From Bifidobacterium pluvialisilvae (GTDB lineage: Bacteria; Actinomycetota; Actinomycetes; Actinomycetales; Bifidobacteriaceae), in the NCBI RefSeq assembly GCF_019331695.1, contig NZ_JAHBBI010000002.1, positions 186,001-250,000 on the forward strand: 64,000 nt of DNA. The letters are read 5' to 3'. Positions 1 through 64,000 of the stretch are shown here, piece by piece. Made by a program: the position numbers and the translations under genes. Below the pieces are notes generated by a model, which made no database searches, had not been told where the DNA came from, and was given only the letters and a program-made list of their open reading frames with translations. Position 1 is the stretch's first letter, and each line of letters begins with the position of its first letter.

Positions 1-798
1 TTGTTTACGGCGTTGTCGTTGCTGGGAATCGAACATCCGGAATGTCCGGCCTTGCCTAAAGCGAGTTTTTACTGCACGGTGAGAAAAGCGGGACATCGGT
101 CGGAACTTGGCGATGTGAGATTTCATGTCTGGGCAAGGCCGTTCGAGACAATACGGTTCAGGAACGGTGTCATATGCATGGCTCCCGTAGATGTCTGGCT
201 GCAGTTTTCGCAATATCTGGTCGTTGCGGAATTGGTCGTGTTGGCGGAATCCATTATCAGACGACGCCAAATCGGAAAGCGTGACTTTCTTGAACGGCTG
301 CAGCGGACGGGGCGGTTCAAGGGCAGGACGCGATGTTACGAGGCGCTGTCACTGGTTGATGAGAAATCCGAATCCGTGCAGGAAACACGCGTCCGCCTTA
401 CGATATTGCGGCATGGTCTTCCCCAGCCGCAAGTAAACTATGCGATTCGATTGGATGATGGGTCGATTGTCGTTGTGGATATGGCTTATCCGGAACGGCG
501 GGTGATTGTCGAATATGACGGCGATCACCATCGAATATATCGAAATCAGTACCTTCGAGACCAACATAAACGTCGTGCTCTGCACAATGCGGGATGGCGC
601 GTTCTCGTGGTGTTCATGGATGATTTATGGGATGCGGAAGCCAAGGAACGTTTCGCCCAGGAACTTGCGACGGCATTGCATGTCCCGTTGCCGGGAAGGC
701 CCAGTCGGGAGCATCGGGCGTTGGCCGACCCCAGAATGAATCGGGTGTTGTCGTGCAAGCCGCGTAAGTCGCGTCATCGCATACGCACGAGTCGTTAA
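1..798 (+). CDS. DUF559 / Vsr-like endonuclease-domain protein, 5' end cut by the window edge
   Basis: The reading frame is open from the first base, so the true start is probably upstream and the N-terminus is missing. The C-terminal half carries the DUF559 core: a strand with VDMAYPERRVIVEYDGDHHR, then a QxLRDxxKxxAL-like helix and a GWRVLVVFMDDL strand. This is the usual arrangement in this restriction-endonuclease-like fold, where the acidic residues are the expected metal ligands. In actinobacteria such domains often follow an AbiEi-like N-terminal region, which may lie outside the window. The C-terminal tail is basic. The biological role is unknown; DNA repair or defence is only a family-level guess. 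The gene stands alone, followed by more than 800 bp of repeat-rich noncoding DNA. Confidence 0.7.
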   Translation: MFTALSLLGIEHPECPALPKASFYCTVRKAGHRSELGDVRFHVWARPFETIRFRNGVICMAPVDVWLQFSQYLVVAELVVLAESIIRRRQIGKRDFLERLQRTGRFKGRTRCYEALSLVDEKSESVQETRVRLTILRHGLPQPQVNYAIRLDDGSIVVVDMAYPERRVIVEYDGDHHRIYRNQYLRDQHKRRALHNAGWRVLVVFMDDLWDAEAKERFAQELATALHVPLPGRPSREHRALADPRMNRVLSCKPRKSRHRIRTSR

Positions 799-814
799 CC
801 GTGCCGGCTGCTGA

Positions 815-1026
815 CACTTACGTTTGGCGGCTGGTTGGCTGGCACTTGCGTTTGGCGGCTGGTTGATGTTGTTGTTGCTGGCTGGTTGGCGATTGTGTAT
901 GAGTGGGTGGCACTTGCGTTTGGCGGCTGACTGATGTTGTGCTTGGCTGATGATGTGTTTGGCGGTTGGTGATTGTGCCTGATGACTAGTGATTGTGCCT
1001 AGCTGGCTGATACTTGCGTTTGGTGG
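815..1026. repeat. Four spaced copies of a 16-bp motif
   Basis: CACTTGCGTTTGGCGG or a near match begins at 815, 843, 911 and 1011, separated by degenerate GGTTGATGTTG-like DNA. I see no convincing gene in 799-1622. The frames open on both strands have the low-complexity composition of translated repeats. Confidence 0.7.
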
Positions 1027-1104
1027 TTGTTGATTGTGTCGGGGCTGTTGACGCTTATGCCTGGTCACTGCGCGTACGCATACGGGTCGCTTACGGCTAT
1101 GTTC

Positions 1105-1256
1105 GTGCTGGACTATGTCGTGCGTGCTGGACTTTTGTATGTGTGTTGGATGCCAAAAAACGACTTTGTTGATTTTCCAACGTTTGTGTTCCCGGCAGGC
1201 AAGACGAAGTCCAGCACGTAGTGGGGAGTCCGGCACGTAGTGGGGAGTCCAGCACA
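1105..1256. repeat. Inverted array element with 19-bp period (copy 1)
   Basis: Forward units GTGCTGGACT start at 1105 and 1124, with a weaker unit at 1143. Then comes a core, GCCAAAAAACGACTTTGTTG, at 1152-1171. Inverted units AGTCCAGCAC (second copy AGTCCGGCAC) start at 1208, 1227 and 1246. The 19-bp spacing and the core recur at 4756-4971. The arms could pair into a long stem with the core in the loop. From 1260 to 1622 the DNA is G-rich and degenerate (repeated GTGACGTGATGGGG, and two copies of CTTGCGCCATATGCGGC) and holds no gene I can support. Confidence 0.75.
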
Positions 1257-1622
1257 CAAGTAGTGCTGTGGCGGGGAAACGGTGACGTGATGGGGTGGTG
1301 GAGGTGCCGTGGTAGGGCGTGGCGGCGCGTTGCGATGGGGCGGTGGAGGTGGGGCGGCGACGGTTACGTGGCAGGCCATGGCAGGGCGTGGCAGTGACGT
1401 GATGGGGCGCGACGGTGCTGCGGTGCGTGATTGGGCTTGCGCCATATGCGGCGTGCAAAGCCGTCGGCTGCTTCGCGGTCGTGGTGGTGTCGGCGGCTTG
1501 CGCCATATGCGGCAGGCAAAGCCACACAACTCGCGTTTTAGCCGTCAGACGCTTGTTTTCGTCCGGCGGTTGTGTAAACTAATGGGGTGCGTGTTTGCGG
1601 GAACCTCCGCAAGCGGGTGTTC

Positions 1623-1695
1623 GGGTTCGTAGCTCAGTGGATAGAGCGTCTGTCTCCGGAACAGAAGGTCGTGGGTTCGAATCCCATCGAGCCCA
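1623..1695 (+). tRNA. tRNA-Arg (anticodon CCG)
   Basis: A full 73-nt cloverleaf. The 7-bp acceptor stem pairs GGGTTCG with CGAGCCC (one G-U), followed by a discriminator A. The anticodon stem TCTGT/ACAGA holds the loop CTCCGGA with CCG at 1656-1658. The T arm is GTGGG-TTCGAAT-CCCAT. CCA is not encoded. It reads CGG codons, which are common in this high-GC genome. Confidence 0.96.
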
Positions 1696-1945
1696 CGAAA
1701 TCGTTGAGATTCCAACGTTCTTACAATGCCTATTGTTTATTCCGTACCGTAATCGGATTACCCATCGGGTACTCATCGGGTACATGAATGATGCGGTTGT
1801 AATGATGTGGCTTCGCATTTTCTCCGCCCGTATGGCGGTCGTTTCCCTCCGTTTCCTGTTCTTCACGCCGTACAATGCGAGACTACGGAACGTGGTATTT
1901 CATACTGCATTCGTAATTCGTACATTCGCATGGGAGGGAATCATC

Positions 1946-2347
1946 ATGGTGGACAAGCTTGAGGAAGTCGCGACCGCATACGCGCCGGCCGCGCTGGGCG
2001 CCTACAGCCAGGCGGTGAAGGCGAACGGATTCGTGTTCGTCTCCGGCCAGCTCGGCATCGACCCGCACACGGGCGAGCTGGCGGGCGCCACCGCGGGCGA
2101 ACAGACCGCGCAGGCGCTGAAGAACATCAAGAACATCCTCGACGCCTCCGGCAGCGGCATCGAGAACGTGGTGCGCGCCACCATCTACATGAAGAACGTC
2201 GATGATTTCAAGGAGATCGACGGAGAATACGCCAAGGCGTTCATCGGATCGGTGAAGCCGGCCCGCGTGGCGTTCGGCGGCAATGACATCCCCAAGGGCG
2301 CCCTCGTGGAGATCGACGCCATCGCCGTGCTCAACGACGCCGACTGA
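1946..2347 (+). CDS. ridA: RidA/YjgF/TdcF family enamine/imine deaminase
   Basis: A 133-residue cytosolic protein, the normal length for the family. RidA hydrolyses reactive 2-aminoacrylate-type enamines and imines released by PLP enzymes. The sequence shows the family landmarks: GAYSQAVKANGFVFVSGQLG near the N-terminus, the central QTAQALKNIKNILDASG helix, and the C-terminal ARVAFGGNDIPKGALVEIDA, which carries the substrate-binding arginine in the P-x-R-x(3)-G-type segment. The ATG at 1946 was chosen because GGGAGGG sits 8-14 nt upstream; the frame is open much further upstream through the tRNA, which is not meaningful. It stands alone between the tRNA gene and two small membrane proteins. 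Confidence 0.93.
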   Translation: MVDKLEEVATAYAPAALGAYSQAVKANGFVFVSGQLGIDPHTGELAGATAGEQTAQALKNIKNILDASGSGIENVVRATIYMKNVDDFKEIDGEYAKAFIGSVKPARVAFGGNDIPKGALVEIDAIAVLNDAD

Positions 2348-2368
2348 TAACGACGTCTGCCGTCTCGT

Positions 2369-2414
2369 CCTCGGTTCCTTTCGGTCGTTCATATACGACG
2401 AACAGGAACCGAGG
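2369..2414. repeat. Perfect 11-bp inverted repeat downstream of ridA
   Basis: CCTCGGTTCCT at 2369-2379 pairs with AGGAACCGAGG at 2404-2414, and a smaller GTCGT/ACGAC hairpin lies inside. No T-run follows, so it is not a classical terminator, although its position 22 bp after ridA suggests mRNA 3'-end protection. Related GGTTCC motifs recur through 2415-2560. Confidence 0.65.
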
Positions 2415-2607
2415 ACGTTGTCGTATTCCGTTCCGTTGCGGAGGATACAACGTATGGGAAACGGAACGATGGTTTGGTTCCCGTTGGTTGGTCCAGCGGC
2501 AACGTGTGGGAATCATAGGGGGAGTTTGGTTCCTGTCGGTTGATATAGACGCGACGAACGAGAACCTGGATGCGACGTGACGGCAATCGACGGCCTACAA
2601 TACAACC

Positions 2608-2790
2608 ATGTTTCTCGTGTTGATGTTCGTTCTGACGCTCGTGGCCGCAGCGGTGCTGGCGGCCGGAGTCAGGCTCATGCGCGCGAGGACGAGGATTCCC
2701 GTATATCCGCTCGGTCTCGCGCTTGCCGTGGTCGGCGGCGTGGCGACGGTCGCGTTCCTGGTCATCTTCATCGTCTACGCCGTCGGGTGA
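2608..2790 (+). CDS. Small membrane protein, 60 aa, unknown
   Basis: A 60-residue protein with two predicted hydrophobic helices (about residues 2-21 and 35-57) separated by a short basic loop containing RLMRARTR. I do not recognise a family. Support for it being real comes from four points: the ATG lies 6 nt after a TACAAT -10-like hexamer (2596-2601), which suggests leaderless expression; the topology is clean; there is no overlapping alternative; and another small membrane protein follows 3 bp later. It could instead be a chance hydrophobic frame, since short high-GC frames are often open. Confidence 0.5.
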   Translation: MFLVLMFVLTLVAAAVLAAGVRLMRARTRIPVYPLGLALAVVGGVATVAFLVIFIVYAVG

Positions 2791-2793
2791 CGT

Positions 2794-3042
2794 ATGGACG
2801 CGCGGAAAATCCGCACCCTGCCGGCATCGGTGTCGATATTGAGCCAAGGCAATCTGCAAAGCCTGGCCTATGTGGCGATGGGTGCGTTCGGTGTTGTGGC
2901 GGCGGTTGGATGCCTCGCCCGATGGCTCGCCCATCGTTCACGTGAAATCACGACGATGACGATTGCGATGGTCGTGGCGTCGCTCATCGGGCCATTCGTG
3001 CTGATGAGGCGCATGACCGCCGGCTCGAAGACGACGCCGTAG
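2794..3042 (+). CDS. Small two-helix membrane protein, 82 aa, unknown
   Basis: Begins 3 bp after the stop of the preceding 60-aa membrane protein, so the two are probably cotranscribed. It has hydrophobic stretches around residues 24-42 and 53-70, with an LARWLAHRSRE loop between them and a basic tail. There is no clear ribosome-binding site beyond the purines at the end of the upstream gene. I recognise no family and infer no function beyond membrane location. It ends 126 bp before the amino-acid permease. Confidence 0.45.
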   Translation: MDARKIRTLPASVSILSQGNLQSLAYVAMGAFGVVAAVGCLARWLAHRSREITTMTIAMVVASLIGPFVLMRRMTAGSKTTP

Positions 3043-3168
3043 TGTTGCATGGCCGATTGAGGGGGCGCTGCCCGATGGAGGAAGGGTGTGACGGACGTCA
3101 TCGATGGACGGTCGGTCATTTGGCTGGGTGGATTACCGTTTTTGGATGGCTTGCGGTAGTCTTCTGGG

Positions 3169-4635
3169 GTGACGAACGAACAGCAGCGCAACGCAAAGCC
3201 GCAGGAAGCCGCAGGACCCCGGACCGCCGTGACGACGCAGACGCAGACGCAGGAACAGGAACCCGAGGCGACCGGACTCGAGCGCAAGATGGAATCCCGC
3301 CACCTCACCATGATCTCGCTTGGCGGCGTCATCGGCACCGGATTGTTCCTAAGCTCCGGATACACGATTCACCAGGCCGGCCCGCTCGGCGCGATCATCG
3401 CCTACGCCATCGGTTCGCTGCTCGTCTACTTCGTGATGCTCTGCCTCGGCGAACTCTCCGTGGCCATGCCCTACGCCGGCAGCTTCCATCTGTATGCCAA
3501 CCGGTTCATCGGTCCGGGCACGGCGTTCACCATCGCCATCCTCTACTGGCTCAACTGGGCGGTGGCGCTCGCCTCCGAGTTCACGGCGGCCGGACTGCTC
3601 ATGCAACGATGGTTCCCCGGCAGTCCGGCGTGGGTGTGGAGCGCCGTGTTCATCGCCGTCGTGTTCGCGCTGAACATCCTTTCCGTACGGCTGTATGGCG
3701 AATCGGAGTTCTGGTTCGCGTCCATCAAGGTGTTCGCCATCGTCGCGTTCATCATCATCGGTCTGCTGGCAATTTTCGGTGCGATGCCGATCGCCGGCTA
3801 TGATCATGCGCCGCTGTTCGGCAATTTCGTATCCGACGGATGGTTCCCCAATGGCATCGCGCCGATCTTCTCCACGTTGCTGACCGTCGTGTTCGCGTTC
3901 TCCGGCACCGAGGTCGTGGGCGTGGCCGCTGGCGAGACGCGCGACCCGGGCAAGGCGATTCCGAAGGCCGTGCACACCACCGTGCTGCGCCTCGCCATCT
4001 TCTTCATCGGCTCCATCGCCGTGATGGCCGCATTGATCCCATGGCACAGGTCCGGCGTGGACACCAGTCCGTTCGTGCTCGTGTTCCAGTCGATCGGCAT
4101 GCCGTTCGCCGGTGACGTGATGAATTTCGTCGTATTGACGGCCGTGCTGTCGGCGGCGAATTCGGGACTGTACGTGTGCTCGCGCATGGTGTGGTCGCTG
4201 GCCAAGGAGCGGATGCTGCCGATGCGGCTCGCCAAGACGAACTTCCGCGGTGTGCCTGTGTTCGCCGTCATGGTGAGCATGGCCGGCAGCCTGCTGGCGT
4301 TGCTGTCGTCGGTGATCGCGGCCAGCACCGTATATCTGGCGCTGGTGGCGGTCTCGGGATTGGCGACCATCGTGGTATGGGCGTCGGTGGCGGTGTGCCA
4401 GATACGGTTCCGTCGCCAGTGGCTGGCCGAGGGGCATAGCGTGGACGAGTTGGGATACAAGGCGCCCGGATATCCGTTCGTGCCGTGGGCGGCGTTGGTG
4501 ATGTGCGCGCTGGCGTTGGTGCTGGTCGTGTTCGACGAATCGCAACGGTCGACGTTGTACTACATGATTCCGTTCGTCGCGTTGTGCTACGCGTTCCACT
4601 ATGCTCGCGAGGCATGGCGACGTCGGCATGGGTGA
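3169..4635 (+). CDS. APC-superfamily amino acid permease (AAT family)
   Basis: A 488-residue integral membrane transporter with about 12 helices, normal length for the AAT/LysP/GabP group, which imports amino acids by proton symport. The diagnostic N-terminal motif is ISLGGVIGTGLFLSSG near residues 45-60, followed by GPLGAIIAYAIGSLLVYFVM and, later, FSGTEVVGVAAGETRDPGKA (helix 6 to 7 region) with its conserved E-x-R-x-P. The N-terminal 35 residues are Gln/Thr/Glu-rich and cytosolic. The start is GTG at 3169, which has no Shine-Dalgarno but lies 6 nt after TAGTCT, consistent with a leaderless mRNA. Substrate cannot be assigned from sequence; lysine, aromatic amino acids, GABA or S-methylmethionine are all possible. 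Confidence 0.9.
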   Translation: MTNEQQRNAKPQEAAGPRTAVTTQTQTQEQEPEATGLERKMESRHLTMISLGGVIGTGLFLSSGYTIHQAGPLGAIIAYAIGSLLVYFVMLCLGELSVAMPYAGSFHLYANRFIGPGTAFTIAILYWLNWAVALASEFTAAGLLMQRWFPGSPAWVWSAVFIAVVFALNILSVRLYGESEFWFASIKVFAIVAFIIIGLLAIFGAMPIAGYDHAPLFGNFVSDGWFPNGIAPIFSTLLTVVFAFSGTEVVGVAAGETRDPGKAIPKAVHTTVLRLAIFFIGSIAVMAALIPWHRSGVDTSPFVLVFQSIGMPFAGDVMNFVVLTAVLSAANSGLYVCSRMVWSLAKERMLPMRLAKTNFRGVPVFAVMVSMAGSLLALLSSVIAASTVYLALVAVSGLATIVVWASVAVCQIRFRRQWLAEGHSVDELGYKAPGYPFVPWAALVMCALALVLVVFDESQRSTLYYMIPFVALCYAFHYAREAWRRRHG

Positions 4636-4755
4636 GGCGCGCTGGTGCGAGGTGAGGCGTGCGTGCTGTGGAGAAAGGCGTGCGTGCTGTGGAGTAAAGG
4701 CGTGCGGCGCTGCAGTGTGATGGCATGAGTGCTGACGCGATGATGACGTTGCTGC

Positions 4756-4971
4756 GTGTTGGACTTTGCTCTGTGTGCCGGACTTTGTGTTGCGGTGTGA
4801 TGGTGTGCGTGCGACGTTGCGTGCTGGACTTTGTATTGCGTGCTGGACTGTACGTTTCGTGTTGGACGCCAAAAAATGATTTTGTTGGAATTGCAACGTT
4901 GTTGTTCCCCGCATACAACCAATAGTCCAGCACGTAGCTGATAGTCCAGCACGTAAGGGGAAGTCCAGCAC
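4756..4971. repeat. Inverted array element with 19-bp period (copy 2)
   Basis: Forward GTGYYGGACT units start at 4756, 4775, 4821, 4840 and 4859. The core GCCAAAAAATGATTTTGTTG lies at 4868-4887. Exact AGTCCAGCAC units start at 4924, 4943 and 4962, precisely 19 bp apart. It matches the element at 1105-1256 in unit, spacing and core. Upstream, 4650-4710 holds two copies of GCGTGCGTGCTGTGGAG. No gene is supported between 4636 and 5180. Confidence 0.8.
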
Positions 4972-4998
4972 GCAGGGAGCAGGATAGGGATGGGCGCG

Positions 4999-5125
4999 AT
5001 GGGGTAGTTGGGTGAGTGAGGTGTTGGATGCGGACACGGTTGGGTAGTTGGGCGAGTGAGGTGTTGGGTGATGGACACGGTTGGGCGGTTGGGTGATGTG
5101 GATATGGTTGGGCGGTTGGATGATG
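4999..5125. repeat. Degenerate tandem repeat, unit about 40 bp
   Basis: GGGTAGTTGGGYGAGTGAGG starts at 5002 and again at 5042. It is followed by decayed GGGCGGTTGG copies to about 5125. It lies directly upstream of argS and has no coding potential I can defend. Confidence 0.6.
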
Positions 5126-5180
5126 GCGGGAGCCGGGTATGTGCATTCGGGCTGTCAGCGTTGACGGTAGACTTTGAAGA

Positions 5181-6959
5181 ATGAGTCCTGAAGCGCTTAG
5201 TGAACTGATTTCCGCAATTGCCCACGACCTCGCCGCGGCGGGCACCGCCGGCGAACTGACCGACGACCTGATTCCCCCGGTCGAGAAGATCACCGTGATG
5301 CGCCCGAAGGATCGCGCGCACGGCGACTGGGCCACCAACATCGCCATGCAGCTGGCCAAGAAGGCCGGCATGAAGCCGCGCGACCTCGCCGAACTGTTCG
5401 CCCCCGAACTCGAGAAAAACGACGGCGTCAAGTCCGTGGAGATCGCCGGCCCCGGCTTCATCAACATCACCCTCGACTCCGCGTCCGCCGCCGGCATCGT
5501 CGACACCGTGCTCGAAGCGGGCGACGCGTTCGGCCGCAATAATCATCTCTCGGGCAAGACCCTCAACCTCGAATTCGTCTCCGCCAACCCCACCGGGCCG
5601 ATCCACATCGGCGGCACCCGCTGGGCCGCGGTCGGCGACTCCATGGCCCGCGTGCTCGAAGCCAACGGCGCCAAGGTCGTGCGCGAATACTACTTCAACG
5701 ACCACGGCGAGCAGATCAACCGCTTCGCACGGTCGCTCGTCGCCGCCGCCCACGGCGAACCCACCCCGGCCGACGGCTACAAGGGCGCCTACATCGACGA
5801 AATCGCCCAGCGCGTCATCGACGAGGCCAAGGCCGACGGCATCGACGTGCTTTCCCTGCCGCGCGTGACCGCCGACGACGGCTCCGAAGGCGACTCCGAA
5901 CAGCGCGAGGAATTCCGCAAGCGTGCCGTGCCGATGATGTTCGCCGAAATCCAGCAGTCGATGAAGGAATTCCGCGTGAACTTCGACGTCTGGTTCCACG
6001 AGAACAGCCTCTACCAGGACGGCGAGGTCGAGAAGGCCATCGCCGACCTGCGCGAGCGCGGCGACATCTACGAGAAGGACGGCGCCACCTGGTTCGCGTC
6101 CACCAAGCACGGCGACGACAAGGACCGCGTGATCATCAAGTCCGACGGCAACGCCGCGTACTTCGCCGCCGACATCGCCTATTATCGCAACAAGCGCCAC
6201 CGCAGCGTGAACCCCGCCGACGTGGCCATCTACATGCTCGGCGCCGACCACCACGGCTACATCGGCCGCATGATGGCCATGTGCGCCGCGTTCGGCGACA
6301 AGCCCGGCGAGAACATGCAGATCCTCATCGGCCAGCTCGTCAACGTGATGAAGGACGGCAAGCCCGTGCGCATGAGCAAGCGCGCCGGCAACGTCGTCAC
6401 GCTCGACGACCTTGTCGAGGCCATCGGCGTGGACGCCGCCCGCTATTCGCTGGCCCGCACCGACTACAACCAGAGCGTGGACATCGACCTCGACCTGCTC
6501 GCCAGCCACACCAACGAGAACCCCGTGTACTACGTGCAGTACGCGCATGCCCGCGGATGCAACGTGGACCGCAACGCCGCAGCGGCCGGCGTGACCACGG
6601 AAGGCGCCGACCTTGCACTGCTCGACACCGAGGCCGACGGCGACCTGCTCGCCGCCCTCGCCCAGTATCCGAGCATGATCACACTGGCCGGCGACGGTCG
6701 CGAACCGCATCGCGTGGCCCACTACCTCGAGGATCTGGCCGGACGCTACCACAAGTGGTACGCCGCCGAGCGCGTGGCCCCCATGGCCCTGACCGACGCC
6801 GAACAGCGTCTGCCCGAAGCCGAGCGCGCCGCCCTCGAGATCGCCAAGAACCCGGAGCCGGCCCGCGCCGCCGCCCGCCTGCGTCTCAACGACGCCGCCA
6901 AGCAGGTCATCGCCAATGGCCTCGCCCTGCTCGGCGTCACGGCTCCGGAAAAGATGTGA
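5181..6959 (+). CDS. argS: Arginyl-tRNA synthetase
   Basis: A class I aminoacyl-tRNA synthetase charging tRNA-Arg with arginine in the cytosol. At 592 residues it has the normal bacterial length. Domain order is as expected: the N-terminal Add1 domain (about 1-115); the Rossmann core with ANPTGPIHIGG (residues about 135-145), where the HIGH signature reads HIGG as in many actinobacterial ArgS; VRMSKRAGN as the KMSKS equivalent near residue 398; and a C-terminal DALR anticodon-binding helical domain (about 480-592). The ATG at 5181 lies 7 nt after TAGACT (5168-5173) without a Shine-Dalgarno, suggesting a leaderless transcript. In Corynebacterium argS heads an argS-lysA operon. Here it keeps the order with lysA but is separated from it by a membrane-protein gene and repeats. 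Confidence 0.98.
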   Translation: MSPEALSELISAIAHDLAAAGTAGELTDDLIPPVEKITVMRPKDRAHGDWATNIAMQLAKKAGMKPRDLAELFAPELEKNDGVKSVEIAGPGFINITLDSASAAGIVDTVLEAGDAFGRNNHLSGKTLNLEFVSANPTGPIHIGGTRWAAVGDSMARVLEANGAKVVREYYFNDHGEQINRFARSLVAAAHGEPTPADGYKGAYIDEIAQRVIDEAKADGIDVLSLPRVTADDGSEGDSEQREEFRKRAVPMMFAEIQQSMKEFRVNFDVWFHENSLYQDGEVEKAIADLRERGDIYEKDGATWFASTKHGDDKDRVIIKSDGNAAYFAADIAYYRNKRHRSVNPADVAIYMLGADHHGYIGRMMAMCAAFGDKPGENMQILIGQLVNVMKDGKPVRMSKRAGNVVTLDDLVEAIGVDAARYSLARTDYNQSVDIDLDLLASHTNENPVYYVQYAHARGCNVDRNAAAAGVTTEGADLALLDTEADGDLLAALAQYPSMITLAGDGREPHRVAHYLEDLAGRYHKWYAAERVAPMALTDAEQRLPEAERAALEIAKNPEPARAAARLRLNDAAKQVIANGLALLGVTAPEKM

Positions 6960-6992
6960 TGCCCTGAACAGGCATCCGTTCTCTCATATGGG

Positions 6993-7406
6993 TTTGTGGG
7001 TCTACTACGATTACGTAGAGTCGATTTTCGGCTTCCTCGTGATCGTGGTAGACCCACAAACCTCTTTATGAACGGATTGACCCACGGTTATTGAACATGT
7101 TGGACCCACAAGTCGGGATTGCGTTGCCGTGGACCCACAGACCTGTAGTTCTAGACCCACGAATCCGTTGCGCCAGACCCACAAAACCACTGTCGGCCCA
7201 CAAACAAAACCATTATCGGCCCACAAAACCATTGTCGTAGGCCCGTAAAACGGTTGCGTTGTTGTGTTGGCCTGCAAGTCGGTCATTGTTATCACGATAG
7301 ACCCACAAACCATTGGTAGCTGTCATCCTAGACCCACAAAGCCATGGGTGGCGCTGCCGCTGTAAGCTTACGAAGCCATGGACGACGCTGTCACGATAGA
7401 CCCACA
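6993..7406. repeat. GTGGGTC/GACCCAC array with core (locus 1)
   Basis: One forward TTTGTGGGTCTA unit lies at 6993-7004. A core, GATTTTCGGCTTCCTCGTGA, lies at 7023-7042. Then come inverted (R)GACCCAC units starting near 7051, 7079, 7103, 7132, 7154 and 7176, with decayed copies (GGCCCACAAA) and further full copies out to about 7406. The core is shared with 40328-40347 and with the complements of 63211-63230 and 63500-63519. It occupies the argS downstream gap (6960-7451), where I see no gene. Confidence 0.85.
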
Positions 7407-7451
7407 AACTTGTACTTGTATATGATTCTTGCGTGAACGAATTCGCCCATT

Positions 7452-8249
7452 ATGGCGATTGGAGATGGGCCAGTGGAACATTCGACCCCATGGCAACGGT
7501 TCGTCGCGCCGTTCGACCGTATCGGAACGTGGCTGGCCGACCACTATCTGGATATCCCCGCCGGCGTTCTTGCCCTCGTCATCGTGCTGTGGCCGGCGAT
7601 ACAGGACGTCGCCGGCCTGAGCCGTCACGTCGTCGCCGCACGAATATTCCACTATGCCGCCCCCGTCTTGATGTTGCTCGGCGTCGTCGTCGCATTGTCG
7701 TGGTGGCGGGCGTTCCGCATCGTCCAGATTCGGGGCAAACGTGCGGTCAGTGGCCGCCGGTATCACAGCGGCGTCGCGGGCATGGCCATACTCGCCCTTG
7801 TCGTGTCGCCCCTCATGTATGGCGGCCTGTATCGCAACGGATACGGCGTGCCGGCCGACGTCGAGATTCGCTATGCGCCGCCGGACCATGCGACGGCCCG
7901 TGAAGACGACGTCCGATACGACGTCACATCCGCCCAATGGAACGACAATGGAATCGAACGCGTCACCGGCGGCGACATCACATGGCGGGGAACGACAGAT
8001 TTGTCCAAGGGAATCAGCGCGGATTTCGACATCATTCCGACCGACGTCGCCAACTTGGACAACGGCACCGCGTCGCATCGGAACGACGATGCGACCGCCG
8101 GTGCCGGCAGATCCGTCGAGCGCGGCGACCCCGGCGTCTGCACGATATTCGTCGACGGCGTTGAAACCGCGCGTGGCGGCGACCGATGCCATATCCGGGC
8201 CACCGACGTCTCCTATGCTCCCTGGACAGGCCTCGTCATCCGGCGTTGA
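7452..8249 (+). CDS. Membrane protein with MmpS-like extracytoplasmic domain
   Basis: A 265-residue protein with about three hydrophobic helices in its N-terminal half (approximately residues 37-56, 66-84 and 108-128). A soluble C-terminal domain follows and is predicted to be outside the membrane. That domain resembles the MmpS/DUF families of mycobacteria: YDVTSAQWNDNG, then a DITWRGTTDL strand, a SADFDIIP segment, and finally VCTIFVDGVETARGGDRCHI, with a cysteine pair bracketing the VDG turn. MmpS proteins are accessory subunits of lipid exporters, but no MmpL-type partner is seen nearby, so the role is open. The start is ATG 7452, the only Met after an in-frame stop at 7434; TATGAT at 7421-7426 is a plausible -10. 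It sits between argS and lysA. Confidence 0.72.
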   Translation: MAIGDGPVEHSTPWQRFVAPFDRIGTWLADHYLDIPAGVLALVIVLWPAIQDVAGLSRHVVAARIFHYAAPVLMLLGVVVALSWWRAFRIVQIRGKRAVSGRRYHSGVAGMAILALVVSPLMYGGLYRNGYGVPADVEIRYAPPDHATAREDDVRYDVTSAQWNDNGIERVTGGDITWRGTTDLSKGISADFDIIPTDVANLDNGTASHRNDDATAGAGRSVERGDPGVCTIFVDGVETARGGDRCHIRATDVSYAPWTGLVIRR

Positions 8250-8326
8250 ATCGTCATATGGCCGAATCGGTCCGTCTGAACATCGGAACGACTGTCATAG
8301 AGTCAGTTGTTATTAGGAACAATGGC

Positions 8327-8402
8327 TCCGTGACGAAGGCTTTGTCACGGAATTCAAATCCCCGGTCGGAATTGGTTCCGTGCCAGGAAAACTGGCACGG
8401 AA
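8327..8402. repeat. Two TTCCGTG-type hairpins in the lysA upstream gap
   Basis: TCCGTGAC (8327-8334) pairs with GTCACGGA (8344-8351). TTCCGTGCCA (8376-8385) pairs with TGGCACGGAA (8393-8402), and another GTGGCACGGAAACG half-copy lies near 8560. The same TTCCGTGCC sequence appears at 49268-49437. The remainder of 8250-8799 shows no gene; GGAG at 8791 is the lysA ribosome-binding site. Confidence 0.65.
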
Positions 8403-8799
8403 ATGGGATACATGCGATTTTTTATGTTCCGTGACAGATTCTGATGATGATTACACGGACAAAGCCTCGGAATCATGCGGTTTCTTATTGTCGGCATGAC
8501 GATGGATGTGTCAGGGAATGACAACATCGCCGAATTGCCTCCCCGATGCCAAAGAATCGTGGCACGGAAACGAAGAATAAGGGAATCATGCGTCCCGTGA
8601 CGTCGTCGGCAGACACGTAGCCCACTATGGGGAGGCAAGTGACGTGGAATGACCGGTGACGATGATGCTGCGGCATTACGGCAACGGTGACGATGCGGCC
8701 GACAACGGTAGCGATTCCGTTATGGAACGGCGAGGGCCGGTCGCCAAAGCATCTGGCACAATGTGAACGGTATTGCACGTGCACGAGAATGGAGCGACG

Positions 8800-10446
8800 A
8801 TGAGTGAGAAGACTGCGGGACGAAACGTTGAACTCGGAAGCGGCATCACGCCGATCTGGCCGGCGGTCACGACGATCGACGACGACGGGGCCATCGAATT
8901 CCACGGACGGACCGCCGCGTCGCTCCTCGACGAATTCGGCTCGCCGCTCTACCTCATCGACACCGACGAGGTCGCCGCACGCGCACGGTACTTCGTACGC
9001 GCCGCCGCCGACGCGTTCACCAACTCCACCACGCACGTGAGCTTCGCCGGCAAGGCGTTCCTCTCCAAGCGCATCGTGCGCGAGGTCATCGACGCCGGCA
9101 TGTACGTCGACACCTGCACCATGGGCGAGATGCGCATCGCGCTCGCCGCCGGCGCGCCCGGCCGTCGCCTCGTATTGCACGGCAACAACAAATCCGACGC
9201 CGAAATCGAACTCGCCGTCGCCAACGACTTCGCCAAGATCGTCATCGACTCGCCCGACGAGCCCGAACGCATCGCCGCCATCGCCCGTCGGCTCGGCAAA
9301 CGCGCCAAGGTCATGCTGCGCGTGACCTCCGGCATCCACGCCGGCGGCCACGAATACATCTCCACCGCGCACGAGGACCAGAAGTTCGGCGTGCCGCTGC
9401 TGCCCGCCGGCGCGGACACGGCGGCGCTCGGAGTGCTCGACGGACTGGGGGAGGGAGTGGGTGTGGATGTGCCCAACCACCCTCAGTCAGCTTCGCTGAC
9501 AGCTCCCGCCAGCGGGAGCGGGGCAGATGATGCGGCGACTTCCGCCAGCGGGAGCGGGGAGCCGAAGGTGGGGGAGAACTCGCCGTACGCCCTCCACGAC
9601 GACGCCACCGACGCCGACAAGGCGCTCGTCGCCGCCATGAACACCGTGGCCGACGGGCCGGCGCTCGCCGTGCTCAAGACCATCGCCGCGCACACCGATG
9701 CCCTCGAACTCGTGGGCATCCACTCGCACATCGGCTCGAACATCCACGACGCCGACGCGTTCATCCAGGCCGCCAAGCGCATGATGCTGCTTCGTAAGAC
9801 CTTCTACGCCACCGACGCCTACACGCTGCCCGAGGTCGACCTCGGCGGCGGCTACTCCGTGGCCTACACCGACGGCGAGGACTCCATGGACGTGCGCGTG
9901 GAGCTCAAGCGCCTCGCCGACGCGGTCGCCGCCGTCAACCGCGCGCTCGGCATGCCCGCGCCCGCCATCAGCTTCGAGCCGGGACGCTGGATCGTGGCAC
10001 CCGCCGGCGTGACCCTGTACCGCGTGGGCACCGTCAAGCCCGTGCATCTCACCGACGCCAAGGACTCCGCCGGCAACCCCATCGACGAACGCGTGTACGT
10101 CTCCGTGGACGGCGGTATGAGCGACAACATCCGACCGGCGCTGTACGGAGCCGACTACACGGCCCGGCTCGCCAACCGCGCCGGCGCGAAGGAGACCATG
10201 CTCGCCCGCGTGGTCGGCATGCATTGCGAATCCGGCGACATCGTGGTGCACGAGGTGCGGCTGCCCGCCGACACGCACCGTGGAGACATCCTCGCCGTGC
10301 CCGTCACCGGCGCCTACGGCCGTACGATGGCCAGCAACTACAACCAGGCGCTCATCCCCGCCGTCGTGGGCATCGGCGAATCCGGCGCCAGCGTGATGCT
10401 GCGCCGCCAGACCATCGACGATCTGCTGGACCTCGACCAGGACTGA
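8800..10446 (+). CDS. lysA: Diaminopimelate decarboxylase with a repeat-derived internal insert
   Basis: A PLP enzyme converting meso-diaminopimelate to L-lysine and CO2. Seen: SFAGKAF with the PLP lysine at K85; HSHIGSNI at about 308-315 for phosphate contact; DLGGGYSV; EPGRWIVAPAG; and HCESGDIV with the cross-subunit catalytic Cys of fold-type III decarboxylases. At 548 residues it is about 100 longer than typical LysA. The extra lies mostly at residues about 205-290, a Gly/Ser/Ala-rich, charged stretch partly encoded by a palindromic extragenic repeat (separate entry). The frame opens earlier at TTG 8773, but ATG 8800 follows GGAG at good spacing and gives the usual N-terminus. hom and thrB follow, so the gene sits in an aspartate-family amino-acid region. 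Confidence 0.95.
   Translation: MSEKTAGRNVELGSGITPIWPAVTTIDDDGAIEFHGRTAASLLDEFGSPLYLIDTDEVAARARYFVRAAADAFTNSTTHVSFAGKAFLSKRIVREVIDAGMYVDTCTMGEMRIALAAGAPGRRLVLHGNNKSDAEIELAVANDFAKIVIDSPDEPERIAAIARRLGKRAKVMLRVTSGIHAGGHEYISTAHEDQKFGVPLLPAGADTAALGVLDGLGEGVGVDVPNHPQSASLTAPASGSGADDAATSASGSGEPKVGENSPYALHDDATDADKALVAAMNTVADGPALAVLKTIAAHTDALELVGIHSHIGSNIHDADAFIQAAKRMMLLRKTFYATDAYTLPEVDLGGGYSVAYTDGEDSMDVRVELKRLADAVAAVNRALGMPAPAISFEPGRWIVAPAGVTLYRVGTVKPVHLTDAKDSAGNPIDERVYVSVDGGMSDNIRPALYGADYTARLANRAGAKETMLARVVGMHCESGDIVVHEVRLPADTHRGDILAVPVTGAYGRTMASNYNQALIPAVVGIGESGASVMLRRQTIDDLLDLDQD
9477..9581. repeat. Palindromic extragenic-type repeat embedded in the lysA coding sequence
   Basis: Contains GTCAGC-TTC-GCTGAC (9486-9500) and GCTCCCGC-CA-GCGGGAGC (9502-9519), then a second partial copy, CCAGCGGGAGCGGGGAG (about 9545-9561). 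Its arrangement matches the reverse complement of the intergenic elements at 23127-23173 and 24940-24990. It encodes residues about 227-261 of LysA in frame without a stop. Confidence 0.8.
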
Positions 10447-10447
10447 C

Positions 10448-10480
10448 GTTGAACACAGGCCTGACTGGCCTGGGTTCAAC
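10448..10480 (+). terminator. Hairpin directly after lysA
   Basis: GTTGAACaCAGGCC pairs with GGCCTGgGTTCAAC around a short loop, beginning 2 bp after the lysA stop. There is no T-run, so it may act as a 3'-end stabiliser or weak terminator. Confidence 0.6.
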
Positions 10481-10611
10481 GTCATCCTGAGCGAGGCGAG
10501 GTGTGAGCATGTCATCCTGAGCGAGGCGAAGCCGAGTCGAAGGATCGTGTTGATGGTTTTTGAGGATCAAAGATCCTTCGACTCCGGCCTTCGGCCTCCG
10601 CTCAGGATGAC
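10481..10611. repeat. TCATCCTGAG-family palindromic repeat (site 1)
   Basis: Two GTCATCCTGAGCGAGGCGA left ends (10481 and about 10511), then GTCGAAGGATC, and after a spacer AAGATCCTTCGACTC-like and CTCAGGATGACA right ends. This forms a long imperfect palindrome. The same family occurs at four other sites in the window. Confidence 0.85.
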
Positions 10612-10755
10612 AGGAAGGTGGCTGCGGCCGTAAGTCCGCCCGGATGATGGGGAGGTGGCTGCGCCCCGACTCCGCCCGGATGACGGGGAGGCGGCTGCGG
10701 TCTCGACTCCGCCCGGATGACGGGGAGGCGGCTGCGGTCTCGACTCCGCCCGGGA
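10608..10755. repeat. Four tandem units of 36-37 bp
   Basis: Units begin at TGA positions 10608, 10645, 10681 and 10718. Each reads roughly TGACGGGGAGGCGGCTGCGG followed by a CGACTCCGCCCGGA-like end. The first unit starts inside the right end of the TCATCCTGAG palindrome, so the array seems to have grown from it. It lies just upstream of hom. Confidence 0.8.
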
Positions 10756-10857
10756 GGACGGGGGCGCGCAATCCGCTGCCTGTCGCTTTGCACCCGTAGG
10801 ATTGAATAGGTTGTAATTTCAACGCATACGCACCGTCTTTGGGAAGGACGCAAGGAT

Positions 10858-12168
10858 ATGGCACAGAACGAAACCCCGATTCGCGTGGCGCTGCTGGGAG
10901 CCGGCACGGTCGGCTCCGCCACCGCCCGGCTGATCGTCGAGCAGCGCGACGAACTCGCGCAGCGCATCGGCCGCCCGATTGAGCTCGTAGGCGTCGCCTG
11001 CCTCAATCCGGACGAGGTCAACGTGCCGTGGATCGACAAGTCGCTGCTCACCACCGACACCGCCGGCCTGTGCACCAGGGCCGACATCGTCATCGAACTC
11101 ATCGGCGGCACGACCGCCGCGCACACGTTCGTGATGAAGGCCATCGAATCCGGCGCGTCCGTCGTCACCGCCAACAAGGCGCTCATCGCCAAGTACGGCC
11201 CGGAGATCTACGCGGCCGCCGAGGCCAAGGGCGTGGACTTCTACTTCGAGGCCGCCGTCGCCGGCGCCATCCCGATCGTGCGCCCGCTGCGCGAATCCAT
11301 GGTCGGCGACAAGATCACCAGCATCATGGGCATCGTCAACGGCACGACCAACTACATCCTCGACGAGATGACCACCAAGGGCCTCGACTTCGACGTGGCG
11401 CTCAAGGACGCGCAGGCCAAGGGCTACGCCGAAGCCGACCCGACCGGCGACATCGAGGGCGAGGACGCGGCGAACAAGGCCGCCATCATGGCGTCGCTCG
11501 CGTTCCATACCGACGTGCGCATAGACGACGTCTCCGTCGAGGGCATCACCAAGATCACTGCCGACGACATCGCCGCCGCCACCGCCGAGAACAAGGTCAT
11601 CAAGCTGCTCGCCGTGTGCGAGAACACCGAGGCCGGCATCTCCGCCCGCGTGTACCCGGCGCTCATCCCGAACGAGCATCCGCTCGCCAGCGTGCGCGGC
11701 AGCTTCAACGCCGTGTTCGTCAAGGCCGAGGCCGCCGACGACCTCATGTTCTACGGCCGTGGCGCCGGCGGCGACCCGACCGCCTCCGCCGTGGTCGGCG
11801 ACGTCGTCACCGAGGCCCGCCACATCACGCACGGCTGCACCGGCCCGTCCATCCCCATGTACGCGAACCTGCCGAAGGCCCCGCTGAGCGCGTCCAAGTC
11901 CGCGTTCGCCGTGCGCTTCGTGATTCACGACAAGCCGGGCACGCTCGCCGCCATCGCCGAGGAGTTCGCCAAGCGCGGCCTCTCCATCAACGGCGTGAAC
12001 CAGGACCTCAAGCCCACGCTGCACGAGCCGGGCTACAGCGGCGAACTGCAGCAGCTGCGTCTCGTCACCCACCTGTGCGACGAGGTCACGCTGCGCGAGG
12101 CCGTCGAGGCCGTGAGCAAGCTGGACTTCGTGACCGGCGAGGCCACCATCCTGCGCGTCATGGCCTGA
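10858..12168 (+). CDS. hom: Homoserine dehydrogenase with C-terminal ACT domain
   Basis: Reduces aspartate semialdehyde to homoserine with NAD(P)H, the branch point to threonine and methionine. At 436 residues it matches the monofunctional actinobacterial form. Seen: the Rossmann motif LLGAGTVGS at about 11-19; VVTANKALIAKYG around 100-115; GIVNGTTNYILDEM near 160-174 in the catalytic domain; and an ACT-type regulatory domain from about residue 350 (RFVIHDKPGTLAAIAEEFAK), typical of threonine feedback-sensitive enzymes. The ATG follows GGAAGGA at good spacing. thrB lies downstream across a 234-bp gap with a palindromic repeat, so the two may be partly uncoupled. Confidence 0.97.
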   Translation: MAQNETPIRVALLGAGTVGSATARLIVEQRDELAQRIGRPIELVGVACLNPDEVNVPWIDKSLLTTDTAGLCTRADIVIELIGGTTAAHTFVMKAIESGASVVTANKALIAKYGPEIYAAAEAKGVDFYFEAAVAGAIPIVRPLRESMVGDKITSIMGIVNGTTNYILDEMTTKGLDFDVALKDAQAKGYAEADPTGDIEGEDAANKAAIMASLAFHTDVRIDDVSVEGITKITADDIAAATAENKVIKLLAVCENTEAGISARVYPALIPNEHPLASVRGSFNAVFVKAEAADDLMFYGRGAGGDPTASAVVGDVVTEARHITHGCTGPSIPMYANLPKAPLSASKSAFAVRFVIHDKPGTLAAIAEEFAKRGLSINGVNQDLKPTLHEPGYSGELQQLRLVTHLCDEVTLREAVEAVSKLDFVTGEATILRVMA

Positions 12169-12253
12169 TTCCCATGCCGTTCCGACAGTGCGTCCCTGTC
12201 ATGCTGACGGTGCGGCACTGTCCCTTGTCATGTTGACGTGCGGTACTGCCCCC

Positions 12254-12371
12254 TGTCATTCTGAGCGAGCGTAGCGAGTCGAAGAATCTTTTCCGCTGGA
12301 AGATCCTTCGACTCCGGCCTTCGGCCTCCGCTCAGGATGACAAACAGAGTGGCCTCCGCTCAGAATGACAG
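12254..12371. repeat. TCATCCTGAG-family palindromic repeat (site 2)
   Basis: Left end TGTCATTCTGAGCGAGCG at 12254. The centre has AAGAATCTT and AAGATCCTTCGACTC. Right ends GCTCAGGATGACA and GCTCAGAATGACAG run to 12371. It lies between hom and thrB, and the thrB ribosome-binding site follows 22 bp later. Confidence 0.85.
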
Positions 12372-12402
12372 TGGAGCGTTTGTTTTTCGACTAAGGAGCA
12401 TT

Positions 12403-13449
12403 ATGAAGTTCGCCACCGATGCCGTGCGCGTATCCGTCCCCGCCACCAGCGCCAATCTCGGCCCCGGTTTCGATACCGCCGGACTGGCCCTCGGCGTACG
12501 CGACGAATTGAGCTTCCGGCTCACGCCGTCCGCCGGCACACAGATCGAGATCCACGGCGAGGGGGAGAACACGCTCCCGCGCGACGAATCGCACCTGGTG
12601 GTCCGCACATTCCGCCGTACGCTCGATGAGCTCGGCCTGCCGCAGGCCGGTGTGAGCCTCGTGGCGCACAACCGCATCCCGCAGGAGCGCGGCATGGGCT
12701 CCTCCGCCGAGGCCATCGTGGCCGGTGTCTCCGCGGCGGTGGCGTTCGCCGGCTACGGCGATGACGCCCGCGACTTCATCTTCGACCTCGCCGCCCACAT
12801 CGAGGGACATCCCGACAATGTGGCCCCGGCCGTGTACGGCGGCATGACCGTCTCCTGGGACTTCGAGCCGAAGACCGAGGTGCCGATCTGCGACGTGCCG
12901 TCGTCGAAGGAACCGAACGTCGTGCCCGTCACCGGTGACGGGGCGCTCTTCCCGGGCTCCCCCGAACCGTTCAAGGGCGGATACCATACCGTGAACTATC
13001 CGGTGGGCGAGCGCATCAACGCCTGGGTGTTCGTGCCCGACTACAAGCTCTCCACCGAGGAGGCGCGCAAGGCGCTGCCGCTTGAGGTGCCGCGCAAGGA
13101 CGCGCTGTTCAACGTCTCGCGTATGGCGCTGCTGCCGGCGGCCATGAGCGGCGCCGCCAGCCGCGACACCAACGCGCTGCTGTTCTCCGCCACCGGCGAC
13201 ACCCTGCACCAGTTCTACCGCAGCCATCTCATGCCGCAGTCGTGGGAGCTGATGACGTTCCTGCGCTCGCACGGCTATGCGTCCACGATCTCCGGCGCCG
13301 GTCCGTGCGTGCTGGTGCTGCACGAGGGCGACGACACCGCGGCCCTGACCAACCTGCTGTTCGAGCATTGGCTGTCGGCAAGCCACTGGCGCATGCTGCA
13401 TCCGGCCATCGACCGCCAGGGCGTGCTGTACGGCCCGGAGGAGCGGTGA
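12403..13449 (+). CDS. thrB: Homoserine kinase
   Basis: A GHMP-family kinase that phosphorylates homoserine to O-phosphohomoserine in threonine synthesis. At 348 residues it is at the long end of the family. Seen: the N-terminal VRVSVPATSANLGPGFDTAG segment (GHMP motif 1) at about 7-26; the ATP-binding RIPQERGMGSSAEAIVAG, motif 2, around 92-109; EGHPDNVAPAVYGG near 130-143; and STISGAGPCVLVL as motif 3 close to residue 290. The start is ATG 12403 after AAGGAG (12393-12398); the frame is open further upstream, but only through the palindromic repeat. Threonine synthase is not in the window. Confidence 0.96.
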   Translation: MKFATDAVRVSVPATSANLGPGFDTAGLALGVRDELSFRLTPSAGTQIEIHGEGENTLPRDESHLVVRTFRRTLDELGLPQAGVSLVAHNRIPQERGMGSSAEAIVAGVSAAVAFAGYGDDARDFIFDLAAHIEGHPDNVAPAVYGGMTVSWDFEPKTEVPICDVPSSKEPNVVPVTGDGALFPGSPEPFKGGYHTVNYPVGERINAWVFVPDYKLSTEEARKALPLEVPRKDALFNVSRMALLPAAMSGAASRDTNALLFSATGDTLHQFYRSHLMPQSWELMTFLRSHGYASTISGAGPCVLVLHEGDDTAALTNLLFEHWLSASHWRMLHPAIDRQGVLYGPEER

Positions 13450-13606
13450 CGGCCCAGGGGTGAGAAGCCGGGGTGACGACCTGCCGGGGTATCATTGACG
13501 GGCTTGTGTGATGTGGGCGATGGAAAGTCGTCCACATCGTTGATTTTTACGATTGTCGCGATGACCGTTGACGCGGTTCTCGCCTGCTAGGAAAGGCTGG
13601 TACGCT

Positions 13607-14935
13607 GTGGCGATTCCGGTGATTCTCGCGTCGAAGTCCAAGGCGCGCCGCGACGTGCTGTTCCACGCCGGCATACGGCCCACGATTCGCGTGTCGCATG
13701 TGGACGAGGCCGCGGTCGTGGTGAACACCGCCGCCCAGCAAGGCATCAGCCCCGACGACATGACCACGCGGGAGCGTGTGCCGCTACTGGCCCGCGCCAA
13801 GGCCGCCGCCGTGTACCGCGACTATCTCGCCATTTCCGCCACCGCCGCCACCGCGGTGGGGGAGCAGCATGTCTCGAGGCCGCTCGACGACGGCTTCGGC
13901 ACCATCGCCGAGACCACCACGATTCGCGAGGCCCTCGCCGAGCACCGCGGCATGACCGATGCGATGGCGGGGCCGCTCATCATCGGCTGCGACTCCATGT
14001 TCGAGCTCGACGGCGTGCCCTACGGCAAGCCGCACACCGTGGAGCACGCACGGGAGCGTCTGCGGCTCATGCGTGGCCGCACCGGCACCCTGTGGACCGG
14101 TCACTGCGTGATCGACGCCGCCACCGGTCGCATGGTGAGCCGCGCCAGCCACGCCGAGGTCACGTTCGCGAACTATTCCGACGACGACATCGAACGCTAC
14201 ATCGCCACGGGCGAGCCGCTTGAAGTGGCCGGATCCTTCACGCTCGACGGCTTCGGCGGCGCGTTCATCGACGGCATCCAGGGCGATCCGAGCGGCATCA
14301 TCGGCCTGAGCCTGCCGCTCACCCGTCAGCTGGTCGGTGAACTCGACATCGCCTGGACCGACCTGTGGAATCTGGACCGCAACACCCAGCAGGGCGCCGA
14401 CACCATCAACTCCGAATGGGAGACCCCCAAGGAGAACGTGCTCCAGCCCGGCGACGGCTTCATCGACTGCGCATGCGGCCGCAAGCACTGGGGGCTCAAC
14501 GGCGCCGCTGGCGTGCTACTGGCGCGCCGCGACGCGGAGACCGGCGAGATCACCGACGTGCTCATGCAGCATCGCGCCCTGTGGAGCGCGGAAGGCGGCA
14601 CGTGGGGCATTCCCGGCGGCGCCATCGCCGACGGCGAGAGCCCACTCGAGGGCGCCCTGCGCGAAAGCTTCGAGGAGGCGAACATCCGCCCCGAGAACAT
14701 CACCGTCGTCGGATCGTATCTCGAGGATCACGGTCCGTGGGGATACACCACCGTCTTCGCGTTCGAGAAGCCGGGGCACACCGTCGAGCCGCGCGCCAAC
14801 GACGATGAGAGCCTCGAGATCGCATGGATTCCGTTCGACAAGGTCAAGGATCTCAAGCTGTTGACCGCCATGAAGACCGATTGGCCCCGATTCGAGGAGC
14901 GACTGCGCCACATCGCCGCCACGTATGTGGCGTAG
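13607..14935 (+). CDS. Maf-like nucleotide pyrophosphatase fused to a Nudix hydrolase
   Basis: A two-domain protein of about 442 residues. Residues about 1-235 form a Maf/Ham1-like domain: PVILASKSKARRDVLFHAGI is the Maf N-terminal signature (LASxSxxR), LIIGCDSMFELDG holds the catalytic Asp, and VAGSFTLDGFGGAFID is the C-terminal motif. Residues about 290-440 are Nudix: GGAIADGESPLEGALRESFEEANI fits Gx5Ex7REuxEExGu except that the final Gly is Asn. A small CACGRKHWG segment linking them could bind a metal. Maf enzymes remove noncanonical NTPs and Nudix enzymes hydrolyse nucleoside diphosphate-X, so a housecleaning role is inferred. The start is GTG 13607 after AGGAAAGG; a longer frame starts at 13568 but lacks a site. 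Confidence 0.88.
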   Translation: MAIPVILASKSKARRDVLFHAGIRPTIRVSHVDEAAVVVNTAAQQGISPDDMTTRERVPLLARAKAAAVYRDYLAISATAATAVGEQHVSRPLDDGFGTIAETTTIREALAEHRGMTDAMAGPLIIGCDSMFELDGVPYGKPHTVEHARERLRLMRGRTGTLWTGHCVIDAATGRMVSRASHAEVTFANYSDDDIERYIATGEPLEVAGSFTLDGFGGAFIDGIQGDPSGIIGLSLPLTRQLVGELDIAWTDLWNLDRNTQQGADTINSEWETPKENVLQPGDGFIDCACGRKHWGLNGAAGVLLARRDAETGEITDVLMQHRALWSAEGGTWGIPGGAIADGESPLEGALRESFEEANIRPENITVVGSYLEDHGPWGYTTVFAFEKPGHTVEPRANDDESLEIAWIPFDKVKDLKLLTAMKTDWPRFEERLRHIAATYVA

Positions 14936-14960
14936 CCGGCTGGACCGTTTGCCGTCCGGG

Positions 14961-15181
14961 GGCGCTGAGCGACGGAGTCGAGGGATCTTGGGGCGTTGTG
15001 AGGGAAGATCCTTCGACTCGCTTCGCTCGCTCAGGATGACATGTGCGAAGTCGTTCGCTTGGGATGACATATTAGGGCGTGCTTGCTTGGGATGACATGT
15101 GAAGGCGCTCGCTCAGGATGACAGGGGCGGGCGCTCGCTCGGGATGACATGTGCGAAGTCGTTCGCTTGGGATGACATACA
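14961..15181. repeat. TCATCCTGAG-family repeat with expanded right ends (site 3)
   Basis: A palindrome (CTGAGCGACGGAGTCGAGGG, then AAGATCCTTCGACTCGC) is followed by six spaced copies of a CGCTYGGGATGACAT-type right end between about 15025 and 15181. It fills the gap between the Maf-Nudix gene and the acyltransferase. Confidence 0.8.
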
Positions 15182-15246
15182 TATTGCCGTGGCATCTTCA
15201 TCGTTTGTATACCTATGGGCTCGGGCGCGGGGGTATGCTGTAGCCT

Positions 15247-17694
15247 GTGAGTGAAAACGGAGAGAAGACCTCGCCACGGCCGACGAAGCACGTGCATTTC
15301 GCCGGAATCGATGGCATCAGGGCATTGGCCATCATCGGCGTCATCGCATTCCATACGCGGCCGTCGTTATTGCAGGGTGGATTCATCGGCGTGACGATGT
15401 TCTTCGCCGTCACCGGATTCCTGACCACGCGCACGGTGCTGAACGCCGTCGACTCCACCGGCACGTTCGGCTACGGACGATATCTGATTCGCCGCATCAA
15501 ACGCATCTGGCCGCCGATCCTCGCGACCCTCGTCCTGACGCCCGCCCTCGTCTGGCTGTTCGCGCCGAGCCTGTTGCAGAAGGTCGTCTCCGACACCCTG
15601 CCCAGCGCCCTGTTCGCCAGCAACTGGGTGTACATCTTCCGCAAGGTCCCGTACTTCCAGGCCGCCGGCCTACCCTCGCCGCTGACCCATCTGTGGTTCC
15701 TCGGCGTCACCATGCAGTTCTATATTCTCTGGCCGCTGGCCATGCTCGCCTTCGGCAAGCTTACGAAATCCAAGTGGATCCGTTCCATAATCGTCATCGT
15801 CATCATGGCCGCCTCCTCCACGGCGATGTTCCTGATGTTCGACCCGGCCAGCACGTCACGCGTGTACTACGGTCTCGACACCCGTCTCGCCGAACTCGCC
15901 GCCGGCGCCCTGCTCGCCATCTGGATGACGCCGAGGACCGTGCCGGCGCCGGCCGCATCCGTTCCCGCGCCGATGCCGTCGAGGACCGTCGACGGCCTGC
16001 CGGGCGTCCCCATGCCGTCCGAGCCGCGGCCCGTCGCGCCCGTCCCGATGCCGGCTCCCGCCTCGCCGAAGCGCAGTGCCGCCGTCATCGCCGCGAACAT
16101 CGTCGGCGCGTTCGCGCTCGCCGCGCTGCTCGCGGGCTTCTGGTTCGCCAACGGCTATCTCTCCTACATGTATCAGGGCGGGTATCTCGTCACGGCCATC
16201 GTGTCGTTGGCCATGCTCGCCTGCGCAGTGAACAACGATTCCATCTGGGCGAAGATCCTCGGCGCCCAGCCCCTGCGCTATATCGGATCACGCTCGTTCA
16301 GCCTGTATCTCGTGCATTATCCGCTGTTGCAGATCATGAACCCCGCCACCCGTACCGAGGCGTTGCCCTGGTGGGGGTGGATCATCCAGATCGCCGTCAT
16401 CCTCGTCGTCGGCGAGGTGTTCTACCAGTTGGTCGAAGCCGCACGCAAGCATCGCGGCGGCGCGCGCATGGCCGAAAGCGCATCGGCGGCCGACGTCGCC
16501 GGCGGCCAGGCCGGTAACGACTCGGCGCCCGGAACCGCAACCCCGCAGCCGTCCGCACAGAACCGACCCGCCCCGAACCCGCAGGACCCGAACGCCGCGC
16601 CCGTGTTCATCGGCGCGGGCTCCAGCGTCGTCGAGGCGCATGGACTGCCGCAGCGTAACCTCCATGTCGTCGAGGAGTTCGAGGCGGCGCGGTCGTCCGA
16701 CGATCTCGTCGAGGCGCTCTCCGAATTCGAAAGCGATGAGGACACCGACCTCAACGTCACCAAAGTGGCCCTGCCGAAGGGCGAACGGACGCCATATCCC
16801 ATGCAGCCCGACCGTGGCGACCAGGTCCGAGTCGCGGAAGACGCGGCATCGGCCGATGCCGGATCCTCCACGAACCGTCCGCCTTCCCGGCGCTCCCTGC
16901 TCGGCGTCATGCGCGATTCCGGCCTCCGCCCCGGCGCGTGGATCATGTCGGTGCTCGGCGTCATCACCGTGCTCGCGCTCACGTTCGCGCCGGTCAACTG
17001 GGCGCAGGTCGCCCGCGCCCGCGCCATCCAGCTCAATCCGGCGCTCGCCCAGGAGGTCGCGCCCGGCCAACCGCTCAAGCCGAAGCCCAAGCCCAGACCG
17101 AAGAAGACCACACCCACGCCGGCGGCCACCAAGTCGACGCCGAGCGTCAAGTCCAAGGCCGAGAAGGTGCCGAACAACTTCGACATCTCCAAATACCATT
17201 ACGATGCCGCCACGCAGAGCTGCAGCGCCGACATCACCATGGTCGGCGACTCCGTGACCTCCGGCACGTCGGACTTCATCCGCGAGACATTCCCCAACGG
17301 CTACATCGATGGCAAGCCGAACCGTCAGATGCCCGAGGCCGAAGGCATCTACCGCACCGACGTGGCCGCGGGGCATGATGGCAGCGTCGTCATCTTCGGA
17401 CTCGGCACCAACGGCATCATCGAGAACGAGCAGGAGGTGCAGAAGCTCATCGACGCGACCGGCGGCAAGCCCACGTTCTTCGTGACCATCCGCATGCCGT
17501 ATCCGTGGCAGGAGACCAACAACAACAAGATGCTGCGGGCCGCCGCCGCGAAGAACCCCAACGTCGGCATCATCGACTGGCATGGATACAGCGAGGGCCA
17601 CAGCGAGTACTTCGGCGAGGACGGCATCCACCCCGGCATCACCGGCGCCGAGGCGTACGCCACGATGTTGCGTCAGGCCATCTGCGGCCGGTAA
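15247..17694 (+). CDS. Membrane acyltransferase (AT3) with C-terminal SGNH domain, OatA-like
   Basis: 815 residues. The first 400 or so form the AT3 (acyltransferase 3) membrane domain with about 10 helices, starting HFAGIDGIRALAIIGVIAFH, where the His in the F-H pair is the usual catalytic motif, and continuing with YLIRRIKRIWPP and THLWFLGVTMQFY. A long acidic, Pro-rich linker follows (about 410-560), then another helix near 565-590. A secreted SGNH hydrolase domain (about 640-815) has GDSVTSGT as block I, GLGTNG as block III and DGIHPG as block V. Such proteins O-acetylate peptidoglycan or surface polysaccharide, taking acetyl groups across the membrane; the acceptor is unknown. GTG 15247 lies 7 nt after TATGCT with no Shine-Dalgarno, so it is likely leaderless. 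Confidence 0.87.
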   Translation: MSENGEKTSPRPTKHVHFAGIDGIRALAIIGVIAFHTRPSLLQGGFIGVTMFFAVTGFLTTRTVLNAVDSTGTFGYGRYLIRRIKRIWPPILATLVLTPALVWLFAPSLLQKVVSDTLPSALFASNWVYIFRKVPYFQAAGLPSPLTHLWFLGVTMQFYILWPLAMLAFGKLTKSKWIRSIIVIVIMAASSTAMFLMFDPASTSRVYYGLDTRLAELAAGALLAIWMTPRTVPAPAASVPAPMPSRTVDGLPGVPMPSEPRPVAPVPMPAPASPKRSAAVIAANIVGAFALAALLAGFWFANGYLSYMYQGGYLVTAIVSLAMLACAVNNDSIWAKILGAQPLRYIGSRSFSLYLVHYPLLQIMNPATRTEALPWWGWIIQIAVILVVGEVFYQLVEAARKHRGGARMAESASAADVAGGQAGNDSAPGTATPQPSAQNRPAPNPQDPNAAPVFIGAGSSVVEAHGLPQRNLHVVEEFEAARSSDDLVEALSEFESDEDTDLNVTKVALPKGERTPYPMQPDRGDQVRVAEDAASADAGSSTNRPPSRRSLLGVMRDSGLRPGAWIMSVLGVITVLALTFAPVNWAQVARARAIQLNPALAQEVAPGQPLKPKPKPRPKKTTPTPAATKSTPSVKSKAEKVPNNFDISKYHYDAATQSCSADITMVGDSVTSGTSDFIRETFPNGYIDGKPNRQMPEAEGIYRTDVAAGHDGSVVIFGLGTNGIIENEQEVQKLIDATGGKPTFFVTIRMPYPWQETNNNKMLRAAAAKNPNVGIIDWHGYSEGHSEYFGEDGIHPGITGAEAYATMLRQAICGR

Positions 17695-17698
17695 ACCG

Positions 17699-17788
17699 GA
17701 ACCCCCGTTCCCACTTTATGGTGCTTTTCGGTCGTTTTTCCGCGGAATAACGACCAAAAGGCACCATAAATACCGGAGAACGGGTGTT
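17699..17788. terminator. Long palindrome between convergent genes, likely bidirectional terminator
   Basis: TTTATGGTGC (17715-17724) pairs with GCACCATAAA (17761-17770). Inner CTTTTCGGTCGTT pairs with AACGACCAAAAG with one bulge, and outer AACCCCCGTTC pairs with GAACGGGTGTT. The overall span is about 90 bp. It lies 5 bp after the acyltransferase stop and faces the minus-strand transporter, so it can end both transcripts. Confidence 0.75.
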
Positions 17789-17834
17789 TTGGCCCGTATG
17801 TTGCCGGTTTTGTGGGTCGGGGGACACATTTGTG

Positions 17835-17883
17835 TGTAGGTCGGGAACGTACGTGGATTTTGTGGGTCGGGAACGTACGTGGA
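17835..17883. repeat. 26-bp direct repeat related to the GTGGGTC family
   Basis: TGTAGGTCGGGAACGTACGT at 17835 and TGTGGGTCGGGAACGTACGT at 17861 are tandem copies 26 bp apart. A third TTTTGTGGGTCGGGG lies near 17810. It resembles a short, decayed GTGGGTC array. Confidence 0.6.
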
Positions 17884-17902
17884 GCCGTCCGTACGTCGAC
17901 CG

Positions 17903-18844
17903 TCAGCTCAGCAGCGCCGCGATGATGGCGATGAACACCGGCGACGTCATCGTGGAGATCAGGATGCCGTCGCGCGCGAACGTAAGACCCACGTTGTACC
18001 GCGCCGCGTAGTTGTACACGTTCTGTCCGGTCGGCAGCGCGGCGAGCACCACGCACGCGTACAGCGTCGCCCCGCGGAACCCCATCACGAAGTACGCGAG
18101 CAGGAACGCGATGATCGGCATCACGATGTTCTTCAGGATGGCGACGGTGAAGATGGCCGGACGCGACGACTTCTGCTGCATCGGACGGGTGCCGTGCAAT
18201 GACATGCCGAACGCCATGAGGATCATCGGCACCGCGGAGTCGCCGATCATCTTGATGGGGTCGAAGAGATAGTCCGGCAGGAACCATCCGGTCTTGGCGT
18301 TCACGGCCGACAGGACGATGCCCAGCAGCGACCCGATGAGCAGCGGCTGGTGCAGCGGCTGTCTGACGATCTCCTTGACCGACACCTTGCCCTTGGTCGT
18401 CACGTCGAGGACGGTCAGTCCCACGGGCGTGAAGATGGCCTGCTGCATCACGAGGATCGGCGCGACCAGCGCCGGGTTGCCGAGGATGTACGTGGCGATC
18501 GGCAGACCGATGTTGTTGGAGTTGAGGTACAGCGAATTCAGCGCGCCGATCGTCGTGTCGGCCGCGCCCATGTGGAAGAACAGACGGTTGAGGACGATGA
18601 ACAGCACGCCGACGATGGCCGCCGAGAAGAACGCCACGATGATCGACGAATGGAAGATCTCGAAGATCGGCTCCTTCGACAGGATGGCGAACATGAGGCA
18701 TGGGCTCGAGACGAAGAAGCTGAACCGGTTGAGCACCATCTGGCCCTGGGGGCCGCCGATGTGCATGCGTGCGGCGACGTATCCCACCGCGATGACGATG
18801 CCGATGACACAGAACCCCTGCATTGCGCTCAACAGGCCTGGCAT
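17903..18844 (-). CDS. AEC (auxin efflux carrier) family transporter
   Basis: A 313-residue integral membrane protein with about 10 helices, the usual size for bacterial AEC transporters such as malate or malonate permeases. Seen: an N-terminal GYVAARMHIGG stretch; NRFSFFVSSPCLMF in the conserved first repeat; SNNIGLPIATYILGNPAL, the hallmark NxGLP segment; and in the second half VPMILMAFGMSLHG followed by AALPTGQNVYNYAARYN. Substrate is not predictable, although organic acids are typical. The ATG at 18844 follows GGAGGGAGC. The gene runs convergent to the acyltransferase and divergent from the LacI regulator, with no obvious partner. Confidence 0.88.
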   Translation of the reverse strand: MPGLLSAMQGFCVIGIVIAVGYVAARMHIGGPQGQMVLNRFSFFVSSPCLMFAILSKEPIFEIFHSSIIVAFFSAAIVGVLFIVLNRLFFHMGAADTTIGALNSLYLNSNNIGLPIATYILGNPALVAPILVMQQAIFTPVGLTVLDVTTKGKVSVKEIVRQPLHQPLLIGSLLGIVLSAVNAKTGWFLPDYLFDPIKMIGDSAVPMILMAFGMSLHGTRPMQQKSSRPAIFTVAILKNIVMPIIAFLLAYFVMGFRGATLYACVVLAALPTGQNVYNYAARYNVGLTFARDGILISTMTSPVFIAIIAALLS

Positions 18845-18981
18845 GATGCTCCCTCCGTTTGGTACGCGTCAATACTGCCACACCATACGTATTACGACGG
18901 CCATATTTCCATTCCGGCGAACATGGGGGAGAGGCGAATATGGGGGCATGTGGTGAAGAACGGCGGATTCGACGCCTCCTA

Positions 18982-19036
18982 TTGCGCGCGTCGGTGCCGT
19001 CATGATAACAGTTCGGTTACGATAGAAAGGAAACCG
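18982..19036 (+). promoter_or_regulatory. Candidate promoter and operator for the lacI-type regulator
   Basis: TTGCGC (18982-18987) and GATAAC (19004-19009) are 16 bp apart. They are followed by an imperfect dyad with CGGTTAC (19014-19020) and GAAACCG (19030-19036) around a 9-bp centre. That dyad at the predicted transcription start would suit autoregulation. The remaining 18845-19193 gap shows nothing else I can support. Confidence 0.4.
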
Positions 19037-19193
19037 TTAGCGTTCACTCTTCGATGTGAATCGATATACGTCATGCGGTATGCATGCGCGATCCCCGTCG
19101 ATGGTTATCCGATGCCGTGCGGCAGACCGACAGCAGTATCGTCGGGACGAGGGCGGACGTGACGTTGGCAGCGAGTTACGGAGGTTGTTTTCC

Positions 19194-20282
19194 ATGCCCA
19201 GCAAACGCGTCTCCATCTTCGACGTGGCCCGTGCGGCGGGGGTCTCCCATCAGACCGTCTCCCGCGTGATCAACCATTCGCCCAACGTGTCGGTCGCCAC
19301 GCGTGCGAAGGTCCAGGCCACCATCGACGAGCTGGGATACCGGCCGTCCAGCGCCGCCCGGGCGCTCGCCACGCAGCGCACGCGCACCATCGCGCTGATC
19401 GCCGCCGGCATGAGCTACCACGGGCCCCTTTCCACCATCTCGACCATCGAGTCCATGGCCCGCAAGCACGGCCTGTACGTGTCCATCGCGATGATGAACG
19501 ACCACGAGTACACGCAGGCGGCGTTCGAGGAGGTGGCGAACTCGTGCCTCGACCAGGGCGTGGAGGCGTTCGTGTTCGTGGCGCCCACCGAGCCGATGGT
19601 CGACGCCGCGCTGAGCGCCCGACTCAAGGCGCCGCGCATCGTCCTCACCGCCTCGCACGGATCGTCGGACATCGACATCGAATCCATCGTGGCCAAGGAC
19701 CCGACCATCGCGTGCCTCGGCATCGACCAGTGGTCGGCGCTGAGGACCATAGCCGAGCACCTCGCCGGACTCGGGCATACGCGCGCGCTGTATCTGGCGG
19801 GCCCGCACGACTGGCGCGACGCCGTCACGCGACGCGTGGCATGGGAGGCCGAGAGCGCCGCCCACGGCATCGACTCGCGGACGCTGCCCGTGGACGACTG
19901 GTCCGCGCAGGCGGCCTACGAATCCTTCGGACGCTATCTCGGCACGTTGGACGACCCGAAGACGCAGCTGCCCACGGCCATCGTGACCGCCAACGACCTG
20001 CAGGCCATCGGCGTGCGTCGTGCGCTCGGCGAGCACGGGCTCCGCGTGCCGGACGACGTCAGCCTCGTCGGCTACGACGACATGTCCGGCTCCGACAACC
20101 TCATGCCGCCGCTGACCACCATCCACCCCGACTTCTCGGCCCTCGGCGTGGCCGCCATGGACGTGCTATTCTCGCTGCTCGGCACCCCGGCCGACAAGGT
20201 CGAGCTGCCGAAGATGCATGGCGTGGCGGTGATCGGCGCGCCGCTCGTCGTGCGCGACTCGACGGCGGCGCCGACGCGCTGA
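19194..20282 (+). CDS. LacI-family transcriptional regulator, probable arabinose regulator
   Basis: A 362-residue DNA-binding repressor. Residues 5-30 are the LacI helix-turn-helix and hinge start (SIFDVARAAGVSHQTVSRVI), with YRPSSAARALATQRT as the hinge helix. The rest is a periplasmic-binding-like effector domain (about 65-350), with LPTAIVTANDLQAIGV and PDDVSLVGYDDM as the expected C-terminal motifs. ATG 19194 follows ACGGAGG. Its position directly upstream of araB, with a GTGAG-n4-CTCAC site in between, suggests it controls araBDA. Bifidobacterial arabinose genes are known to be under LacI-type regulators such as AraQ or AraU; which of these it is cannot be decided here. Confidence 0.88.
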   Translation: MPSKRVSIFDVARAAGVSHQTVSRVINHSPNVSVATRAKVQATIDELGYRPSSAARALATQRTRTIALIAAGMSYHGPLSTISTIESMARKHGLYVSIAMMNDHEYTQAAFEEVANSCLDQGVEAFVFVAPTEPMVDAALSARLKAPRIVLTASHGSSDIDIESIVAKDPTIACLGIDQWSALRTIAEHLAGLGHTRALYLAGPHDWRDAVTRRVAWEAESAAHGIDSRTLPVDDWSAQAAYESFGRYLGTLDDPKTQLPTAIVTANDLQAIGVRRALGEHGLRVPDDVSLVGYDDMSGSDNLMPPLTTIHPDFSALGVAAMDVLFSLLGTPADKVELPKMHGVAVIGAPLVVRDSTAAPTR

Positions 20283-20368
20283 CCGGCGCGGGGTTCGCGG
20301 CGCGCCGTCCGCCATCGGGGGCGGCGGCGAACACGTCGCCGATGTCGCGATTTTGTTATCGATTCGTG

Positions 20369-20424
20369 TTGCGGCATCGGCGTGGCGGGTTGTACCATAG
20401 GTAATGGAATGTGAGCGTTCTCAC
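20369..20424 (+). promoter_or_regulatory. araB promoter with LacI-type operator
   Basis: TTGCGG (20369-20374) and TACCAT (20393-20398) are 18 bp apart. GTGAGCGTTCTCAC (20411-20424) begins just after the likely start point and has the GTGAG/CTCAC half-sites of LacI-family operators. A second dyad, CAACGACGACGTTG (20467-20480), lies in the leader. Repression by the upstream regulator is inferred. Confidence 0.55.
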
Positions 20425-20514
20425 CGTGGTTTTCGATACCTTCCGTCGGAGGCCGCCGAATGGACGCAACGACGACGTTGGAATCACATAGTGACCGATA
20501 AAAGGAGTAGACAC

Positions 20515-22146
20515 ATGAGCGACGCCTCCGACATGGACATCTCGGGAATCGTCGAAAAGATCCGCGCGGGCAAGACCTCCCTCGGCATCGAATTCGGCTC
20601 CACCCGAATCAAGGCCGTCCTGATCGACGACAACTACAAGACCATCGCCTCCGGTGACTACCAGTGGGCCAGCCACCTCGAAGACGGCCTGTGGAGCTAC
20701 TCCGTCGAAGAAATCTGGAAGGGCCTGCAGAGCGCCTACGGCGCCATGGCATGGGACGTCAACCAGGCCTACGGCATCGAACTGACCCGCGTGGGCCACA
20801 TCGGCTTCTCCGCCATGATGCACGGCTACCTCGCCTTCGACAAGAACGGCGAACTGCTCGTGCCGTTCCGCACCTGGCAGAACACCAACACCCACGAAGC
20901 CCACCTCAAGCTCTCCGACCTGTTCCAGTACAACATCCCCGAACGCTGGAGCATCGCCCACCTCTACCAGGCCGTGCTCAACAAGGAGGAGCACATCGGC
21001 AAGGTCGCCTACTTCACCACGCTCGCCGGCTACGTGCACTGGAAGCTCACCGGCAGGAAGGTGCTCGGCGTCGGCGACGCCTCCGGCATGTTCCCCATCG
21101 ACCCCACCACCCACACGTGGGAGAAGGACCTCCTCGCCAAGTTCTCCGCCCTGCCCGAAGTCGCCGCCCAGCCGTGGAAGATCGAGGACCTGCTCCCCGA
21201 ACCGCTCGTCGCCGGAACCCCCGCAGGCGAACTCACCGCCGAAGGCGCCAAGCTGCTCGACCCCTCCGGCAAGCTCCAGCCCGGCATCGTGCTCGCCCCG
21301 CCGGAAGGCGACGCCGGCACCGGCATGGTCGCCACCAACTCCGTGCGCGTGCGCACCGGCAACGTCTCCGCCGGAACCTCCATCTTCGCCATGGTCGTGC
21401 TCGAGAAGAAGCTCGTCCGCCTCCACCCCGAAGTCGACCTCGTCACCACCCCGGCCGGCGACCTCGCAGGCATGAGCCACGCCAACAACTTCACCTCCGA
21501 CCTCAACGCCTGGGTCGGCCTCTTCGGCGAATTCGCCAAGGCCATCGACCAGCCCGTCAACACCGGCGCCCTCTACGGCACCCTGTTCCGCCTCGCCATC
21601 AGCGACCAGGCCGACGCCAACGCCGGCGGACTCCTCAACTACCCGTTCCGCTCCGGCGAATTCCTCGCCGGCCTCGAAGAAGGCCGCCCGCTCTTCGCCC
21701 GCAGCCCCGAAGCCCACATGAACCTCGCCAACTTCATGCGCGCCCAGCTGTTCAGCGCATTCAGCCCCGTCAAGATCGGCATGGACGTCATGACCAAGGA
21801 CGAAGAGGTCAAGGTGGACTCCCTCGTAGGCCACGGCGGCATCTTCACCACCCCGAAGGTCGCCCAGAAGATTCTCGCCGCCGCATTCAACACCCCCATC
21901 AAGGTCATGACCACCGCGGCCGAAGGCGGCGCCTGGGGCATGGCCGTCCTCGCCGACTACCTGTGGCACACCCCGTGGCCGCTCGACGAATACCTCGACC
22001 AGCGCGTCTTCAAGGACGCCCAGTCCACCACCGAAACCCCCGACCCCAAGGACGTCGAAGGCTTCGAGGACTTCTTCGCCCGCTTCCAGGCCGGACTCGC
22101 CATCGAGAAGAGCGCCGTGCGCAACATCGACCTCGAAAGCAAGTAA
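20515..22146 (+). CDS. araB: Ribulokinase (FGGY family)
   Basis: Phosphorylates L-ribulose to L-ribulose 5-phosphate in arabinose catabolism. 543 residues, starting MSDASDMDI after AAAGGAG (20501-20507); the longer upstream frame crosses the operator and was rejected. Seen: the N-terminal sugar-kinase motif LGIEFGSTRIKAVLID at about 21-36; HIGFSAMMHGYLAFD with its substrate-contact region; LTGRKVLGVGDASGMFPID near 175-193; VRTGNVSAGTSIFAM; and the FGGY C-terminal VMTTAAEGGAWGMAVLA around 465-480. It is an FGGY-type kinase distinct in sequence from E. coli AraB, as is common in bifidobacteria. araD and araA follow, confirming the pathway. Confidence 0.93.
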   Translation: MSDASDMDISGIVEKIRAGKTSLGIEFGSTRIKAVLIDDNYKTIASGDYQWASHLEDGLWSYSVEEIWKGLQSAYGAMAWDVNQAYGIELTRVGHIGFSAMMHGYLAFDKNGELLVPFRTWQNTNTHEAHLKLSDLFQYNIPERWSIAHLYQAVLNKEEHIGKVAYFTTLAGYVHWKLTGRKVLGVGDASGMFPIDPTTHTWEKDLLAKFSALPEVAAQPWKIEDLLPEPLVAGTPAGELTAEGAKLLDPSGKLQPGIVLAPPEGDAGTGMVATNSVRVRTGNVSAGTSIFAMVVLEKKLVRLHPEVDLVTTPAGDLAGMSHANNFTSDLNAWVGLFGEFAKAIDQPVNTGALYGTLFRLAISDQADANAGGLLNYPFRSGEFLAGLEEGRPLFARSPEAHMNLANFMRAQLFSAFSPVKIGMDVMTKDEEVKVDSLVGHGGIFTTPKVAQKILAAAFNTPIKVMTTAAEGGAWGMAVLADYLWHTPWPLDEYLDQRVFKDAQSTTETPDPKDVEGFEDFFARFQAGLAIEKSAVRNIDLESK

Positions 22147-22167
22147 CCCGGCACATCACAGGATTTC

Positions 22168-22189
22168 GGCCTCCTCCCCGGAGGAGGCC
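22168..22189 (+). other. Intercistronic hairpin between araB and araD
   Basis: GGCCTCCTC (22168-22176) pairs with GAGGAGGCC (22181-22189) around a 4-nt loop. It lies 21 bp after the araB stop. It has no T-run, so it probably tunes relative expression or mRNA decay. Confidence 0.6.
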
Positions 22190-22224
22190 CTGGAATGTAA
22201 GCAACCATCGAAAGGAAAACAAAC

Positions 22225-22917
22225 ATGGCTACGTTGGCTGACTATGGTCCCGAAGTTCGCGCCGAAGTCAAGCAGGTGCGCGAGGTCGTCTCCAACCTCC
22301 ACCAGCAGCTCATCAAGTGGAACCTCGTCGTCTGGACCGCCGGCAACGTCTCCCAGCGCCTCCACACCGCCGACCTCATGGTCATCAAGCCCTCCGGCGT
22401 GCGCTACGAGAACCTCACCCCCAACTCCATGGTCGTCACCGACCTCGAAGGCAACGTCGTCGACGGCGCCGAAGCCCCCAGCTCCGACACCGCCTCCCAC
22501 GCCTACATCTACCGCAACATGCCCGACGTGTACGGCGTCGTCCACACCCACTCCACCTACGCCACCGCCTGGGCCGCCACCGGCCAGAACATCCCCTGCG
22601 GCCTCACCATGATGGGCGACGAATTCGGCGGCCCCGTCCCCGTCGGCCCGTTCCGCCTCATCGGCTCCGAAGCCATCGGCAAGGGCGTCGTCGAAACCCT
22701 CAAGAAGTACCCCAAGTCCCCCGCCGTCCTCATGCAGAACCACGGCCCCTTCACCATCGGCAAGGACGCTGAAGGCGCCGTCAAGGCCGCCGCCATGACC
22801 GAAGAGGTCGCCCACACCATGTGGGCCGCCCGCCAGCTCGGCGACATCATCGAAATTGACCAGGCGGACATTGACAAGCTGAACGACCGCTACCAGAACG
22901 TCTACGGCCAGCACTGA
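22225..22917 (+). CDS. araD: L-ribulose-5-phosphate 4-epimerase
   Basis: A class II aldolase-family enzyme (230 residues, normal length) that epimerises L-ribulose 5-phosphate to D-xylulose 5-phosphate, which feeds the bifid shunt. Seen: WTAGNVSQRLHTADLMVIKPSGV (phosphate-binding NxS and KPSG segments, about residues 36-58); SSDTASHAYIYRNMPDV, then VVHTHSTYATAWAATG with the HxH zinc ligands near 95-97; and later MQNHGPFTIGKD with the third His. The ATG at 22225 follows GAAAGGAAA. It lies 78 bp after araB and 329 bp before araA, a gap filled with palindromes. Confidence 0.96.
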   Translation: MATLADYGPEVRAEVKQVREVVSNLHQQLIKWNLVVWTAGNVSQRLHTADLMVIKPSGVRYENLTPNSMVVTDLEGNVVDGAEAPSSDTASHAYIYRNMPDVYGVVHTHSTYATAWAATGQNIPCGLTMMGDEFGGPVPVGPFRLIGSEAIGKGVVETLKKYPKSPAVLMQNHGPFTIGKDAEGAVKAAAMTEEVAHTMWAARQLGDIIEIDQADIDKLNDRYQNVYGQH

Positions 22918-22923
22918 TCTGAT

Positions 22924-23075
22924 GGAGTGTCATCGGCGTTGCAGGAGGCTCGACGTACCATCTGTACGCCTTCGCCTCCTGCGCCTTGATGACACACACA
23001 TCAGACGGAGCGTCTTCGGCGAGATGGAAGACTCGACGTACTGTTGTACGCCTTCGCCTTCCACCGCACCGAATC
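22924..23075. repeat. Two copies of the GTACGTCGAG palindromic repeat
   Basis: The first copy (about 22924-22993) has GCAGGAGGCTCGACGTAC and TGTACGCCTTCGCCTCCTGC arms inside GAGTGTCATC/GATGACAC ends. The second (about 23002-23075) keeps CTCGACGTACTGTTGTACGC and CGTCTTCGGCGAGATGG. Further copies lie at 24778-24855 and 40511-40613. Confidence 0.8.
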
Positions 23076-23126
23076 CGCACTCGTCAGGACGGAGCGTCTT
23101 CGGCGAGATGGGACGTATGTCCCTTG

Positions 23127-23173
23127 GCCCCCTCTGACGAGGGGGCTGGCAGCCGAAGGCTGACCGGGGGAGA
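23127..23173. repeat. GCCCCCTC/GGCAGCC palindromic extragenic repeat
   Basis: GCCCCCTC-tgac-GAGGGGGC is followed by GGCAGCC-gaa-GGCTGAC and GGGGGAGAG. It is the same family as 24940-24990 and, reversed, as the insert within lysA. It lies just upstream of araA, whose ribosome-binding site is at about 23237. Confidence 0.8.
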
Positions 23174-23246
23174 GACCCACACGGTCACAGCCCCCACCAC
23201 ACACACTTCCACAATGGAGTAACCAACAACACAAAAGGAGCCAAAC

Positions 23247-24764
23247 ATGGCATTCGAAAACCCCTTCGAGGGCAAGGAAATCTGGTTCGGCGTCGGCTCG
23301 CAGGACCTCTACGGTGAGGAAGCCCTGCGCCAGGTCGCCATCCACTCCGGCGAAATGGTCGACTACCTCAACAAGACCGGCAAGATCCCCGCCAAGATCG
23401 TCCTCAAGCCCACCCTGAAGTCCTCCGACGGCGTCAAGGAATTCATGGTCGAAGCCTCCGCCAACCCCAACGTCATCGGCGTCATCACCTGGTGCCACAC
23501 CTTCTCCCCGGCCAAGATGTGGATCCGTGGCCTCGAAGTCCTCACCAAGCCGCTCCTCCAGCTGGCCACCCAGCACCACAAGGAGATCCCGTGGGAGACC
23601 ATCGACATGGACTTCATGAACCTGAACCAGGCCGCCCACGGCGACCGTGAGTTCGGCTACATCGTCTCCCGCCTCGGCATCCCGCGCAAGATCGTCGTCG
23701 GCCACTACACCGACCCCGAAGTCGCCGAAAAGGTCGGCACCTGGGCCCGCGCCTGCGCCGGCTGGGACGCCTCCAACAACATGAAGGTCATGCGCTGGGG
23801 CGACAACATGCGCAACGTCGCCGTCACCGAAGGCGACAAGACCGAAGCCGAGCGCGTCTTCGGCGCCTCCATCAACACCTGGGCCGTCAACGAGCTCGTC
23901 GCCGCCTACGACGCCGTCAAGGACGACCAGGTCAAGGAACTCATCGAGGACTACAAGGCCAAGTACGACATCGACCCCGCCCTCCTCGACGCCAAGTACG
24001 ACTCCCTCTTCATCGCCGCCAAGGAAGAGGCCGCCATGGTCAACATGATGCGCGCCAACGGCTGCACCGCCGGCGTCGACAACTTCGAAGACCTCGGCGC
24101 CCTCCCGCAGCTCCCGGGCGTCGGCCCGCAGCGCTTCCCGTCCGAATACGGCTGGGGCTTCTCCGCCGAAGGCGACTGGAAGACCTCCGTCCTCGTCCGC
24201 ATCGGCGCCGTCATGGGCTACGGCCTTGAAGGTGGCGCCTCCCTCATGGAGGACTACTCCTACAACTTCACCGAAGGCAACGAACTCGACATGGGCTCCC
24301 ACATGCTCGAGGTCTCCCCGGCCATCGGCACCATCGCCAAGCCGAAGCTCGAAATCCACCCGCTCGGCATCGGCGGCAAGGCCGACCCGGTCCGCCTCGT
24401 CTTCTCCGGCAAGCCCAAGAAGGACGCCGTCGTCGTCTCCATGGCCGACGAGCGCGAACGCTTCCGCCTCCTCATGGACGTCGTCGACGTCGTCGAGCCC
24501 CAGGGCTCCCTCAAGGAACTCCCCTGCGCCCGCGCCGTCTGGAAGCCGCAGCCGAGCCTCAAGACCGCCGTCCAGTGCTGGATCACCGCCGGCGGCTCCC
24601 ACCACACCTGCATGACCACCTCCGTCGGTCGTGAAGCCTGGGAGGACTTCGCCCGCATCGCCGGCGTCGAACTCGCCGTCATCGACGACCAGACCACCAC
24701 GCGCCAGTTCGAAAAGGAGCTGGAGCTGAGCGAAATGTACCACCGCCTCAACAACCGTCACTGA
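23247..24764 (+). CDS. araA: L-arabinose isomerase
   Basis: Converts L-arabinose to L-ribulose, the first step of the pathway encoded here. At 505 residues it matches the family. Seen: KEIWFGVGSQDLYGEEAL at the N-terminus; ITWCHTFSPAKMWIRGLEVL near 77-96; FMNLNQAAHGDREFGYI; and in the catalytic part LMEDYSYNFTEGNELDMGSHMLEV, which includes the metal-binding Glu and the His-containing segment, then GGSHHTCMTTSVGREAW near the C-terminus with its conserved His pair. A manganese-dependent cytosolic hexamer is expected from the family. Gene order araB-araD-araA places the isomerase last. It may have its own promoter given the 329-bp repeat-filled gap upstream. Confidence 0.97.
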   Translation: MAFENPFEGKEIWFGVGSQDLYGEEALRQVAIHSGEMVDYLNKTGKIPAKIVLKPTLKSSDGVKEFMVEASANPNVIGVITWCHTFSPAKMWIRGLEVLTKPLLQLATQHHKEIPWETIDMDFMNLNQAAHGDREFGYIVSRLGIPRKIVVGHYTDPEVAEKVGTWARACAGWDASNNMKVMRWGDNMRNVAVTEGDKTEAERVFGASINTWAVNELVAAYDAVKDDQVKELIEDYKAKYDIDPALLDAKYDSLFIAAKEEAAMVNMMRANGCTAGVDNFEDLGALPQLPGVGPQRFPSEYGWGFSAEGDWKTSVLVRIGAVMGYGLEGGASLMEDYSYNFTEGNELDMGSHMLEVSPAIGTIAKPKLEIHPLGIGGKADPVRLVFSGKPKKDAVVVSMADERERFRLLMDVVDVVEPQGSLKELPCARAVWKPQPSLKTAVQCWITAGGSHHTCMTTSVGREAWEDFARIAGVELAVIDDQTTTRQFEKELELSEMYHRLNNRH

Positions 24765-24870
24765 TAAAAACTGAATAACGGAGCGTTATCGGCATTGTGG
24801 AGGAATCGACGTACTTTTGTACGCCTTCATCCTCCACAACACCGATACCGCACACGTTATTCAGTTTTTA
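24765..24870 (+). repeat. Long inverted repeat after araA containing a GTACGTCGAG-type core
   Basis: TAAAAACTGAATAACG (24765-24780) is a perfect 16-bp match to the complement of 24855-24870. Inside lies the third copy of the GTACGTCGAG family (GTGGAGGAATCGACGTAC and TGTACGCCTTCATCCTCCAC). It starts immediately after the araA stop codon. Confidence 0.8.
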
Positions 24871-24912
24871 TTCTGTCAAAGGCAATCAGCTCCGGTACCG
24901 TCATTACATAAC

Positions 24913-24990
24913 GGAGTGTCAATCGAGGACACTCCATCCCGGCTCCCTCTGATGAGGGAGCTGGCGGCCGTCAGGCCGACTGAGGGAGAG
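24913..24990. repeat. Short hairpin plus palindromic extragenic repeat
   Basis: GGAGTGTC (24913-24920) pairs with GACACTCC (24928-24935). From 24940, GGCTCCCTC-tgat-GAGGGAG and CTGGCGGCC-gtca-GGCCGACTGAGGG form the same two-hairpin element as at 23127-23173. Confidence 0.75.
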
Positions 24991-25010
24991 ACGATACCTC
25001 GGTAGGTATA

Positions 25011-25070
25011 GGGTCTTGTGGAGTAATCCGGTCTCAACCGGATACTTCCACAAGACCCTTTTGTTTTTTC
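25011..25070 (+). terminator. Strong Rho-independent terminator of the ara operon
   Basis: GGGTCTTGTGGA..TCCGGT (25011-25032) pairs with ACCGGA..TCCACAAGACCC (25037-25058) around a CTCA loop, followed by TTTTGTTTTTTC. From 25071 to 25364 I see only an AT-richer stretch before the next gene, probably its promoter. Confidence 0.92.
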
Positions 25071-25364
25071 GTATCCATGCCGGCGGATTTCGGCACGTCA
25101 ACGATGACGACCGAACAAACATCATGTGACGATTCGGTGAAAACGGGGGATTTCATCGCATCTTCAGACGGCAGCAACCGCAATCGCACAGCGTTGGACA
25201 GGGGAGTGGTGCATCATTCCCGAGGGCATGTCAGGGGGTTCATTCCAGAGGGGGAATACGTCTAGCTTGGTTCATTGAACTATATCCACGGATATTCACT
25301 TATTTCGCATGCCGCGCATTGAAGAGGCAACCACGATGCGGTGCATGCGCGAGGGGAGAATGAA

Positions 25365-27929
25365 ATGAGTCCATTGCGTAAGCATGCCGGGAAGACCGGT
25401 CTGCGCGGCATGGTCAAGGCGGCCGTGGCGGCTGTCGTATCCGTCGCCACCTTCGGCACCCTGGCCATCGCCGGCGCCGGCGTCGCCTCGGCCACCGAGA
25501 CCACGGCCGCACTGCCGCAGCCTGAAAGCTCCAAGACCGTCACCCGCAACAACGACGGCACCTACACCATGAAGCTGAGCGTCACCGGCAAGACCGCCGA
25601 GGACAGCGTCACCAAGACCACGCCGACCGACATCGTGCTCGTCGTCGACAAGTCCAACAGCATGGAGGGCAACCGCTTCAACACCGCCAAGAACGCCGCC
25701 ACCGGTCTGGCGAACAAGCTGCTCACCGCTGACAACGCCAAGTCCGGCACCGTGCGCATGTCCGTCGTGACGTTCGCCTCGCGTGCCAATCAGGCGACCT
25801 CCTGGACCACCGATGCGAATGCCGTGAACCGTGCCATTGGCAACGGTCCCGATGGTGAGAGCCAGGACGGCGGCACCAACTGGGACGACGCCCTCGAGAA
25901 GGCCAACGCCCGGACCACTGACCGCGATTCCGCCAAGTACATCGTGTTCCTCTCCGATGGCCAGCCCACCTACCGTAATGGTCGCAGTTGCACTGGCTGG
26001 GGGTGGCATGAGCAGTGCTCCGACATCTCCGGCACTGGGCACGACGACAACGACGGTAAGAACTTCGAGGCCGCCGTCGCCGAGGCCAACAAGCGCGGCA
26101 ACGCCGAGCTCTACTCGGTGAGCGCCGCCCCCGAGGCCAATGCTCGGATGAGCGAGTTTGCCAGGGAGACCCACGGCACCTTCTTTGACGGCAGCGACTC
26201 CACCAAGCTCAACGACGCGTTCAACAGCATCTACGAGAAGATCACCACCTCCGCCGCCTACCGCAACGTCGTCATCACTGACGCGCTCTCCGAGTATGTG
26301 ACCTTCGCCGACGGCACTCCGCAGTTCACCGCCACCAAGGATGGCAAGCCGTGGGCCGAAGCCCCGACGCCCGCCGTCGACGGCAAGACCATCACCTGGA
26401 ACCTCGGCGATTCCAAGCTCGACCCGGTCAAGTACGAGATCTCCGTGAAGCTCAAGCCCACCCAGGCCGCCTACGACCAGGCCGTCAAGAACGGCAAGGA
26501 ATCCACGCTGCCGTCCAACGACGACGCCACCGTGAGCTACGACGTCGTCACCACGGTCAACGGCAAGGAGACCGTGAACCACGGCACTCCGGTCACGCTG
26601 CTCCACGGCAACATCACCGTGCCCGTCTCCAAGGTCACCATCAAGAAGGTCTGGGAGGGGAACGGCCCGAAGTCCGACGTGACCGTCGAACTCGACAAGG
26701 ACGGCGCGAAGTACGCTGACGTCACGCTGACCGAACAGGACGGCTGGACCAAGGACGTCATCGTCCCCGCCGGACTCGACGCCTACACGTGGAGCGTCAA
26801 GGAACCGACCCCCGGCGACGGCTACACCGTCGCCATCTCCGGCGACAACGACAAGAAGTTCGCTGTCGGCACGGCCGACTCCGGCACCATCACCGTGACC
26901 AACACCTACGAGGCCAAGCCCGCGACCCTCAGCGGCAAGGACTACCTCAAGGGCACCAAGACGTTCACCGGCCGTGAGGGCGACAAGTGGCTCGACACCG
27001 ACAAGTTCGCCTTCACCCTCGCCGCCAACGATGACGCCACTGCCGCGGCCATCAAGGCCGACGACGTGACGCTGCCCAAGGACACCACCGTGACCGTCGA
27101 CGGCAAGACCCCGGACCACGCCTTCAGCTTCGGCGATGTCACCTTCGCCAAGGCCGGCGACTACTCGTTCAAGATCAGCGAGACCAAGGGCGACATCCCC
27201 GGCGTCACCTACGACGCCCACGCCTACGTGGTCAACGTGACGGTCACCGACAACGGCAAGGGCCAGCTCGAAGCCGTCGCCAAGCCCGGCGACGCCAGCA
27301 ACGAGTTCAAGAACACGTACGCCGTCTCCGGCGACGTGACCTCCGACCCGCTCACCGCCAAGAAGACCCTCGCCGGCACCAAGCTCGCCGACGGCCAGTT
27401 CTCCTTCACCGCCGCCTCCGACGACGCCGACGCCCCGAAGTTCCAGCAGCCCACGGCGAAGAACGACGCCGACGGCAAGGTGAGCTTCGGCACCGTCACG
27501 TTCGACAAGGCCGGCACGTACGTCTACAAGGTGGCCGAGACCAACGACGCCCAGAAGAACGTCAAGTACGACGACACCACCTACACCGTCACGTACACCG
27601 TGGCCGACGACACCAAGGGCGGACTGACCATCACGAAGACCGCCATCGAGAAGACCTCGGCCGACGGCACGAAGACCCCGGCCGACGCCATCGCGTTCGT
27701 CAACCACACCTCGATTCCGGCCACGCCGCTCACCCCGGCCAAGCCCGTCGAGAAGCCGCAGCCGAACAAGCCCACCACCCCGACCGAGAAGCCGCAGGTC
27801 CAGCAGCAGAACCAGACCGCCCCGGCCAAGCAGCTCAGCCGCACGGGCGCCGCGGTCGCCGGCATCGCCGCACTGGCCATCGTGGCCGCCGGCGCCGGTG
27901 TGATCGCCATCCGTCGCCGCCGCGCATGA
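25365..27929 (+). CDS. Cell-wall-anchored VWA pilin-like adhesin
   Basis: 854 residues, secreted. A signal peptide (1 to about 43, ending GVASA) is followed by a von Willebrand A domain (about 88-310) with a perfect DxSxS MIDAS, DKSNS at 95-99. Next comes a Cna_B-like domain (about 420-515, KVTIKKVWEGNGPKSDVTVE), two Spy0128/FctA-like isopeptide domains (about 525-650 and 655-775), a Pro/Gln/Lys linker, and a sorting signal LSRTG at 824-828 with a helix and RRRRA tail. This is the layout of tip or major pilins in Gram-positive sortase pili. ATG 25365 follows GAGGGGAG. No second pilin or sortase gene accompanies it here, so it may act alone or use a sortase elsewhere. The ligand is unknown. 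Confidence 0.9.
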   Translation: MSPLRKHAGKTGLRGMVKAAVAAVVSVATFGTLAIAGAGVASATETTAALPQPESSKTVTRNNDGTYTMKLSVTGKTAEDSVTKTTPTDIVLVVDKSNSMEGNRFNTAKNAATGLANKLLTADNAKSGTVRMSVVTFASRANQATSWTTDANAVNRAIGNGPDGESQDGGTNWDDALEKANARTTDRDSAKYIVFLSDGQPTYRNGRSCTGWGWHEQCSDISGTGHDDNDGKNFEAAVAEANKRGNAELYSVSAAPEANARMSEFARETHGTFFDGSDSTKLNDAFNSIYEKITTSAAYRNVVITDALSEYVTFADGTPQFTATKDGKPWAEAPTPAVDGKTITWNLGDSKLDPVKYEISVKLKPTQAAYDQAVKNGKESTLPSNDDATVSYDVVTTVNGKETVNHGTPVTLLHGNITVPVSKVTIKKVWEGNGPKSDVTVELDKDGAKYADVTLTEQDGWTKDVIVPAGLDAYTWSVKEPTPGDGYTVAISGDNDKKFAVGTADSGTITVTNTYEAKPATLSGKDYLKGTKTFTGREGDKWLDTDKFAFTLAANDDATAAAIKADDVTLPKDTTVTVDGKTPDHAFSFGDVTFAKAGDYSFKISETKGDIPGVTYDAHAYVVNVTVTDNGKGQLEAVAKPGDASNEFKNTYAVSGDVTSDPLTAKKTLAGTKLADGQFSFTAASDDADAPKFQQPTAKNDADGKVSFGTVTFDKAGTYVYKVAETNDAQKNVKYDDTTYTVTYTVADDTKGGLTITKTAIEKTSADGTKTPADAIAFVNHTSIPATPLTPAKPVEKPQPNKPTTPTEKPQVQQQNQTAPAKQLSRTGAAVAGIAALAIVAAGAGVIAIRRRRA

Positions 27930-28017
27930 GTATGAGTCCTCATGCGTGACCGGCGGATGCGCGGTCCATACTGGCCGGCAGTCCGCTGACCGGCGGTCCG
28001 ACCGCAATCCGGAAGAA

Positions 28018-28060
28018 GCCGGGGAGCCTCCATCATGTGCATGATGGACGGCTCCCCGGC
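28018..28060 (+). terminator. Hairpin after the VWA adhesin gene
   Basis: GCCGGGGAGCC (28018-28028) pairs with GGCTCCCCGGC (28050-28060). The stem continues with CCATCAT/ATGATGG after a mismatch. A very stable stem, with only a short TTCC after it. The rest of 27930-28475 has no supportable gene; CAATAT at about 28321 may be a -10 for the next cluster. Confidence 0.75.
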
Positions 28061-28475
28061 TTCCTGCGTTCATGGGGCCCATCACGTATGGCGACGGATG
28101 CGCCGACACATCCGCGACCTCGGCATATCGACGATGTCGTGACGAATAACTTTTTGTGAAGCTCTTATGAAGACGTGGATTCAGCCAACGTCAATGAAAC
28201 ATCAAGTTTCCAATCGCCCCATCCGGTACGGGGTGCATGTCGCCAATCCCCGGGGGTGGGGTTGGGGTGCTTTGCCCCGATGGAACGGCCGGGTAGATTC
28301 ATGACCAGAGGGGTTTCAAAAACAATATTCGTCATCGTTCGCCATCGCACATGTCATGCGGGGAAGCGCCCGCCGCGACATCGATGCGCGAGAGGGGGAG
28401 GCGCAGCATGAGCGTACGGCATGTTCGGGTCCGAGGGAAGGACCGATTCACCACGGCCGGAGTCGGAGGCGACCG

Positions 28476-30278
28476 ATGAGACGGTTCTACAGAATCCCGC
28501 AGCTGGAGAAGATAAGCAACCTGCGCGACGCCGTCAACTATGCGAAGCGGAAGTACTCCAGCAGGATCGCCTACCGACAGATCGAGACGCCGGTGTACGA
28601 AAGCGCCATCACCTTCCGAGGATTCGCCGGCAACATCGACGCGCTCGGCACCGCGCTCATGCATCTGCCCGCCCCGTTCAACGGGTCGGAGCGCAGCCGC
28701 GGGGACTCCCTAGCCCAGACGCATATCGCCTTCATCGGAGGCACCTCCATCGAATGGATCACCGGGTTCCTCGCCACGATGAACGGCGTGGGATGCGCCG
28801 TGCCCATCGACCGTCTGCTCGACCCGGACACCATGGTCGAACAGCTGGACTTCGCCGACGTCGACGCCATCTTCTGCGAGGGATCGTTCCTCGCCAAACT
28901 CGAACCGCTGCTCGCCAGACTGCCCCGGGTGCGGGCCGTCATCGTGATGCGCGGCACCGGGCCGACGGTCGACCTGCTCAAGCGCCTCGCCGCGCAGGAC
29001 ACCGGCCGCGACTACTACGCCTACACGGAACTGGTGAAGCATGGCCGCGGACTGCTGCGCGCACACGACGTCTCCTTCACCGAAGCCCCCATCGACGCCG
29101 ACGCGATGAGCCTGCTCGTGTTCACCTCCGGCACCACGGGCGCGAACAAGGGCGTGATGCTCTGCCACCGCAACATCGTCACGGTGATGAAGGGCGCCCG
29201 GCAGCTCGTCACCTACCGCAGGACGAACCTGTCGGTGCTGCCCATCAACCACACCTACGAGCTGGTGTGCAACATCATCTGCTCCATCTGGGAGGGCACC
29301 ACGGTGGCCATCAACGACGACCTGCGGCACGTGGCCCGCAACCTCGAGCATTTCGGCCCCGAGATGTCGAGCATGGTGCCCATGATGCTCGATCTGCTCG
29401 TACGCAAGATCACCATAGAAGCCAAGAGGAACGGCCTGTGGGGCCACCTCCAGTACGGCATGAAGGTCAGCGGGCTGCTGCGCGCCGTCGGCATCGACCG
29501 TCGCCGCAAGTTCTTCAAACCCGTGCTGCAGGGCCTTGGCGGCAACTTCTCCATGGTCATCTGCGGCGGCGCCCCGCTGGACCATCACACCGAATCCTTC
29601 CTCGACAGCATCGGCGTCACCGTGAAAAACGGCTACGGCATCACCGAATGCGCGCCCCTGGTGGCCACGACCGGCGACCACTTCCGCCGGGCCGGTTCGG
29701 TCGGACACGTCATCCCGAACATCGAGGTGCGCGCCGCGAACCAGGACGAGAAGGGCGACGGGGAGATCCAGGTGAAGGGCGACAACGTGATGCTCGGCTA
29801 CTACAAGATGCCCGAGGACACGGCCGCGGTCTTCACCGACGACGGATGGCTGCGTACCGGCGACCTCGGCCACATCGACAAGGACGGCTACGTGTTCCTC
29901 ACCGGCCGCCTCAAGAACCTCATCATCCTTGCCAACGGCAAGAACGTGAGCCCCGAGGACATCGAGGACCATCTCATGCACGACATCTCCTACGTGCGGG
30001 AATCCGTGGTCTACGCCGACGAGGCGGGCACCGGCATCTATGCCGTGTGCTTCCTCGACGACGACGAATGCGACCGGCTCGGACTGGGCGACGAACGATC
30101 CCGCCACGACAGGCTTATGCAGGACGTCCGCGAGTTCAACAAGACCGTGCCGTCATACAAACGCATCAACGACGTGACGATCTCCGACCACGAGTTCGAG
30201 AAGACCACGACCCAGAAGATCCGTCGTTTCAAGGTGATCGAAAGCGTGCGGAAACGCAAGGCCGGCACGTCGGACTGA
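28476..30278 (+). CDS. Stand-alone adenylate-forming enzyme (acyl/aminoacyl-AMP ligase)
   Basis: A 600-residue ANL-superfamily enzyme expected to activate a carboxylate with ATP. All core motifs are intact: FTSGTTGANKG (A3/P-loop) at 216-226, NGYGITE (A5) at 385-391, GWLRTGDLG (A7) at 457-465, GRLKNLIILANGKNVSPEDI (A8) at 477-496, and the C-terminal lysine in TTTQKIRRF (K581). It resembles long-chain acyl-CoA/acyl-ACP synthetases more than amino-acid-specific NRPS domains. The carrier protein 38 bp downstream suggests the acyl group is loaded onto that ACP rather than CoA. ATG 28476 follows GGAGG. It is first in a tightly spaced run that includes a condensation-domain protein and PPTase. The substrate is unknown. 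Confidence 0.88.
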   Translation: MRRFYRIPQLEKISNLRDAVNYAKRKYSSRIAYRQIETPVYESAITFRGFAGNIDALGTALMHLPAPFNGSERSRGDSLAQTHIAFIGGTSIEWITGFLATMNGVGCAVPIDRLLDPDTMVEQLDFADVDAIFCEGSFLAKLEPLLARLPRVRAVIVMRGTGPTVDLLKRLAAQDTGRDYYAYTELVKHGRGLLRAHDVSFTEAPIDADAMSLLVFTSGTTGANKGVMLCHRNIVTVMKGARQLVTYRRTNLSVLPINHTYELVCNIICSIWEGTTVAINDDLRHVARNLEHFGPEMSSMVPMMLDLLVRKITIEAKRNGLWGHLQYGMKVSGLLRAVGIDRRRKFFKPVLQGLGGNFSMVICGGAPLDHHTESFLDSIGVTVKNGYGITECAPLVATTGDHFRRAGSVGHVIPNIEVRAANQDEKGDGEIQVKGDNVMLGYYKMPEDTAAVFTDDGWLRTGDLGHIDKDGYVFLTGRLKNLIILANGKNVSPEDIEDHLMHDISYVRESVVYADEAGTGIYAVCFLDDDECDRLGLGDERSRHDRLMQDVREFNKTVPSYKRINDVTISDHEFEKTTTQKIRRFKVIESVRKRKAGTSD

Positions 30279-30316
30279 CGACGTGCCGGGAACGACAACG
30301 AAGGGAGCATAAGACG

Positions 30317-30541
30317 ATGTTCGAAAAAGTACGGACCATGCTGTTGGAATACGTGGACGTCGATCCGACGACGATCACTCCGGAGACGGAGTTCCTCAAG
30401 GACCTCAAGGTCACGTCATACGACATCCTGACGATGATCGGCGAACTGGAGGACGAATTCGGCATCAGCATCAGCGACGACGACCTCAAGGACATGGTCA
30501 CCGTGGGGGACCTCGCGCAGTACCTGTCCGACAACACCTGA
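30317..30541 (+). CDS. Acyl/peptidyl carrier protein
   Basis: A 74-residue acidic four-helix carrier, too small to be anything else convincingly. The phosphopantetheine attachment serine is S34 in LKVTSYDILTMIGELEDEFG, where TSYDI replaces the classic DSL, a variant seen in dedicated carrier proteins. The acidic recognition helix ELEDEFGISISDDD follows. It is distinct from the housekeeping AcpP type, and its neighbours (AMP-ligase upstream, PPTase and condensation domain downstream) point to a dedicated thiotemplate role. The ATG at 30317 follows AAGGGAG. Confidence 0.9.
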   Translation: MFEKVRTMLLEYVDVDPTTITPETEFLKDLKVTSYDILTMIGELEDEFGISISDDDLKDMVTVGDLAQYLSDNT

Positions 30542-30596
30542 TCGCCGGGCCGACGGGACGGCCGCATCGACGACGACGCAACGAACGAGGAAGACC

Positions 30597-31565
30597 ATGA
30601 TGAGGGAAAACACGGATGATTCAACCACGGAAGTGAACAGCCTGAGCGTGTTCGCACAGCCCGACGGCGAAGGCGACGGCCACGTCGCGGACGGTCGCGG
30701 AGAAGGCGCACGGGGCGCGAAGGCGAAGGCGCGGCACCGTGCCGGCCGGTCACGTCGCGTGGCGTCGACGGTCCCGCTGCCGCCCGCTCCTGGGGCCCGG
30801 ACCGCGGCCGTGGTCCCCTCCGCATCCACCGATGCGGCGGACGACACCGTGCGGAAGAACGGCCACGCCTTCATCGAATTCGACGACGTGGTCAAGGACT
30901 ACACGATGGGCGAGACCCGGATCCAGGCGCTCGACGGCGTGAACTTCACCATCGACGACGGCGAATTCGTCATCATCGTCGGCGCCAGCGGCGCCGGAAA
31001 AAGCACCATCCTCAACATCCTCGGCGGCATGGACACCCTCACCAGCGGCGAGGTGTTCGTCGACGGCAACGAGGTGAGCTCATACAACGACCGCCAGCTC
31101 ATCCTCTACCGTCGGTACGACGTGGGCTTCGTGTTCCAGTTCTACAACCTCGTGCAGAACCTCACCGCCCGTGAGAACGTGGAGCTCGCCACCCAGGTGA
31201 GCCGCGACCCGCTCGACATCGATGAGGTCCTCGACGCGGTCGGGCTCTCCGACCGCAAGGACAACTTCCCCTCGCAGCTCTCCGGCGGCGAACAGCAGCG
31301 CGTGGCCATTGCACGCGCCCTGGCCAAGAACCCCAAATTGCTGCTGTGCGACGAGCCGACCGGCGCGCTCGACTACAACACCGGCAAGCAGGTGCTCAAA
31401 CTCCTGCAGGACTACGCGCGCGACAGCCACATGACGGTCATCATCATCACCCACAACTATGCGCTCACCGACATCGGAGACAAGGTGATCCACGTGAAAA
31501 GCGGCAAGGTGGAGTCCATATCGCTCAACGCGCACCCCAAGAACATCGCGGATGTGGAGTGGTAG
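30597..31565 (+). CDS. ABC transporter ATP-binding protein (MacB/LolD type) with basic N-terminal extension
   Basis: 322 residues. The ATPase core (about 91-320) has Walker A GASGAGKS at 129-136, the Q-loop in FVFQFYNL, signature LSGGEQQR at 228-235, Walker B LLLCDEP at 248-254 and the switch His in IIITHNYAL. It belongs to the group that pairs with FtsX/MacB-like permeases and drives mechanotransmission or export rather than import. The first 90 residues are unusual: Gly/Arg/Ala-rich, low complexity, probably disordered. The ATG at 30597 (or 30600) lies near a purine-rich AACGAGGAAG. The cognate permease begins 6 bp downstream. Confidence 0.9.
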
Positions 31566-31571
31566 ACCATC

Positions 31572-34500
31572 ATGACCAAGGCACTGTTGCTCGACTTCTG
31601 GCGCGAGATACGGCATTCGGCGAACAGGTTCTTCTCCATCCTGTGCATCGTCGCGATCGGCGTCGGCTTCTTCGCCGGACTGAAATCCTCCGCGCCCGAC
31701 ATGCGCCACACGATGGACGACTACTTCGACAGCGGCAACGTCGAGGACATCGACGTGCTGTCGTCGCTGGGACTCACCGGCAAGGACATCGACGCCATCC
31801 GGGGCGCGGACGGGGTCGAGGCGGTGCAGCCCGGATACTTCACCGACGCCCTGGCCAAGGAGAACGGCAGCCAGCTGGTGTTCCGCATCCACAGCCTCCC
31901 CGAGGGGACCGACCCCAACAGGGTCACGGTCGTCGCCGGACGCATGCCGCGCACCGCGAACGAGGTCGTCATCGAGGACAGCGCCAACTACGGCAAGTCG
32001 CTGAAGATCGGCGACAGGATCACCTTCGAATCCGGAACCGACAAGAAAATCACGGACGGCACGCTGACCGGTGACACCTTCACCATCGTGGGACGCGCCA
32101 TCACCCCCTACTATCTGACCGTCGAAAAGGGAACGTCCCGCATCTCGGGCAAGTCGCTCAACCTGTTCGCCTACGTGCCAGCCTCCGCGTTCTCCGTCAA
32201 GGACGAGAACGGCAACCCCATGTACACGCAGGCGTCCGTCACCGTCAAGGGAGCCAAGGGCCTCAACGCGTTCGGCAAGGACTACGAGCGTCTCGTGGAC
32301 AAGGCGAAGGACTCCCTGACCAACATCGGATCGGACCGCGCGCGCGAACGCGGCAGCGAACTGCGGTCCACGGCCCTGAAGAAGCTGCAGAAGGCGCAGG
32401 CCGAATACGACAAGCGCAAGAAGGAATACGACAAGCAGATAGCCGACGCCGAAGACAAGCTCAGCGACGCCAACGCGCAGCTCGCCAGCGGCGGTGCGAA
32501 GCTGGACGGCGAGAAGGAGAACTACCAGCTGCGCAAACAGAACGGCGAGCAGCAGATCCAAAGCGGCCAGCAGCAGCTCGACCAGGCGCAGCAGCAGATC
32601 CAGGAAGGCGAGCAGAAGGTCCAGGCCGGCCAGCAGATCTACGACAGCCTCAAACAGCAGTACGACTCCATGAACGAGCAGGTCTCCCAGGCGCTCGCGA
32701 TGATGAAATGGCTGCAGCAGGCCACCGACACGGTCAGCGGCAACCTCAAGGACTTCAACGGCCAGCTTGACAAGGTGCCGCAGAGCCAGCGGGCGCAATA
32801 CCAGTCGATGCTCGACTCGTACCAGACGTTCCTCGACCAGCTCTCCTCCCAGAAGGAATCCCTCGATAAGATGGTCAGCCAGGTGGAGACGCTGCAGCAG
32901 ACCATCTCCGACGCCTTCGACTCCGCGGACACCCAGCTGCAGAACGGCAAGGACCAGCTCGCCGCGGCCAAGCGGCAGTACAACCAGGGCGTGGCCCAGC
33001 TCGAGGCCGCCAAGAGGAAGCTCAACGAGGCGGACGGCGAGGCCAAGCGTCAGTTCGACGCGGCGCAGAGCAAACTCGACAAGGGCAAGAAGGACTACGC
33101 GAAGAACAAGGCCGACTTCGAAAGCAAGAAGCAGGACGGCGCTGCGCGCCTCGACGACGCCAAGGCGAAGCTGATCGGCGCGAAATACGAGATAGACAAC
33201 ATCGACAACCCGCACTGGTACGTGCTGGACCGCAGCACGAACGCCGGATTCCTGAGCTACCGGAACACCGTGGACCGCGTGGACGCGCTCGCGCAGGTGA
33301 TTCCCGTGTTCTTCATCCTCGTGGCCGTGCTGGTGTGCATGACCACCATGGCGCGCATGGTCAACGAGCAGCGCGGCGTCATCGGCACCTACAAGGCGCT
33401 CGGCTACGAGAACAACGCCATCGCGCTCAAATACGTGCTCTACGTGGTCGCCGCAAGCGCCCTGGGCGGCGTCATCGGCGCGGCCGTGGGCTCATGGACC
33501 TTCCCCGAATCCGTGTATAAGGCATGGTCGGCCATGTACCGGCAGCCCCCGTTGGAGCACGGGTTCCATCCCGGCATCATGGCGTCGAGCTTCGCCGTCA
33601 CCGTGATCGCCATGGCGCTGGTCTCCTACCTGACCTGCCGCAAGGAGCTGAACAGCCAGGCGGCGACGCTCATGCGTCCGAAGGCGCCCCGCGTCGGCAA
33701 GCGCATCCTCCTGGAACGCATCCCCGTCATCTGGAAGCATCTCAACTTCTCGCAGAAGGTGACGATGCGCAACCTGTTCCGCTACAAGCGGCGCCTCATC
33801 ATGACCGTCGTCGGCATCATGGGATGCACCGGCCTGCTGGTCGCCGGCCTGGGCATGAACGACACCATCGGTTCGGTGGTGTCCAAACAGTACGACAAGG
33901 TGTTCGCCTACGACATGTCGGTCACCCTCGACCCGACCGCCGACAAGGCGGAGACCGACGCCGTGTACCACACGCTCGATATCGCCGACTCGGTCTCGTC
34001 GTACACGCAGGCCGGCGTCGGCAGCGCCACGATCAGCGAAGGCGGCACCAGCGAGACGCTGGCGCTGTACGCCGCCAACACCCCCGACTCGTTCACCGAC
34101 TACATCCGCCTCGACGACCCATCGAACGGACGGCCCATCGCGCTGGACGACTCCGGCATCGTGCTCACGGAGAAGCTCGCCAGGAACCTCGGAGTCACCG
34201 CGGGCGACACCGTGTCCGTACGCAACGAGGGCGGCATGACCAAGCGCATCCCCGTGACCGGCGTCACCGAGAACTACGTGTTCCACTACGCGTACATGAG
34301 CCAGAAGGCGTATGCGAAATACTTCCTCAAGGACATGGACACGAACACGCTGCTCGTGAAGCTGCACGACAACGTAAGCGCCCGTCAGGAGGATTCGCTG
34401 CAGCGCGTGCTGCAGAGCGTCCCCTCGGTCACGTCGGTGACGTCCTACACCAAGGTCGCCGACGACTTCCGCAACCAGATCAAGGCGATGAACAGCATCG

Positions 34501-34889
34501 TGCTGCTCATCATCGTCTGCGCGGCGCTGCTGGCCTTCGTGGTGCTCTACAACCTCACCAACATCAACGTCTCGGAACGCATACGCGAGATCGCCACCAT
34601 CAAGGTGCTCGGCTTCAAACGGGGCGAGGTGGCCATGTACATCTACCGCGAGAACTTCCTGCTCACGCTCATCGGCGCCGTGTTCGGCCTGCTCATCGGC
34701 AGCGCCCTGCACCGCGTGATCATGCAGGCCATCGAACAGAAGGACATCACGTTCGGATACGTGATATCCCCATGGAGCTACATATGGTCGTTCCTGCTGA
34801 CCGCGCTGTTCTCCATCATCGTGATGCTTGCCATGTATCCGAAGCTCATACGCATCCCGATGGTCGAATCGCTCAAGTCGGTGGAATAG
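31572..34889 (+). CDS. Very large FtsX/MacB-like ABC permease with extracellular coiled coil
   Basis: 1105 residues. One N-terminal helix (about 17-38) is followed by a MacB-type periplasmic-core-like region (about 50-235). Next comes an unusually long Gln/Lys/Asp-rich coiled coil (about 245-550; heptad-like ADAEDKLSDANAQLASGG and many QQLDQAQQQIQ-type repeats). Then three helices of a first FtsX domain (about 575-690), a second extracytoplasmic region (about 750-950), and a second FtsX domain with three helices (about 975-1095) ending PMVESLKSVE. Sequence and position make it the partner of the preceding ATPase. The coiled coil could span the wall or contact the surface protein encoded downstream; this is inference. 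Substrate unknown. Confidence 0.88.
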   Translation: MTKALLLDFWREIRHSANRFFSILCIVAIGVGFFAGLKSSAPDMRHTMDDYFDSGNVEDIDVLSSLGLTGKDIDAIRGADGVEAVQPGYFTDALAKENGSQLVFRIHSLPEGTDPNRVTVVAGRMPRTANEVVIEDSANYGKSLKIGDRITFESGTDKKITDGTLTGDTFTIVGRAITPYYLTVEKGTSRISGKSLNLFAYVPASAFSVKDENGNPMYTQASVTVKGAKGLNAFGKDYERLVDKAKDSLTNIGSDRARERGSELRSTALKKLQKAQAEYDKRKKEYDKQIADAEDKLSDANAQLASGGAKLDGEKENYQLRKQNGEQQIQSGQQQLDQAQQQIQEGEQKVQAGQQIYDSLKQQYDSMNEQVSQALAMMKWLQQATDTVSGNLKDFNGQLDKVPQSQRAQYQSMLDSYQTFLDQLSSQKESLDKMVSQVETLQQTISDAFDSADTQLQNGKDQLAAAKRQYNQGVAQLEAAKRKLNEADGEAKRQFDAAQSKLDKGKKDYAKNKADFESKKQDGAARLDDAKAKLIGAKYEIDNIDNPHWYVLDRSTNAGFLSYRNTVDRVDALAQVIPVFFILVAVLVCMTTMARMVNEQRGVIGTYKALGYENNAIALKYVLYVVAASALGGVIGAAVGSWTFPESVYKAWSAMYRQPPLEHGFHPGIMASSFAVTVIAMALVSYLTCRKELNSQAATLMRPKAPRVGKRILLERIPVIWKHLNFSQKVTMRNLFRYKRRLIMTVVGIMGCTGLLVAGLGMNDTIGSVVSKQYDKVFAYDMSVTLDPTADKAETDAVYHTLDIADSVSSYTQAGVGSATISEGGTSETLALYAANTPDSFTDYIRLDDPSNGRPIALDDSGIVLTEKLARNLGVTAGDTVSVRNEGGMTKRIPVTGVTENYVFHYAYMSQKAYAKYFLKDMDTNTLLVKLHDNVSARQEDSLQRVLQSVPSVTSVTSYTKVADDFRNQIKAMNSIVLLIIVCAALLAFVVLYNLTNINVSERIREIATIKVLGFKRGEVAMYIYRENFLLTLIGAVFGLLIGSALHRVIMQAIEQKDITFGYVISPWSYIWSFLLTALFSIIVMLAMYPKLIRIPMVESLKSVE

Positions 34890-34905
34890 AGGAAGGGGAA
34901 AAACC

Positions 34906-36379
34906 ATGGCAGAGAAATTCAGCATCGACGACGTGGCCAGGAAGGTTGGGGACAAGGTCTGCTATCCGCTGACCCAATCCCAGAAGCTGATGTTCTACAA
35001 CCTCAAGTTCAGCTTCCGCAAGCAGATCGTCAATATCTGCAGCCTCGTCGACCTGTACGAGAGGCTCGACGAGGGTCGGCTCATGCAGGCCGTATACCTG
35101 GCGATGATGCGCATCCCCTCCAACTCCGTGCGCGTCCACATCGTCGACAAGCAGCCGATGCAGTACTTCGCCACTGACGTGCCGCACGACATCGAACTCG
35201 TCGACATGAGTGACAGGACGCAGAAGCAGGTGGAGGCCGCATGCAACGAGATCGGCTCCAAGCCGTTCCCCAACGGCGGCAACGACGTGCAGCTGTACCG
35301 CGTGCGCATCATCCGGCGCGCGCACGGACTGCACAGCCTGTACTTCTGCGTAAGCCACGTCGTATTCGACGCCTACTCCCTCATGACCTGCCTCACCTAC
35401 ATATTCGCCGTCTACCGCGCCCTCGAACAGGGCACGCCCCTCCCCGAGGAGCCGCACTCGCCGCTGCCCGCCTACGAGGACGACTTCGCCATGCGGCGCT
35501 CCGACCGGTACCGCCGCCAGCAGCAGTGGTGGAAGGACCACTACACCACCGAACCGCAGTTCACGTCCATCAACGGCCGGGGAGGCAAAGGAGTTCATCA
35601 AGGACAAGCGCTTCGGCGTCACCCTGCGCCTGTGGCAGACCAAGGGCGGCATGACCGACTACCGGATAGACACCGCCACGGTGCAGGCCATGCAACGGTT
35701 CTGCGAGTCGCGGCACATGCCGATGCAGATACCGTACTTCATGGCGCTGCGCACCTATCTGGGCATGGTGAGCGGCACCGACGACGTGATGTTCATGAAC
35801 GCCGTGGCACGCCGCGCCACCCTCAACCAGAAGCGCGCCGGCGGCACCATGGTCAACGCCGTCCCCCTGCACACCGTCATCCCCACGGAGACGACCCTTG
35901 ATGACGCCTGCGACATCCTCTTCCGCGAACAGATGGACGCCTACCGTCGCGCCAACGTGGCGACCGCCGAAATCCTCGACGACGCACTGCGCGCCAAATT
36001 CCATCTCAAGCCCTGCCGCGGATACGTCAGCGTGAGCACCACGTTCCAGCCGTACTTCGCCGACGGCGGCGACCTGCCTCGGTTCCGGTTCCGGCGCCTG
36101 CCCAACGGGGCCAACACCATGCCGCTGTACGTGAGCATCATGCCGCTCGACCAAAGCGGCGACCTGTGGGTGAACTACGAATACATCGTCGGCTACGTGG
36201 ACCCGGTGAACATCCGCAAGTTCCACCGGTTCCTGCTGGCGTTCCTCGCCGAAATCGACCATGACCCCGACCGCACCATCGGCGAGCTGCGCGACGCGGC
36301 GCGCGCGGGCGCCGCCGGCATGCGCATCGAGACCCCCGACGACATGCCCGACCCGGCGACGGAGACGGACGCATCATGA
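34906..36379 (+). pseudogene. NRPS condensation-domain-like acyltransferase, split by a +1 frameshift
   Basis: The frame beginning ATG 34906 (after GGAAGGGG) encodes a CAT-like fold start with PLTQSQKLMFYNL and the condensation active-site equivalent SHVVFDAYS (H151, D155; canonical HHxxxDG). It runs off frame near 35580. The other frame picks up at EFIKDKRFGVTLRLW and continues to 36379 with PYFMALRTYLG, VNAVPLHTVIP and NYEYIVGYVD, matching the C-terminal half of condensation domains. Deleting one G from GGGG at 35579-35582 gives a single 490-residue protein of normal C-domain length (1473 nt, divisible by 3). It may be a sequencing error, a recent inactivation or a slippage switch. The stop overlaps the PPTase start by ATGA. 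Confidence 0.8.
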
Positions 36380-37017
36380 ACGTCGTCGTCCAGCAGGTGC
36401 AGTGCCGCGCGGGGGAGAACACCCGCGAATACGAGCGGATGCTGTCCGCCCGCGCGCACCGCATCGCCGAACGCCTGGCACGCCGCCTGTGCGGGGCATG
36501 GACGATAATCCGCCACGAGGCCTCGGGGCGTCCGGTCGTCGTCGATGCGCACACACGCCGGACGATGCCCGGATGGTCGGTGAGCATATCCCACACCGAA
36601 GGCCTGGTCGCCTGTGCCATGAGCGCGGCCCCCATCGGCATCGACGTCGAAGGGGTCCGGTTCCCGACGGCGGGCGTGCTCCGGCATTGCTTCTCCGCCG
36701 ACGAACGGGCGAGCATCCGCGCATCAGACACCCGGCGGGCCAGCGAGTACGCATCCGGACTGTGGACGCTCAAGGAGGCGTACGGCAAACTCATCGGACT
36801 CGGCCTGCGCGACCTCGCCCTCATACGCGCCTGCAACCCGGCGTTCTGCCGGGACCGCGGACTCGAAGTATGCCAGATGACGCTCCGAAGCCACGGACGA
36901 CGATACCGATGCTCCATCGTCCACGGCACCGCCGCATCCCGTCACGCACAACACGCAACAACGGCGCATAGCACCTATCAATCATCGGAAGACACTACAG
37001 AAGGAGAGCAACAATGA
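36376..37017 (+). CDS. 4'-phosphopantetheinyl transferase (Sfp-like)
   Basis: 213 residues. It transfers phosphopantetheine from CoA to a carrier-protein serine. Seen: SVSISHTEGLVACAMS (substrate-binding strand with the conserved SHT/SHS) at about 68-83; GIDVEGV with the Mg-binding Asp and Glu at 88-94; FSADERASI; and LWTLKEAYGKLIGLGL, the WxxKEAxxK signature, at about 129-144. It starts inside the stop of the condensation gene (ATGA) and its own stop overlaps the next start (ATGA), so translation is coupled on both sides. The natural target is the carrier protein at 30317. The C-terminal 40 residues are polar and look disordered. Confidence 0.92.
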   Translation: MNVVVQQVQCRAGENTREYERMLSARAHRIAERLARRLCGAWTIIRHEASGRPVVVDAHTRRTMPGWSVSISHTEGLVACAMSAAPIGIDVEGVRFPTAGVLRHCFSADERASIRASDTRRASEYASGLWTLKEAYGKLIGLGLRDLALIRACNPAFCRDRGLEVCQMTLRSHGRRYRCSIVHGTAASRHAQHATTAHSTYQSSEDTTEGEQQ

Positions 37018-38183
37018 ACAAGTGGAGCAGGATAGTCATCGGATCGGTGGCGGCGTTCGCCATGCTCGTGCCGAACGGCGCGGCGCTCGCCGACACGACG
37101 GACGGCAACGAACAGCCCGCCGACAACGCCGGATCCTCATGGTTCCTCGACCTGTCGCAGTGGTTCGGCGGATTCTCCGATTCCACCAACCAGCAGAAGG
37201 CCGACGGCAACGGCGACGCCGCGAAAGACGGCGCCGCGAAGGACGAAGCGGCCAAGAACGACTCCGCCAAGGACGATGCCGCCGACGAAAGCGGCAAGTC
37301 GGCGTCGACCACGAACACCCAGACCTACGGAAGCACCGACGGCGCCGCGTCATCCGTCACCGGACCAGCCAGCAGCCAGGAACGCGCGATGCTCAACCAG
37401 GAGATCGCCAACGCCGAGAAAGTCGACCTGAGCAAATACAAGGACGACGGCCAGAAGACGTTCTTCCAGCAGAGCCTCGAGAACGCGAAGCGGACCGCCG
37501 AGGACAAGAATGCCACATCAGTGGCCGTGATCACCGCATACTACGTGCTCAAGCAGGCGTCCACCGGCCTCACCCCGAAGGACGACAGCTCGCAGGGCAC
37601 CGATCCCGGCACCAAGCCCAGCGACCCGAACACCAAGGAATTCGCCTACACGTTCATCGTCAACGACCCGAAGGACGGCCACCGGCTTTCCAGCGAGACC
37701 CGTGAATTCGAGGAAGGGCAGCAGGTCAACGTGCCGGTCCACACCAAGCTGGCGGCGCCCCTCGGCTACAACATTACCGGCTGGACCGACGCCGCGGGCA
37801 AGACCTACGACGCCGACCTGACCGGTCTGAAGGCCACCGCCGACACCACACTCACCGCGACGCTCAAGAAGGACGGCCTCAACATCGACATCCACGACAT
37901 CAACCCGCAGTGGAACGGCGGCCTGAACTTCCCCGGCTTCGGCACGAACGGGCAGAAGACCCCGTCCAAGCTGAACGCCAACAAGACGGCCACCCCGGCC
38001 AGCACCGGCACCGGCCAGCAGACCAAGTCCGACAAGAACGGCGGGCAGCAGCTCGCCACCACCGGCGCGGCCATCTCGGCGATCGTCGTGGCGGCGGTAG
38101 TGCTCGCCATCGCGGCAATCGCCCTGATCCTGCACCGCCGCAAGGCCATCGCCGACGACATCGCCGCCGGCGACGAACGATGA
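37014..38183 (+). CDS. Secreted, sortase-anchored surface protein of the thiotemplate cluster
   Basis: 389 residues. Signal peptide 1 to about 26 (ends AALA), then a Trp/Gly segment WFLDLSQWFGGFS, a Lys/Asp/Ala-rich disordered region, and a small helical segment (about 120-190). A beta domain (about 205-290) with GYNITGWTDAAGKTYD resembles Listeria-Bacteroides (Flg_new) repeats. LATTG at about 347-351 is followed by a hydrophobic helix and HRRKA, a sorting signal. A surface protein translationally coupled (ATGA) to a PPTase is odd. It may be a receptor, carrier or substrate for the product of the cluster. AGAAGGAGAG precedes the start. I recognise no specific family. Confidence 0.82.
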   Translation: MNKWSRIVIGSVAAFAMLVPNGAALADTTDGNEQPADNAGSSWFLDLSQWFGGFSDSTNQQKADGNGDAAKDGAAKDEAAKNDSAKDDAADESGKSASTTNTQTYGSTDGAASSVTGPASSQERAMLNQEIANAEKVDLSKYKDDGQKTFFQQSLENAKRTAEDKNATSVAVITAYYVLKQASTGLTPKDDSSQGTDPGTKPSDPNTKEFAYTFIVNDPKDGHRLSSETREFEEGQQVNVPVHTKLAAPLGYNITGWTDAAGKTYDADLTGLKATADTTLTATLKKDGLNIDIHDINPQWNGGLNFPGFGTNGQKTPSKLNANKTATPASTGTGQQTKSDKNGGQQLATTGAAISAIVVAAVVLAIAAIALILHRRKAIADDIAAGDER

Positions 38184-38220
38184 CGGCGCACACCGAACAC
38201 GACATCGCAAGGAGCATGAC

Positions 38221-39045
38221 ATGAAGAAGCCATTCGAGGGAAGGTTCGACGGCAAGGTGATGATCATCACCGGCGCCGCCCTGGGCATCGGCGAGGCCAC
38301 CGCCCTGCGCGCCGCGCAGGAGGGGGCGAGCCTCGTGCTCGTCGACAAGCTCGAGGAGGAGGGGCAGGACATCCTGCGCCGAGTCCGCGACCTCGGGGCA
38401 CAGGCCGTGTTCCTGCACGGCGACGTCTCCGAGGAGGAGACCTGCAAGGCGATGGTGGAACTGGCCGTGAAGACGTTCGGCCGGCTCGACATCGCCATCA
38501 ACAACGCAGGCATCATGGGACAGCCGGGCAGAATCGTCGACGTCACCAAGGAGCAGCTCGACCACACCATGGCCAACAACTTCTACTCGGTGTTCTTCAG
38601 CTGCAAGTACGAGGTCATCGAGTTCCTCAAGGAGGAGCACGGCGGATCCATCGTCAACGTCGCCTCGATCGCCGGTCTGACCGGCCTGCCCGGCAACCTG
38701 CCGTACAGCGCATCGAAGCACGCGGTCAACGGCCTGACGAAGAACGTGGCCATCGACTACGCGCGCAAGGGCATCAGGGTCAACTCCGTCAATCCCGCCG
38801 GCACGACGACGCCCCTGACGAAGGCCGCGTACGAATACGTCAAACGCCACTACGAGCAGGCCATCGCCGCCGGCATGGACCCGAAGGAGGCGAAGTCCAT
38901 GGCCGGTCTCAAGACGCGTTCCCTGCTCGAGCGCGAGGCGCAGCCGGACGAGCAGGCGTCGGCGATTCTGTTCCTCGCCTCCGACGACGCTTCGTTCTTC
39001 ACCGCGGCGACCATAGCGCCGGACGGAGGGTGGACGTCGTTCTGA
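38221..39045 (+). CDS. Short-chain dehydrogenase/reductase
   Basis: A 274-residue classical SDR: TGAALGIG (residues 18-25) binds NAD(P), NNAG lies near 92, the catalytic Ser is in VNVASIAGLTG, YSASK (Y162, K166) is the active-site pair, and the C-terminal LFLASDDASFFTAATIAPDGG is typical. It follows the surface-protein gene by 37 bp in the same direction with AAGGAGCATGAC before the ATG, so it is probably the last gene of the cluster. It could reduce a carrier-bound or released product, but many SDRs are generic sugar or alcohol dehydrogenases, so the substrate is open. Confidence 0.88.
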   Translation: MKKPFEGRFDGKVMIITGAALGIGEATALRAAQEGASLVLVDKLEEEGQDILRRVRDLGAQAVFLHGDVSEEETCKAMVELAVKTFGRLDIAINNAGIMGQPGRIVDVTKEQLDHTMANNFYSVFFSCKYEVIEFLKEEHGGSIVNVASIAGLTGLPGNLPYSASKHAVNGLTKNVAIDYARKGIRVNSVNPAGTTTPLTKAAYEYVKRHYEQAIAAGMDPKEAKSMAGLKTRSLLEREAQPDEQASAILFLASDDASFFTAATIAPDGGWTSF

Positions 39046-39052
39046 CGTCCAC
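39030..39052 (+). terminator. Hairpin overlapping the SDR stop codon
   Basis: GTGGACGTC (39030-39038) pairs with GACGTCCAC (39044-39052) around GTTCT. A CGCGG/CCGCG stem follows. It probably marks the end of the cluster transcript, though no clear T-run follows. Confidence 0.55.
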
Positions 39053-39259
39053 GCATCCGCGGCGAGTCCGCGGCCGGCATCGTCCGGCACCGGCGGGCCT
39101 TCGTCTTCCCGTGCCGATTCCACGGCGCGAAAGGGGCGGGGCCCGTCGGCATGCCGGCATCCATCTCCGATGACGGACGGTGACTTCGACCGTGATTTCG
39201 CCTACAATGTGCACTACAACACCGTCGCAACGGCGGCGGTCGACGACGGGGGAATCATC

Positions 39260-40207
39260 ATGGCCGACCTATCACGCAAGGCATTGGTCATCGGCGTATC
39301 GTCACGCGCATTGTTCGACCTCGAGGAGGCCAACGGCATCTATGACCGCGACGGCGTCGGACCATACGAGCAGTACCAGCAGGACCACGTCGACGAGCCG
39401 CTCGAACCCGGCACCGCGTTCCCGTTCGTCTCCCGGCTCCTAAAATTCAATGATTTGTTCGACGACCCCGACGAAGGCGTCGAAGTCGTCGTATTATCGC
39501 GCAACAGCCCACGTACCGGCCTGCGCATCATGAACAGCATCCGTCACTACGACCTCGCCATCACGCGGGCCGTGTTCCGCGGAGGCATGTCCACCTTCCC
39601 CCTGATGCGCGAATTCAACATGGCGTTGTTCCTCTCGGCCAACGCGGACGAGGTCAAGAACGCCGTGGGCAAGGGGCTGCCAGCCGGACTCGTGTTGCCG
39701 TTCAACGGGCAGCATATAGCCGACGACGGCGAGCTGCGCGTGGCCTTCGACTTCGACGGCGTGCTTGCCGGCGACTCCTCCGAACGGCTGTTCCGCCGCG
39801 TGCAGGCCACGGATCCCGAACATGCGACCAAACGGTACGGCGAACACGAGATGATGAACGCCGACCGGCCGCTCGAAAACGGCCCGCTCGAACAGCTGCT
39901 CAAGGGGCTGAACCGGCTGCAGAGCGCCGCGCGCGCCAGCACGGCCGAGCACAAGCCGTCGTTGCGCGTCTATCTCATGACGGCCAGAAGCGCCCCCGCG
40001 CACGAACGCGCCATCCGCACACTGGAGGAGAAGGGTCTGGCCGTCGACGAGGCGTTCTTCCTCGGCGGACTCAACAAGACCCCGTTCCTCAACGAGGTCC
40101 AGCCGCACATCTTCTTCGACGACCAGCTCAGCAACCTTGAGAATCCGGCGTTGCAGATCCCCGCCGTGCACATCCCCTTCGGCATCCGCAACGACGACGC
40201 TCAATGA
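39260..40207 (+). CDS. Cytosolic 5'-nucleotidase (5_nucleotid family, NT5C1-like)
   Basis: 315 residues. It resembles the family of vertebrate cytosolic 5'-nucleotidase 1, which is found in scattered bacteria and dephosphorylates nucleoside monophosphates. Seen: ALVIGVSSRALFDLEEAN at the N-terminus; FPFVSRLLKFNDLF; VVVLSRNSPRTGLRIMNSI; and a HAD-like VAFDFDGVLAGDSSERLF near 162-180, followed by VYLMTARSAP and HIFFDDQLSNL as the later acidic motifs. ATG 39260 was chosen because GGGGGA precedes it; the frame opens 90 nt earlier without a site. It stands alone, convergent with the fadD-like gene. Confidence 0.85.
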   Translation: MADLSRKALVIGVSSRALFDLEEANGIYDRDGVGPYEQYQQDHVDEPLEPGTAFPFVSRLLKFNDLFDDPDEGVEVVVLSRNSPRTGLRIMNSIRHYDLAITRAVFRGGMSTFPLMREFNMALFLSANADEVKNAVGKGLPAGLVLPFNGQHIADDGELRVAFDFDGVLAGDSSERLFRRVQATDPEHATKRYGEHEMMNADRPLENGPLEQLLKGLNRLQSAARASTAEHKPSLRVYLMTARSAPAHERAIRTLEEKGLAVDEAFFLGGLNKTPFLNEVQPHIFFDDQLSNLENPALQIPAVHIPFGIRNDDAQ

Positions 40208-40235
40208 GGGACTGACCGTAAACCGGCCTTTCACG

Positions 40236-40498
40236 GGTTTGTGGGTCTATAGGTTCGTGGGGAAGGCAAAGTGGGTCTATCAGAACGTAAAAATGGTGAA
40301 GTGGGTCTATCGGTTCGTGAGGAAGGGATTTTCGGCGTCCTCACGTATGGTCTAGACCCACAAACCGATAAATGAACGGTTAGACCCACGGTTATTGAAT
40401 AGTGTGGACCCACAAATCCGATTACGGATGGAATAGACCCACGATTATCGAACGGTTAGACCCACAAACCCTTATCAGTGAACGATTCGACCCACAAA
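40236..40498. repeat. GTGGGTC/GACCCAC array with core (locus 2)
   Basis: Forward GTGGGTCTAT units start at 40241, 40271 and 40301, exactly 30 bp apart. The core GATTTTCGGCGTCCTCACGT lies at 40328-40347. Inverted GACCCAC units start at 40356, 40384, 40408, 40437, 40460 and 40490. It lies after the 5'-nucleotidase gene, and the gap 40208-40618 contains no gene. Confidence 0.88.
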
Positions 40499-40510
40499 TC
40501 CAACACAAGC

Positions 40511-40613
40511 GGGGTTGTCGTGATGCGTGTGGCTTCAAGGCGTGGAGGGCGAAGGCGTACAACGGTACGTCGAGCCCTCCACAACGCCGAAGACACTCCA
40601 TCATGACAACCCC
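40511..40613. repeat. GTACGTCGAG palindromic repeat (fourth copy), possible bidirectional terminator
   Basis: GGGGTTGTC...GACAACCCC closes a long stem whose tip is GTGGAGGGCGAAGGCGTAC/GTACGTCGAGCCCTCCAC. It lies 6 bp from the fadD-like stop codon and between convergent genes. Confidence 0.8.
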
Positions 40614-40618
40614 AACGG

Positions 40619-42436
40619 TTATTTCTTGCCGGCGTAGACGTCATTATCAATCACGTCGGCGAACACGCTCAGCACCTTCGGGCGCACGACCTTCAATGAC
40701 GGCGTCAGGCAGCCGTTGTCCTGCGTGAACTGCCCGTCGAGGATCACGAACTTGCGTACGGATTCGGCGCGGGAGACCTGCGCGTTCGCGCGGTCCACGT
40801 ACACCTGGATCTCGTTGCGGACCATCGCGTTGTCCACGAGGTCGCTGATCGGCGTCGAGGCGGGCAGGCCGTGCGCCGGCAGCCATGCGGCCAGTCCTTC
40901 GACGTCCAACGTCACCACGGCGGCGATGAACGGACGTCCGTCGCCCACGACGACCGCATGGTCCACGATCGGGCACTCGTTGATCGTCGCCTCCATGGGG
41001 ATGGGGGAGACGTTCTTGCCGCCGGCGGTGATGATGATGTCCTTCATGCGGCCGGTGATGGTGAGCGTGCCGTCGTCGTCGAGCGAACCGAGGTCGCCGG
41101 TCCGCAGCCATCCGTCCTCGGTGAACGCCTCGGCCGTCTTCTCGGGCAGGTTGTGGTAGCCGCGGAACACGTTCGCGCCCTTGACCTGCACTTCACCGTC
41201 GTCGGAGATGCGTACGGAGGAGCCGGGCGCGCAGCGGCCGACCGTGCCGATGCGGTTGTCGTCCACGCGCGTGACTGTGAACGGCGCCGCCGTCTCCGTC
41301 ATGCCGTAGCCCTGGATCATCGGCAGGCCGATGCCGGCGAAGAAGTGGGCCAGATCGGGGTTGAGGGGCGCGCCGCCGCACGCCACGTACTTGATGTTCG
41401 GGCCCAATGCGCCACGGACCGTACGATAGACCGCCGACTCGTACATCGCGTGCTCGGAGATCTGCCGCAGCGTGTGCCGCCGGCCCTCCTGCGCCGTGCG
41501 CGACCAGTCGCGCGCCGCCTCGGCCGCCTTGGCGAACAGACGGCCCTTCATGCCCATGCCGGCCTTGCGCGAGGCCGCGTTGTAGACCTTCTCGAACACG
41601 CGGGGCACGCCCAGCAGATACGTCGGCCGGAACGAACGCAGGTCGGGGAGCAGCGAATGCGTGTCGGGCAGGTAGCCGACCACGCCGTCGTCGGAGCCGA
41701 TGGAGCAGTACTGGATGTAGCGGGCGAAGCAGTGGGCGAGCGGCAGGAACAGCAGCAGGCGCGGATGGTCGTCGCAGATCATCTCCTTCATGCAGATGAA
41801 TCCCGCGCGCACGATCGACAGGAAGTTGCGGTGCGTGAGCTCCGCTCCCTTCGGCGCGCCCGTCGAACCGGACGTGTACACGATCGTCGCCAGGTCGTCG
41901 GCATGCACGGAGTCGATGCGCTCCCGCAGTTCGTCGTCGCCCACCGCGACGCCGAGTCCCTCCAGCGCGCCTATCGCGTTCGCGTCGAGCATGAGAATGC
42001 GGCGCAGCGCCGGGCATTCGTCCATCACCGAATGCAGTCGGTCGAACCGTTCCTTGTCGTCGGCGATGGCGATCGTGACGTCGGAGTCGTTGAGGATGCG
42101 TTTGGCCTGGGCGGCGGAGTCGGTGTCGTAGATCGGCACGTTCACCGCGCCGATGGCGGCCAATGCGAAGTCCAGCACGCCCCACTCCCAGCGGGTGGCG
42201 GAGAACAGCGTGACCGCGTCGCCCTTCTTCACGCCGAACGCCATGAATCCCTTGGCGCAGGCCAGGACGAGCCTGTGGAACTCGCCGGCCGTGATGTTCG
42301 CCCACGTGCCGGGACCGGTCTTGCGGCTGGCGATCACCGTGTCCTCGCCCGTGCGTTCGATGCGTTCGGTCAGCAGCGAGTACAGGGTTTCGTCATCGCG
42401 AACCTCGATCGTTCCCGGTTCCGTATATTCCTTCAT
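40619..42436 (-). CDS. Long-chain fatty acid-CoA ligase (FadD-like)
   Basis: A 605-residue ANL enzyme forming acyl-AMP and then acyl-CoA. Motifs: VYTSGSTGAPKGAELTH (P-loop) near residue 180, YGMTETAAPFTV (A5), DGWLRTGDLGSL (A7), GRMKDIIITAGGKNVSPIPM (A8), and a C-terminal LTPSLKVVRP with the likely catalytic lysine. The N-terminal TLYSLLTERIERTGEDTV, the GVKKGDAVTLFS strand and the FLPLAHCFAR segment are typical of the bacterial fadD15-like group. The start is ATG at 42436, giving the standard N-terminus. It is unlinked in direction from the 28.5-39 kb cluster; bifidobacteria lack beta-oxidation, so it probably recycles exogenous fatty acids into lipids. Confidence 0.92.
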   Translation of the reverse strand: MKEYTEPGTIEVRDDETLYSLLTERIERTGEDTVIASRKTGPGTWANITAGEFHRLVLACAKGFMAFGVKKGDAVTLFSATRWEWGVLDFALAAIGAVNVPIYDTDSAAQAKRILNDSDVTIAIADDKERFDRLHSVMDECPALRRILMLDANAIGALEGLGVAVGDDELRERIDSVHADDLATIVYTSGSTGAPKGAELTHRNFLSIVRAGFICMKEMICDDHPRLLLFLPLAHCFARYIQYCSIGSDDGVVGYLPDTHSLLPDLRSFRPTYLLGVPRVFEKVYNAASRKAGMGMKGRLFAKAAEAARDWSRTAQEGRRHTLRQISEHAMYESAVYRTVRGALGPNIKYVACGGAPLNPDLAHFFAGIGLPMIQGYGMTETAAPFTVTRVDDNRIGTVGRCAPGSSVRISDDGEVQVKGANVFRGYHNLPEKTAEAFTEDGWLRTGDLGSLDDDGTLTITGRMKDIIITAGGKNVSPIPMEATINECPIVDHAVVVGDGRPFIAAVVTLDVEGLAAWLPAHGLPASTPISDLVDNAMVRNEIQVYVDRANAQVSRAESVRKFVILDGQFTQDNGCLTPSLKVVRPKVLSVFADVIDNDVYAGKK

Positions 42437-42596
42437 GGGTCCTCGATTCTCGGCGCGTTGTGCGTTCCGTCGCGCGTTTATGATTCCGGCGAAAACATGA
42501 CAATCCGTTTCCCATGGTACGGTGCCGGGAGGTCCGACGTATTGTCTCGCCCTATCAACTTCTTTCCATGACGTTGTACGCCAATACAAAACGTCG

Positions 42597-43322
42597 TCAC
42601 GCGGTCCGACGCCGCCGGTACCCGTCGCTTGCCGTCGCGAACGCGCCGGCCAGACGTCGGCTCGGCTCGTCGGCCGGCGTCTGTTCGGGATGCCATTGCA
42701 CGGCCATGAAGAAGTCGCGGTCGGGACGGTAGGCGGCTTCGACGACGCCGTCGGGTGCAACGGCCTGGACCTCCACGCCCTCGCCGGGCCTATGCACGGA
42801 CTGATGGTGCACGCTGTTGACCGGCAGCGAATCCCGGCCGAGGATGCGATGCAGGGGAGTGTCCGGCAGGATGCGTACCTCGTGCGACGGTTCGGCGAAC
42901 GGCGTCTTCTGCCAATGGTCCAACGCGCCGGGAATATCATGCGAAATCTGCTGGTAGAGATCACCGCCGGCCAGCACGCACATCATCTGCAATCCTCGGC
43001 AGACGCCCAGATACGGCATGCGTCGTTCGTAGGCGGCGCGCAGCAGCGTCGCCTCGGCATGGTCGCGCAACGGCACGGGCTCGTCCATGCCGGGAAGATC
43101 TTCGCCGCCGTACAGCGTCGGATCGATGTCGTTGCCGCCGGGAATCAGCAGGCCGTCGGCGCGGTCGAGCATGGCCAGCAGATAATCGTCGTCGTCGGAC
43201 GGGTCGACGGTCAGCACGTTCGCCCCCGCGAACTCCATCAGCCGCAAATAGCCGGGGTCGATGTCGAACGCCCCGGGCACGGTCTCCGAATACTGCATCA
43301 TCAACGCCACGACGGGCTTCAT
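42597..43322 (-). CDS. Gamma-glutamyl-gamma-aminobutyrate hydrolase-like class I amidotransferase (peptidase C26)
   Basis: 241 residues with a glutamine-amidotransferase fold. The nucleophile is C108 in PYLGVCRGLQMM, and the His/Glu of the triad are H211 and E213 in AVQWHPEQ. DGLLIPGGNDIDPTLYGGE upstream is typical of the PuuD/C26 branch, as is VNSVHHQSVHR. Members hydrolyse gamma-glutamyl amides such as gamma-Glu-GABA or gamma-Glu peptides; no putrescine pathway genes are nearby, so the real substrate is uncertain. It lies in the same direction as the fadD-like gene, 160 bp upstream of it. Confidence 0.9.
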   Translation of the reverse strand: MKPVVALMMQYSETVPGAFDIDPGYLRLMEFAGANVLTVDPSDDDDYLLAMLDRADGLLIPGGNDIDPTLYGGEDLPGMDEPVPLRDHAEATLLRAAYERRMPYLGVCRGLQMMCVLAGGDLYQQISHDIPGALDHWQKTPFAEPSHEVRILPDTPLHRILGRDSLPVNSVHHQSVHRPGEGVEVQAVAPDGVVEAAYRPDRDFFMAVQWHPEQTPADEPSRRLAGAFATASDGYRRRRTA

Positions 43323-43433
43323 CGGCCTTGCCTTTCCCTACTGCCGTGCTGACGGCGATACACTGAATGAAATATGACGTATACGTCAACTGCGATTATA
43401 TGAATTTCCATGAATTCGAGTGGAGGTCCCGTC

Positions 43434-44756
43434 ATGGCCGACAATCCCGCTGGCGAATCCGCATTCCCCGGTGCCGACGCGTTGCTCGACGAACTCGCCG
43501 GCTCCGAATTCCCCGTGTCGACGGACGTCATCGACAGGCTCCGCGACGTCTACGGCCATCTCGCCGGCGTCTCGCCCGACGACCCCGAATTCGAACGCTA
43601 CCTGCGTGAGGACGTCATCGAGCATGAGACGTTCTCCCGCGCCGACGCCATCGACATCAGCGACTCCGTACTGGACGTCAGCGCCCGGCACAAGGGGGAT
43701 GCGGCGCTACTCGTCGCGTTCTTCATCGCCTTCGAATGGTTCCACCGCTGCGAGTTCGACGCCGAACGGCGGCTGCGCTACTGGGGTCGGTTCGTGCCGC
43801 TGATGCGCGTATGCCTCGGCGAATTCTCGCTGTACCAGTACGCGCTGTCCATGTTTTATCTGTACGGCGGCGACGAGACGCGCGCCGAAGAGGCGTCGCG
43901 GCGGGCGCTCGACATCGCGCCCGACCATATCGGATTCCTCAACACGTACACCGAGCAGATCCTCGACCGCGTGGAGCACGAGCTCATCTCCTCCGGCCGG
44001 CAGATGCCCGAGGACGACGACATCGCGGCGCTGAACCGGCTGCTGGAGGCGTTCGACAAACGGCCGCGAGGGGACTGGCATCCCATATTCCACGTGAGCT
44101 ACGGGCGGATTCTGGCATGCCTCGGACGGTACGGCGAGGCGCAGGGCGAGTTCTCCCAGGCCGTCGACATCGAGAACGCGCGGTACAACGCGTGGCGTGA
44201 GACTCGTGGCGGGGACGGTTCCGGCGGCGACGGGCCGGCCGGCGACGGTTCGGCCGGCGACGGCAGGACCATCAAGGAAAGCACGTACGTGACCGAGATG
44301 AACGAGATCTTCGACGCACGCAACACCTGCAACATGCTGTCGAACATGCGCTCGCTGTCGTCGGTCATCGACGACGCGCAAGCCGCGCAACGGGACCGCG
44401 CCCGCGAACTCGACGACAGGATGGACGAGCTGGGCCGGCGGTTCGACAACGAACGCATCGACATGCTCGAGTTCATCGGCTTCTTCGCCGGCATCATCTC
44501 GTTCGTCATCGCCTCCATCCAGCTGGGCGACGGACTGGAGTTCCCCACGCGCGCGCTGATGGTGCTGCTGCTCATGGGTTCACTGCTCGTGGCGTTCGGC
44601 GCGTTCTCGGCCCTGCTGGAAAGCGGCCGTGCCGTCGACCCGCGCGCGCCGAGGCGGGGGCGGCTGTTCGGGCTGCGGGGAGGATTGGTGACGGTGATCG
44701 TCATCGGTCTCGTCGTCATCGTCACCGCGCTGCTGCTGTATCCGGTCATCCGGTAG
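43434..44756 (+). CDS. TPR-like protein with C-terminal coiled coil and membrane helices, unknown
   Basis: 440 residues. The N-terminal 270 are helical with tetratricopeptide-like repeats (for example YALSMFYLYGGDETRAEEAS and YGRILACLGRYGEAQGEFSQ). A Gly/Asp-rich linker (GGDGSGGDGPAGDG) follows near 265. Then comes a coiled coil with DDRMDELGRRFDNERIDMLE (about 325-345) and three hydrophobic helices (about 347-365, 375-398 and 415-438). ATG 43434 follows GGAGG. I do not know the family; a membrane-tethered scaffold with a cytosolic TPR head is the simplest reading. It stands alone after a divergent gap with the C26 gene. Confidence 0.75.
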   Translation: MADNPAGESAFPGADALLDELAGSEFPVSTDVIDRLRDVYGHLAGVSPDDPEFERYLREDVIEHETFSRADAIDISDSVLDVSARHKGDAALLVAFFIAFEWFHRCEFDAERRLRYWGRFVPLMRVCLGEFSLYQYALSMFYLYGGDETRAEEASRRALDIAPDHIGFLNTYTEQILDRVEHELISSGRQMPEDDDIAALNRLLEAFDKRPRGDWHPIFHVSYGRILACLGRYGEAQGEFSQAVDIENARYNAWRETRGGDGSGGDGPAGDGSAGDGRTIKESTYVTEMNEIFDARNTCNMLSNMRSLSSVIDDAQAAQRDRARELDDRMDELGRRFDNERIDMLEFIGFFAGIISFVIASIQLGDGLEFPTRALMVLLLMGSLLVAFGAFSALLESGRAVDPRAPRRGRLFGLRGGLVTVIVIGLVVIVTALLLYPVIR

Positions 44757-44763
44757 CATGCTG

Positions 44764-44800
44764 GATTCACTCTTTTCAGCGGGTGCGGAAAGAGTGAACC
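44764..44800. repeat. TTCACTCTTTTC hairpin repeat (copy 1)
   Basis: GATTCACTCTTTTC (44764-44777) pairs with GGAAAGAGTGAACC (44787-44800). It begins a few bp after the TPR-gene stop and shares its left flank, GGTAGYATGCTGGATTCACT, with 48650-48703. Confidence 0.8.
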
Positions 44801-44879
44801 GGAAGCGCACAAACATGAACGGGAATGCGCGGAAAACGTCGCGCTTCGCGCTCACCAACCGTTCATATGCACATGATGC

Positions 44880-44915
44880 GGTTCACTCTTTCGGGGGCGC
44901 CGAAAAGAGTGAACC
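44880..44915. repeat. TTCACTCTTTTC hairpin repeat (copy 2)
   Basis: GGTTCACTCTTTCGG (44880-44894) pairs with CCGAAAAGAGTGAACC (44900-44915). The rest of the 44757-45088 gap is AT-richer from 44960 and probably holds the transporter promoter; I cannot fix its hexamers. Confidence 0.75.
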
Positions 44916-45088
44916 GGCGCATCGCGCTGCCGTCGCCCATACGTTTGGCTGAACGCCGCATGCTGTGCAAAAAAGTATCAATTCTCTCCCATATCCAGCC
45001 ATAAACCCCGGTCCCTATGGCATGAAACTTGTATTAACGCTTCAAAGACGGGCGGAAGACAACGAAGTTTCAGGATAAGGAGACGAGC

Positions 45089-46435
45089 ATGGCACAGGGG
45101 CTGATGCGCAGGCTGCTGCCGGGATTCCTGGCGATAGCCGTATTCATGACGGGAGACGGATTCGAACTGACGTTCCTCTCGAAATACGTGGTCGATCAGG
45201 GATTCAGTTCATCGCAGGCGTCGATGCTGTTCACCCTGTACGGGCTGATGGCTGCGCTGGCCGGATGGGCCTCGGGCGTGTTGGCCGAACTGTTCGGAGC
45301 CAAGCGCATCATGCTCATCGGCGCCGTTTCGTGGATCGGACTGCATCTGGTGTTCATCGGCGTGGCGCTGCCCAGCCATCTGTATCCGCTGATGCTGCTG
45401 GTATACGCGTTGCGGGGCATGGGATACCCCTTGTTCATCTATTCGTTCGTGGTGCTGCTGGCCCAGACGGTGGATCCCGGCAAGCTGGCCTCGGCCATGG
45501 GCTGGTTCTGGACGGCCTACTCGTTCGGCATCGGCGTGTTCGGCGCCTATCTTCCGGCGTTCATCACGCCGGTGATCGGCGAATACTATTCGCTGTGGGT
45601 CGCGCTGCCGTTCTCCATCGTCGGCATGCTCATCTGCCTGTTCTTCGTGCCGAAGACCACCAACGAGAACCTCGACGCCATGAGCACCAAGGAGAAGCTG
45701 CATGAGCTTTCCCGCGGCGTGACCATCCTCGGGGAGAACCGTCAGATCGCCCTCGCGGCGGTGCTGCGGGTCATCTGCAACCTCACGCTGTACGGGTTCC
45801 CGGTCATCATGCCGCTGTATCTGGCCACGCATACCAACGGGGGCGGCGCCTGGTTCCGAGTCACCGAATGGTCCACCATCTGGGGGCTGCTCTTCGTCGT
45901 CACCGTGTTCGGCAACGTGTTCTGGGGACGTATGGGCGACCGCTTCGGCTGGATGCGCCAGATGCGCTGGTGGGGCTGCTGGCTCTCCGCGTTCGGCACG
46001 CTCGCCATGTACTACGTGCCGCAGCTGCTCGGCCGCAATCTTCCGGTCATGTATGCATGCGCCGTGGTGCTGGGCATGGGCATCTCCGCATTCGTCCCCA
46101 TGGGCGCCATCTTCCCGGCCCTGGAGCCGGAACACAAGGGCGCGGCCGTCTCGGCCCACAACCTCGCCTCCGGGCTGACCACGTTCTGCGGCCCGTTCAT
46201 CGCGACGATCCTGCTTGAGACGGTCGGTTTCGCCGGGGTGTGCTGGGCGTATGCGATCTGCTACATCGGCGGCTCGGCGATCTCGCTCTTCATCAGGCCG
46301 AAACAGCCCGGCTTCGATGAGCACGGCCGCAGGATCAAGGCCGACGCCACGCCGGAGGCTCCGGAGAACGGCGGCCTGTCCGCCGCCTCCGTCGCCAATC
46401 AGGGCGCGCCGGCGACCGTCGCGGCCACCGCCTGA
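45089..46435 (+). CDS. MFS transporter, RbtT/DalT/CsbX (polyol permease)-like, paralogue 1
   Basis: A 448-residue major facilitator with 12 helices. The N-terminal FMTGDGFELTFLSKYVVDQG and the loop WASGVLAELFGAKRIMLIG (helix 2-3 MFS motif) resemble the ribitol/D-arabinitol permease group. VRVICNLTLYGFPVIMPLYL-like and WGRMGDRFGWMRQMRW segments fall in the second half. The C-terminal 40 residues are an Ala/Glu-rich cytosolic tail. The ATG follows GATAAGGAG. It is followed 90 bp later by a xylitol-dehydrogenase-like gene, so uptake and oxidation of a pentitol or hexitol is inferred. It is a close paralogue of the gene at 49533-50897. Confidence 0.88.
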   Translation: MAQGLMRRLLPGFLAIAVFMTGDGFELTFLSKYVVDQGFSSSQASMLFTLYGLMAALAGWASGVLAELFGAKRIMLIGAVSWIGLHLVFIGVALPSHLYPLMLLVYALRGMGYPLFIYSFVVLLAQTVDPGKLASAMGWFWTAYSFGIGVFGAYLPAFITPVIGEYYSLWVALPFSIVGMLICLFFVPKTTNENLDAMSTKEKLHELSRGVTILGENRQIALAAVLRVICNLTLYGFPVIMPLYLATHTNGGGAWFRVTEWSTIWGLLFVVTVFGNVFWGRMGDRFGWMRQMRWWGCWLSAFGTLAMYYVPQLLGRNLPVMYACAVVLGMGISAFVPMGAIFPALEPEHKGAAVSAHNLASGLTTFCGPFIATILLETVGFAGVCWAYAICYIGGSAISLFIRPKQPGFDEHGRRIKADATPEAPENGGLSAASVANQGAPATVAATA

Positions 46436-46525
46436 CCTCGTCGTCCCAAGGTCGGCCATCCATCATCATCCATCGCACCGATTTTTCATAACACCGAAAT
46501 TTCCATAACACAAAGGAGTATCACC

Positions 46526-47566
46526 ATGAAGGCAGTAGTTCTCGAAAAGCAGGGCGTCATCAACGTGCGCGAGGTCCCGGACGTCCCGGCACCCGGTCCG
46601 GGCGAGCTGTGCATCGCCCCGCACACCGTCGGCGTCTGCGGGTCCGACCTGCACTATTACACGCATGGCCGGGTCGGCAAGTACGTGGTCGAGAAGCCGA
46701 TGATCCTCGGCCATGAGGCCGCCGGCACCGTGCTCGAGGTGGGCGAGGGCGTCACCGACTTCAAGCCGGGCGACCGCGTGGCCCTCGAACCCGGCATCCC
46801 GGACATGACCTCCCGCGCCAGCCGCCTCGGCATGTACAACGTCGACCCGGCCGTCCGCTTCTTCGCCACCCCGCCGATCGACGGCTGCCTGTGCGAGGAG
46901 GTCATCCACCCGGCCGCGTTCACCTACCATCTGCCCGACAACATGAGCTTCGGCGAGGGCGCGCTGCTCGAACCCACCGCCGTGGGCATGTGGGCCGCGA
47001 CCAAGGCCCGCATCAAGCCCGGTGACGTGTGCGTCGTGACCGGTTCGGGAACCGTGGGCATGCTCACCGCCTCCGCCGCGCTCGCCGGAGGCGCCTCCAA
47101 GGTGCTCGTCTCCGACGTCTCCGCCATCAAACTGGGCATCATCGGCCAGATTCCCGGCGTCATCCCCGTGGACCTCACCAAGGAGGATTTGGTCGAGCGG
47201 GTGCGCGAGGAGACCGGCGGCTGGGGCGCCGACGTGGCGTTCGAATGCTCCGGCGCGCCGAAGGCGTACGAGACGTTCTGGAAGCTCATCGCCCCAGGCG
47301 GATGTGCGGTGCTTGTCGGCATCCCGGTCGATCCGGTGTCCATCGACATCACCGAGCTGCAGGCCACCGAGGTGCGCATCGAAAACATCTTCCGATACGC
47401 CAACGTGTACCAGAAGGCCATCGACCTGGTCGCCAGCGGCAGGCTCAACCTCAAGCCCTTCATTACCGACACGTTCGCGATGAAGGACGCCAAGGCCGCG
47501 TTCGACCGCATGGACGAGGGCCGTCCGGGCGACATCAAGCTGCAGATCACCGTGGACCGCGACTGA
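46526..47566 (+). CDS. Zinc-dependent polyol dehydrogenase, xylitol dehydrogenase-like
   Basis: A 346-residue medium-chain dehydrogenase. Catalytic zinc ligands are present (C38 in GVCGSD, H63 and E64 in GHEAAG, Glu in LLEPTAVGM), and VTGSGTVGMLTA is the NAD-binding turn. The structural zinc site is missing: the four canonical cysteines are D93, S96, S99 and D107 in the segment IPDMTSRASRLGMYNVDP. Exactly this pattern is known in bacterial NAD-xylitol dehydrogenases such as those of Morganella and Gluconobacter, so xylitol to xylulose is the best guess, with sorbitol possible. AAAGGAG precedes the ATG. It lies between a polyol permease and an AraC regulator. D-xylulose could enter the bifid shunt after phosphorylation. 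Confidence 0.88.
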   Translation: MKAVVLEKQGVINVREVPDVPAPGPGELCIAPHTVGVCGSDLHYYTHGRVGKYVVEKPMILGHEAAGTVLEVGEGVTDFKPGDRVALEPGIPDMTSRASRLGMYNVDPAVRFFATPPIDGCLCEEVIHPAAFTYHLPDNMSFGEGALLEPTAVGMWAATKARIKPGDVCVVTGSGTVGMLTASAALAGGASKVLVSDVSAIKLGIIGQIPGVIPVDLTKEDLVERVREETGGWGADVAFECSGAPKAYETFWKLIAPGGCAVLVGIPVDPVSIDITELQATEVRIENIFRYANVYQKAIDLVASGRLNLKPFITDTFAMKDAKAAFDRMDEGRPGDIKLQITVDRD

Positions 47567-47605
47567 TCGCCGCAACGTCCATGACGGCACGCGGAATCCC
47601 CGCAT

Positions 47606-47638
47606 GAGAGGCCCCGATGGCATCGTCGAGGGCCTCTC
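47606..47638 (+). terminator. Hairpin after the polyol dehydrogenase
   Basis: GAGAGGCCC (47606-47614) pairs with GGGCCTCTC (47630-47638), followed by GTCGT. It lies 40 bp after the stop and probably ends the permease-dehydrogenase transcript. Confidence 0.7.
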
Positions 47639-47735
47639 GTCGTATGATGCGGAACAACGACCATGGTGCCGCCGTCTCCTCCCGCAAAGCGTGTGAACGG
47701 GGCTCCTGGACGGAGTGGATTAAGGAGTGTCGGGA

Positions 47736-48647
47736 ATGAGCGTATGGCCAATGGACGCGGTCAGGGAATCCTCCGAAACGCAGGCCGGTTCCGGGGCGTT
47801 GGAGGTCATCGTCCCCGACGCCGACGCCTCGATCAGATGGTCATGCCACGGATATCCGAATTCGCTGGCCAAGTGGCATTATCATCCGCAGATCGAATTC
47901 CATCTCATCCGCGAGGGCGGCGGACAATTCATGGCCGGCGACGGGCTCGTGCCGTTCGAAGCGGGCCATGTGGCCATGGTCGGGGAGAATCTTCCACATA
48001 ATTGGCTGTCCGACATCATGCCGGGCGAACGTCTGCCGCACCGGGACGTGCTCTGCCACGTACGCCCGCAGACCATTCGCGGCCTCTTCCCCATCTTCCC
48101 CGAGACCGCGGTGTTCGAACGGGTGCTGCGGCGCTCGCGGCAGGCCATCGTCCTCTCCGGGGAATCGGCCGCAACCGCGGGCGAATTGCTCGTGGCCATG
48201 GGCGGCCATGCCCCGGCGCAGAGGGTCGCCGACCTCGTCGCCATGCTTGCGGTGTTCGAACAGGCTCCGGCGGATGAATCCCGGACCGTGGTCACGCCGA
48301 ACTACGACCCCGACGTCGCCGTCGGCGCGGAATCCGCCATCAACGCCACGATCGCCTACATCTCCTCGAATCTTGCCGACGCCAGCCTCGAACGGGCGGC
48401 GAGGACGGCGTCGATGAGCGTGTCGACGTTCTCCAGGTTCTTCAAGAACGTGGCCGGCATCGGATTCTCCGACTTCGTCTGCCAGCTGCGGATCGGACGC
48501 GCATGCCGTCTGCTGACCACCACGACGATGCCCATCGCCAAGGTCCGGGAACTGAGCGGATACGTCAACGTCTCCAATTTCAATCGTCGTTTCCTCGCGA
48601 GGACCGGCATGACGCCATCGCAATACCGCAGGGCATACGCCCGGTGA
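47736..48647 (+). CDS. AraC-family transcriptional regulator
   Basis: 303 residues. An N-terminal cupin effector domain (about 20-110) contains WHYHPQIEFHLIREGGGQFMAGD, a typical sugar-sensing cupin strand pair. The C-terminal AraC helix-turn-helix pair (about 200-303) includes LERAARTASMSVSTFSRFFK as the first HTH and MPIAKVRELSGYVNVSNFNR, then FLARTGMTPSQYRRAY, as the second. ATG 47736 follows AAGGAG (47722-47727). Placed centrally in the polyol locus, it likely activates one or both transporter-dehydrogenase modules; the operator was not found. Confidence 0.9.
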   Translation: MSVWPMDAVRESSETQAGSGALEVIVPDADASIRWSCHGYPNSLAKWHYHPQIEFHLIREGGGQFMAGDGLVPFEAGHVAMVGENLPHNWLSDIMPGERLPHRDVLCHVRPQTIRGLFPIFPETAVFERVLRRSRQAIVLSGESAATAGELLVAMGGHAPAQRVADLVAMLAVFEQAPADESRTVVTPNYDPDVAVGAESAINATIAYISSNLADASLERAARTASMSVSTFSRFFKNVAGIGFSDFVCQLRIGRACRLLTTTTMPIAKVRELSGYVNVSNFNRRFLARTGMTPSQYRRAYAR

Positions 48648-48666
48648 GCCTTCCGGTAGTATGCTG

Positions 48667-48703
48667 GATTCACTCTTTTCGGCGGGTGCGAAAAGAGCGA
48701 ACC
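48667..48703. repeat. TTCACTCTTTTC hairpin repeat (copy 3)
   Basis: GATTCACTCTTTTCGG (48667-48682) pairs with GAAAAGAGCGAACC (48690-48703). It is almost identical to 44764-44800, including the upstream GTAGTATGCTG. It lies 20 bp after the AraC-gene stop. Confidence 0.8.
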
Positions 48704-48726
48704 GCATCATGCAAAGGAGCCGTGCA

Positions 48727-49209
48727 ATGGCATTCGTCGCATATATCCTCGCCCTGCTCAGCATCGCCTGTGATTTCGTGAACCCGTTTGTGGGCGTGTT
48801 CGGAACGCTGTTCAAGGGCATCATGCTGTTCTTCACCAGCGTGGCGCTCTTCAACGCCTGGGTGAGGCGGAACGCGCTTGCCGATACGCGGAGGGGAAAC
48901 TACTACCAGTCGCTTGAAGCGCACGGCATCATGCATGAGCGGACGGGGCGTATGCTTTCGGACGCCGTACTCAACAGCATGATCGCGATGATTCGCATCG
49001 GCGCCGTGCTGTTCGTCGCCTGCGCGACGTTACTGAACGGTTTTCTGTGCCTCATGGTGGTCAGGTATCCGAAGGAGCTCTCATTGGCGCCGTTCGTCTC
49101 CCTGGGCAAGGGCATGGGACCGCTGCTGCTCGTCGCCGGGTTCGCGCTGTCGGTGGCCGCGGCGGTGCTGTTCTGGAAGATGGCGACGAGGATGCGCCGC
49201 GTGGCATAG
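48727..49209 (+). CDS. Small membrane protein with about four helices, unknown
   Basis: 160 residues from ATG 48727, which follows AAAGGAGC (48713-48720). The frame is open further upstream, but only through the hairpin repeat. Hydrophobic helices lie at about residues 2-22, 25-42, 75-100 and 120-145, with a central polar loop RRNALADTRRGNYYQSLEAHG. I recognise no family. It follows the AraC gene and precedes a convergent transporter; any link to polyol use is unproven. Confidence 0.65.
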   Translation: MAFVAYILALLSIACDFVNPFVGVFGTLFKGIMLFFTSVALFNAWVRRNALADTRRGNYYQSLEAHGIMHERTGRMLSDAVLNSMIAMIRIGAVLFVACATLLNGFLCLMVVRYPKELSLAPFVSLGKGMGPLLLVAGFALSVAAAVLFWKMATRMRRVA

Positions 49210-49267
49210 GACGGGGCATGTGCCGGCGTTTCGTGGTGGACGATCATGGACGATCATGAACGATTGA

Positions 49268-49437
49268 CACGGAACGCCATCTGGACCGTGTTTTGGCGTT
49301 CCGTGCCGGATTGCTGTGGCAGGGAACGGCCGGATGGTTGTTTTCTTCGTTCCCTGCCTGATCTGCTAGCGGAGAGGATATTGAAATCGTTGAAAAATCA
49401 ACGTTCTTAGTGCGTGCCATGCTATGGAAAATGGCAC
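49268..49437. repeat. Cluster of three TTCCGTGCC/CGTTCCCTG-type hairpins
   Basis: CACGGAACGCCA (49268-49279) pairs with TGGCGTTCCGTG (49294-49305). GGCAGGGAACG (49318-49328) pairs with CGTTCCCTGCC (49348-49358). GTGCCAT (49414-49420) pairs with ATGGCAC (49431-49437). It lies between convergent genes, so it may terminate both. It is related to hairpins at 8327-8402. There is no gene in 49210-49532. Confidence 0.75.
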
Positions 49438-49532
49438 GGAGCGCGGAATCGTCGAGAATCCGTACTCCATGCCATTGCCGGTGCTCCTGGGGATGCGGCG
49501 GATGATGGGAGCAGCCGGCGTGATTGGCGGTT

Positions 49533-50897
49533 TCAGGCGGTGGCCACGGCCTTGGTCTCGGCGGTAGACGCCACGAGGGTGACCTCCTGGTCGGCCTCAT
49601 CGACCAGTTCGTCGCCGATGGTCCTGGCGCCGGGGATGCGATGGCCCTTCTCATCGAAGCCGGGCTGCTTCGGATGCAGGGTGAACGTGAGCAGCAGCGC
49701 CACCACATACAGCGCCGCATACGTCCAGCAGATGCCCTCGATGCCGATGACGGGCAGCAGCACCGTGGCGATGCCGGGACCGACGAACGTGGTGAGGCCG
49801 GCGGCCAGATTATAGGCGGAAAGCGCCGCACCCTGCTTGTCCGGAGCCTCCAGCGTCATCACCGTGGGCAGGCAGGAGAACGCGCACGTGCCGATGCCCA
49901 CCACAATGGACGCCACGATCATCATCAGCGCGTTCGGACCGAACCAGCGCGGCATGTAGTAGAACAGCACCGAACCGACGGCCAGCACGCCGCAGCCGAA
50001 CCAGCGCATCGGCCAGATCCAGCCGTAACGGTCCATGAACCAGCCCCAGAACGTGTTGAAGACCAGCGTGACCACGAACACGAACCCCCAGATGCGCATC
50101 CATTCCTCGGTCTTGAAGATGTTGATGCCGCCGTACTTCGTGGTGCACAGATACAGCGGCATGATGACCGGGAAACCATAGAGCAGCAGGTTGTTGATGA
50201 TGCGGATGACCGCGCAGATGAGAATCTTGCGGTTCGTGACGAGGATGGTCGCGCCCTCGGAAAGCTCGCGAAGCTTCTCGACGGTGCTCAGACCATCACC
50301 CTTGACCACCTTGTTCCTCGGCACGCACAGGAAGCACATGACGGTGCCGACGATGGAGAACGGCAGCGCGAACCAGAACGTCGTGTATTCGCCGACATGC
50401 GGCATGATGAAGCTCGGCAGATACGCGCCGAACACGCCGATGCCCAGCGAGAAGCACGTCCAGAAGAAGCCGGTGGCGCTCGCGAGCCTGGCCGGTGTGA
50501 TGTACTGCGCCATGAGCACGACGAAGCTGTAGATGAACAGCGGATAGCCGATGCCGCGCACCGCATACACGGCCAGGATGAACGGGTAGACGCCGCTCGG
50601 CAGCGCGAGGCCGAGGAAGACGAGATGCACGCCGATCCACCAGCATGCGCCGAACATCATCACGCGGCGGGCGCCGAACATCTCGGCGAGCACGCCGGCC
50701 GTCCAGCCGCCGAGCGCGGCGAACAGGCCGTAGACGGTGACGAGCAGCGACGCCTGCGACGCGGTGAAGCCCTGGTCGACCATGTATTTGGAGAGGAAGG
50801 TGAGCTCGAAGCCGTCGCCGGTCATGAAGATGGCGACGGCAAGGAAGCCGAGCAGCAGGGTTCGTGGAATACCGAATTTCTCAAAAAGCCTGATCAT
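49533..50897 (-). CDS. MFS transporter, RbtT/DalT/CsbX (polyol permease)-like, paralogue 2
   Basis: 454 residues, 12 helices, clearly a paralogue of the protein at 45089: MTGDGFELTFLSKYMVDQGF against MTGDGFELTFLSKYVVDQGF, and WTAGVLAEMFGARRVMM against WASGVLAELFGAKRIML. YGFPVIMPLYLCTTKYGGIN, NTFWGWFMDRYGWIWPMRWF and a C-terminal LHPKQPGFDEKGH match in the second half. The cytosolic tail is shorter and less Ala-rich. It lies downstream of a second zinc dehydrogenase on the same strand with a strong hairpin between them, so a second transporter-dehydrogenase module is likely. Substrate not fixed; a pentitol or hexitol is inferred. Confidence 0.88.
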   Translation of the reverse strand: MIRLFEKFGIPRTLLLGFLAVAIFMTGDGFELTFLSKYMVDQGFTASQASLLVTVYGLFAALGGWTAGVLAEMFGARRVMMFGACWWIGVHLVFLGLALPSGVYPFILAVYAVRGIGYPLFIYSFVVLMAQYITPARLASATGFFWTCFSLGIGVFGAYLPSFIMPHVGEYTTFWFALPFSIVGTVMCFLCVPRNKVVKGDGLSTVEKLRELSEGATILVTNRKILICAVIRIINNLLLYGFPVIMPLYLCTTKYGGINIFKTEEWMRIWGFVFVVTLVFNTFWGWFMDRYGWIWPMRWFGCGVLAVGSVLFYYMPRWFGPNALMMIVASIVVGIGTCAFSCLPTVMTLEAPDKQGAALSAYNLAAGLTTFVGPGIATVLLPVIGIEGICWTYAALYVVALLLTFTLHPKQPGFDEKGHRIPGARTIGDELVDEADQEVTLVASTAETKAVATA

Positions 50898-50991
50898 AAT
50901 GTCTCTCTTGGTGTTTCATGCCCGCCTCATTGCGGGATTCTATGGATGTAAATGGGGTGCTGTGTCGCGCCACGTGCCGATGTATGATGCT

Positions 50992-51027
50992 CGACACACT
51001 CAAGGCCGAACGGCCTTGAGTGTGTCG
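50992..51027 (-). terminator. Perfect 16-bp hairpin between dehydrogenase and transporter genes
   Basis: CGACACACTCAAGGCC (50992-51007) pairs with GGCCTTGAGTGTGTCG (51012-51027) around GAAC. On the minus strand it follows the dehydrogenase by about 45 bp and precedes the transporter by about 95 bp. With no T-run it could be a partial terminator lowering transporter expression. Confidence 0.75.
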
Positions 51028-51071
51028 CGAAGGGCACACCCCTCCCGCTCACTTCAGCGGTGAAGCAAGTC

Positions 51072-52085
51072 CTACTTGCCGACCTTGCCGACCTGGACCA
51101 CGGCCTTGGAGACGCCTTCGATCTTGCCGTCGAGGAAGTCCTGCACCTGGTCGAGTCCGAGCTCGTGGCTGATGAGTCCGCCGATGTTCATCTTGCCGGT
51201 GGAGACGAGCGCGATGGCGTCCTTGAAGGTGAGCGGGTTGATGAAGGAGCCCTGGATGGTCAGCTGCTTCTTGTAGATCTCGTACGTGTTCATCTCGAAG
51301 TGCGCCTCCTGCGGGCCGACGCCGAACATGAGCACCTGCGCGCCCTTCTTGGTGGCGGCCACGGCCTGCGCCTGCGTCGTCGGCAGTCCCACGGCCTCGA
51401 TGACCACGTCGTAGGCGTCGGCGGGGATCTGCTCGCGGGTGGTGTTGAACGTCTCGGTGACGCCGAACCGCTCCTTGTTGCGCCGCAGCTTCTCGTCGAA
51501 GATGCCGGCGAGGTCCACCTGGTGCACGCCGTAGGCCTGGAGCAGCTGGGCGAAGATCTGCCCCATGAAGCCGTCGCCGATCACGAGGGCCTTCTGGTAG
51601 GGGTGCAGGTCGAGCAGGTCGAGGCCGTGCACGCCGCAGGAGACGGGTTCGATGGCGGCGGCGTCGCGCAGGCTCACGTTGTCGGGCAGCTTGTAGACGA
51701 CGGATGCGGGGGCGGTGAACTGTTCGGCGAGGCCGCCGTCGCGGGTTACGCCGACGGCGCTGAGGTGGTCGCACAGTTCGGGGCGCTGGGTGAGGCAGTA
51801 TTCGCACTGGCCGCAGTAGATGTTCGGGTCGACGGCCACGCGGTCGCCGGGTTTGACGTTGGTGACTTCGTCGCCGATGGCTTCGACGATGCCGGAGTTC
51901 TCGTGGCCGAGCACGATCGGCGGGACGGCGGCGGCGGAGCCGGGGCGGCCGGCGTACAGGTCGTGGTCGGTGCCGCATACGCCGGCGTAGGCGGTGTTGA
52001 TGAGCACTTCGTTTGGTGAGATTTTGGGGGTGGGCAGGTCCTGGATTTCGAACTGCTTGACGCCGGTGAGAACAAGAGCCTTCAT
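51072..52085 (-). CDS. Zinc-dependent alcohol/polyol dehydrogenase with both zinc sites
   Basis: A 337-residue medium-chain dehydrogenase. The catalytic zinc ligands are C37 in GVCGTD and H61-E62 in GHENSG. The structural zinc lobe is intact: C91, C94, C97, C105 in CGQCEYCLTQRPELC. VIGDGFMGQIFAQLL is the NAD-binding turn. It resembles the sorbitol/threonine/arabinitol dehydrogenase branch and differs from the 46526 enzyme, which lacks the structural site. ATG 52085 follows GGAAGG. It lies downstream of a long leader with a small open frame and is followed by transporter paralogue 2, suggesting oxidation of a polyol taken up by that permease. The exact substrate is unknown. Confidence 0.88.
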   Translation of the reverse strand: MKALVLTGVKQFEIQDLPTPKISPNEVLINTAYAGVCGTDHDLYAGRPGSAAAVPPIVLGHENSGIVEAIGDEVTNVKPGDRVAVDPNIYCGQCEYCLTQRPELCDHLSAVGVTRDGGLAEQFTAPASVVYKLPDNVSLRDAAAIEPVSCGVHGLDLLDLHPYQKALVIGDGFMGQIFAQLLQAYGVHQVDLAGIFDEKLRRNKERFGVTETFNTTREQIPADAYDVVIEAVGLPTTQAQAVAATKKGAQVLMFGVGPQEAHFEMNTYEIYKKQLTIQGSFINPLTFKDAIALVSTGKMNIGGLISHELGLDQVQDFLDGKIEGVSKAVVQVGKVGK

Positions 52086-52200
52086 GATATTGCCTTCCAT
52101 CTTGCAATTACGCGTTGGTCGATTACGCGATAGTGATTTCTTCGTTGAATTCGTTGACTTCATTGTTTTTTTGGGGAGACGGGACGATTGCGTGGAAGGT

Positions 52201-52290
52201 CTACATGTGGGTGAGGCGGCCGACCAGACGTTCGCGGCGGTGTCGGAACTGTACTTCCGTGAGGGCTGAGTCGGCGAAGAATTTCATCAT
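52201..52290 (-). CDS. Putative 29-aa small protein or leader peptide
   Basis: A minus-strand frame of 29 codons with a perfect GGAGGTGA Shine-Dalgarno (complement of 52297-52304) 6 nt before ATG-ATG. The product begins MMKFFADSALTEVQ and ends FRHRRERLVGRLTHM. It lies between a good minus promoter (52350-52378) and the dehydrogenase gene 115 nt downstream. The Arg-rich C-terminus (FRHRRERLVGR) is distinctive. It could be a regulatory leader peptide or a free small protein; I recognise no family. The strength of the ribosome-binding site is the main argument that it is translated. Confidence 0.55.
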   Translation of the reverse strand: MMKFFADSALTEVQFRHRRERLVGRLTHM

Positions 52291-52349
52291 GGTGGTTCAC
52301 CTCCTGTCGTCGTTGAGCGGTGGCTGCTTCGTTGCGGTTGTTGATGTTC

Positions 52350-52378
52350 AATATAGCTTATAAAAAATACTTTTGCAA
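52350..52378 (-). promoter_or_regulatory. Minus-strand promoter for the small ORF/dehydrogenase/transporter unit
   Basis: Read on the minus strand: TTGCAA (52378-52373), 17-bp spacer, TATATT (52355-52350). The surrounding 52330-52410 is strikingly AT-rich for this genome. The aldo-keto reductase on the plus strand must start in the same region, so this is a divergent control site. From 52410 to 52507 only a ribosome-binding AAGGAG is clear. Confidence 0.65.
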
Positions 52379-52507
52379 ATCTTTTTTGTATAACTTGTGT
52401 AAATGGCGTGTCGCTAATGTTCTCAACGATTTTGACATGATGAAACCAGTCGTCCAGTTACCCTGAAATACACAGCCACAGGAAAGAAACGTCTCGAAGG
52501 AGCCATC

Positions 52508-53362
52508 ATGACGTTCGGACCAATCCCAGACATCACCCTCGCCGACGGCAACCGCATCCCGCAGATCGGCCTCGGCGTGCTGCGCATCGACGACGAGCAG
52601 ACCACGCCGGTCGTCGAATCGGCCATCGCCGCCGGCTATCGCCACATCGACACCGCCGCCGGATACAACAACGAGGGCGGCGTGGGCAAGGCGCTGGAAA
52701 ACACCGGCTACGCCACCGGCGAGCGGCGCAAGGCCATCTGGGTGACGACCAAGCTGCGCGACTCCGAACAGGGCTACGACTCCGCACTCAAGGCGTTCGA
52801 CCGGCAGATCGGCCTGTTGCGCACGGACTACGTCGACATGTACATGATCCACTGGCCCACGCCGTTCGACTGGCGCAGCGACGAGGTATGGCGCGCGTTC
52901 GTGCGGCTGCGCGACGAAGGCCGCGTGCGCACGCTCGGCGTCTGCAACTTCCTGCCCGAGCACCTCGAAAGACTGCACAAGGAGACCGGCGAATACCCCG
53001 CCGTCGACCAGATCGAACTCCACCCCACGTGGCAGCAGCGCGAGGTCGTCGCCTACTGCAGGGAGCACGGCATCGCAGTCGAGGCCTACTCGCCCATGGC
53101 GCGTGGCGCCGACCTCGACGCCGGCGACGGCGTCATCGGCCGCATCGCCGAAGCGCACGGCGTCAGCCACGCACAGGTGATCCTGCGCTGGCACATCGAG
53201 AACGGGACCATCATCATCCCCAAGTCCACGCACCGCGAGCGGCAGATCGAGAACGCCTCGCTGTTCGACTTCGCCCTGACCGCCGAGGAGCACGCCGCCA
53301 TCGACGCGCTCGACGGTCCGACCCGCGCCGGCCACGACCCCCGCACCTTCTCCTACAGCTGA
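52508..53362 (+). CDS. Aldo/keto reductase
   Basis: A 284-residue TIM-barrel NADPH oxidoreductase with an intact catalytic tetrad: D48, Y53 (HIDTAAGYNNEGGVG), K82 (TTKLRDSE) and H115 (MIHWPTP). IIIPKSTHRERQIENASL near 240-255 is the cofactor-phosphate-binding signature of the family (2,5-diketogluconate reductase-like branch). It could reduce aldoses to alditols or the reverse, in keeping with the adjacent polyol genes, although AKRs are promiscuous. The ATG follows AAGGAGCCATC and is divergent from the dehydrogenase unit. The secreted nuclease gene follows after only 3 bp. Confidence 0.9.
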   Translation: MTFGPIPDITLADGNRIPQIGLGVLRIDDEQTTPVVESAIAAGYRHIDTAAGYNNEGGVGKALENTGYATGERRKAIWVTTKLRDSEQGYDSALKAFDRQIGLLRTDYVDMYMIHWPTPFDWRSDEVWRAFVRLRDEGRVRTLGVCNFLPEHLERLHKETGEYPAVDQIELHPTWQQREVVAYCREHGIAVEAYSPMARGADLDAGDGVIGRIAEAHGVSHAQVILRWHIENGTIIIPKSTHRERQIENASLFDFALTAEEHAAIDALDGPTRAGHDPRTFSYS

Positions 53363-53365
53363 CCC

Positions 53366-54097
53366 ATGGGGCGTCGACGTAGGGGATTCCGGGCGGCCTC
53401 CGCGCTGGAGCGGTTCCTCGTGCTGCTCGTCCTGGCCGTCGTCGCCGGCGTCACGGCCGGGCTCGTGCTGCCGCAGGTGAGCGAAACCGCCGGCAAGGTC
53501 ACCGGAGAATACACCGCGACCGGCGACGCCGCCGCCACGCTGGGCACGCTCGCCGTGGCCGACGGGCGACGCCCCGCGGGCACATACCAGCGCAGCGCCT
53601 TCGGATTCCGCCAATACGACCCCGACGGCAACGGCTGCGACTCACGCAACGACGTGCTCGCCCGGGACCTCAAGGACGTGCGGTACGCGAACGCCGAACG
53701 CTGCAAGGTGCAGTCGGGCACGCTCGACGACCCGTACACCGGCAGGACCATCGAGTTCGTGCGCGGGCAGTCCACCAGCGCCAAGGTGCAGATCGATCAC
53801 GTGGTGGCGCTCAACAACGCGTGGAAGTCCGGCGCCGACCAATGGAGCACGAAGAAGCGCTACGAGTTCAGCAACGACCCGTACAACCTGCTCGCCGTCG
53901 ATGGCCCCGCCAACGAGGACAAGGGCGACGCCGACGCCTCCGTCTGGCTGCCGCCGAACACCCGATGCCGTTGCGACTATGTGGCACGGCAGATCGGCGT
54001 CAAGGCCAAATATGGGCTGAGCGTGACCAGCCGGGAGAAGCAGGCCATGCTTCGCGTGCTGCACGACTGCCCCGGTCAGACCGTGCCTCGGCAGTAG
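53366..54097 (+). CDS. Secreted or membrane-anchored HNH-family nuclease (DUF1524/GmrSD-C type)
   Basis: 243 residues. A basic N-terminus and one hydrophobic helix (about 15-38) act as signal or anchor. The nuclease domain contains YDPDGNGCDSRNDVLARDL near 90-108, QIDHVVALNNAW (the DHxxAL metal-binding core) around 142-153, and NDPYNLLAVDGPANEDKGD, then WLPPNTRCRCDYVARQIG, at about 170-210. This is the pattern of extracellular actinobacterial HNH nucleases. Its role may be degradation of environmental DNA for nutrients or competition. It begins 3 bp after the aldo-keto reductase, so it is probably cotranscribed, although function is unrelated. Confidence 0.87.
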   Translation: MGRRRRGFRAASALERFLVLLVLAVVAGVTAGLVLPQVSETAGKVTGEYTATGDAAATLGTLAVADGRRPAGTYQRSAFGFRQYDPDGNGCDSRNDVLARDLKDVRYANAERCKVQSGTLDDPYTGRTIEFVRGQSTSAKVQIDHVVALNNAWKSGADQWSTKKRYEFSNDPYNLLAVDGPANEDKGDADASVWLPPNTRCRCDYVARQIGVKAKYGLSVTSREKQAMLRVLHDCPGQTVPRQ

Positions 54098-54116
54098 CGG
54101 GGCTGGTGCCGAGACG

Positions 54117-54334
54117 TGTCATCCTGAGTGCGCGTTGCCTGTTGTCATCCTGAGTGCCCCTGTTGTCATCCTGATCGCCTTCATATTGTCATCCTGAGCG
54201 CTCTTTGTTGTCATCCTGAGCGAGCGGAGCGAGCCGAAGGATCTTGGGATGGTGCTGAAGATCCTTCGACTCCGTCCTTCGGCCTTCGCTCAGGATGACA
54301 GAGGTGGTCGGTGGCCTTCGCTCAGGATGACAGA
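54117..54334. repeat. TCATCCTGAG-family repeat with expanded left ends (site 4)
   Basis: Five GTCATCCTGA(G/T) left ends occur between 54117 and 54220, then GCGAGCGGAGCGAGCCGAAG, AAGATCCTTCGACTCC, and GCTCAGGATGACAGA twice to 54334. It occupies the nuclease-mntH gap, which holds no gene. Confidence 0.85.
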
Positions 54335-54408
54335 GATTCGGTGGTCGTGGGGCAGGATACACGAGGGAGGATTCGGCGTGCTATAACCGGTAGGCGGGGA
54401 GGCAACGA

Positions 54409-55794
54409 ATGGACGAATCCGAATCCATGAAATCCGCAACATCCGCAACATCCACGGCGTCGACGAAGCCCACGAAGCAGCGTCACGTCGACCCGGAGGA
54501 GGCGGCGGTTCTGGAGGCGAGCGGGCGGCCGCTCACCGAGCACATGCACAGCGTGCCGAAGCTCGCCGCGCCGCACACCGGTGCCAAGGCCAAGCTCAGT
54601 GCGCTGCTCGGACCCGCCTTCGTGGCCGCCGTGGCCTACGTGGACCCGGGCAACGTGGCCGCGAACATCACATCGGGCGCCCGCTACGGCTTCCTGCTTG
54701 TCTGGGTGCTCGTGCTCGCCAACGCCATGAGCGTGCTCATCCAATACCAGTCCGCCAAGCTCGGCATCGTCACCGGCCAGTCGCTGCCGGCCCTGCTCGG
54801 CAACCGCATGAACCCGGGCGGACGTCTGCTGTTCTTCGCCCAGGCCGAGGTCATCGCCATCGCCACCGACCTGGCGGAGGTCATCGGCGGCGCCATCGCG
54901 CTCAACCTGCTGTTCGGTCTGCCGCTGTTCGTCGGCGGCTGCATCATCGGCGCCATATCGACGGTGCTGCTGCGCTTCCAGGGCGGCCACACCCAGCGCA
55001 CGTTCGAGAAGCTCATCATCGCGCTGCTGCTCGTCATCACCTTCGGGTTCATCGCCGGCCTGTTCGTGGCCCCGCCCGACCCCGGTCAGGTTTTCGGCGG
55101 CCTCATCCCGCATTTCACCACCACCGACTCCGTGCTCATGGCCAGCTCCATGCTCGGCGCCACCGTCATGCCCCACGCCATCTACCTGCATTCCACGCTC
55201 GTCAACGACCACTTCGCCGGCAGCACCGACCGCCCCGGCATCAAACGCGAGCTGTTCGCCGCCAAGGTCGATGTCGTCTGGGCGCTGCTGCTCGCCGGCA
55301 CCGTGAACCTCGCCCTGCTGCTGCTCGCCGCCAGCGCCCTGCATGGCATGCCCGGCACCGACACCATCGAAGGTGCCCAGCATGCCGTCGTCCAGGTGCT
55401 CGGCCCCGTCATCGGCACCATATTCTCCATCGGCCTGCTCGCCTCCAGCCTGTCGAGCACGTCGGTCGGCACCTACGCCGGCCAGGAGATCATGCACGGT
55501 CTGCTGCACGTCGACGCGCCGATGTGGGCGTGCCGCATCATCACGCTCGTCCCGGCACTCGTCATCCTCTGGTTCAGCTCGAACCCCACGTTCGCACTGG
55601 TCGTCGGCCAGGTGGTGCTCTCCATCGGCATCCCCTTCGCCATCATCCCGCTCATGCGCTACACACATGACCGCACGCTCATGGGCAAGTGGGCGGACGG
55701 CATGGCCAAGCACGTCGTGTTCATCGCCGTGGCCGCGCTCATCATCCTGCTCAACGTCGTGCTCGTGGTGCTGACGTTCATGGGGCAGGCGTAG
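54409..55794 (+). CDS. mntH: Nramp-family manganese/divalent metal transporter
   Basis: A 461-residue, 11-helix proton-coupled metal importer, Mn(II) being the usual substrate in bacteria. Metal-binding residues are present: DPGN at 79-82 in helix 1 (YVDPGNVAANITSGARYG) and the MPH motif at 254-256 in helix 6 (LGATVMPHAIYLHS). The N-terminal 60 residues are Ser/Thr/Lys-rich and cytosolic, longer than in E. coli MntH. The ATG at 54409 lies after GGGGAGG. I found no clear MntR box or manganese riboswitch upstream, where the DNA is mostly palindromic repeat. It is a stand-alone gene. Confidence 0.95.
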   Translation: MDESESMKSATSATSTASTKPTKQRHVDPEEAAVLEASGRPLTEHMHSVPKLAAPHTGAKAKLSALLGPAFVAAVAYVDPGNVAANITSGARYGFLLVWVLVLANAMSVLIQYQSAKLGIVTGQSLPALLGNRMNPGGRLLFFAQAEVIAIATDLAEVIGGAIALNLLFGLPLFVGGCIIGAISTVLLRFQGGHTQRTFEKLIIALLLVITFGFIAGLFVAPPDPGQVFGGLIPHFTTTDSVLMASSMLGATVMPHAIYLHSTLVNDHFAGSTDRPGIKRELFAAKVDVVWALLLAGTVNLALLLLAASALHGMPGTDTIEGAQHAVVQVLGPVIGTIFSIGLLASSLSSTSVGTYAGQEIMHGLLHVDAPMWACRIITLVPALVILWFSSNPTFALVVGQVVLSIGIPFAIIPLMRYTHDRTLMGKWADGMAKHVVFIAVAALIILLNVVLVVLTFMGQA

Positions 55795-55806
55795 TCGGGT
55801 GAGACG

Positions 55807-55980
55807 TGTCATCCTGAGCGAGCGGAGCGAGTCGAAGGATCTTGCGTGGTGTGGAGATCCTTCGGCTTCGTCGTTTCACGACTCCGCTCAGGATGACATG
55901 AGGGCTGACTCCAATCAGGATGACATGGTGTCCGACTCCGCTCGGGATGACATGGGGCCTGACTCCAATCAGGATTGCAG
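55807..55980. repeat. TCATCCTGAG-family repeat with expanded right ends (site 5)
   Basis: GTCATCCTGAGCGAGCGGAG begins at 55808, followed by the AGATCCTTCGGCTTC arm and four CTCAGGATGACAT-type right ends up to about 55980. The histidine-kinase frame is open through it but need not be translated there. Confidence 0.8.
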
Positions 55981-56029
55981 GGTGGGGCCGGGGGCTGACG
56001 ATGCCGCGGCATGGGGTATCGTAGGCTGC

Positions 56030-57373
56030 GTGACCATGCCTTACGTTTTCGCCATCGTCTTCCTGTTCCTCGCAGCCATATCCGCCCTGCTGGTGTGGCG
56101 CTCCTACCGCAGTGGCGTCGAATCCGGCGCCGCCCAGGCCGAACGCCGCCTCGCCGATTCGCTCGCCCAGCGCGCGTCCACGGTGTTCGGCAGGGGCGTC
56201 TCCGCCCAGGAGGCCGCCCATAACCTGCTCGACGTCATGCGCAGCGCCGTCATCCTCACCGACGGACTCGGCCGCGCGCGGTACGTCAGCCCCCTAGCCG
56301 GTCATCTCGGCGTGGTCGTCGACGGCCACATCGAATCCAACGAGATCCGCGACATGCTCAACCAGGTGGTCGCGGACGACACGATCCGCGACCGAGAGAT
56401 AGAGATGGACGTCGAGGCGGAATCCGGTCGCATCACCGAACGCGAGCCCGTCTACCTGCGCGCGCGCATCGGCCGCATCGCCGACATCGCCCCCGCCGGC
56501 GGCGCATCGCCGGATCCGGACGACATGTCCACGTCGGGCGGCGCCGACCGGCTGTACGCGGTCTTCCTTGAGAACATCAGTGAGCAACGCAACTTCGAAC
56601 GCATGCGACGCGATTTCGTCACCAACGTCTCCCATGAGCTGAAGACGCCCGCCGGGGCCATCTCCCTGCTGGCAGAGACCGTATCCGACGCCGCCGACGA
56701 CCCGGACGCCGTACGGTACTTCTCCGGCCGCATCTCCAAGGAGTCGGCGCGTCTGACCGAACTCGTGCAGAAGCTCATCGCGTTGCAGAAGGTGCAGGAC
56801 GACGACGGCCTCTCCGCCGTCGACGCCAAGCCGGTCGACGTGCTGCGCATCGTGCGCGAGGCGTTGGACGAGAACAAGGTGCAGGCCGACGCGGCGAACA
56901 TCGACCTGCGCATGTACGTCGGCGACGACACCGTCGGCGTCACCGCCGACGCCGAGGACGACACCGTCGGCGACGGCCCCGCCGCCGGCAAGACCCCCGC
57001 CATCATCGTCAACGCCGACGCCGACTCCATCAAGACGGCCGTCAAGAACCTCGTCGAAAACGCCATCCACTACTCACCCAAGGGCACGCACGTCGGCGTG
57101 AGCGTCAAGCAGGACGACGACGATGTGAGCATCCGCGTGATCGACCAGGGCATCGGCATCCCCGCCGAGGCGCAGAGTCGCATCTTCGAACGCTTCTACC
57201 GCGTGGACCCGGCGCGCTCGCGCGCCACCGGCGGCACCGGTCTCGGCCTGTCGATCACCAAGCACATCGTGCAGGAGGCCGGCGGCACCATATCCGTATG
57301 GTCGCGACCGGGGGAGGGAAGCACGTTCACCATCCGCCTGCCGAAGGCAAATACGTCAAAAAATCAGGCATGA
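56030..57373 (+). CDS. senX3: Sensor histidine kinase, SenX3/PhoR-like
   Basis: A 447-residue sensor kinase. One N-terminal helix (about 4-22), then a PAS-like region (about 60-185) with RSAVILTDGLGRARYVSP, then DHp with the phospho-accepting H202 in FVTNVSHELKTPAGA. The HATPase domain has an N box NLVENAIHYSPKG, G1 DQGIGIP, F box FERFYRV and G2 TGGTGLGLSI. A Gly/Asp-rich insert (about 295-325) interrupts the ATPase domain. GTG 56030 lies 7 nt after TATCGT (56017-56022), so it is probably leaderless; the frame upstream runs through a palindromic repeat. A response regulator and the pst operon follow, so it is likely the phosphate-limitation sensor (SenX3/PhoR). Confidence 0.9.
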   Translation: MTMPYVFAIVFLFLAAISALLVWRSYRSGVESGAAQAERRLADSLAQRASTVFGRGVSAQEAAHNLLDVMRSAVILTDGLGRARYVSPLAGHLGVVVDGHIESNEIRDMLNQVVADDTIRDREIEMDVEAESGRITEREPVYLRARIGRIADIAPAGGASPDPDDMSTSGGADRLYAVFLENISEQRNFERMRRDFVTNVSHELKTPAGAISLLAETVSDAADDPDAVRYFSGRISKESARLTELVQKLIALQKVQDDDGLSAVDAKPVDVLRIVREALDENKVQADAANIDLRMYVGDDTVGVTADAEDDTVGDGPAAGKTPAIIVNADADSIKTAVKNLVENAIHYSPKGTHVGVSVKQDDDDVSIRVIDQGIGIPAEAQSRIFERFYRVDPARSRATGGTGLGLSITKHIVQEAGGTISVWSRPGEGSTFTIRLPKANTSKNQA

Positions 57374-57479
57374 TTAACCGTCCCGTAAGACATGGGTCTA
57401 CTATAGGGATGTCTGTGTAAGGGCGGTGTGCTCCGCCGGCCTGTGTAAGTCGAACTGAGTCAAGGGGAAGTCAACGTAT

Positions 57480-58184
57480 ATGACGCGCATACTTATCGTC
57501 GAAGACGAGGAATCCTACCGTGAGCCGCTGGTCTACCAGTTCACGCATGAGGGCTATGACGTGATCGCCGCGGCCACCGGTGAGGAGGGGCTGGAGCTGT
57601 TCACCAAGGGCGGCGTGGACCTGGTGCTGCTCGACCTCATGCTTCCCGGCCTGGATGGCACCTCGCTGTGCCGTCGCATCCGGGAGCAGAGCCGTGTGCC
57701 GATCATCATGCTCACGGCCAAGAGTTCGGAGATCGATAAGGTCGTGGGTCTGGAGATCGGTGCCGACGACTACGTGACCAAGCCGTATTCGTTCCGCGAG
57801 CTGCTGGCCCGCGTGCGCGCCGTGCTGCGCCGCAACCAGTCCGCCGCCGTCTCCGGCGACGCCGCCAGCGAGGACCTGCCGCTCGTATGCGGCCCCATCT
57901 GCATGCAGGTGGGCCAGCATTCGGTCACCGTGCACGGTGAGACCGTGTTCTTCCCGCTCAAGGAGTTCGAACTGCTCGAATACCTCATGCAGAACAAGGG
58001 CCGTGTGCTCACCCGTCACCAGCTCATCGACCGCGTGTGGGGATCCGACTACGTCGGCGACACGAAGACGCTCGACGTGCACATCAAGCGCGTGCGTTCG
58101 AAGATCGAGGAGGACCCGGCGCATCCGCATTACATCACCACGGTGCGCGGCCTCGGCTACAAGATCGACGAACCGGCGGCGTGA
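57480..58184 (+). CDS. regX3: OmpR/PhoB-family response regulator, RegX3-like
   Basis: 234 residues. The receiver domain (1-120) has phospho-acceptor D52 in LVLLDLMLPGLDG, acidic pair EDE near residues 8-10, TA in PIIMLTAKS and K in DDYVTKPYS. The winged-helix output domain (about 135-232) has FPLKEFELLEYLMQNKGRVL and TLDVHIKRVRSKIEEDP with HYITTVRGLGYKI, typical of PhoB/RegX3. It lies 106 bp after the kinase gene with AAGGGGAAG before ATG 57480. Together they should activate pst genes under phosphate starvation; the candidate PHO box at 58412 is about 170 bp before pstS. Confidence 0.93.
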   Translation: MTRILIVEDEESYREPLVYQFTHEGYDVIAAATGEEGLELFTKGGVDLVLLDLMLPGLDGTSLCRRIREQSRVPIIMLTAKSSEIDKVVGLEIGADDYVTKPYSFRELLARVRAVLRRNQSAAVSGDAASEDLPLVCGPICMQVGQHSVTVHGETVFFPLKEFELLEYLMQNKGRVLTRHQLIDRVWGSDYVGDTKTLDVHIKRVRSKIEEDPAHPHYITTVRGLGYKIDEPAA

Positions 58185-58261
58185 CGGCGTCGCGCGGGCG
58201 TAGTCATGTATTCCGCGCAATGAACAAAATACGTAGTTTTTGAATTTTCTGATGATGTAAC

Positions 58262-58294
58262 TACGCGTCGGACCATTGGCCCGGCGCGTATTTT
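58262..58294 (+). terminator. Rho-independent terminator after regX3
   Basis: TACGCGTCGG (58262-58271) pairs with CCGGCGCGTA (58281-58290, one G-U), followed by TTTTC. An upstream CGTAGTT (58232-58238) can pair with AACTACG (58259-58265), which would block the terminator stem. Confidence 0.8.
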
Positions 58295-58411
58295 CATATA
58301 GTGGGACGTCGTCTGAGCGCTAAGAAAACCCTAGTGTTTCCAAGGATTGCCATGACGTGGCGCGATTACATGGAATATGGGTCAAAACCTACAAAACAGA
58401 TATCAGCACAA

Positions 58412-58433
58412 GTTCACTGACTGTTTACCGTTT
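58412..58433 (+). promoter_or_regulatory. PHO-box-like direct repeat upstream of pstS
   Basis: GTTCACTGACT (58412-58422) is followed directly by GTTTACCGTTT (58423-58433). The 11-bp spacing and GTTYACY start match the direct-repeat units described for actinobacterial PhoP boxes. It is consistent with activation by the adjacent RegX3-like regulator. Promoter hexamers downstream are not clear. Confidence 0.7.
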
Positions 58434-58580
58434 TTGGTCTCCGACCCTCGAAACCATCAATAACCTTGAATTGTCATAACAAAGCACGTCGGCCGTGTAC
58501 GAGTTTCAAGTACAGCACCGAGGAAGACGTGCAACGGGCCCGGACCTGCCGGGCGCGTGACAGATAAGAGGGAAATAGTT

Positions 58581-59717
58581 ATGCGAAAGAATCTTCTGCT
58601 TCGCTCCATGGCCGTGGTTTCCGGCCTGGCGATGTTGGCTTCTCTTGCCGCCTGTGGCGACAACACCTCCAGCAACGGTAGCTCCTCCTCCAGCTCCGCC
58701 GCTTCCGGCGCCCAGCTGAGCGGCGAGTTCTCCGGTGCCGGCGCCTCCTCCCAGAAGAGCGCCGTCGACGCCTGGATCGCCGGCTTCAACGGCCAGCAGC
58801 CCAACGCCAAGATCGCCTACGATCCGTCCGGTTCCGGCGCTGGCGTGACCAACTTCCTGAACGGTGCCGCCGTGTGGGCCGGCTCCGATGCCCCGCTCGA
58901 GGCCGACCAGGTCGAGCAGTCCAAGAGCGTGTGCGAAGGCAAGACCGCCTTCGACGTGCCGGTCTACATCTCCCCGATCGCCATCGTCTACAACCTGAAG
59001 TCCGCTGGCCTCAACGGTGCCGACAAGCACATCAATCTCGACGCCGAGACCATCGCCAAGATCTTCGACGGCAAGATCACCAAGTGGAACGATCCTGCCA
59101 TCACCAAGCAGAACCCGGACGCCAAGCTTCCGTCCACCGACATCACCGTGGTGCACCGTTCCGATAAGTCCGGCACCACCAAGAACTTCCTGAGCTACGT
59201 CAAGGACGCCGCCGGCGACGCCAACTGGAAGTACGAGGTCGGCGAGAACTGGCCGAACAACGTCGGCCAGGGCGGCAAGGGCACCTCCGGCGTGATTTCC
59301 ACCGTGACCCAGGCCGAAGGCACCATCGGCTACGCCGACGCCTCCCAGGCCGGCGACCTCGGCACCGTGGCCGTCAAGGTCGGCGAGAAGTACGTGCCGT
59401 ACTCGGCCGAAGCCGCCGCCAAGGTCGTTGACGCCTCCCCGCAGGACGAGTCCGCCAAGGGCGACAACCGCGTGGTCATCAAGCTTGACCACAAGACCAC
59501 CGAGGACGGCGCCTACCCGGTCGTGCTCGTCTCCTACGACATCGTCTGCCCCGCCTACAAGGACGCCAACAAGGCTGAGTTCGCCAAGCAGTGGCTCACC
59601 TACGTGGTGAGCAAGGACGGCCAGCAGACCGCCGCCGACACCGCCGGCTCCGCCCCGATGTCCGACACCCTGCGCGCGAAGGTCACCAAGTCCATCGACG
59701 CCATCCAGACCAAGTAA
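58581..59717 (+). CDS. pstS: Phosphate-binding lipoprotein of the Pst ABC transporter
   Basis: A 378-residue lipoprotein. Signal peptide with lipobox LAAC (C25), then a Ser-rich linker and a periplasmic-binding-like domain. SGEFSGAGASSQKSAVDAWI and IAYDPSGSGAGVTNFLNG contain the phosphate-binding Ser/Gly loops, with WAGSDAPL, FDVPVYISPIAIVYNL and VVHRSDKSGTTKNF (the R-S-D-x-S-G-T motif) following. It captures inorganic phosphate outside the membrane for PstCA. ATG 58581 follows AGAGGGAA; the frame opens 24 nt earlier but lacks a site. It is first in the pst operon and under the PHO-like box. Confidence 0.96.
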   Translation: MRKNLLLRSMAVVSGLAMLASLAACGDNTSSNGSSSSSSAASGAQLSGEFSGAGASSQKSAVDAWIAGFNGQQPNAKIAYDPSGSGAGVTNFLNGAAVWAGSDAPLEADQVEQSKSVCEGKTAFDVPVYISPIAIVYNLKSAGLNGADKHINLDAETIAKIFDGKITKWNDPAITKQNPDAKLPSTDITVVHRSDKSGTTKNFLSYVKDAAGDANWKYEVGENWPNNVGQGGKGTSGVISTVTQAEGTIGYADASQAGDLGTVAVKVGEKYVPYSAEAAAKVVDASPQDESAKGDNRVVIKLDHKTTEDGAYPVVLVSYDIVCPAYKDANKAEFAKQWLTYVVSKDGQQTAADTAGSAPMSDTLRAKVTKSIDAIQTK

Positions 59718-59730
59718 TACTCGAACGTGG

Positions 59731-59795
59731 TGCGTCCCGTTCGCTTCTTCCGCAACATCGCGACACAGCGGTCGCGGAGAGGTGAACGGGACGCA
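59731..59795 (+). other. Intercistronic hairpin between pstS and pstC
   Basis: TGCGTCCCGTTC (59731-59742) pairs perfectly with GAACGGGACGCA (59784-59795); GCGA/TCGC pairing lies inside. No T-run. It probably stabilises the upstream pstS mRNA or limits read-through so that the binding protein is made in excess over the permease. Confidence 0.75.
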
Positions 59796-59828
59796 TTCGC
59801 ATGAGAAAACCAATTGAAGGAGAATGAG

Positions 59829-60785
59829 GTGACTTCTCAAACGAAGTCGGCATCCGCGGAGTCCGTCAGCGACGGCAAAACGGCCGACAAAGTGTTTAAG
59901 GGAGTGGCCTACGCCTGCGGCATCCTGATTCTTGTCGCACTCGCGGCCGTGTTCATCTTCCTGTTCGTCAAGGCCATGCCGCTGCTCGTCGGCGACAAGG
60001 CCGCCAACCAGGCCACCATCGAGGGCTTCTCCGGTGGCGCCGCCCATAACTTCTGGCAGTACGTGCTCCCGCTGGTCTTCGGAACCATCCTGGTCTCCGC
60101 GCTGGCATTGATCATCGCCTTCTTCATCGCGGTGGGCATCGCACTGTTCATCTCCCACTACGCCTCCCCGAAGCTGTCCTCCGTCCTGAGCGCCGTCATC
60201 GACCTGCTCGCCGCCATCCCCTCCGTCATCTACGGTCTGTGGGGCGGTCTGGTCCTCGTGCCGCACATCTACGGCGTGTGGGCCTGGTTCGCCAAGTACC
60301 TCGGCTGGACGTACATCTTCCAGGGACCGGCCTCCAACCCGCCGCGTACCGTCGCCACGGTCGCCGTGGTGCTCGCCGTCATGATCCTGCCGATCATCAC
60401 CTCCGTTTCGCGTGATATCTTCCAGCAGACCCCGAACCTCCAGCAGGAGGCCGCCCTCGCGCTCGGCGCCACCAAGTGGGAAATGATCAAGCTCGCCGTC
60501 ATCCCGTTCGGCAAGTCCGGCGTCATCTCCGCCTCCATGCTCGGCCTCGGTCGTGCACTCGGCGAGACGATGGCCGTCCTCATGATCCTGTCCCCGGGCA
60601 TGCTCTACAGCTTCAAGCTGCTCCAGGCATCCCAGAGCCAGACCATCGCAGCAAACATCGCCGCGCAGTTCCCGGAGGCCAACAGCCTCGGCGTAAGCAC
60701 CCTGATCGCCACCGGTCTCGTGCTGTTCGTCATCACGTTCCTCGTGAACTATGCCGCACGCAAGATCACGGATAAGAAGGACTGA
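59829..60785 (+). CDS. pstC: Phosphate ABC transporter permease PstC
   Basis: A 318-residue inner-membrane permease with six helices; it partners with PstA. The family EAA-like loop reads EAALALGATKWEMIKLAVIP (cytosolic contact with PstB). ALIIAFFIAVGIALFISHYA and ATRPSVIYGLWG-like LLAAIPSVIYGLWGG are typical PstC segments. The start is GTG 59829, because GAAGGAGA (59816-59822) is well spaced; an ATG five codons earlier overlaps that site. It is followed by pstA after 5 bp. Confidence 0.95.
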   Translation: MTSQTKSASAESVSDGKTADKVFKGVAYACGILILVALAAVFIFLFVKAMPLLVGDKAANQATIEGFSGGAAHNFWQYVLPLVFGTILVSALALIIAFFIAVGIALFISHYASPKLSSVLSAVIDLLAAIPSVIYGLWGGLVLVPHIYGVWAWFAKYLGWTYIFQGPASNPPRTVATVAVVLAVMILPIITSVSRDIFQQTPNLQQEAALALGATKWEMIKLAVIPFGKSGVISASMLGLGRALGETMAVLMILSPGMLYSFKLLQASQSQTIAANIAAQFPEANSLGVSTLIATGLVLFVITFLVNYAARKITDKKD

Positions 60786-60790
60786 CCAAC

Positions 60791-61783
60791 ATGACTTCCG
60801 CAGCAACCAATCCTGAGTTCAAGCGCGGACCGCAGCCGGACTTCGACAAGTTCGCCCCGAGCCGCTCCTACAACCAGGCGCGCAAGTACAAGGACCTCGC
60901 CATGCGAGTCCTCATCTACATCGCGTTCCTGATCGCCCTCATCCCGCTGGTCTCCGTCCTGTGGACCTGCCTCGCCGATGGCTACAAGCGCCTGACGCCC
61001 TACTTCCTGAGCCACAACATGGTCGGCGTCATCGGCGGCATGTACCCGTACGGCGGCATCCTCCACGCCATCATCGGCACCGTGGAGATCACGCTCGGCG
61101 CCATGGTCATCTCCATCCCGATCGGCCTCATGTGCGCCGTGTACCTCGTCGAATACGCGCAGAAGGGCGCCCTGGCGCAGACCATCTCCCTGCTGGTCGA
61201 CGTGATGAGCGGTATTCCTTCCATCGTCGCCGGTCTGTTCGCCTTCTCGCTGTTCACCATGGCGTTCGGCCCCGACACCGTCAACGGCTTCGTCGGCTCC
61301 GTGGCCCTCTCGCTGCTGATGATTCCGACCGTGGTGAAGACCAGCGAGGAGATGCTGAAGATCGTGCCGAACGACCTCCGCGAATGCTCCTACGCACTCG
61401 GCGTCACCAAGCAGCGCACCATCACGAAGATCGTGCTGCGCACGGCCCTGCCGGGCATCGTCTCCGGCGCCATCCTCGCCATCGCACGAGTCATCGGCGA
61501 GACCGCCCCGCTGCTCATCGCATCCGGCTTCATCGCCAACACGAACTTCAACCTGTTCAACGGACGCATGACCACCCTGCCTGTGTACGTCTACAACGAA
61601 TACTCCCAGGGACAGGCCACCTGCTCGGCCAAGGCCCTCACGCTGAACCCGCCGTGCCTCCCCGGCATCCGTATGGAACGCGCCTGGGCCGCCGCCCTCG
61701 TGCTGATTATCATCGTGCTCCTGCTCAACATCATCGGCCGCATCGTGGCCAAGGTGTTCGCCATCAAGGGCACCCAGAAGTAA
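60791..61783 (+). CDS. pstA: Phosphate ABC transporter permease PstA
   Basis: A 330-residue inner-membrane permease with six helices. LLVDVMSGIPSIVAGLFAFS matches the PstA/PstC conserved IPSIV segment. The EAA-like loop is ECSYALGVTKQRTITKIVLR, followed by IARVIGETAPLLIASG. The N-terminal 35 residues are cytosolic and polar. A Cys-containing loop GQATCSAKALTLNPPC is extracytoplasmic. The ATG is 5 bp after pstC, indicating translational coupling. pstB follows after 32 bp with AAGGAAAC. Confidence 0.95.
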   Translation: MTSAATNPEFKRGPQPDFDKFAPSRSYNQARKYKDLAMRVLIYIAFLIALIPLVSVLWTCLADGYKRLTPYFLSHNMVGVIGGMYPYGGILHAIIGTVEITLGAMVISIPIGLMCAVYLVEYAQKGALAQTISLLVDVMSGIPSIVAGLFAFSLFTMAFGPDTVNGFVGSVALSLLMIPTVVKTSEEMLKIVPNDLRECSYALGVTKQRTITKIVLRTALPGIVSGAILAIARVIGETAPLLIASGFIANTNFNLFNGRMTTLPVYVYNEYSQGQATCSAKALTLNPPCLPGIRMERAWAAALVLIIIVLLLNIIGRIVAKVFAIKGTQK

Positions 61784-61815
61784 TCGCCGTAATTCGGAAA
61801 ACATAAGGAAACAAA

Positions 61816-62595
61816 ATGGGACAACGAATTGATGTCAACCATCTGAACGTCTACTACGGCGACTTCCTTGCCGTCGAAGACGTCAACATGAAGATCGAGC
61901 CGAACAAGGTCACCGCGTTCATCGGACCTTCCGGCTGCGGCAAGTCCACCGTGCTGCGCACTCTCGACCGTATGCACGAGATCATCCCCGGCGCCCACGT
62001 CACCGGCGAGGTCCTGCTCGAAGGCAAGAACCTCTACGGCCCGGACGTCGACCCGGTCGCCGTCCGTCGTGACGTCGGCATGGTGTTCCAGCGCCCGAAC
62101 CCGTTCCCCACGATGTCCATCCGTGAGAACGTGCTCGCCGGCATGAAGCTCAACAACCGCTCCGTCAGCAAGTCCGACGCCGACGAGCTCGTCGAGTGGG
62201 CCCTCCGCGGCGCCAACCTGTGGGACGAGGTCAAGGACCGTCTCGACAACCCCGGCATCGGCCTCTCCGGTGGCCAGCAGCAGCGTCTGTGCATCGCACG
62301 CGCCGTCGCCGTGCACCCGCAGGTGCTGCTCATGGACGAGCCCTGCTCCGCCCTCGACCCGATCTCGACGCTCGCCGTCGAGGATCTGATCAACGAGCTG
62401 AAGAAGGACTACACCATCGTCATCGTGACGCACAACATGCAGCAGGCTGCCCGTGTGTCCGACTACACCGGCTTCTTCAACCTCAAGGAGATCGGCCAGC
62501 CCGGTCACCTCGTCGAGATGGACGAGACCAAGGTCATCTTCGAGAACCCGAAGGAAAAGGACACCGAGCGTTACATCTCCGGCCGCTTCGGCTGA
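61816..62595 (+). CDS. pstB: Phosphate ABC transporter ATP-binding protein PstB
   Basis: A 259-residue ATPase that energises phosphate import through PstCA. Walker A GPSGCGKS at 37-44, [17 protein letters not shown] (the PstB-typical Q-loop with NPFP), signature [14 protein letters not shown], Walker [14 protein letters not shown] and switch [19 protein letters not shown] are all intact, giving a typical PstB. It is last in the pst operon; phoU is not in the window. Downstream are two hairpins and a long repeat array. Confidence 0.97.
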
Positions 62596-62820
62596 TCCCC
62601 GCCGTTGGACGATCGTCGAAGGTCGTCGATGTTCGTTCCCGTGGCATAGGGTCCCATGTCAGGCCGCCATCCGTGGCCATGGCCATGGCCTGTGCCGCGT
62701 GAACCGGCACGACGGCGACGATGCTCCACGGACCGGCATCCGAATCAGAGTGCAACAACGGATGCGATGACCATCGCTGGCCGGTCCCACGGACATACGA
62801 CGTCCAACGGTACGACTCTT

Positions 62821-62896
62821 CCCCCGTCGTTCTGTTTCTTCTCTCCGACGGGGGATACCAAGACTCCTGTACTGCCTCGCGCAGACAGGAGTTTTT
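62821..62896 (+). terminator. Two hairpins ending the pst region, the second with a T-run
   Basis: CCCCCGTCG (62821-62829) pairs with CGACGGGGG (62846-62854). Next, ACTCCTGT-a-CTGC (62863-62875) pairs with GCAG-ACAGGAGT (62881-62892) and is followed by TTTTT: a textbook Rho-independent terminator, about 270 bp after pstB. From 62596 to 62820 I see nothing else. Confidence 0.85.
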
Positions 62897-62960
62897 GCGT
62901 TCATGGCCCGTATATGACCCATACGTAAGCCCGTACGGCACATACATGGCCCGTATGTTC

Positions 62961-63830
62961 GGTTTGTGGGTCCATACCAACGGTTTTGTGGGTGTATCAA
63001 CGGATTCGTGGGTCTATTCCAATAGTTTTGTGGGTCGTCGCGTATGGCTTGTGGGTCCGTGGGTTCGGCTTGTGGGTCCGTGGGTTCGGCTTGTTGGTCC
63101 TTACGTTGGGTTTGTGGGTCTGGTGGATTGGTTCCGGCCGTTAGTGGGTCCGGGGTGTTCAGTAACCGTGGGCAAATCCGTTCATTAATGGGTTTGTGGG
63201 TCCGGGATATACGTGGGGACGTCGAAAATCCTGTTTACACGAGCCGATAGACCCACAAGCCTAATTTGGCGGCTTGTCAGACCCACAATCCTGTTTTATC
63301 GTGACCCGATAGACCCACAGCTCGGTTCTGTGGGTTCTGTGGGTCTATCCTAACGGTTTTGTGGGTCTACGCGTGTGGTTTGTGGGTCTGAGGTTTGGTT
63401 TTGTGGGTCTGGTGGATTGGTTCCGGCCGTTAGTGGGTCCGGGGTGTTCAGTAACCGTGGGTGAATCCGTTCATTAAGAGGTTTGTGGGTCCGGGATATA
63501 CGTGGGGACGTCGAAAATCCCCTCTACACGAACCGATGGACCCACAAGCCCGATTTGGCAATCCGATGGACCCACAAACCTGACTTAGAGAATCGTCGGA
63601 CCCACAATTCTGATTGACACGAACCGATGGACCCACAAGCCCGATTTGGCAACCCGATGGACCCACAAGCCCGAATTGATGACTCGTCAGGCCCACAAGT
63701 CCGAATTGGCGGCCTGCTAGACCCACAAACCTGATTTGGCAACCCGATGGACCCACAAACCCGATTCGGCGATCCGCCAGACCCACAAACCTGAATTGGC
63801 AACGACCCGATGGACCCACAAACCCATAAG
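62961..63830. repeat. Large GTGGGTC/GACCCAC array with duplicated core (locus 3)
   Basis: Forward GTGGGTC-type units start near 62966, 62988, 63008, 63030, 63051, 63072, 63093 and 63114 (20-22 bp spacing). A block of about 145 bp at 63111-63256 is repeated at 63400-63545 (offset 289 bp). Each copy contains the core ACGTGGGGACGTCGAAAATC (63211-63230 and 63500-63519), reversed relative to the other loci. Inverted ACCCACAA units start at 63540, 63570, 63600, 63631, 63661, 63691, 63721, 63751, 63781 and 63814, nearly all exactly 30 bp apart. All frames are open because of the 30-bp period; none looks like a real protein. Confidence 0.9.
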
Positions 63831-63869
63831 ACCTGTGTGAATCTGGGCGTGACGGGAGTGGTTGGAACC

Positions 63870-64000
63870 CTAGTCGACGGTGATGCCGCCCACGTTGTCG
63901 CGCATCTTCGCGTTCGTGGGGTCGGCGGGGTCATAGCAGACGACGACGGCGGCGCCCCGATTGGTATGCTCCAGAACCGGCGTCCACCGCTGGCCGATGG
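63870..64000 (-). CDS. C-terminal fragment of an unknown protein, cut by the window edge
   Basis: Minus-strand frame ending at TAG (complement of 63870-63872) and running off the right edge. The visible 43 residues end with GAAVVVCYDPADPTNAKMRD and NVGGITVD. The composition is protein-like, and a neighbouring frame is only a repeat translation. The segment resembles the end of an extracytoplasmic or substrate-binding-like protein, but this is too little to name a family. Confidence 0.55.
   Translation of the reverse strand, partial: IGQRWTPVLEHTNRGAAVVVCYDPADPTNAKMRDNVGGITVD

Follow-up and report, generated by a model that had tools for sequence, protein, structure and literature searches.

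A bifidobacterial gene block coupling a putative acyl-conjugation line to an exporter and a wall-anchored protein

The gene block and its proteins

On the plus strand of the 64-kb window (the whole stretch of DNA that was analysed) eight genes form one unit, as a check of the open reading frames confirmed. The block opens with a stand-alone acyl-AMP ligase (28476..30278, 600 aa; PF00501, 7.8e-50; PF23562, 2.1e-06), followed by a free-standing acyl carrier protein (30317..30541, 74 aa; PF00550, 7.4e-13), an ABC ATPase of the MacB/LolD class (30597..31565; PF00005, 2.6e-35) and an FtsX-type permease of 1105 aa (31572..34889; PF02687, 2.1e-32; PF12704, 4.8e-16). Next comes a stand-alone condensation protein, present as an N-terminal half (34906..35577; PF00668, 8.1e-20) and a C-terminal half in another reading frame (35588..36379). 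The remaining genes encode an Sfp-type 4'-phosphopantetheinyl transferase (PPTase; 36376..37017, 213 aa; PF01648, 6.8e-15), a sortase-anchored wall protein with a signal-like N-terminus (37014..38183, 389 aa) and a short-chain dehydrogenase/reductase (SDR; 38221..39045, 274 aa; PF13561, 6.4e-58). An earlier, sequence-only reading of this DNA had described such a co-directional set, and the details it gave were recovered: the two ATGA overlaps lie at 36376-36379 and 37014-37017, the carrier has Ser34, the wall protein carries the LATTG sorting signal and the SHxxxDA active site is SHVVFDA, in the N-terminal half of the condensation protein. Its domain calls agree with the Pfam matches (AMP-binding, PP-binding, ABC_tran, FtsX in two stretches with MacB_PCD, Condensation, ACPS and SDR). 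A promoter scan gave 2 promoter-like sequences against 1.7 in shuffles and a terminator scan 6 terminator-like sequences against 8.7, so that neither scan rose above the shuffles.

The ligase carries the motifs TSGTTG and TTQKI and ranks with acyl-CoA ligases in a family profile search. An in-frame ATG is also found upstream, at 28356; with the start at 28476, residue 1 aligns with the first codon of the reading frames of both relatives that hold the block, B. vansinderenii and B. tissieri. The ligase is 79-81% identical to the copies in these two species and 45-47% identical to those of two clostridial clusters. The carrier, which is 90-92% identical in the two relatives, is closest to acyl carrier proteins, though below NCBIfam cut-offs, and is the sole PF00550 match in a search of the window genome. 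The N terminus of the ABC ATPase is extended by about 85 aa that are poorly conserved. For the permease (75% identity in the relatives), hydropathy indicates 8 hydrophobic segments and an outer loop at about residues 43-566 in which a coiled coil is probable; the FtsX part of the earlier description as a coiled-coil FtsX permease was upheld by Pfam, and coil-type matches were found only below curated cut-offs. An FtsX-type permease, a MacB-like core domain and a MacB/LolD-class ATPase occur together here, as in MacB/LolCDE-type exporters, and PDB sequences gave weak matches to the permease (MacB 5gko, 5.4e-05). The permease family is present in at least 134 of 189 Bifidobacteriaceae genomes and therefore, judged by family membership, an FtsX-type permease by itself is unremarkable. 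The PPTase has the motifs GIDVE and WTLKE and is 43-49% identical in the relatives; the wall protein is 34-44% identical over the aligned parts, and no Pfam family was found for it at 0.01. The SDR reaches 89%.

The sequence-only reading had taken the condensation protein as one gene and missed a frame change that splits the domain near 35.58-35.60 kb. The frame opened at 34906 extends to 35901 (331 aa), of which the family match covers only about the first 224 residues, and the remainder of the domain follows in another frame, to 36379. In B. vansinderenii and B. tissieri the gene is a single reading frame (512 and 531 aa), and the N- and C-terminal halves are 73% and 72% identical, respectively, to the B. 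vansinderenii protein. The third-position excess is alike in the two halves (0.379 and 0.385 against L006) and resembles in kind that of the ligase, permease and SDR genes. Because both halves keep the same excess, the frame break is either recent or an error of sequencing or assembly. If it is real, the acyl-conjugation line proposed below is probably idle in the window genome. Could the condensation gene be dead in this lineage and the cluster decaying? The internal frame change, set against an intact single frame in both relatives, speaks for this; however, the equal third-position excess means that any decay is at most very recent, and in a 21-contig draft a one-base error is possible. We consider decay a serious possibility, if not quite the one we would choose. 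It is compatible with our preferred explanation, which would then hold for the relatives, and the transporter, wall protein and SDR alone may still matter in this genome. A programmed frameshift was also considered and is not favoured, since the condensation genes of both relatives run in one plain frame.

Distribution and clostridial relatives

The sequence-only reading had proposed looking for the block in other genomes, and it was found there, with the gene order kept in B. vansinderenii and B. tissieri. The condensation protein and the SDR occur in the identical three of 189 Bifidobacteriaceae genomes, these two species included; the other 186 had no SDR match at E<=1e-60. Relative to genome G005 the whole block appears as an insert at 27930..39169, its ends approximate: DNA similarity to locus L103 of that genome ends at window position 27920 and restarts at 39221, at L103 positions 158 bases apart. 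The insertion site was without any block gene in six of six other genomes of the genus. This absence and the co-occurrence of the condensation protein with the SDR are more than chance would give. Among 396 sampled genomes from the phylum, no close relative of the condensation protein was found beyond the window's own genome, and five of the six matches at 1e-10 were pieces of large multidomain frames, 20-26% identical.

What, then, are the nearest relatives of these enzymes? In a phmmer search of PDB sequences the B. vansinderenii condensation protein matched 12kh with 104 bits and the next chain with 37; we take 12kh for OaaC, from the pathway to hormone-like fatty acid amides (FAA, 'CTA') in gut clostridia. 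The condensation tree had 43 rows, namely those matches at E<=1e-10 that covered more than 300 model positions, with three duplicates dropped (L033 twice, L051). In it the bifidobacterial proteins group with clostridial ones of L019, L027 (two) and L063 (support 99/99), separate from the five rows of NRPS or multidomain proteins, and the group adjoins the CTA clade holding 12kh from the outside (94/86, with long-branch warnings for L063, L019 and L088). The ligase tree (41 rows, among them the duplicate pairs L051/L063 and L038/L064 and truncated rows) brings the same lineages together (98/99), well away from the housekeeping acyl-CoA ligases; here, next to the CTA enzymes, the bifidobacterial proteins share a clade with a few clostridial ones. 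L088 (G1028:C288) changes sides between the trees: the condensation tree places it on the side of the CTA proteins (94/86), the ligase tree on that of the bifidobacterial ones (87/85). By sequence and by trees, the FAA/CTA enzymes are the nearest characterised relatives of both bifidobacterial proteins, and the condensation proteins agree in part in an HxxxDA-type motif. The FAA-family motif is given as (D/H)HxxxD(S/A), with D or H first and often Ala last, in PMC13142362; SHVVFDA keeps the His, Asp and Ala and has Ser as its first residue. A structure prediction for the B. vansinderenii protein, from a 5-row alignment, had a mean pLDDT of 50.9.

The clostridial cluster most like the block is that of the horse-gut Clostridia MAG Horse_feces228, where PPTase, ligase, ABC ATPase, coiled-coil FtsX permease, probable wall-anchored protein, condensation protein and carrier are split over three contigs that we presume to be adjacent: PPTase-ligase-ABC-permease (L087), permease-probable wall protein-small TM protein-condensation protein (L028) and condensation protein-carrier-glycosyltransferase-MFS (L090). 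It differs in its additional glycosyltransferase, MFS, hydrolase-like and small TM proteins and in that no SDR was seen on the three contigs (L019/L028, L087, L090). Its wall protein and those of the bifidobacteria gave no match to each other in sequence. The glycosyltransferase of this cluster would fit an ester or a glycolipid as well as an amide. A further clostridial cluster, L063, reads MFS-ligase-carrier-condensation protein. The ABC ATPase matches its counterpart in L087 with 330 bits and the seven bifidobacterial paralogues compared with 289-312. The permease groups with the clostridial cluster permease with support of 86/83 in a 21-row tree and 100/100 in an 11-row tree; we judge this kinship by the weaker figure from the wider tree and regard it as moderate, and a bifidobacterial paralogue, L130, matches as well as the clostridial permease (410 vs 409 bits).

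A putative route from acyl activation to the wall

From the gene content, kinship, conserved catalytic motifs and co-inheritance, which are observed directly, we infer the chemistry, export and wall presentation, and we lean towards a line of acyl-AMP ligase, carrier and condensation protein that would acylate a small amine (or hydroxyl) and be served by an exporter of its own and a partner anchored in the wall. The PPTase would arm the carrier at Ser34, and the ligase would activate a fatty acid with ATP for loading on the carrier; the stand-alone condensation protein would then move the acyl chain onto a free small molecule. The acceptor would most likely be an amine, with an amide as product, like those of the clostridial CTA/OAA pathways, or else a hydroxyl, and the SDR may alter the oxidation state of the acyl chain or of the acceptor. 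The ABC/FtsX pair would export the lipid conjugate, with the coiled-coil outer loop extending into the wall, where the sortase-anchored protein could bind or present the conjugate. Identity between the condensation protein and the CTA-type proteins compared is low, about 22-27%, so that the two may use different classes of acceptor. Acyl activation, carrier loading and transfer by a stand-alone condensation protein had been part of the sequence-only reading and gain support from the kinship with clostridial FAA enzymes, and its view of the transporter as part of the biosynthetic unit is strengthened by the recurrence of the block; acylation of the LATTG protein was not supported. Nor was a lipopeptide product: the amino-acid adenylation domain and acceptor carrier domain of an NRPS lipopeptide line were not found, the genome has one PF00550 carrier, its PF00668 matches are solely the two halves of this gene, and the ligase falls among acyl-CoA ligases. 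The starter condensation domains of lipopeptide synthetases are alike in acyl donor chemistry, whereas the bifidobacterial protein stands alone, with neither a downstream NRPS module nor an amino-acid A domain. According to PMC13142362, FAA condensation domains are placed nearest to such starter domains.

Could the condensation protein form esters instead? PapA-type acyltransferases provide the model for O-acylation, by which it would esterify a sugar or polyol; the product exported would be a glycolipid or an acylated polyol. In the clostridial cluster the carrier is directly followed by a UDPGT/GT28-type glycosyltransferase and an MFS protein. The genome of that cluster has two further tandem condensation proteins with, on the same contig, a candidate UTP-glucose-1-phosphate uridylyltransferase picked out by eye, and the bifidobacterial protein lies outside the clade of 12kh. 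However, the eight genes include no glycosyltransferase, and the nearest solved condensation protein forms amides, if 12kh is OaaC (PMC13142362), so that we find O-acylation unlikely. Or did a CTA-like triad insert beside a permease of a widespread family, so that transporter, wall protein and SDR are passengers with no relation to it? The clostridial loci compared gave no permease match outside the MAG contigs, most of them with flanks of only about 1.5 kb, and in the three longer loci, L029, L030 and L128, an ABC ATPase match lies at a distance of 3-8 kb from the triad and there is no permease match. It is hard to see passengers, however, in transporter genes that lie between the carrier and condensation genes, in a set that recurs in a clostridial MAG, and in an SDR that shares its three genomes with the condensation protein in a block that is absent as a whole; we consider this quite improbable. 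Ligase, carrier and surface export are a theme common to Dlt-like systems too, yet for D-alanylation, or lipoteichoic or lipoglycan decoration, we see hardly any chance, given a ligase that goes with acyl-CoA ligases, a carrier that goes with acyl carrier proteins and eight genes none of which gave an MBOAT or DltD-like match.

The acyl-conjugation line that we prefer resembles the FAA/CTA operons, such as OaaA/OaaACP/OaaC of Coprococcus eutactus, which as described have a likewise separate ligase, ACP and stand-alone condensation protein (PMC13142362; PMC13060934). The three are encoded together here as well, the condensation protein being split in the window and intact in the relatives. The block goes beyond these operons in its dedicated ABC/FtsX exporter, wall protein and SDR and in its Actinomycetota host. 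According to PMC13060934, a search of two isolate libraries at a cut-off of 70% identity gave no homologs outside Clostridia; the bifidobacterial block would escape a search at that cut-off. The fatty acid amide reaction has been reconstituted with clostridial enzymes, and host GPCRs are targets of the products, according to PMC13142362. A related line in bifidobacteria would carry FAA chemistry into a second gut-bacterial phylum, and the exit of such lipids from the cell could be approached through the exporter and wall protein linked to it; the main text of PMC13142362 and that of PMC13060934 do not use the word 'transporter'. In the open-access literature we found no earlier description of a bifidobacterial cluster linking acyl conjugation, export and wall presentation. 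Perhaps this is a separate, cross-phylum type of acyl conjugation in which lipid-signal synthesis, FtsX export and sortase-anchored display or release to the host form one unit; the carrier line would make the fatty acyl conjugate and the coiled-coil FtsX exporter would take it across the wall. We hold this tentative idea with more doubt than confidence. The intact copies in B. vansinderenii and B. tissieri make the proposal testable now. As to gene order, FAA operons are given as condensation protein-carrier-ligase (PMC13060934), and by our own count the clostridial loci compared have this order in 12 cases and ligase-condensation protein-carrier in 9, whereas the bifidobacterial order, ligase-carrier-[ABC-permease]-condensation protein, is reversed, with the carrier still between ligase and condensation protein.

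Gene content and the interrupted condensation gene

In this part of the work we have examined the eight plus-strand genes at 28476..39045 of the window, whose source genome is a 2.66 Mb draft in 21 contigs. The gene calls place all eight where the sequence-only reading had put them and include its ATGA overlap between two gene pairs. The names it proposed fit the Pfam or family matches for every gene of the block except the wall protein, which has no Pfam family, and both Ser34 of the carrier and the C-terminal LATTG signal of the wall protein are present. The stand-alone condensation protein (C), however, had been read as a single gene, and in the window it occupies two frames: the family match covers the first ~224 residues in a frame starting at 34906 and continues in a second frame ending at 36379. 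In both relatives, B. vansinderenii Tam10B and B. tissieri DSM 100201, C is a single ORF (512 and 531 aa). The third-position excess of substitutions against locus L006 is the same in the two halves (0.379 and 0.385), so the break is either a recent event or an error of the draft.

Kinship of the enzymes and the bond they may form

Compared with the PDB, C of B. vansinderenii scored 104 bits with 12kh ("Condensation Domain Protein"), the next chain reaching 37. We take 12kh to be OaaC, the C protein of Coprococcus eutactus, a name absent from the PDB match table, because its aligned sequence carries a DHxxxDS motif and its 465 aa and two chains fit PMC13142362. In a midpoint-rooted tree of 43 C rows, with long-branch warnings that include L063, L019 and L088, the bifidobacterial proteins and those of the clostridial loci L019, L027 (two) and L063 formed one clade (99/99). 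This clade adjoined that of 12kh and the proteins of CTA type, from the clostridial fatty acid amide operons (94/86), with five rows of NRPS or multidomain type lying apart. A tree of 41 ligase rows brought the same lineages together (98/99), with the housekeeping ligases distant. The placement of L088, a locus of genome G1028, conflicts, being on the CTA side in the C tree and on the bifidobacterial side in the ligase tree; the order in G1028 is MFS-ligase-carrier-C. By this clade test the block is placed beside the CTA family and not inside it, and it differs from that family in adding an exporter, a wall protein and an SDR. The block carrier resembles acyl carrier proteins, and nothing else in the window genome matches PF00550, although this model would miss a type I synthase carrier, if one exists; the same search was positive in 11 of 14 control genomes.

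What could such a line produce? On this kinship we lean towards an amide-type acyl-conjugation line, in which a fatty acid would be activated to acyl-AMP, passed on as acyl-carrier and joined into a small-molecule conjugate that would then be exported. That the block makes an ester instead of an amide seems to us less likely. For the OaaA/OaaACP/OaaC set of ligase, carrier and C protein PMC13142362 describes reconstituted chemistry, and PMC13060934 gives more acyl ethanolamines from CTA-positive than from CTA-negative Blautia. The methods of the latter report no homologs beyond Clostridia at a 70% identity cut-off. Our literature search, which covered its broadest topic only in small part, found no published bifidobacterial cluster of this kind.

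Clostridial relatives, transporter and wall protein

A scan of genome contigs yielded three loci, those of the two bifidobacterial relatives and that of a Clostridia MAG from horse feces (G584), where the genes are spread over three contigs. The first holds the PPTase, ligase, ABC ATPase and first part of the permease; the second the last part of the permease, a candidate wall protein, a small TM protein and the beginning of a C gene; the third the end of a C gene and a carrier, followed by genes for a glycosyltransferase and an MFS protein. The first C piece stops at model position 347 and the second starts at 362, consistent with one gene cut by a gap, and we infer that the contigs are neighbours. 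The candidate wall protein of the second contig has Listeria-Bacteroides repeats and an LPXTG-like end (SPKTG, hydrophobic stretch, charged end); the bifidobacterial and clostridial wall proteins did not match each other.

In the permease, eight hydrophobic segments are accompanied by an outer loop of ~520 residues, and its coil-type matches fall below curated cut-offs. Its family is common: at least 134 of the 189 Bifidobacteriaceae genomes have members (E<=1e-30), often several per genome; this is a lower bound since four candidates at most were scored in each. The block permease is nevertheless distinct, at 75% in the two relatives versus 39% or less among the other matches listed. Trees tend to place it with the permease of the clostridial cluster (86/83 in the wider one, 100/100 in a smaller set), and the paralogue L130 scores as high as that protein (410 vs 409 bits). 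The family is one of long FtsX permeases, for example L094-L100 and L130-L139, and many of its members contain a long coil region.

Profile searches of genomes around G584 found C relatives in 5/394 (E<=1e-15), 52/300 (E<=1e-25) and 24/306 (E<=1e-40), in overlapping samples and with multidomain NRPSs counted. Among one set of clostridial loci, 12 genomes had the order C-carrier-ligase and 9 had ligase-C-carrier. Outside G584's own contigs none of all the loci compared, with flanks of mostly only ~1.5 kb, gave a permease match; an ABC ATPase match lies ~3-8 kb away in L029, L030 and L128. No close C relative besides the window genome itself appeared in a 396-genome sample of its phylum. Locus L027 (1420-4302, G584:C5) encodes two tandem C proteins, sisters in the tree, adjoining what by eye is a sugar-nucleotide-enzyme-like protein, and L129 (839-3110, G1514:C33), on a 3.2 kb contig, has a 497-aa C-protein frame next to an ABC ATPase match.

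Distribution and site of the block

A search with the N-terminal half of C gave matches in 3/9 genomes of the genus and 3/189 of the family, and the SDR (E<=1e-60) occurs in the same three of the 189. Gene order is identical in B. vansinderenii and B. tissieri. None of the six other genus genomes had a ligase orthologue, the best match being of housekeeping type (38%). At the site, all six have the acyl-CoA ligase neighbour plus araA and/or a VWA gene, and none has block genes at E<=1e-15, except that the ligase query matched this neighbour; the comparison covered 18-19 kb per genome, and the absence of carrier, ABC, PPTase and wall-protein genes holds for the site. The flanks lie 158 bases apart in G005 (L103), as against 11.3 kb in the window. 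In G002 and G004 the 5'-nucleotidase gene is separated from the acyl-CoA ligase gene by ~5 kb of different DNA, so the spot is variable. In these two flanking proteins the window is closer to the block-free G002, G004 and G005 than to block-bearing B. tissieri and, where comparable, B. vansinderenii. This pattern would be compatible with several losses or with exchange between species.

A VWA/FctA pilin-type sortase protein (25341-27929) lies directly upstream of the block and is also present at the site in block-free G001, G004 and G005. In the interval that separates the 5'-nucleotidase gene of the window from its acyl-CoA ligase gene, 40241-40495 consists of GTGGGTCTA / TAGACCCAC units in tandem and inverted arrangement. 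A palindromic element of ~90 bases occurs four times, at 40511-40603, 22920-23003, 23004-23090 and 24780-24837, once in full and otherwise in partial or diverged form, and stretches resembling it are found at the block site in some relatives.
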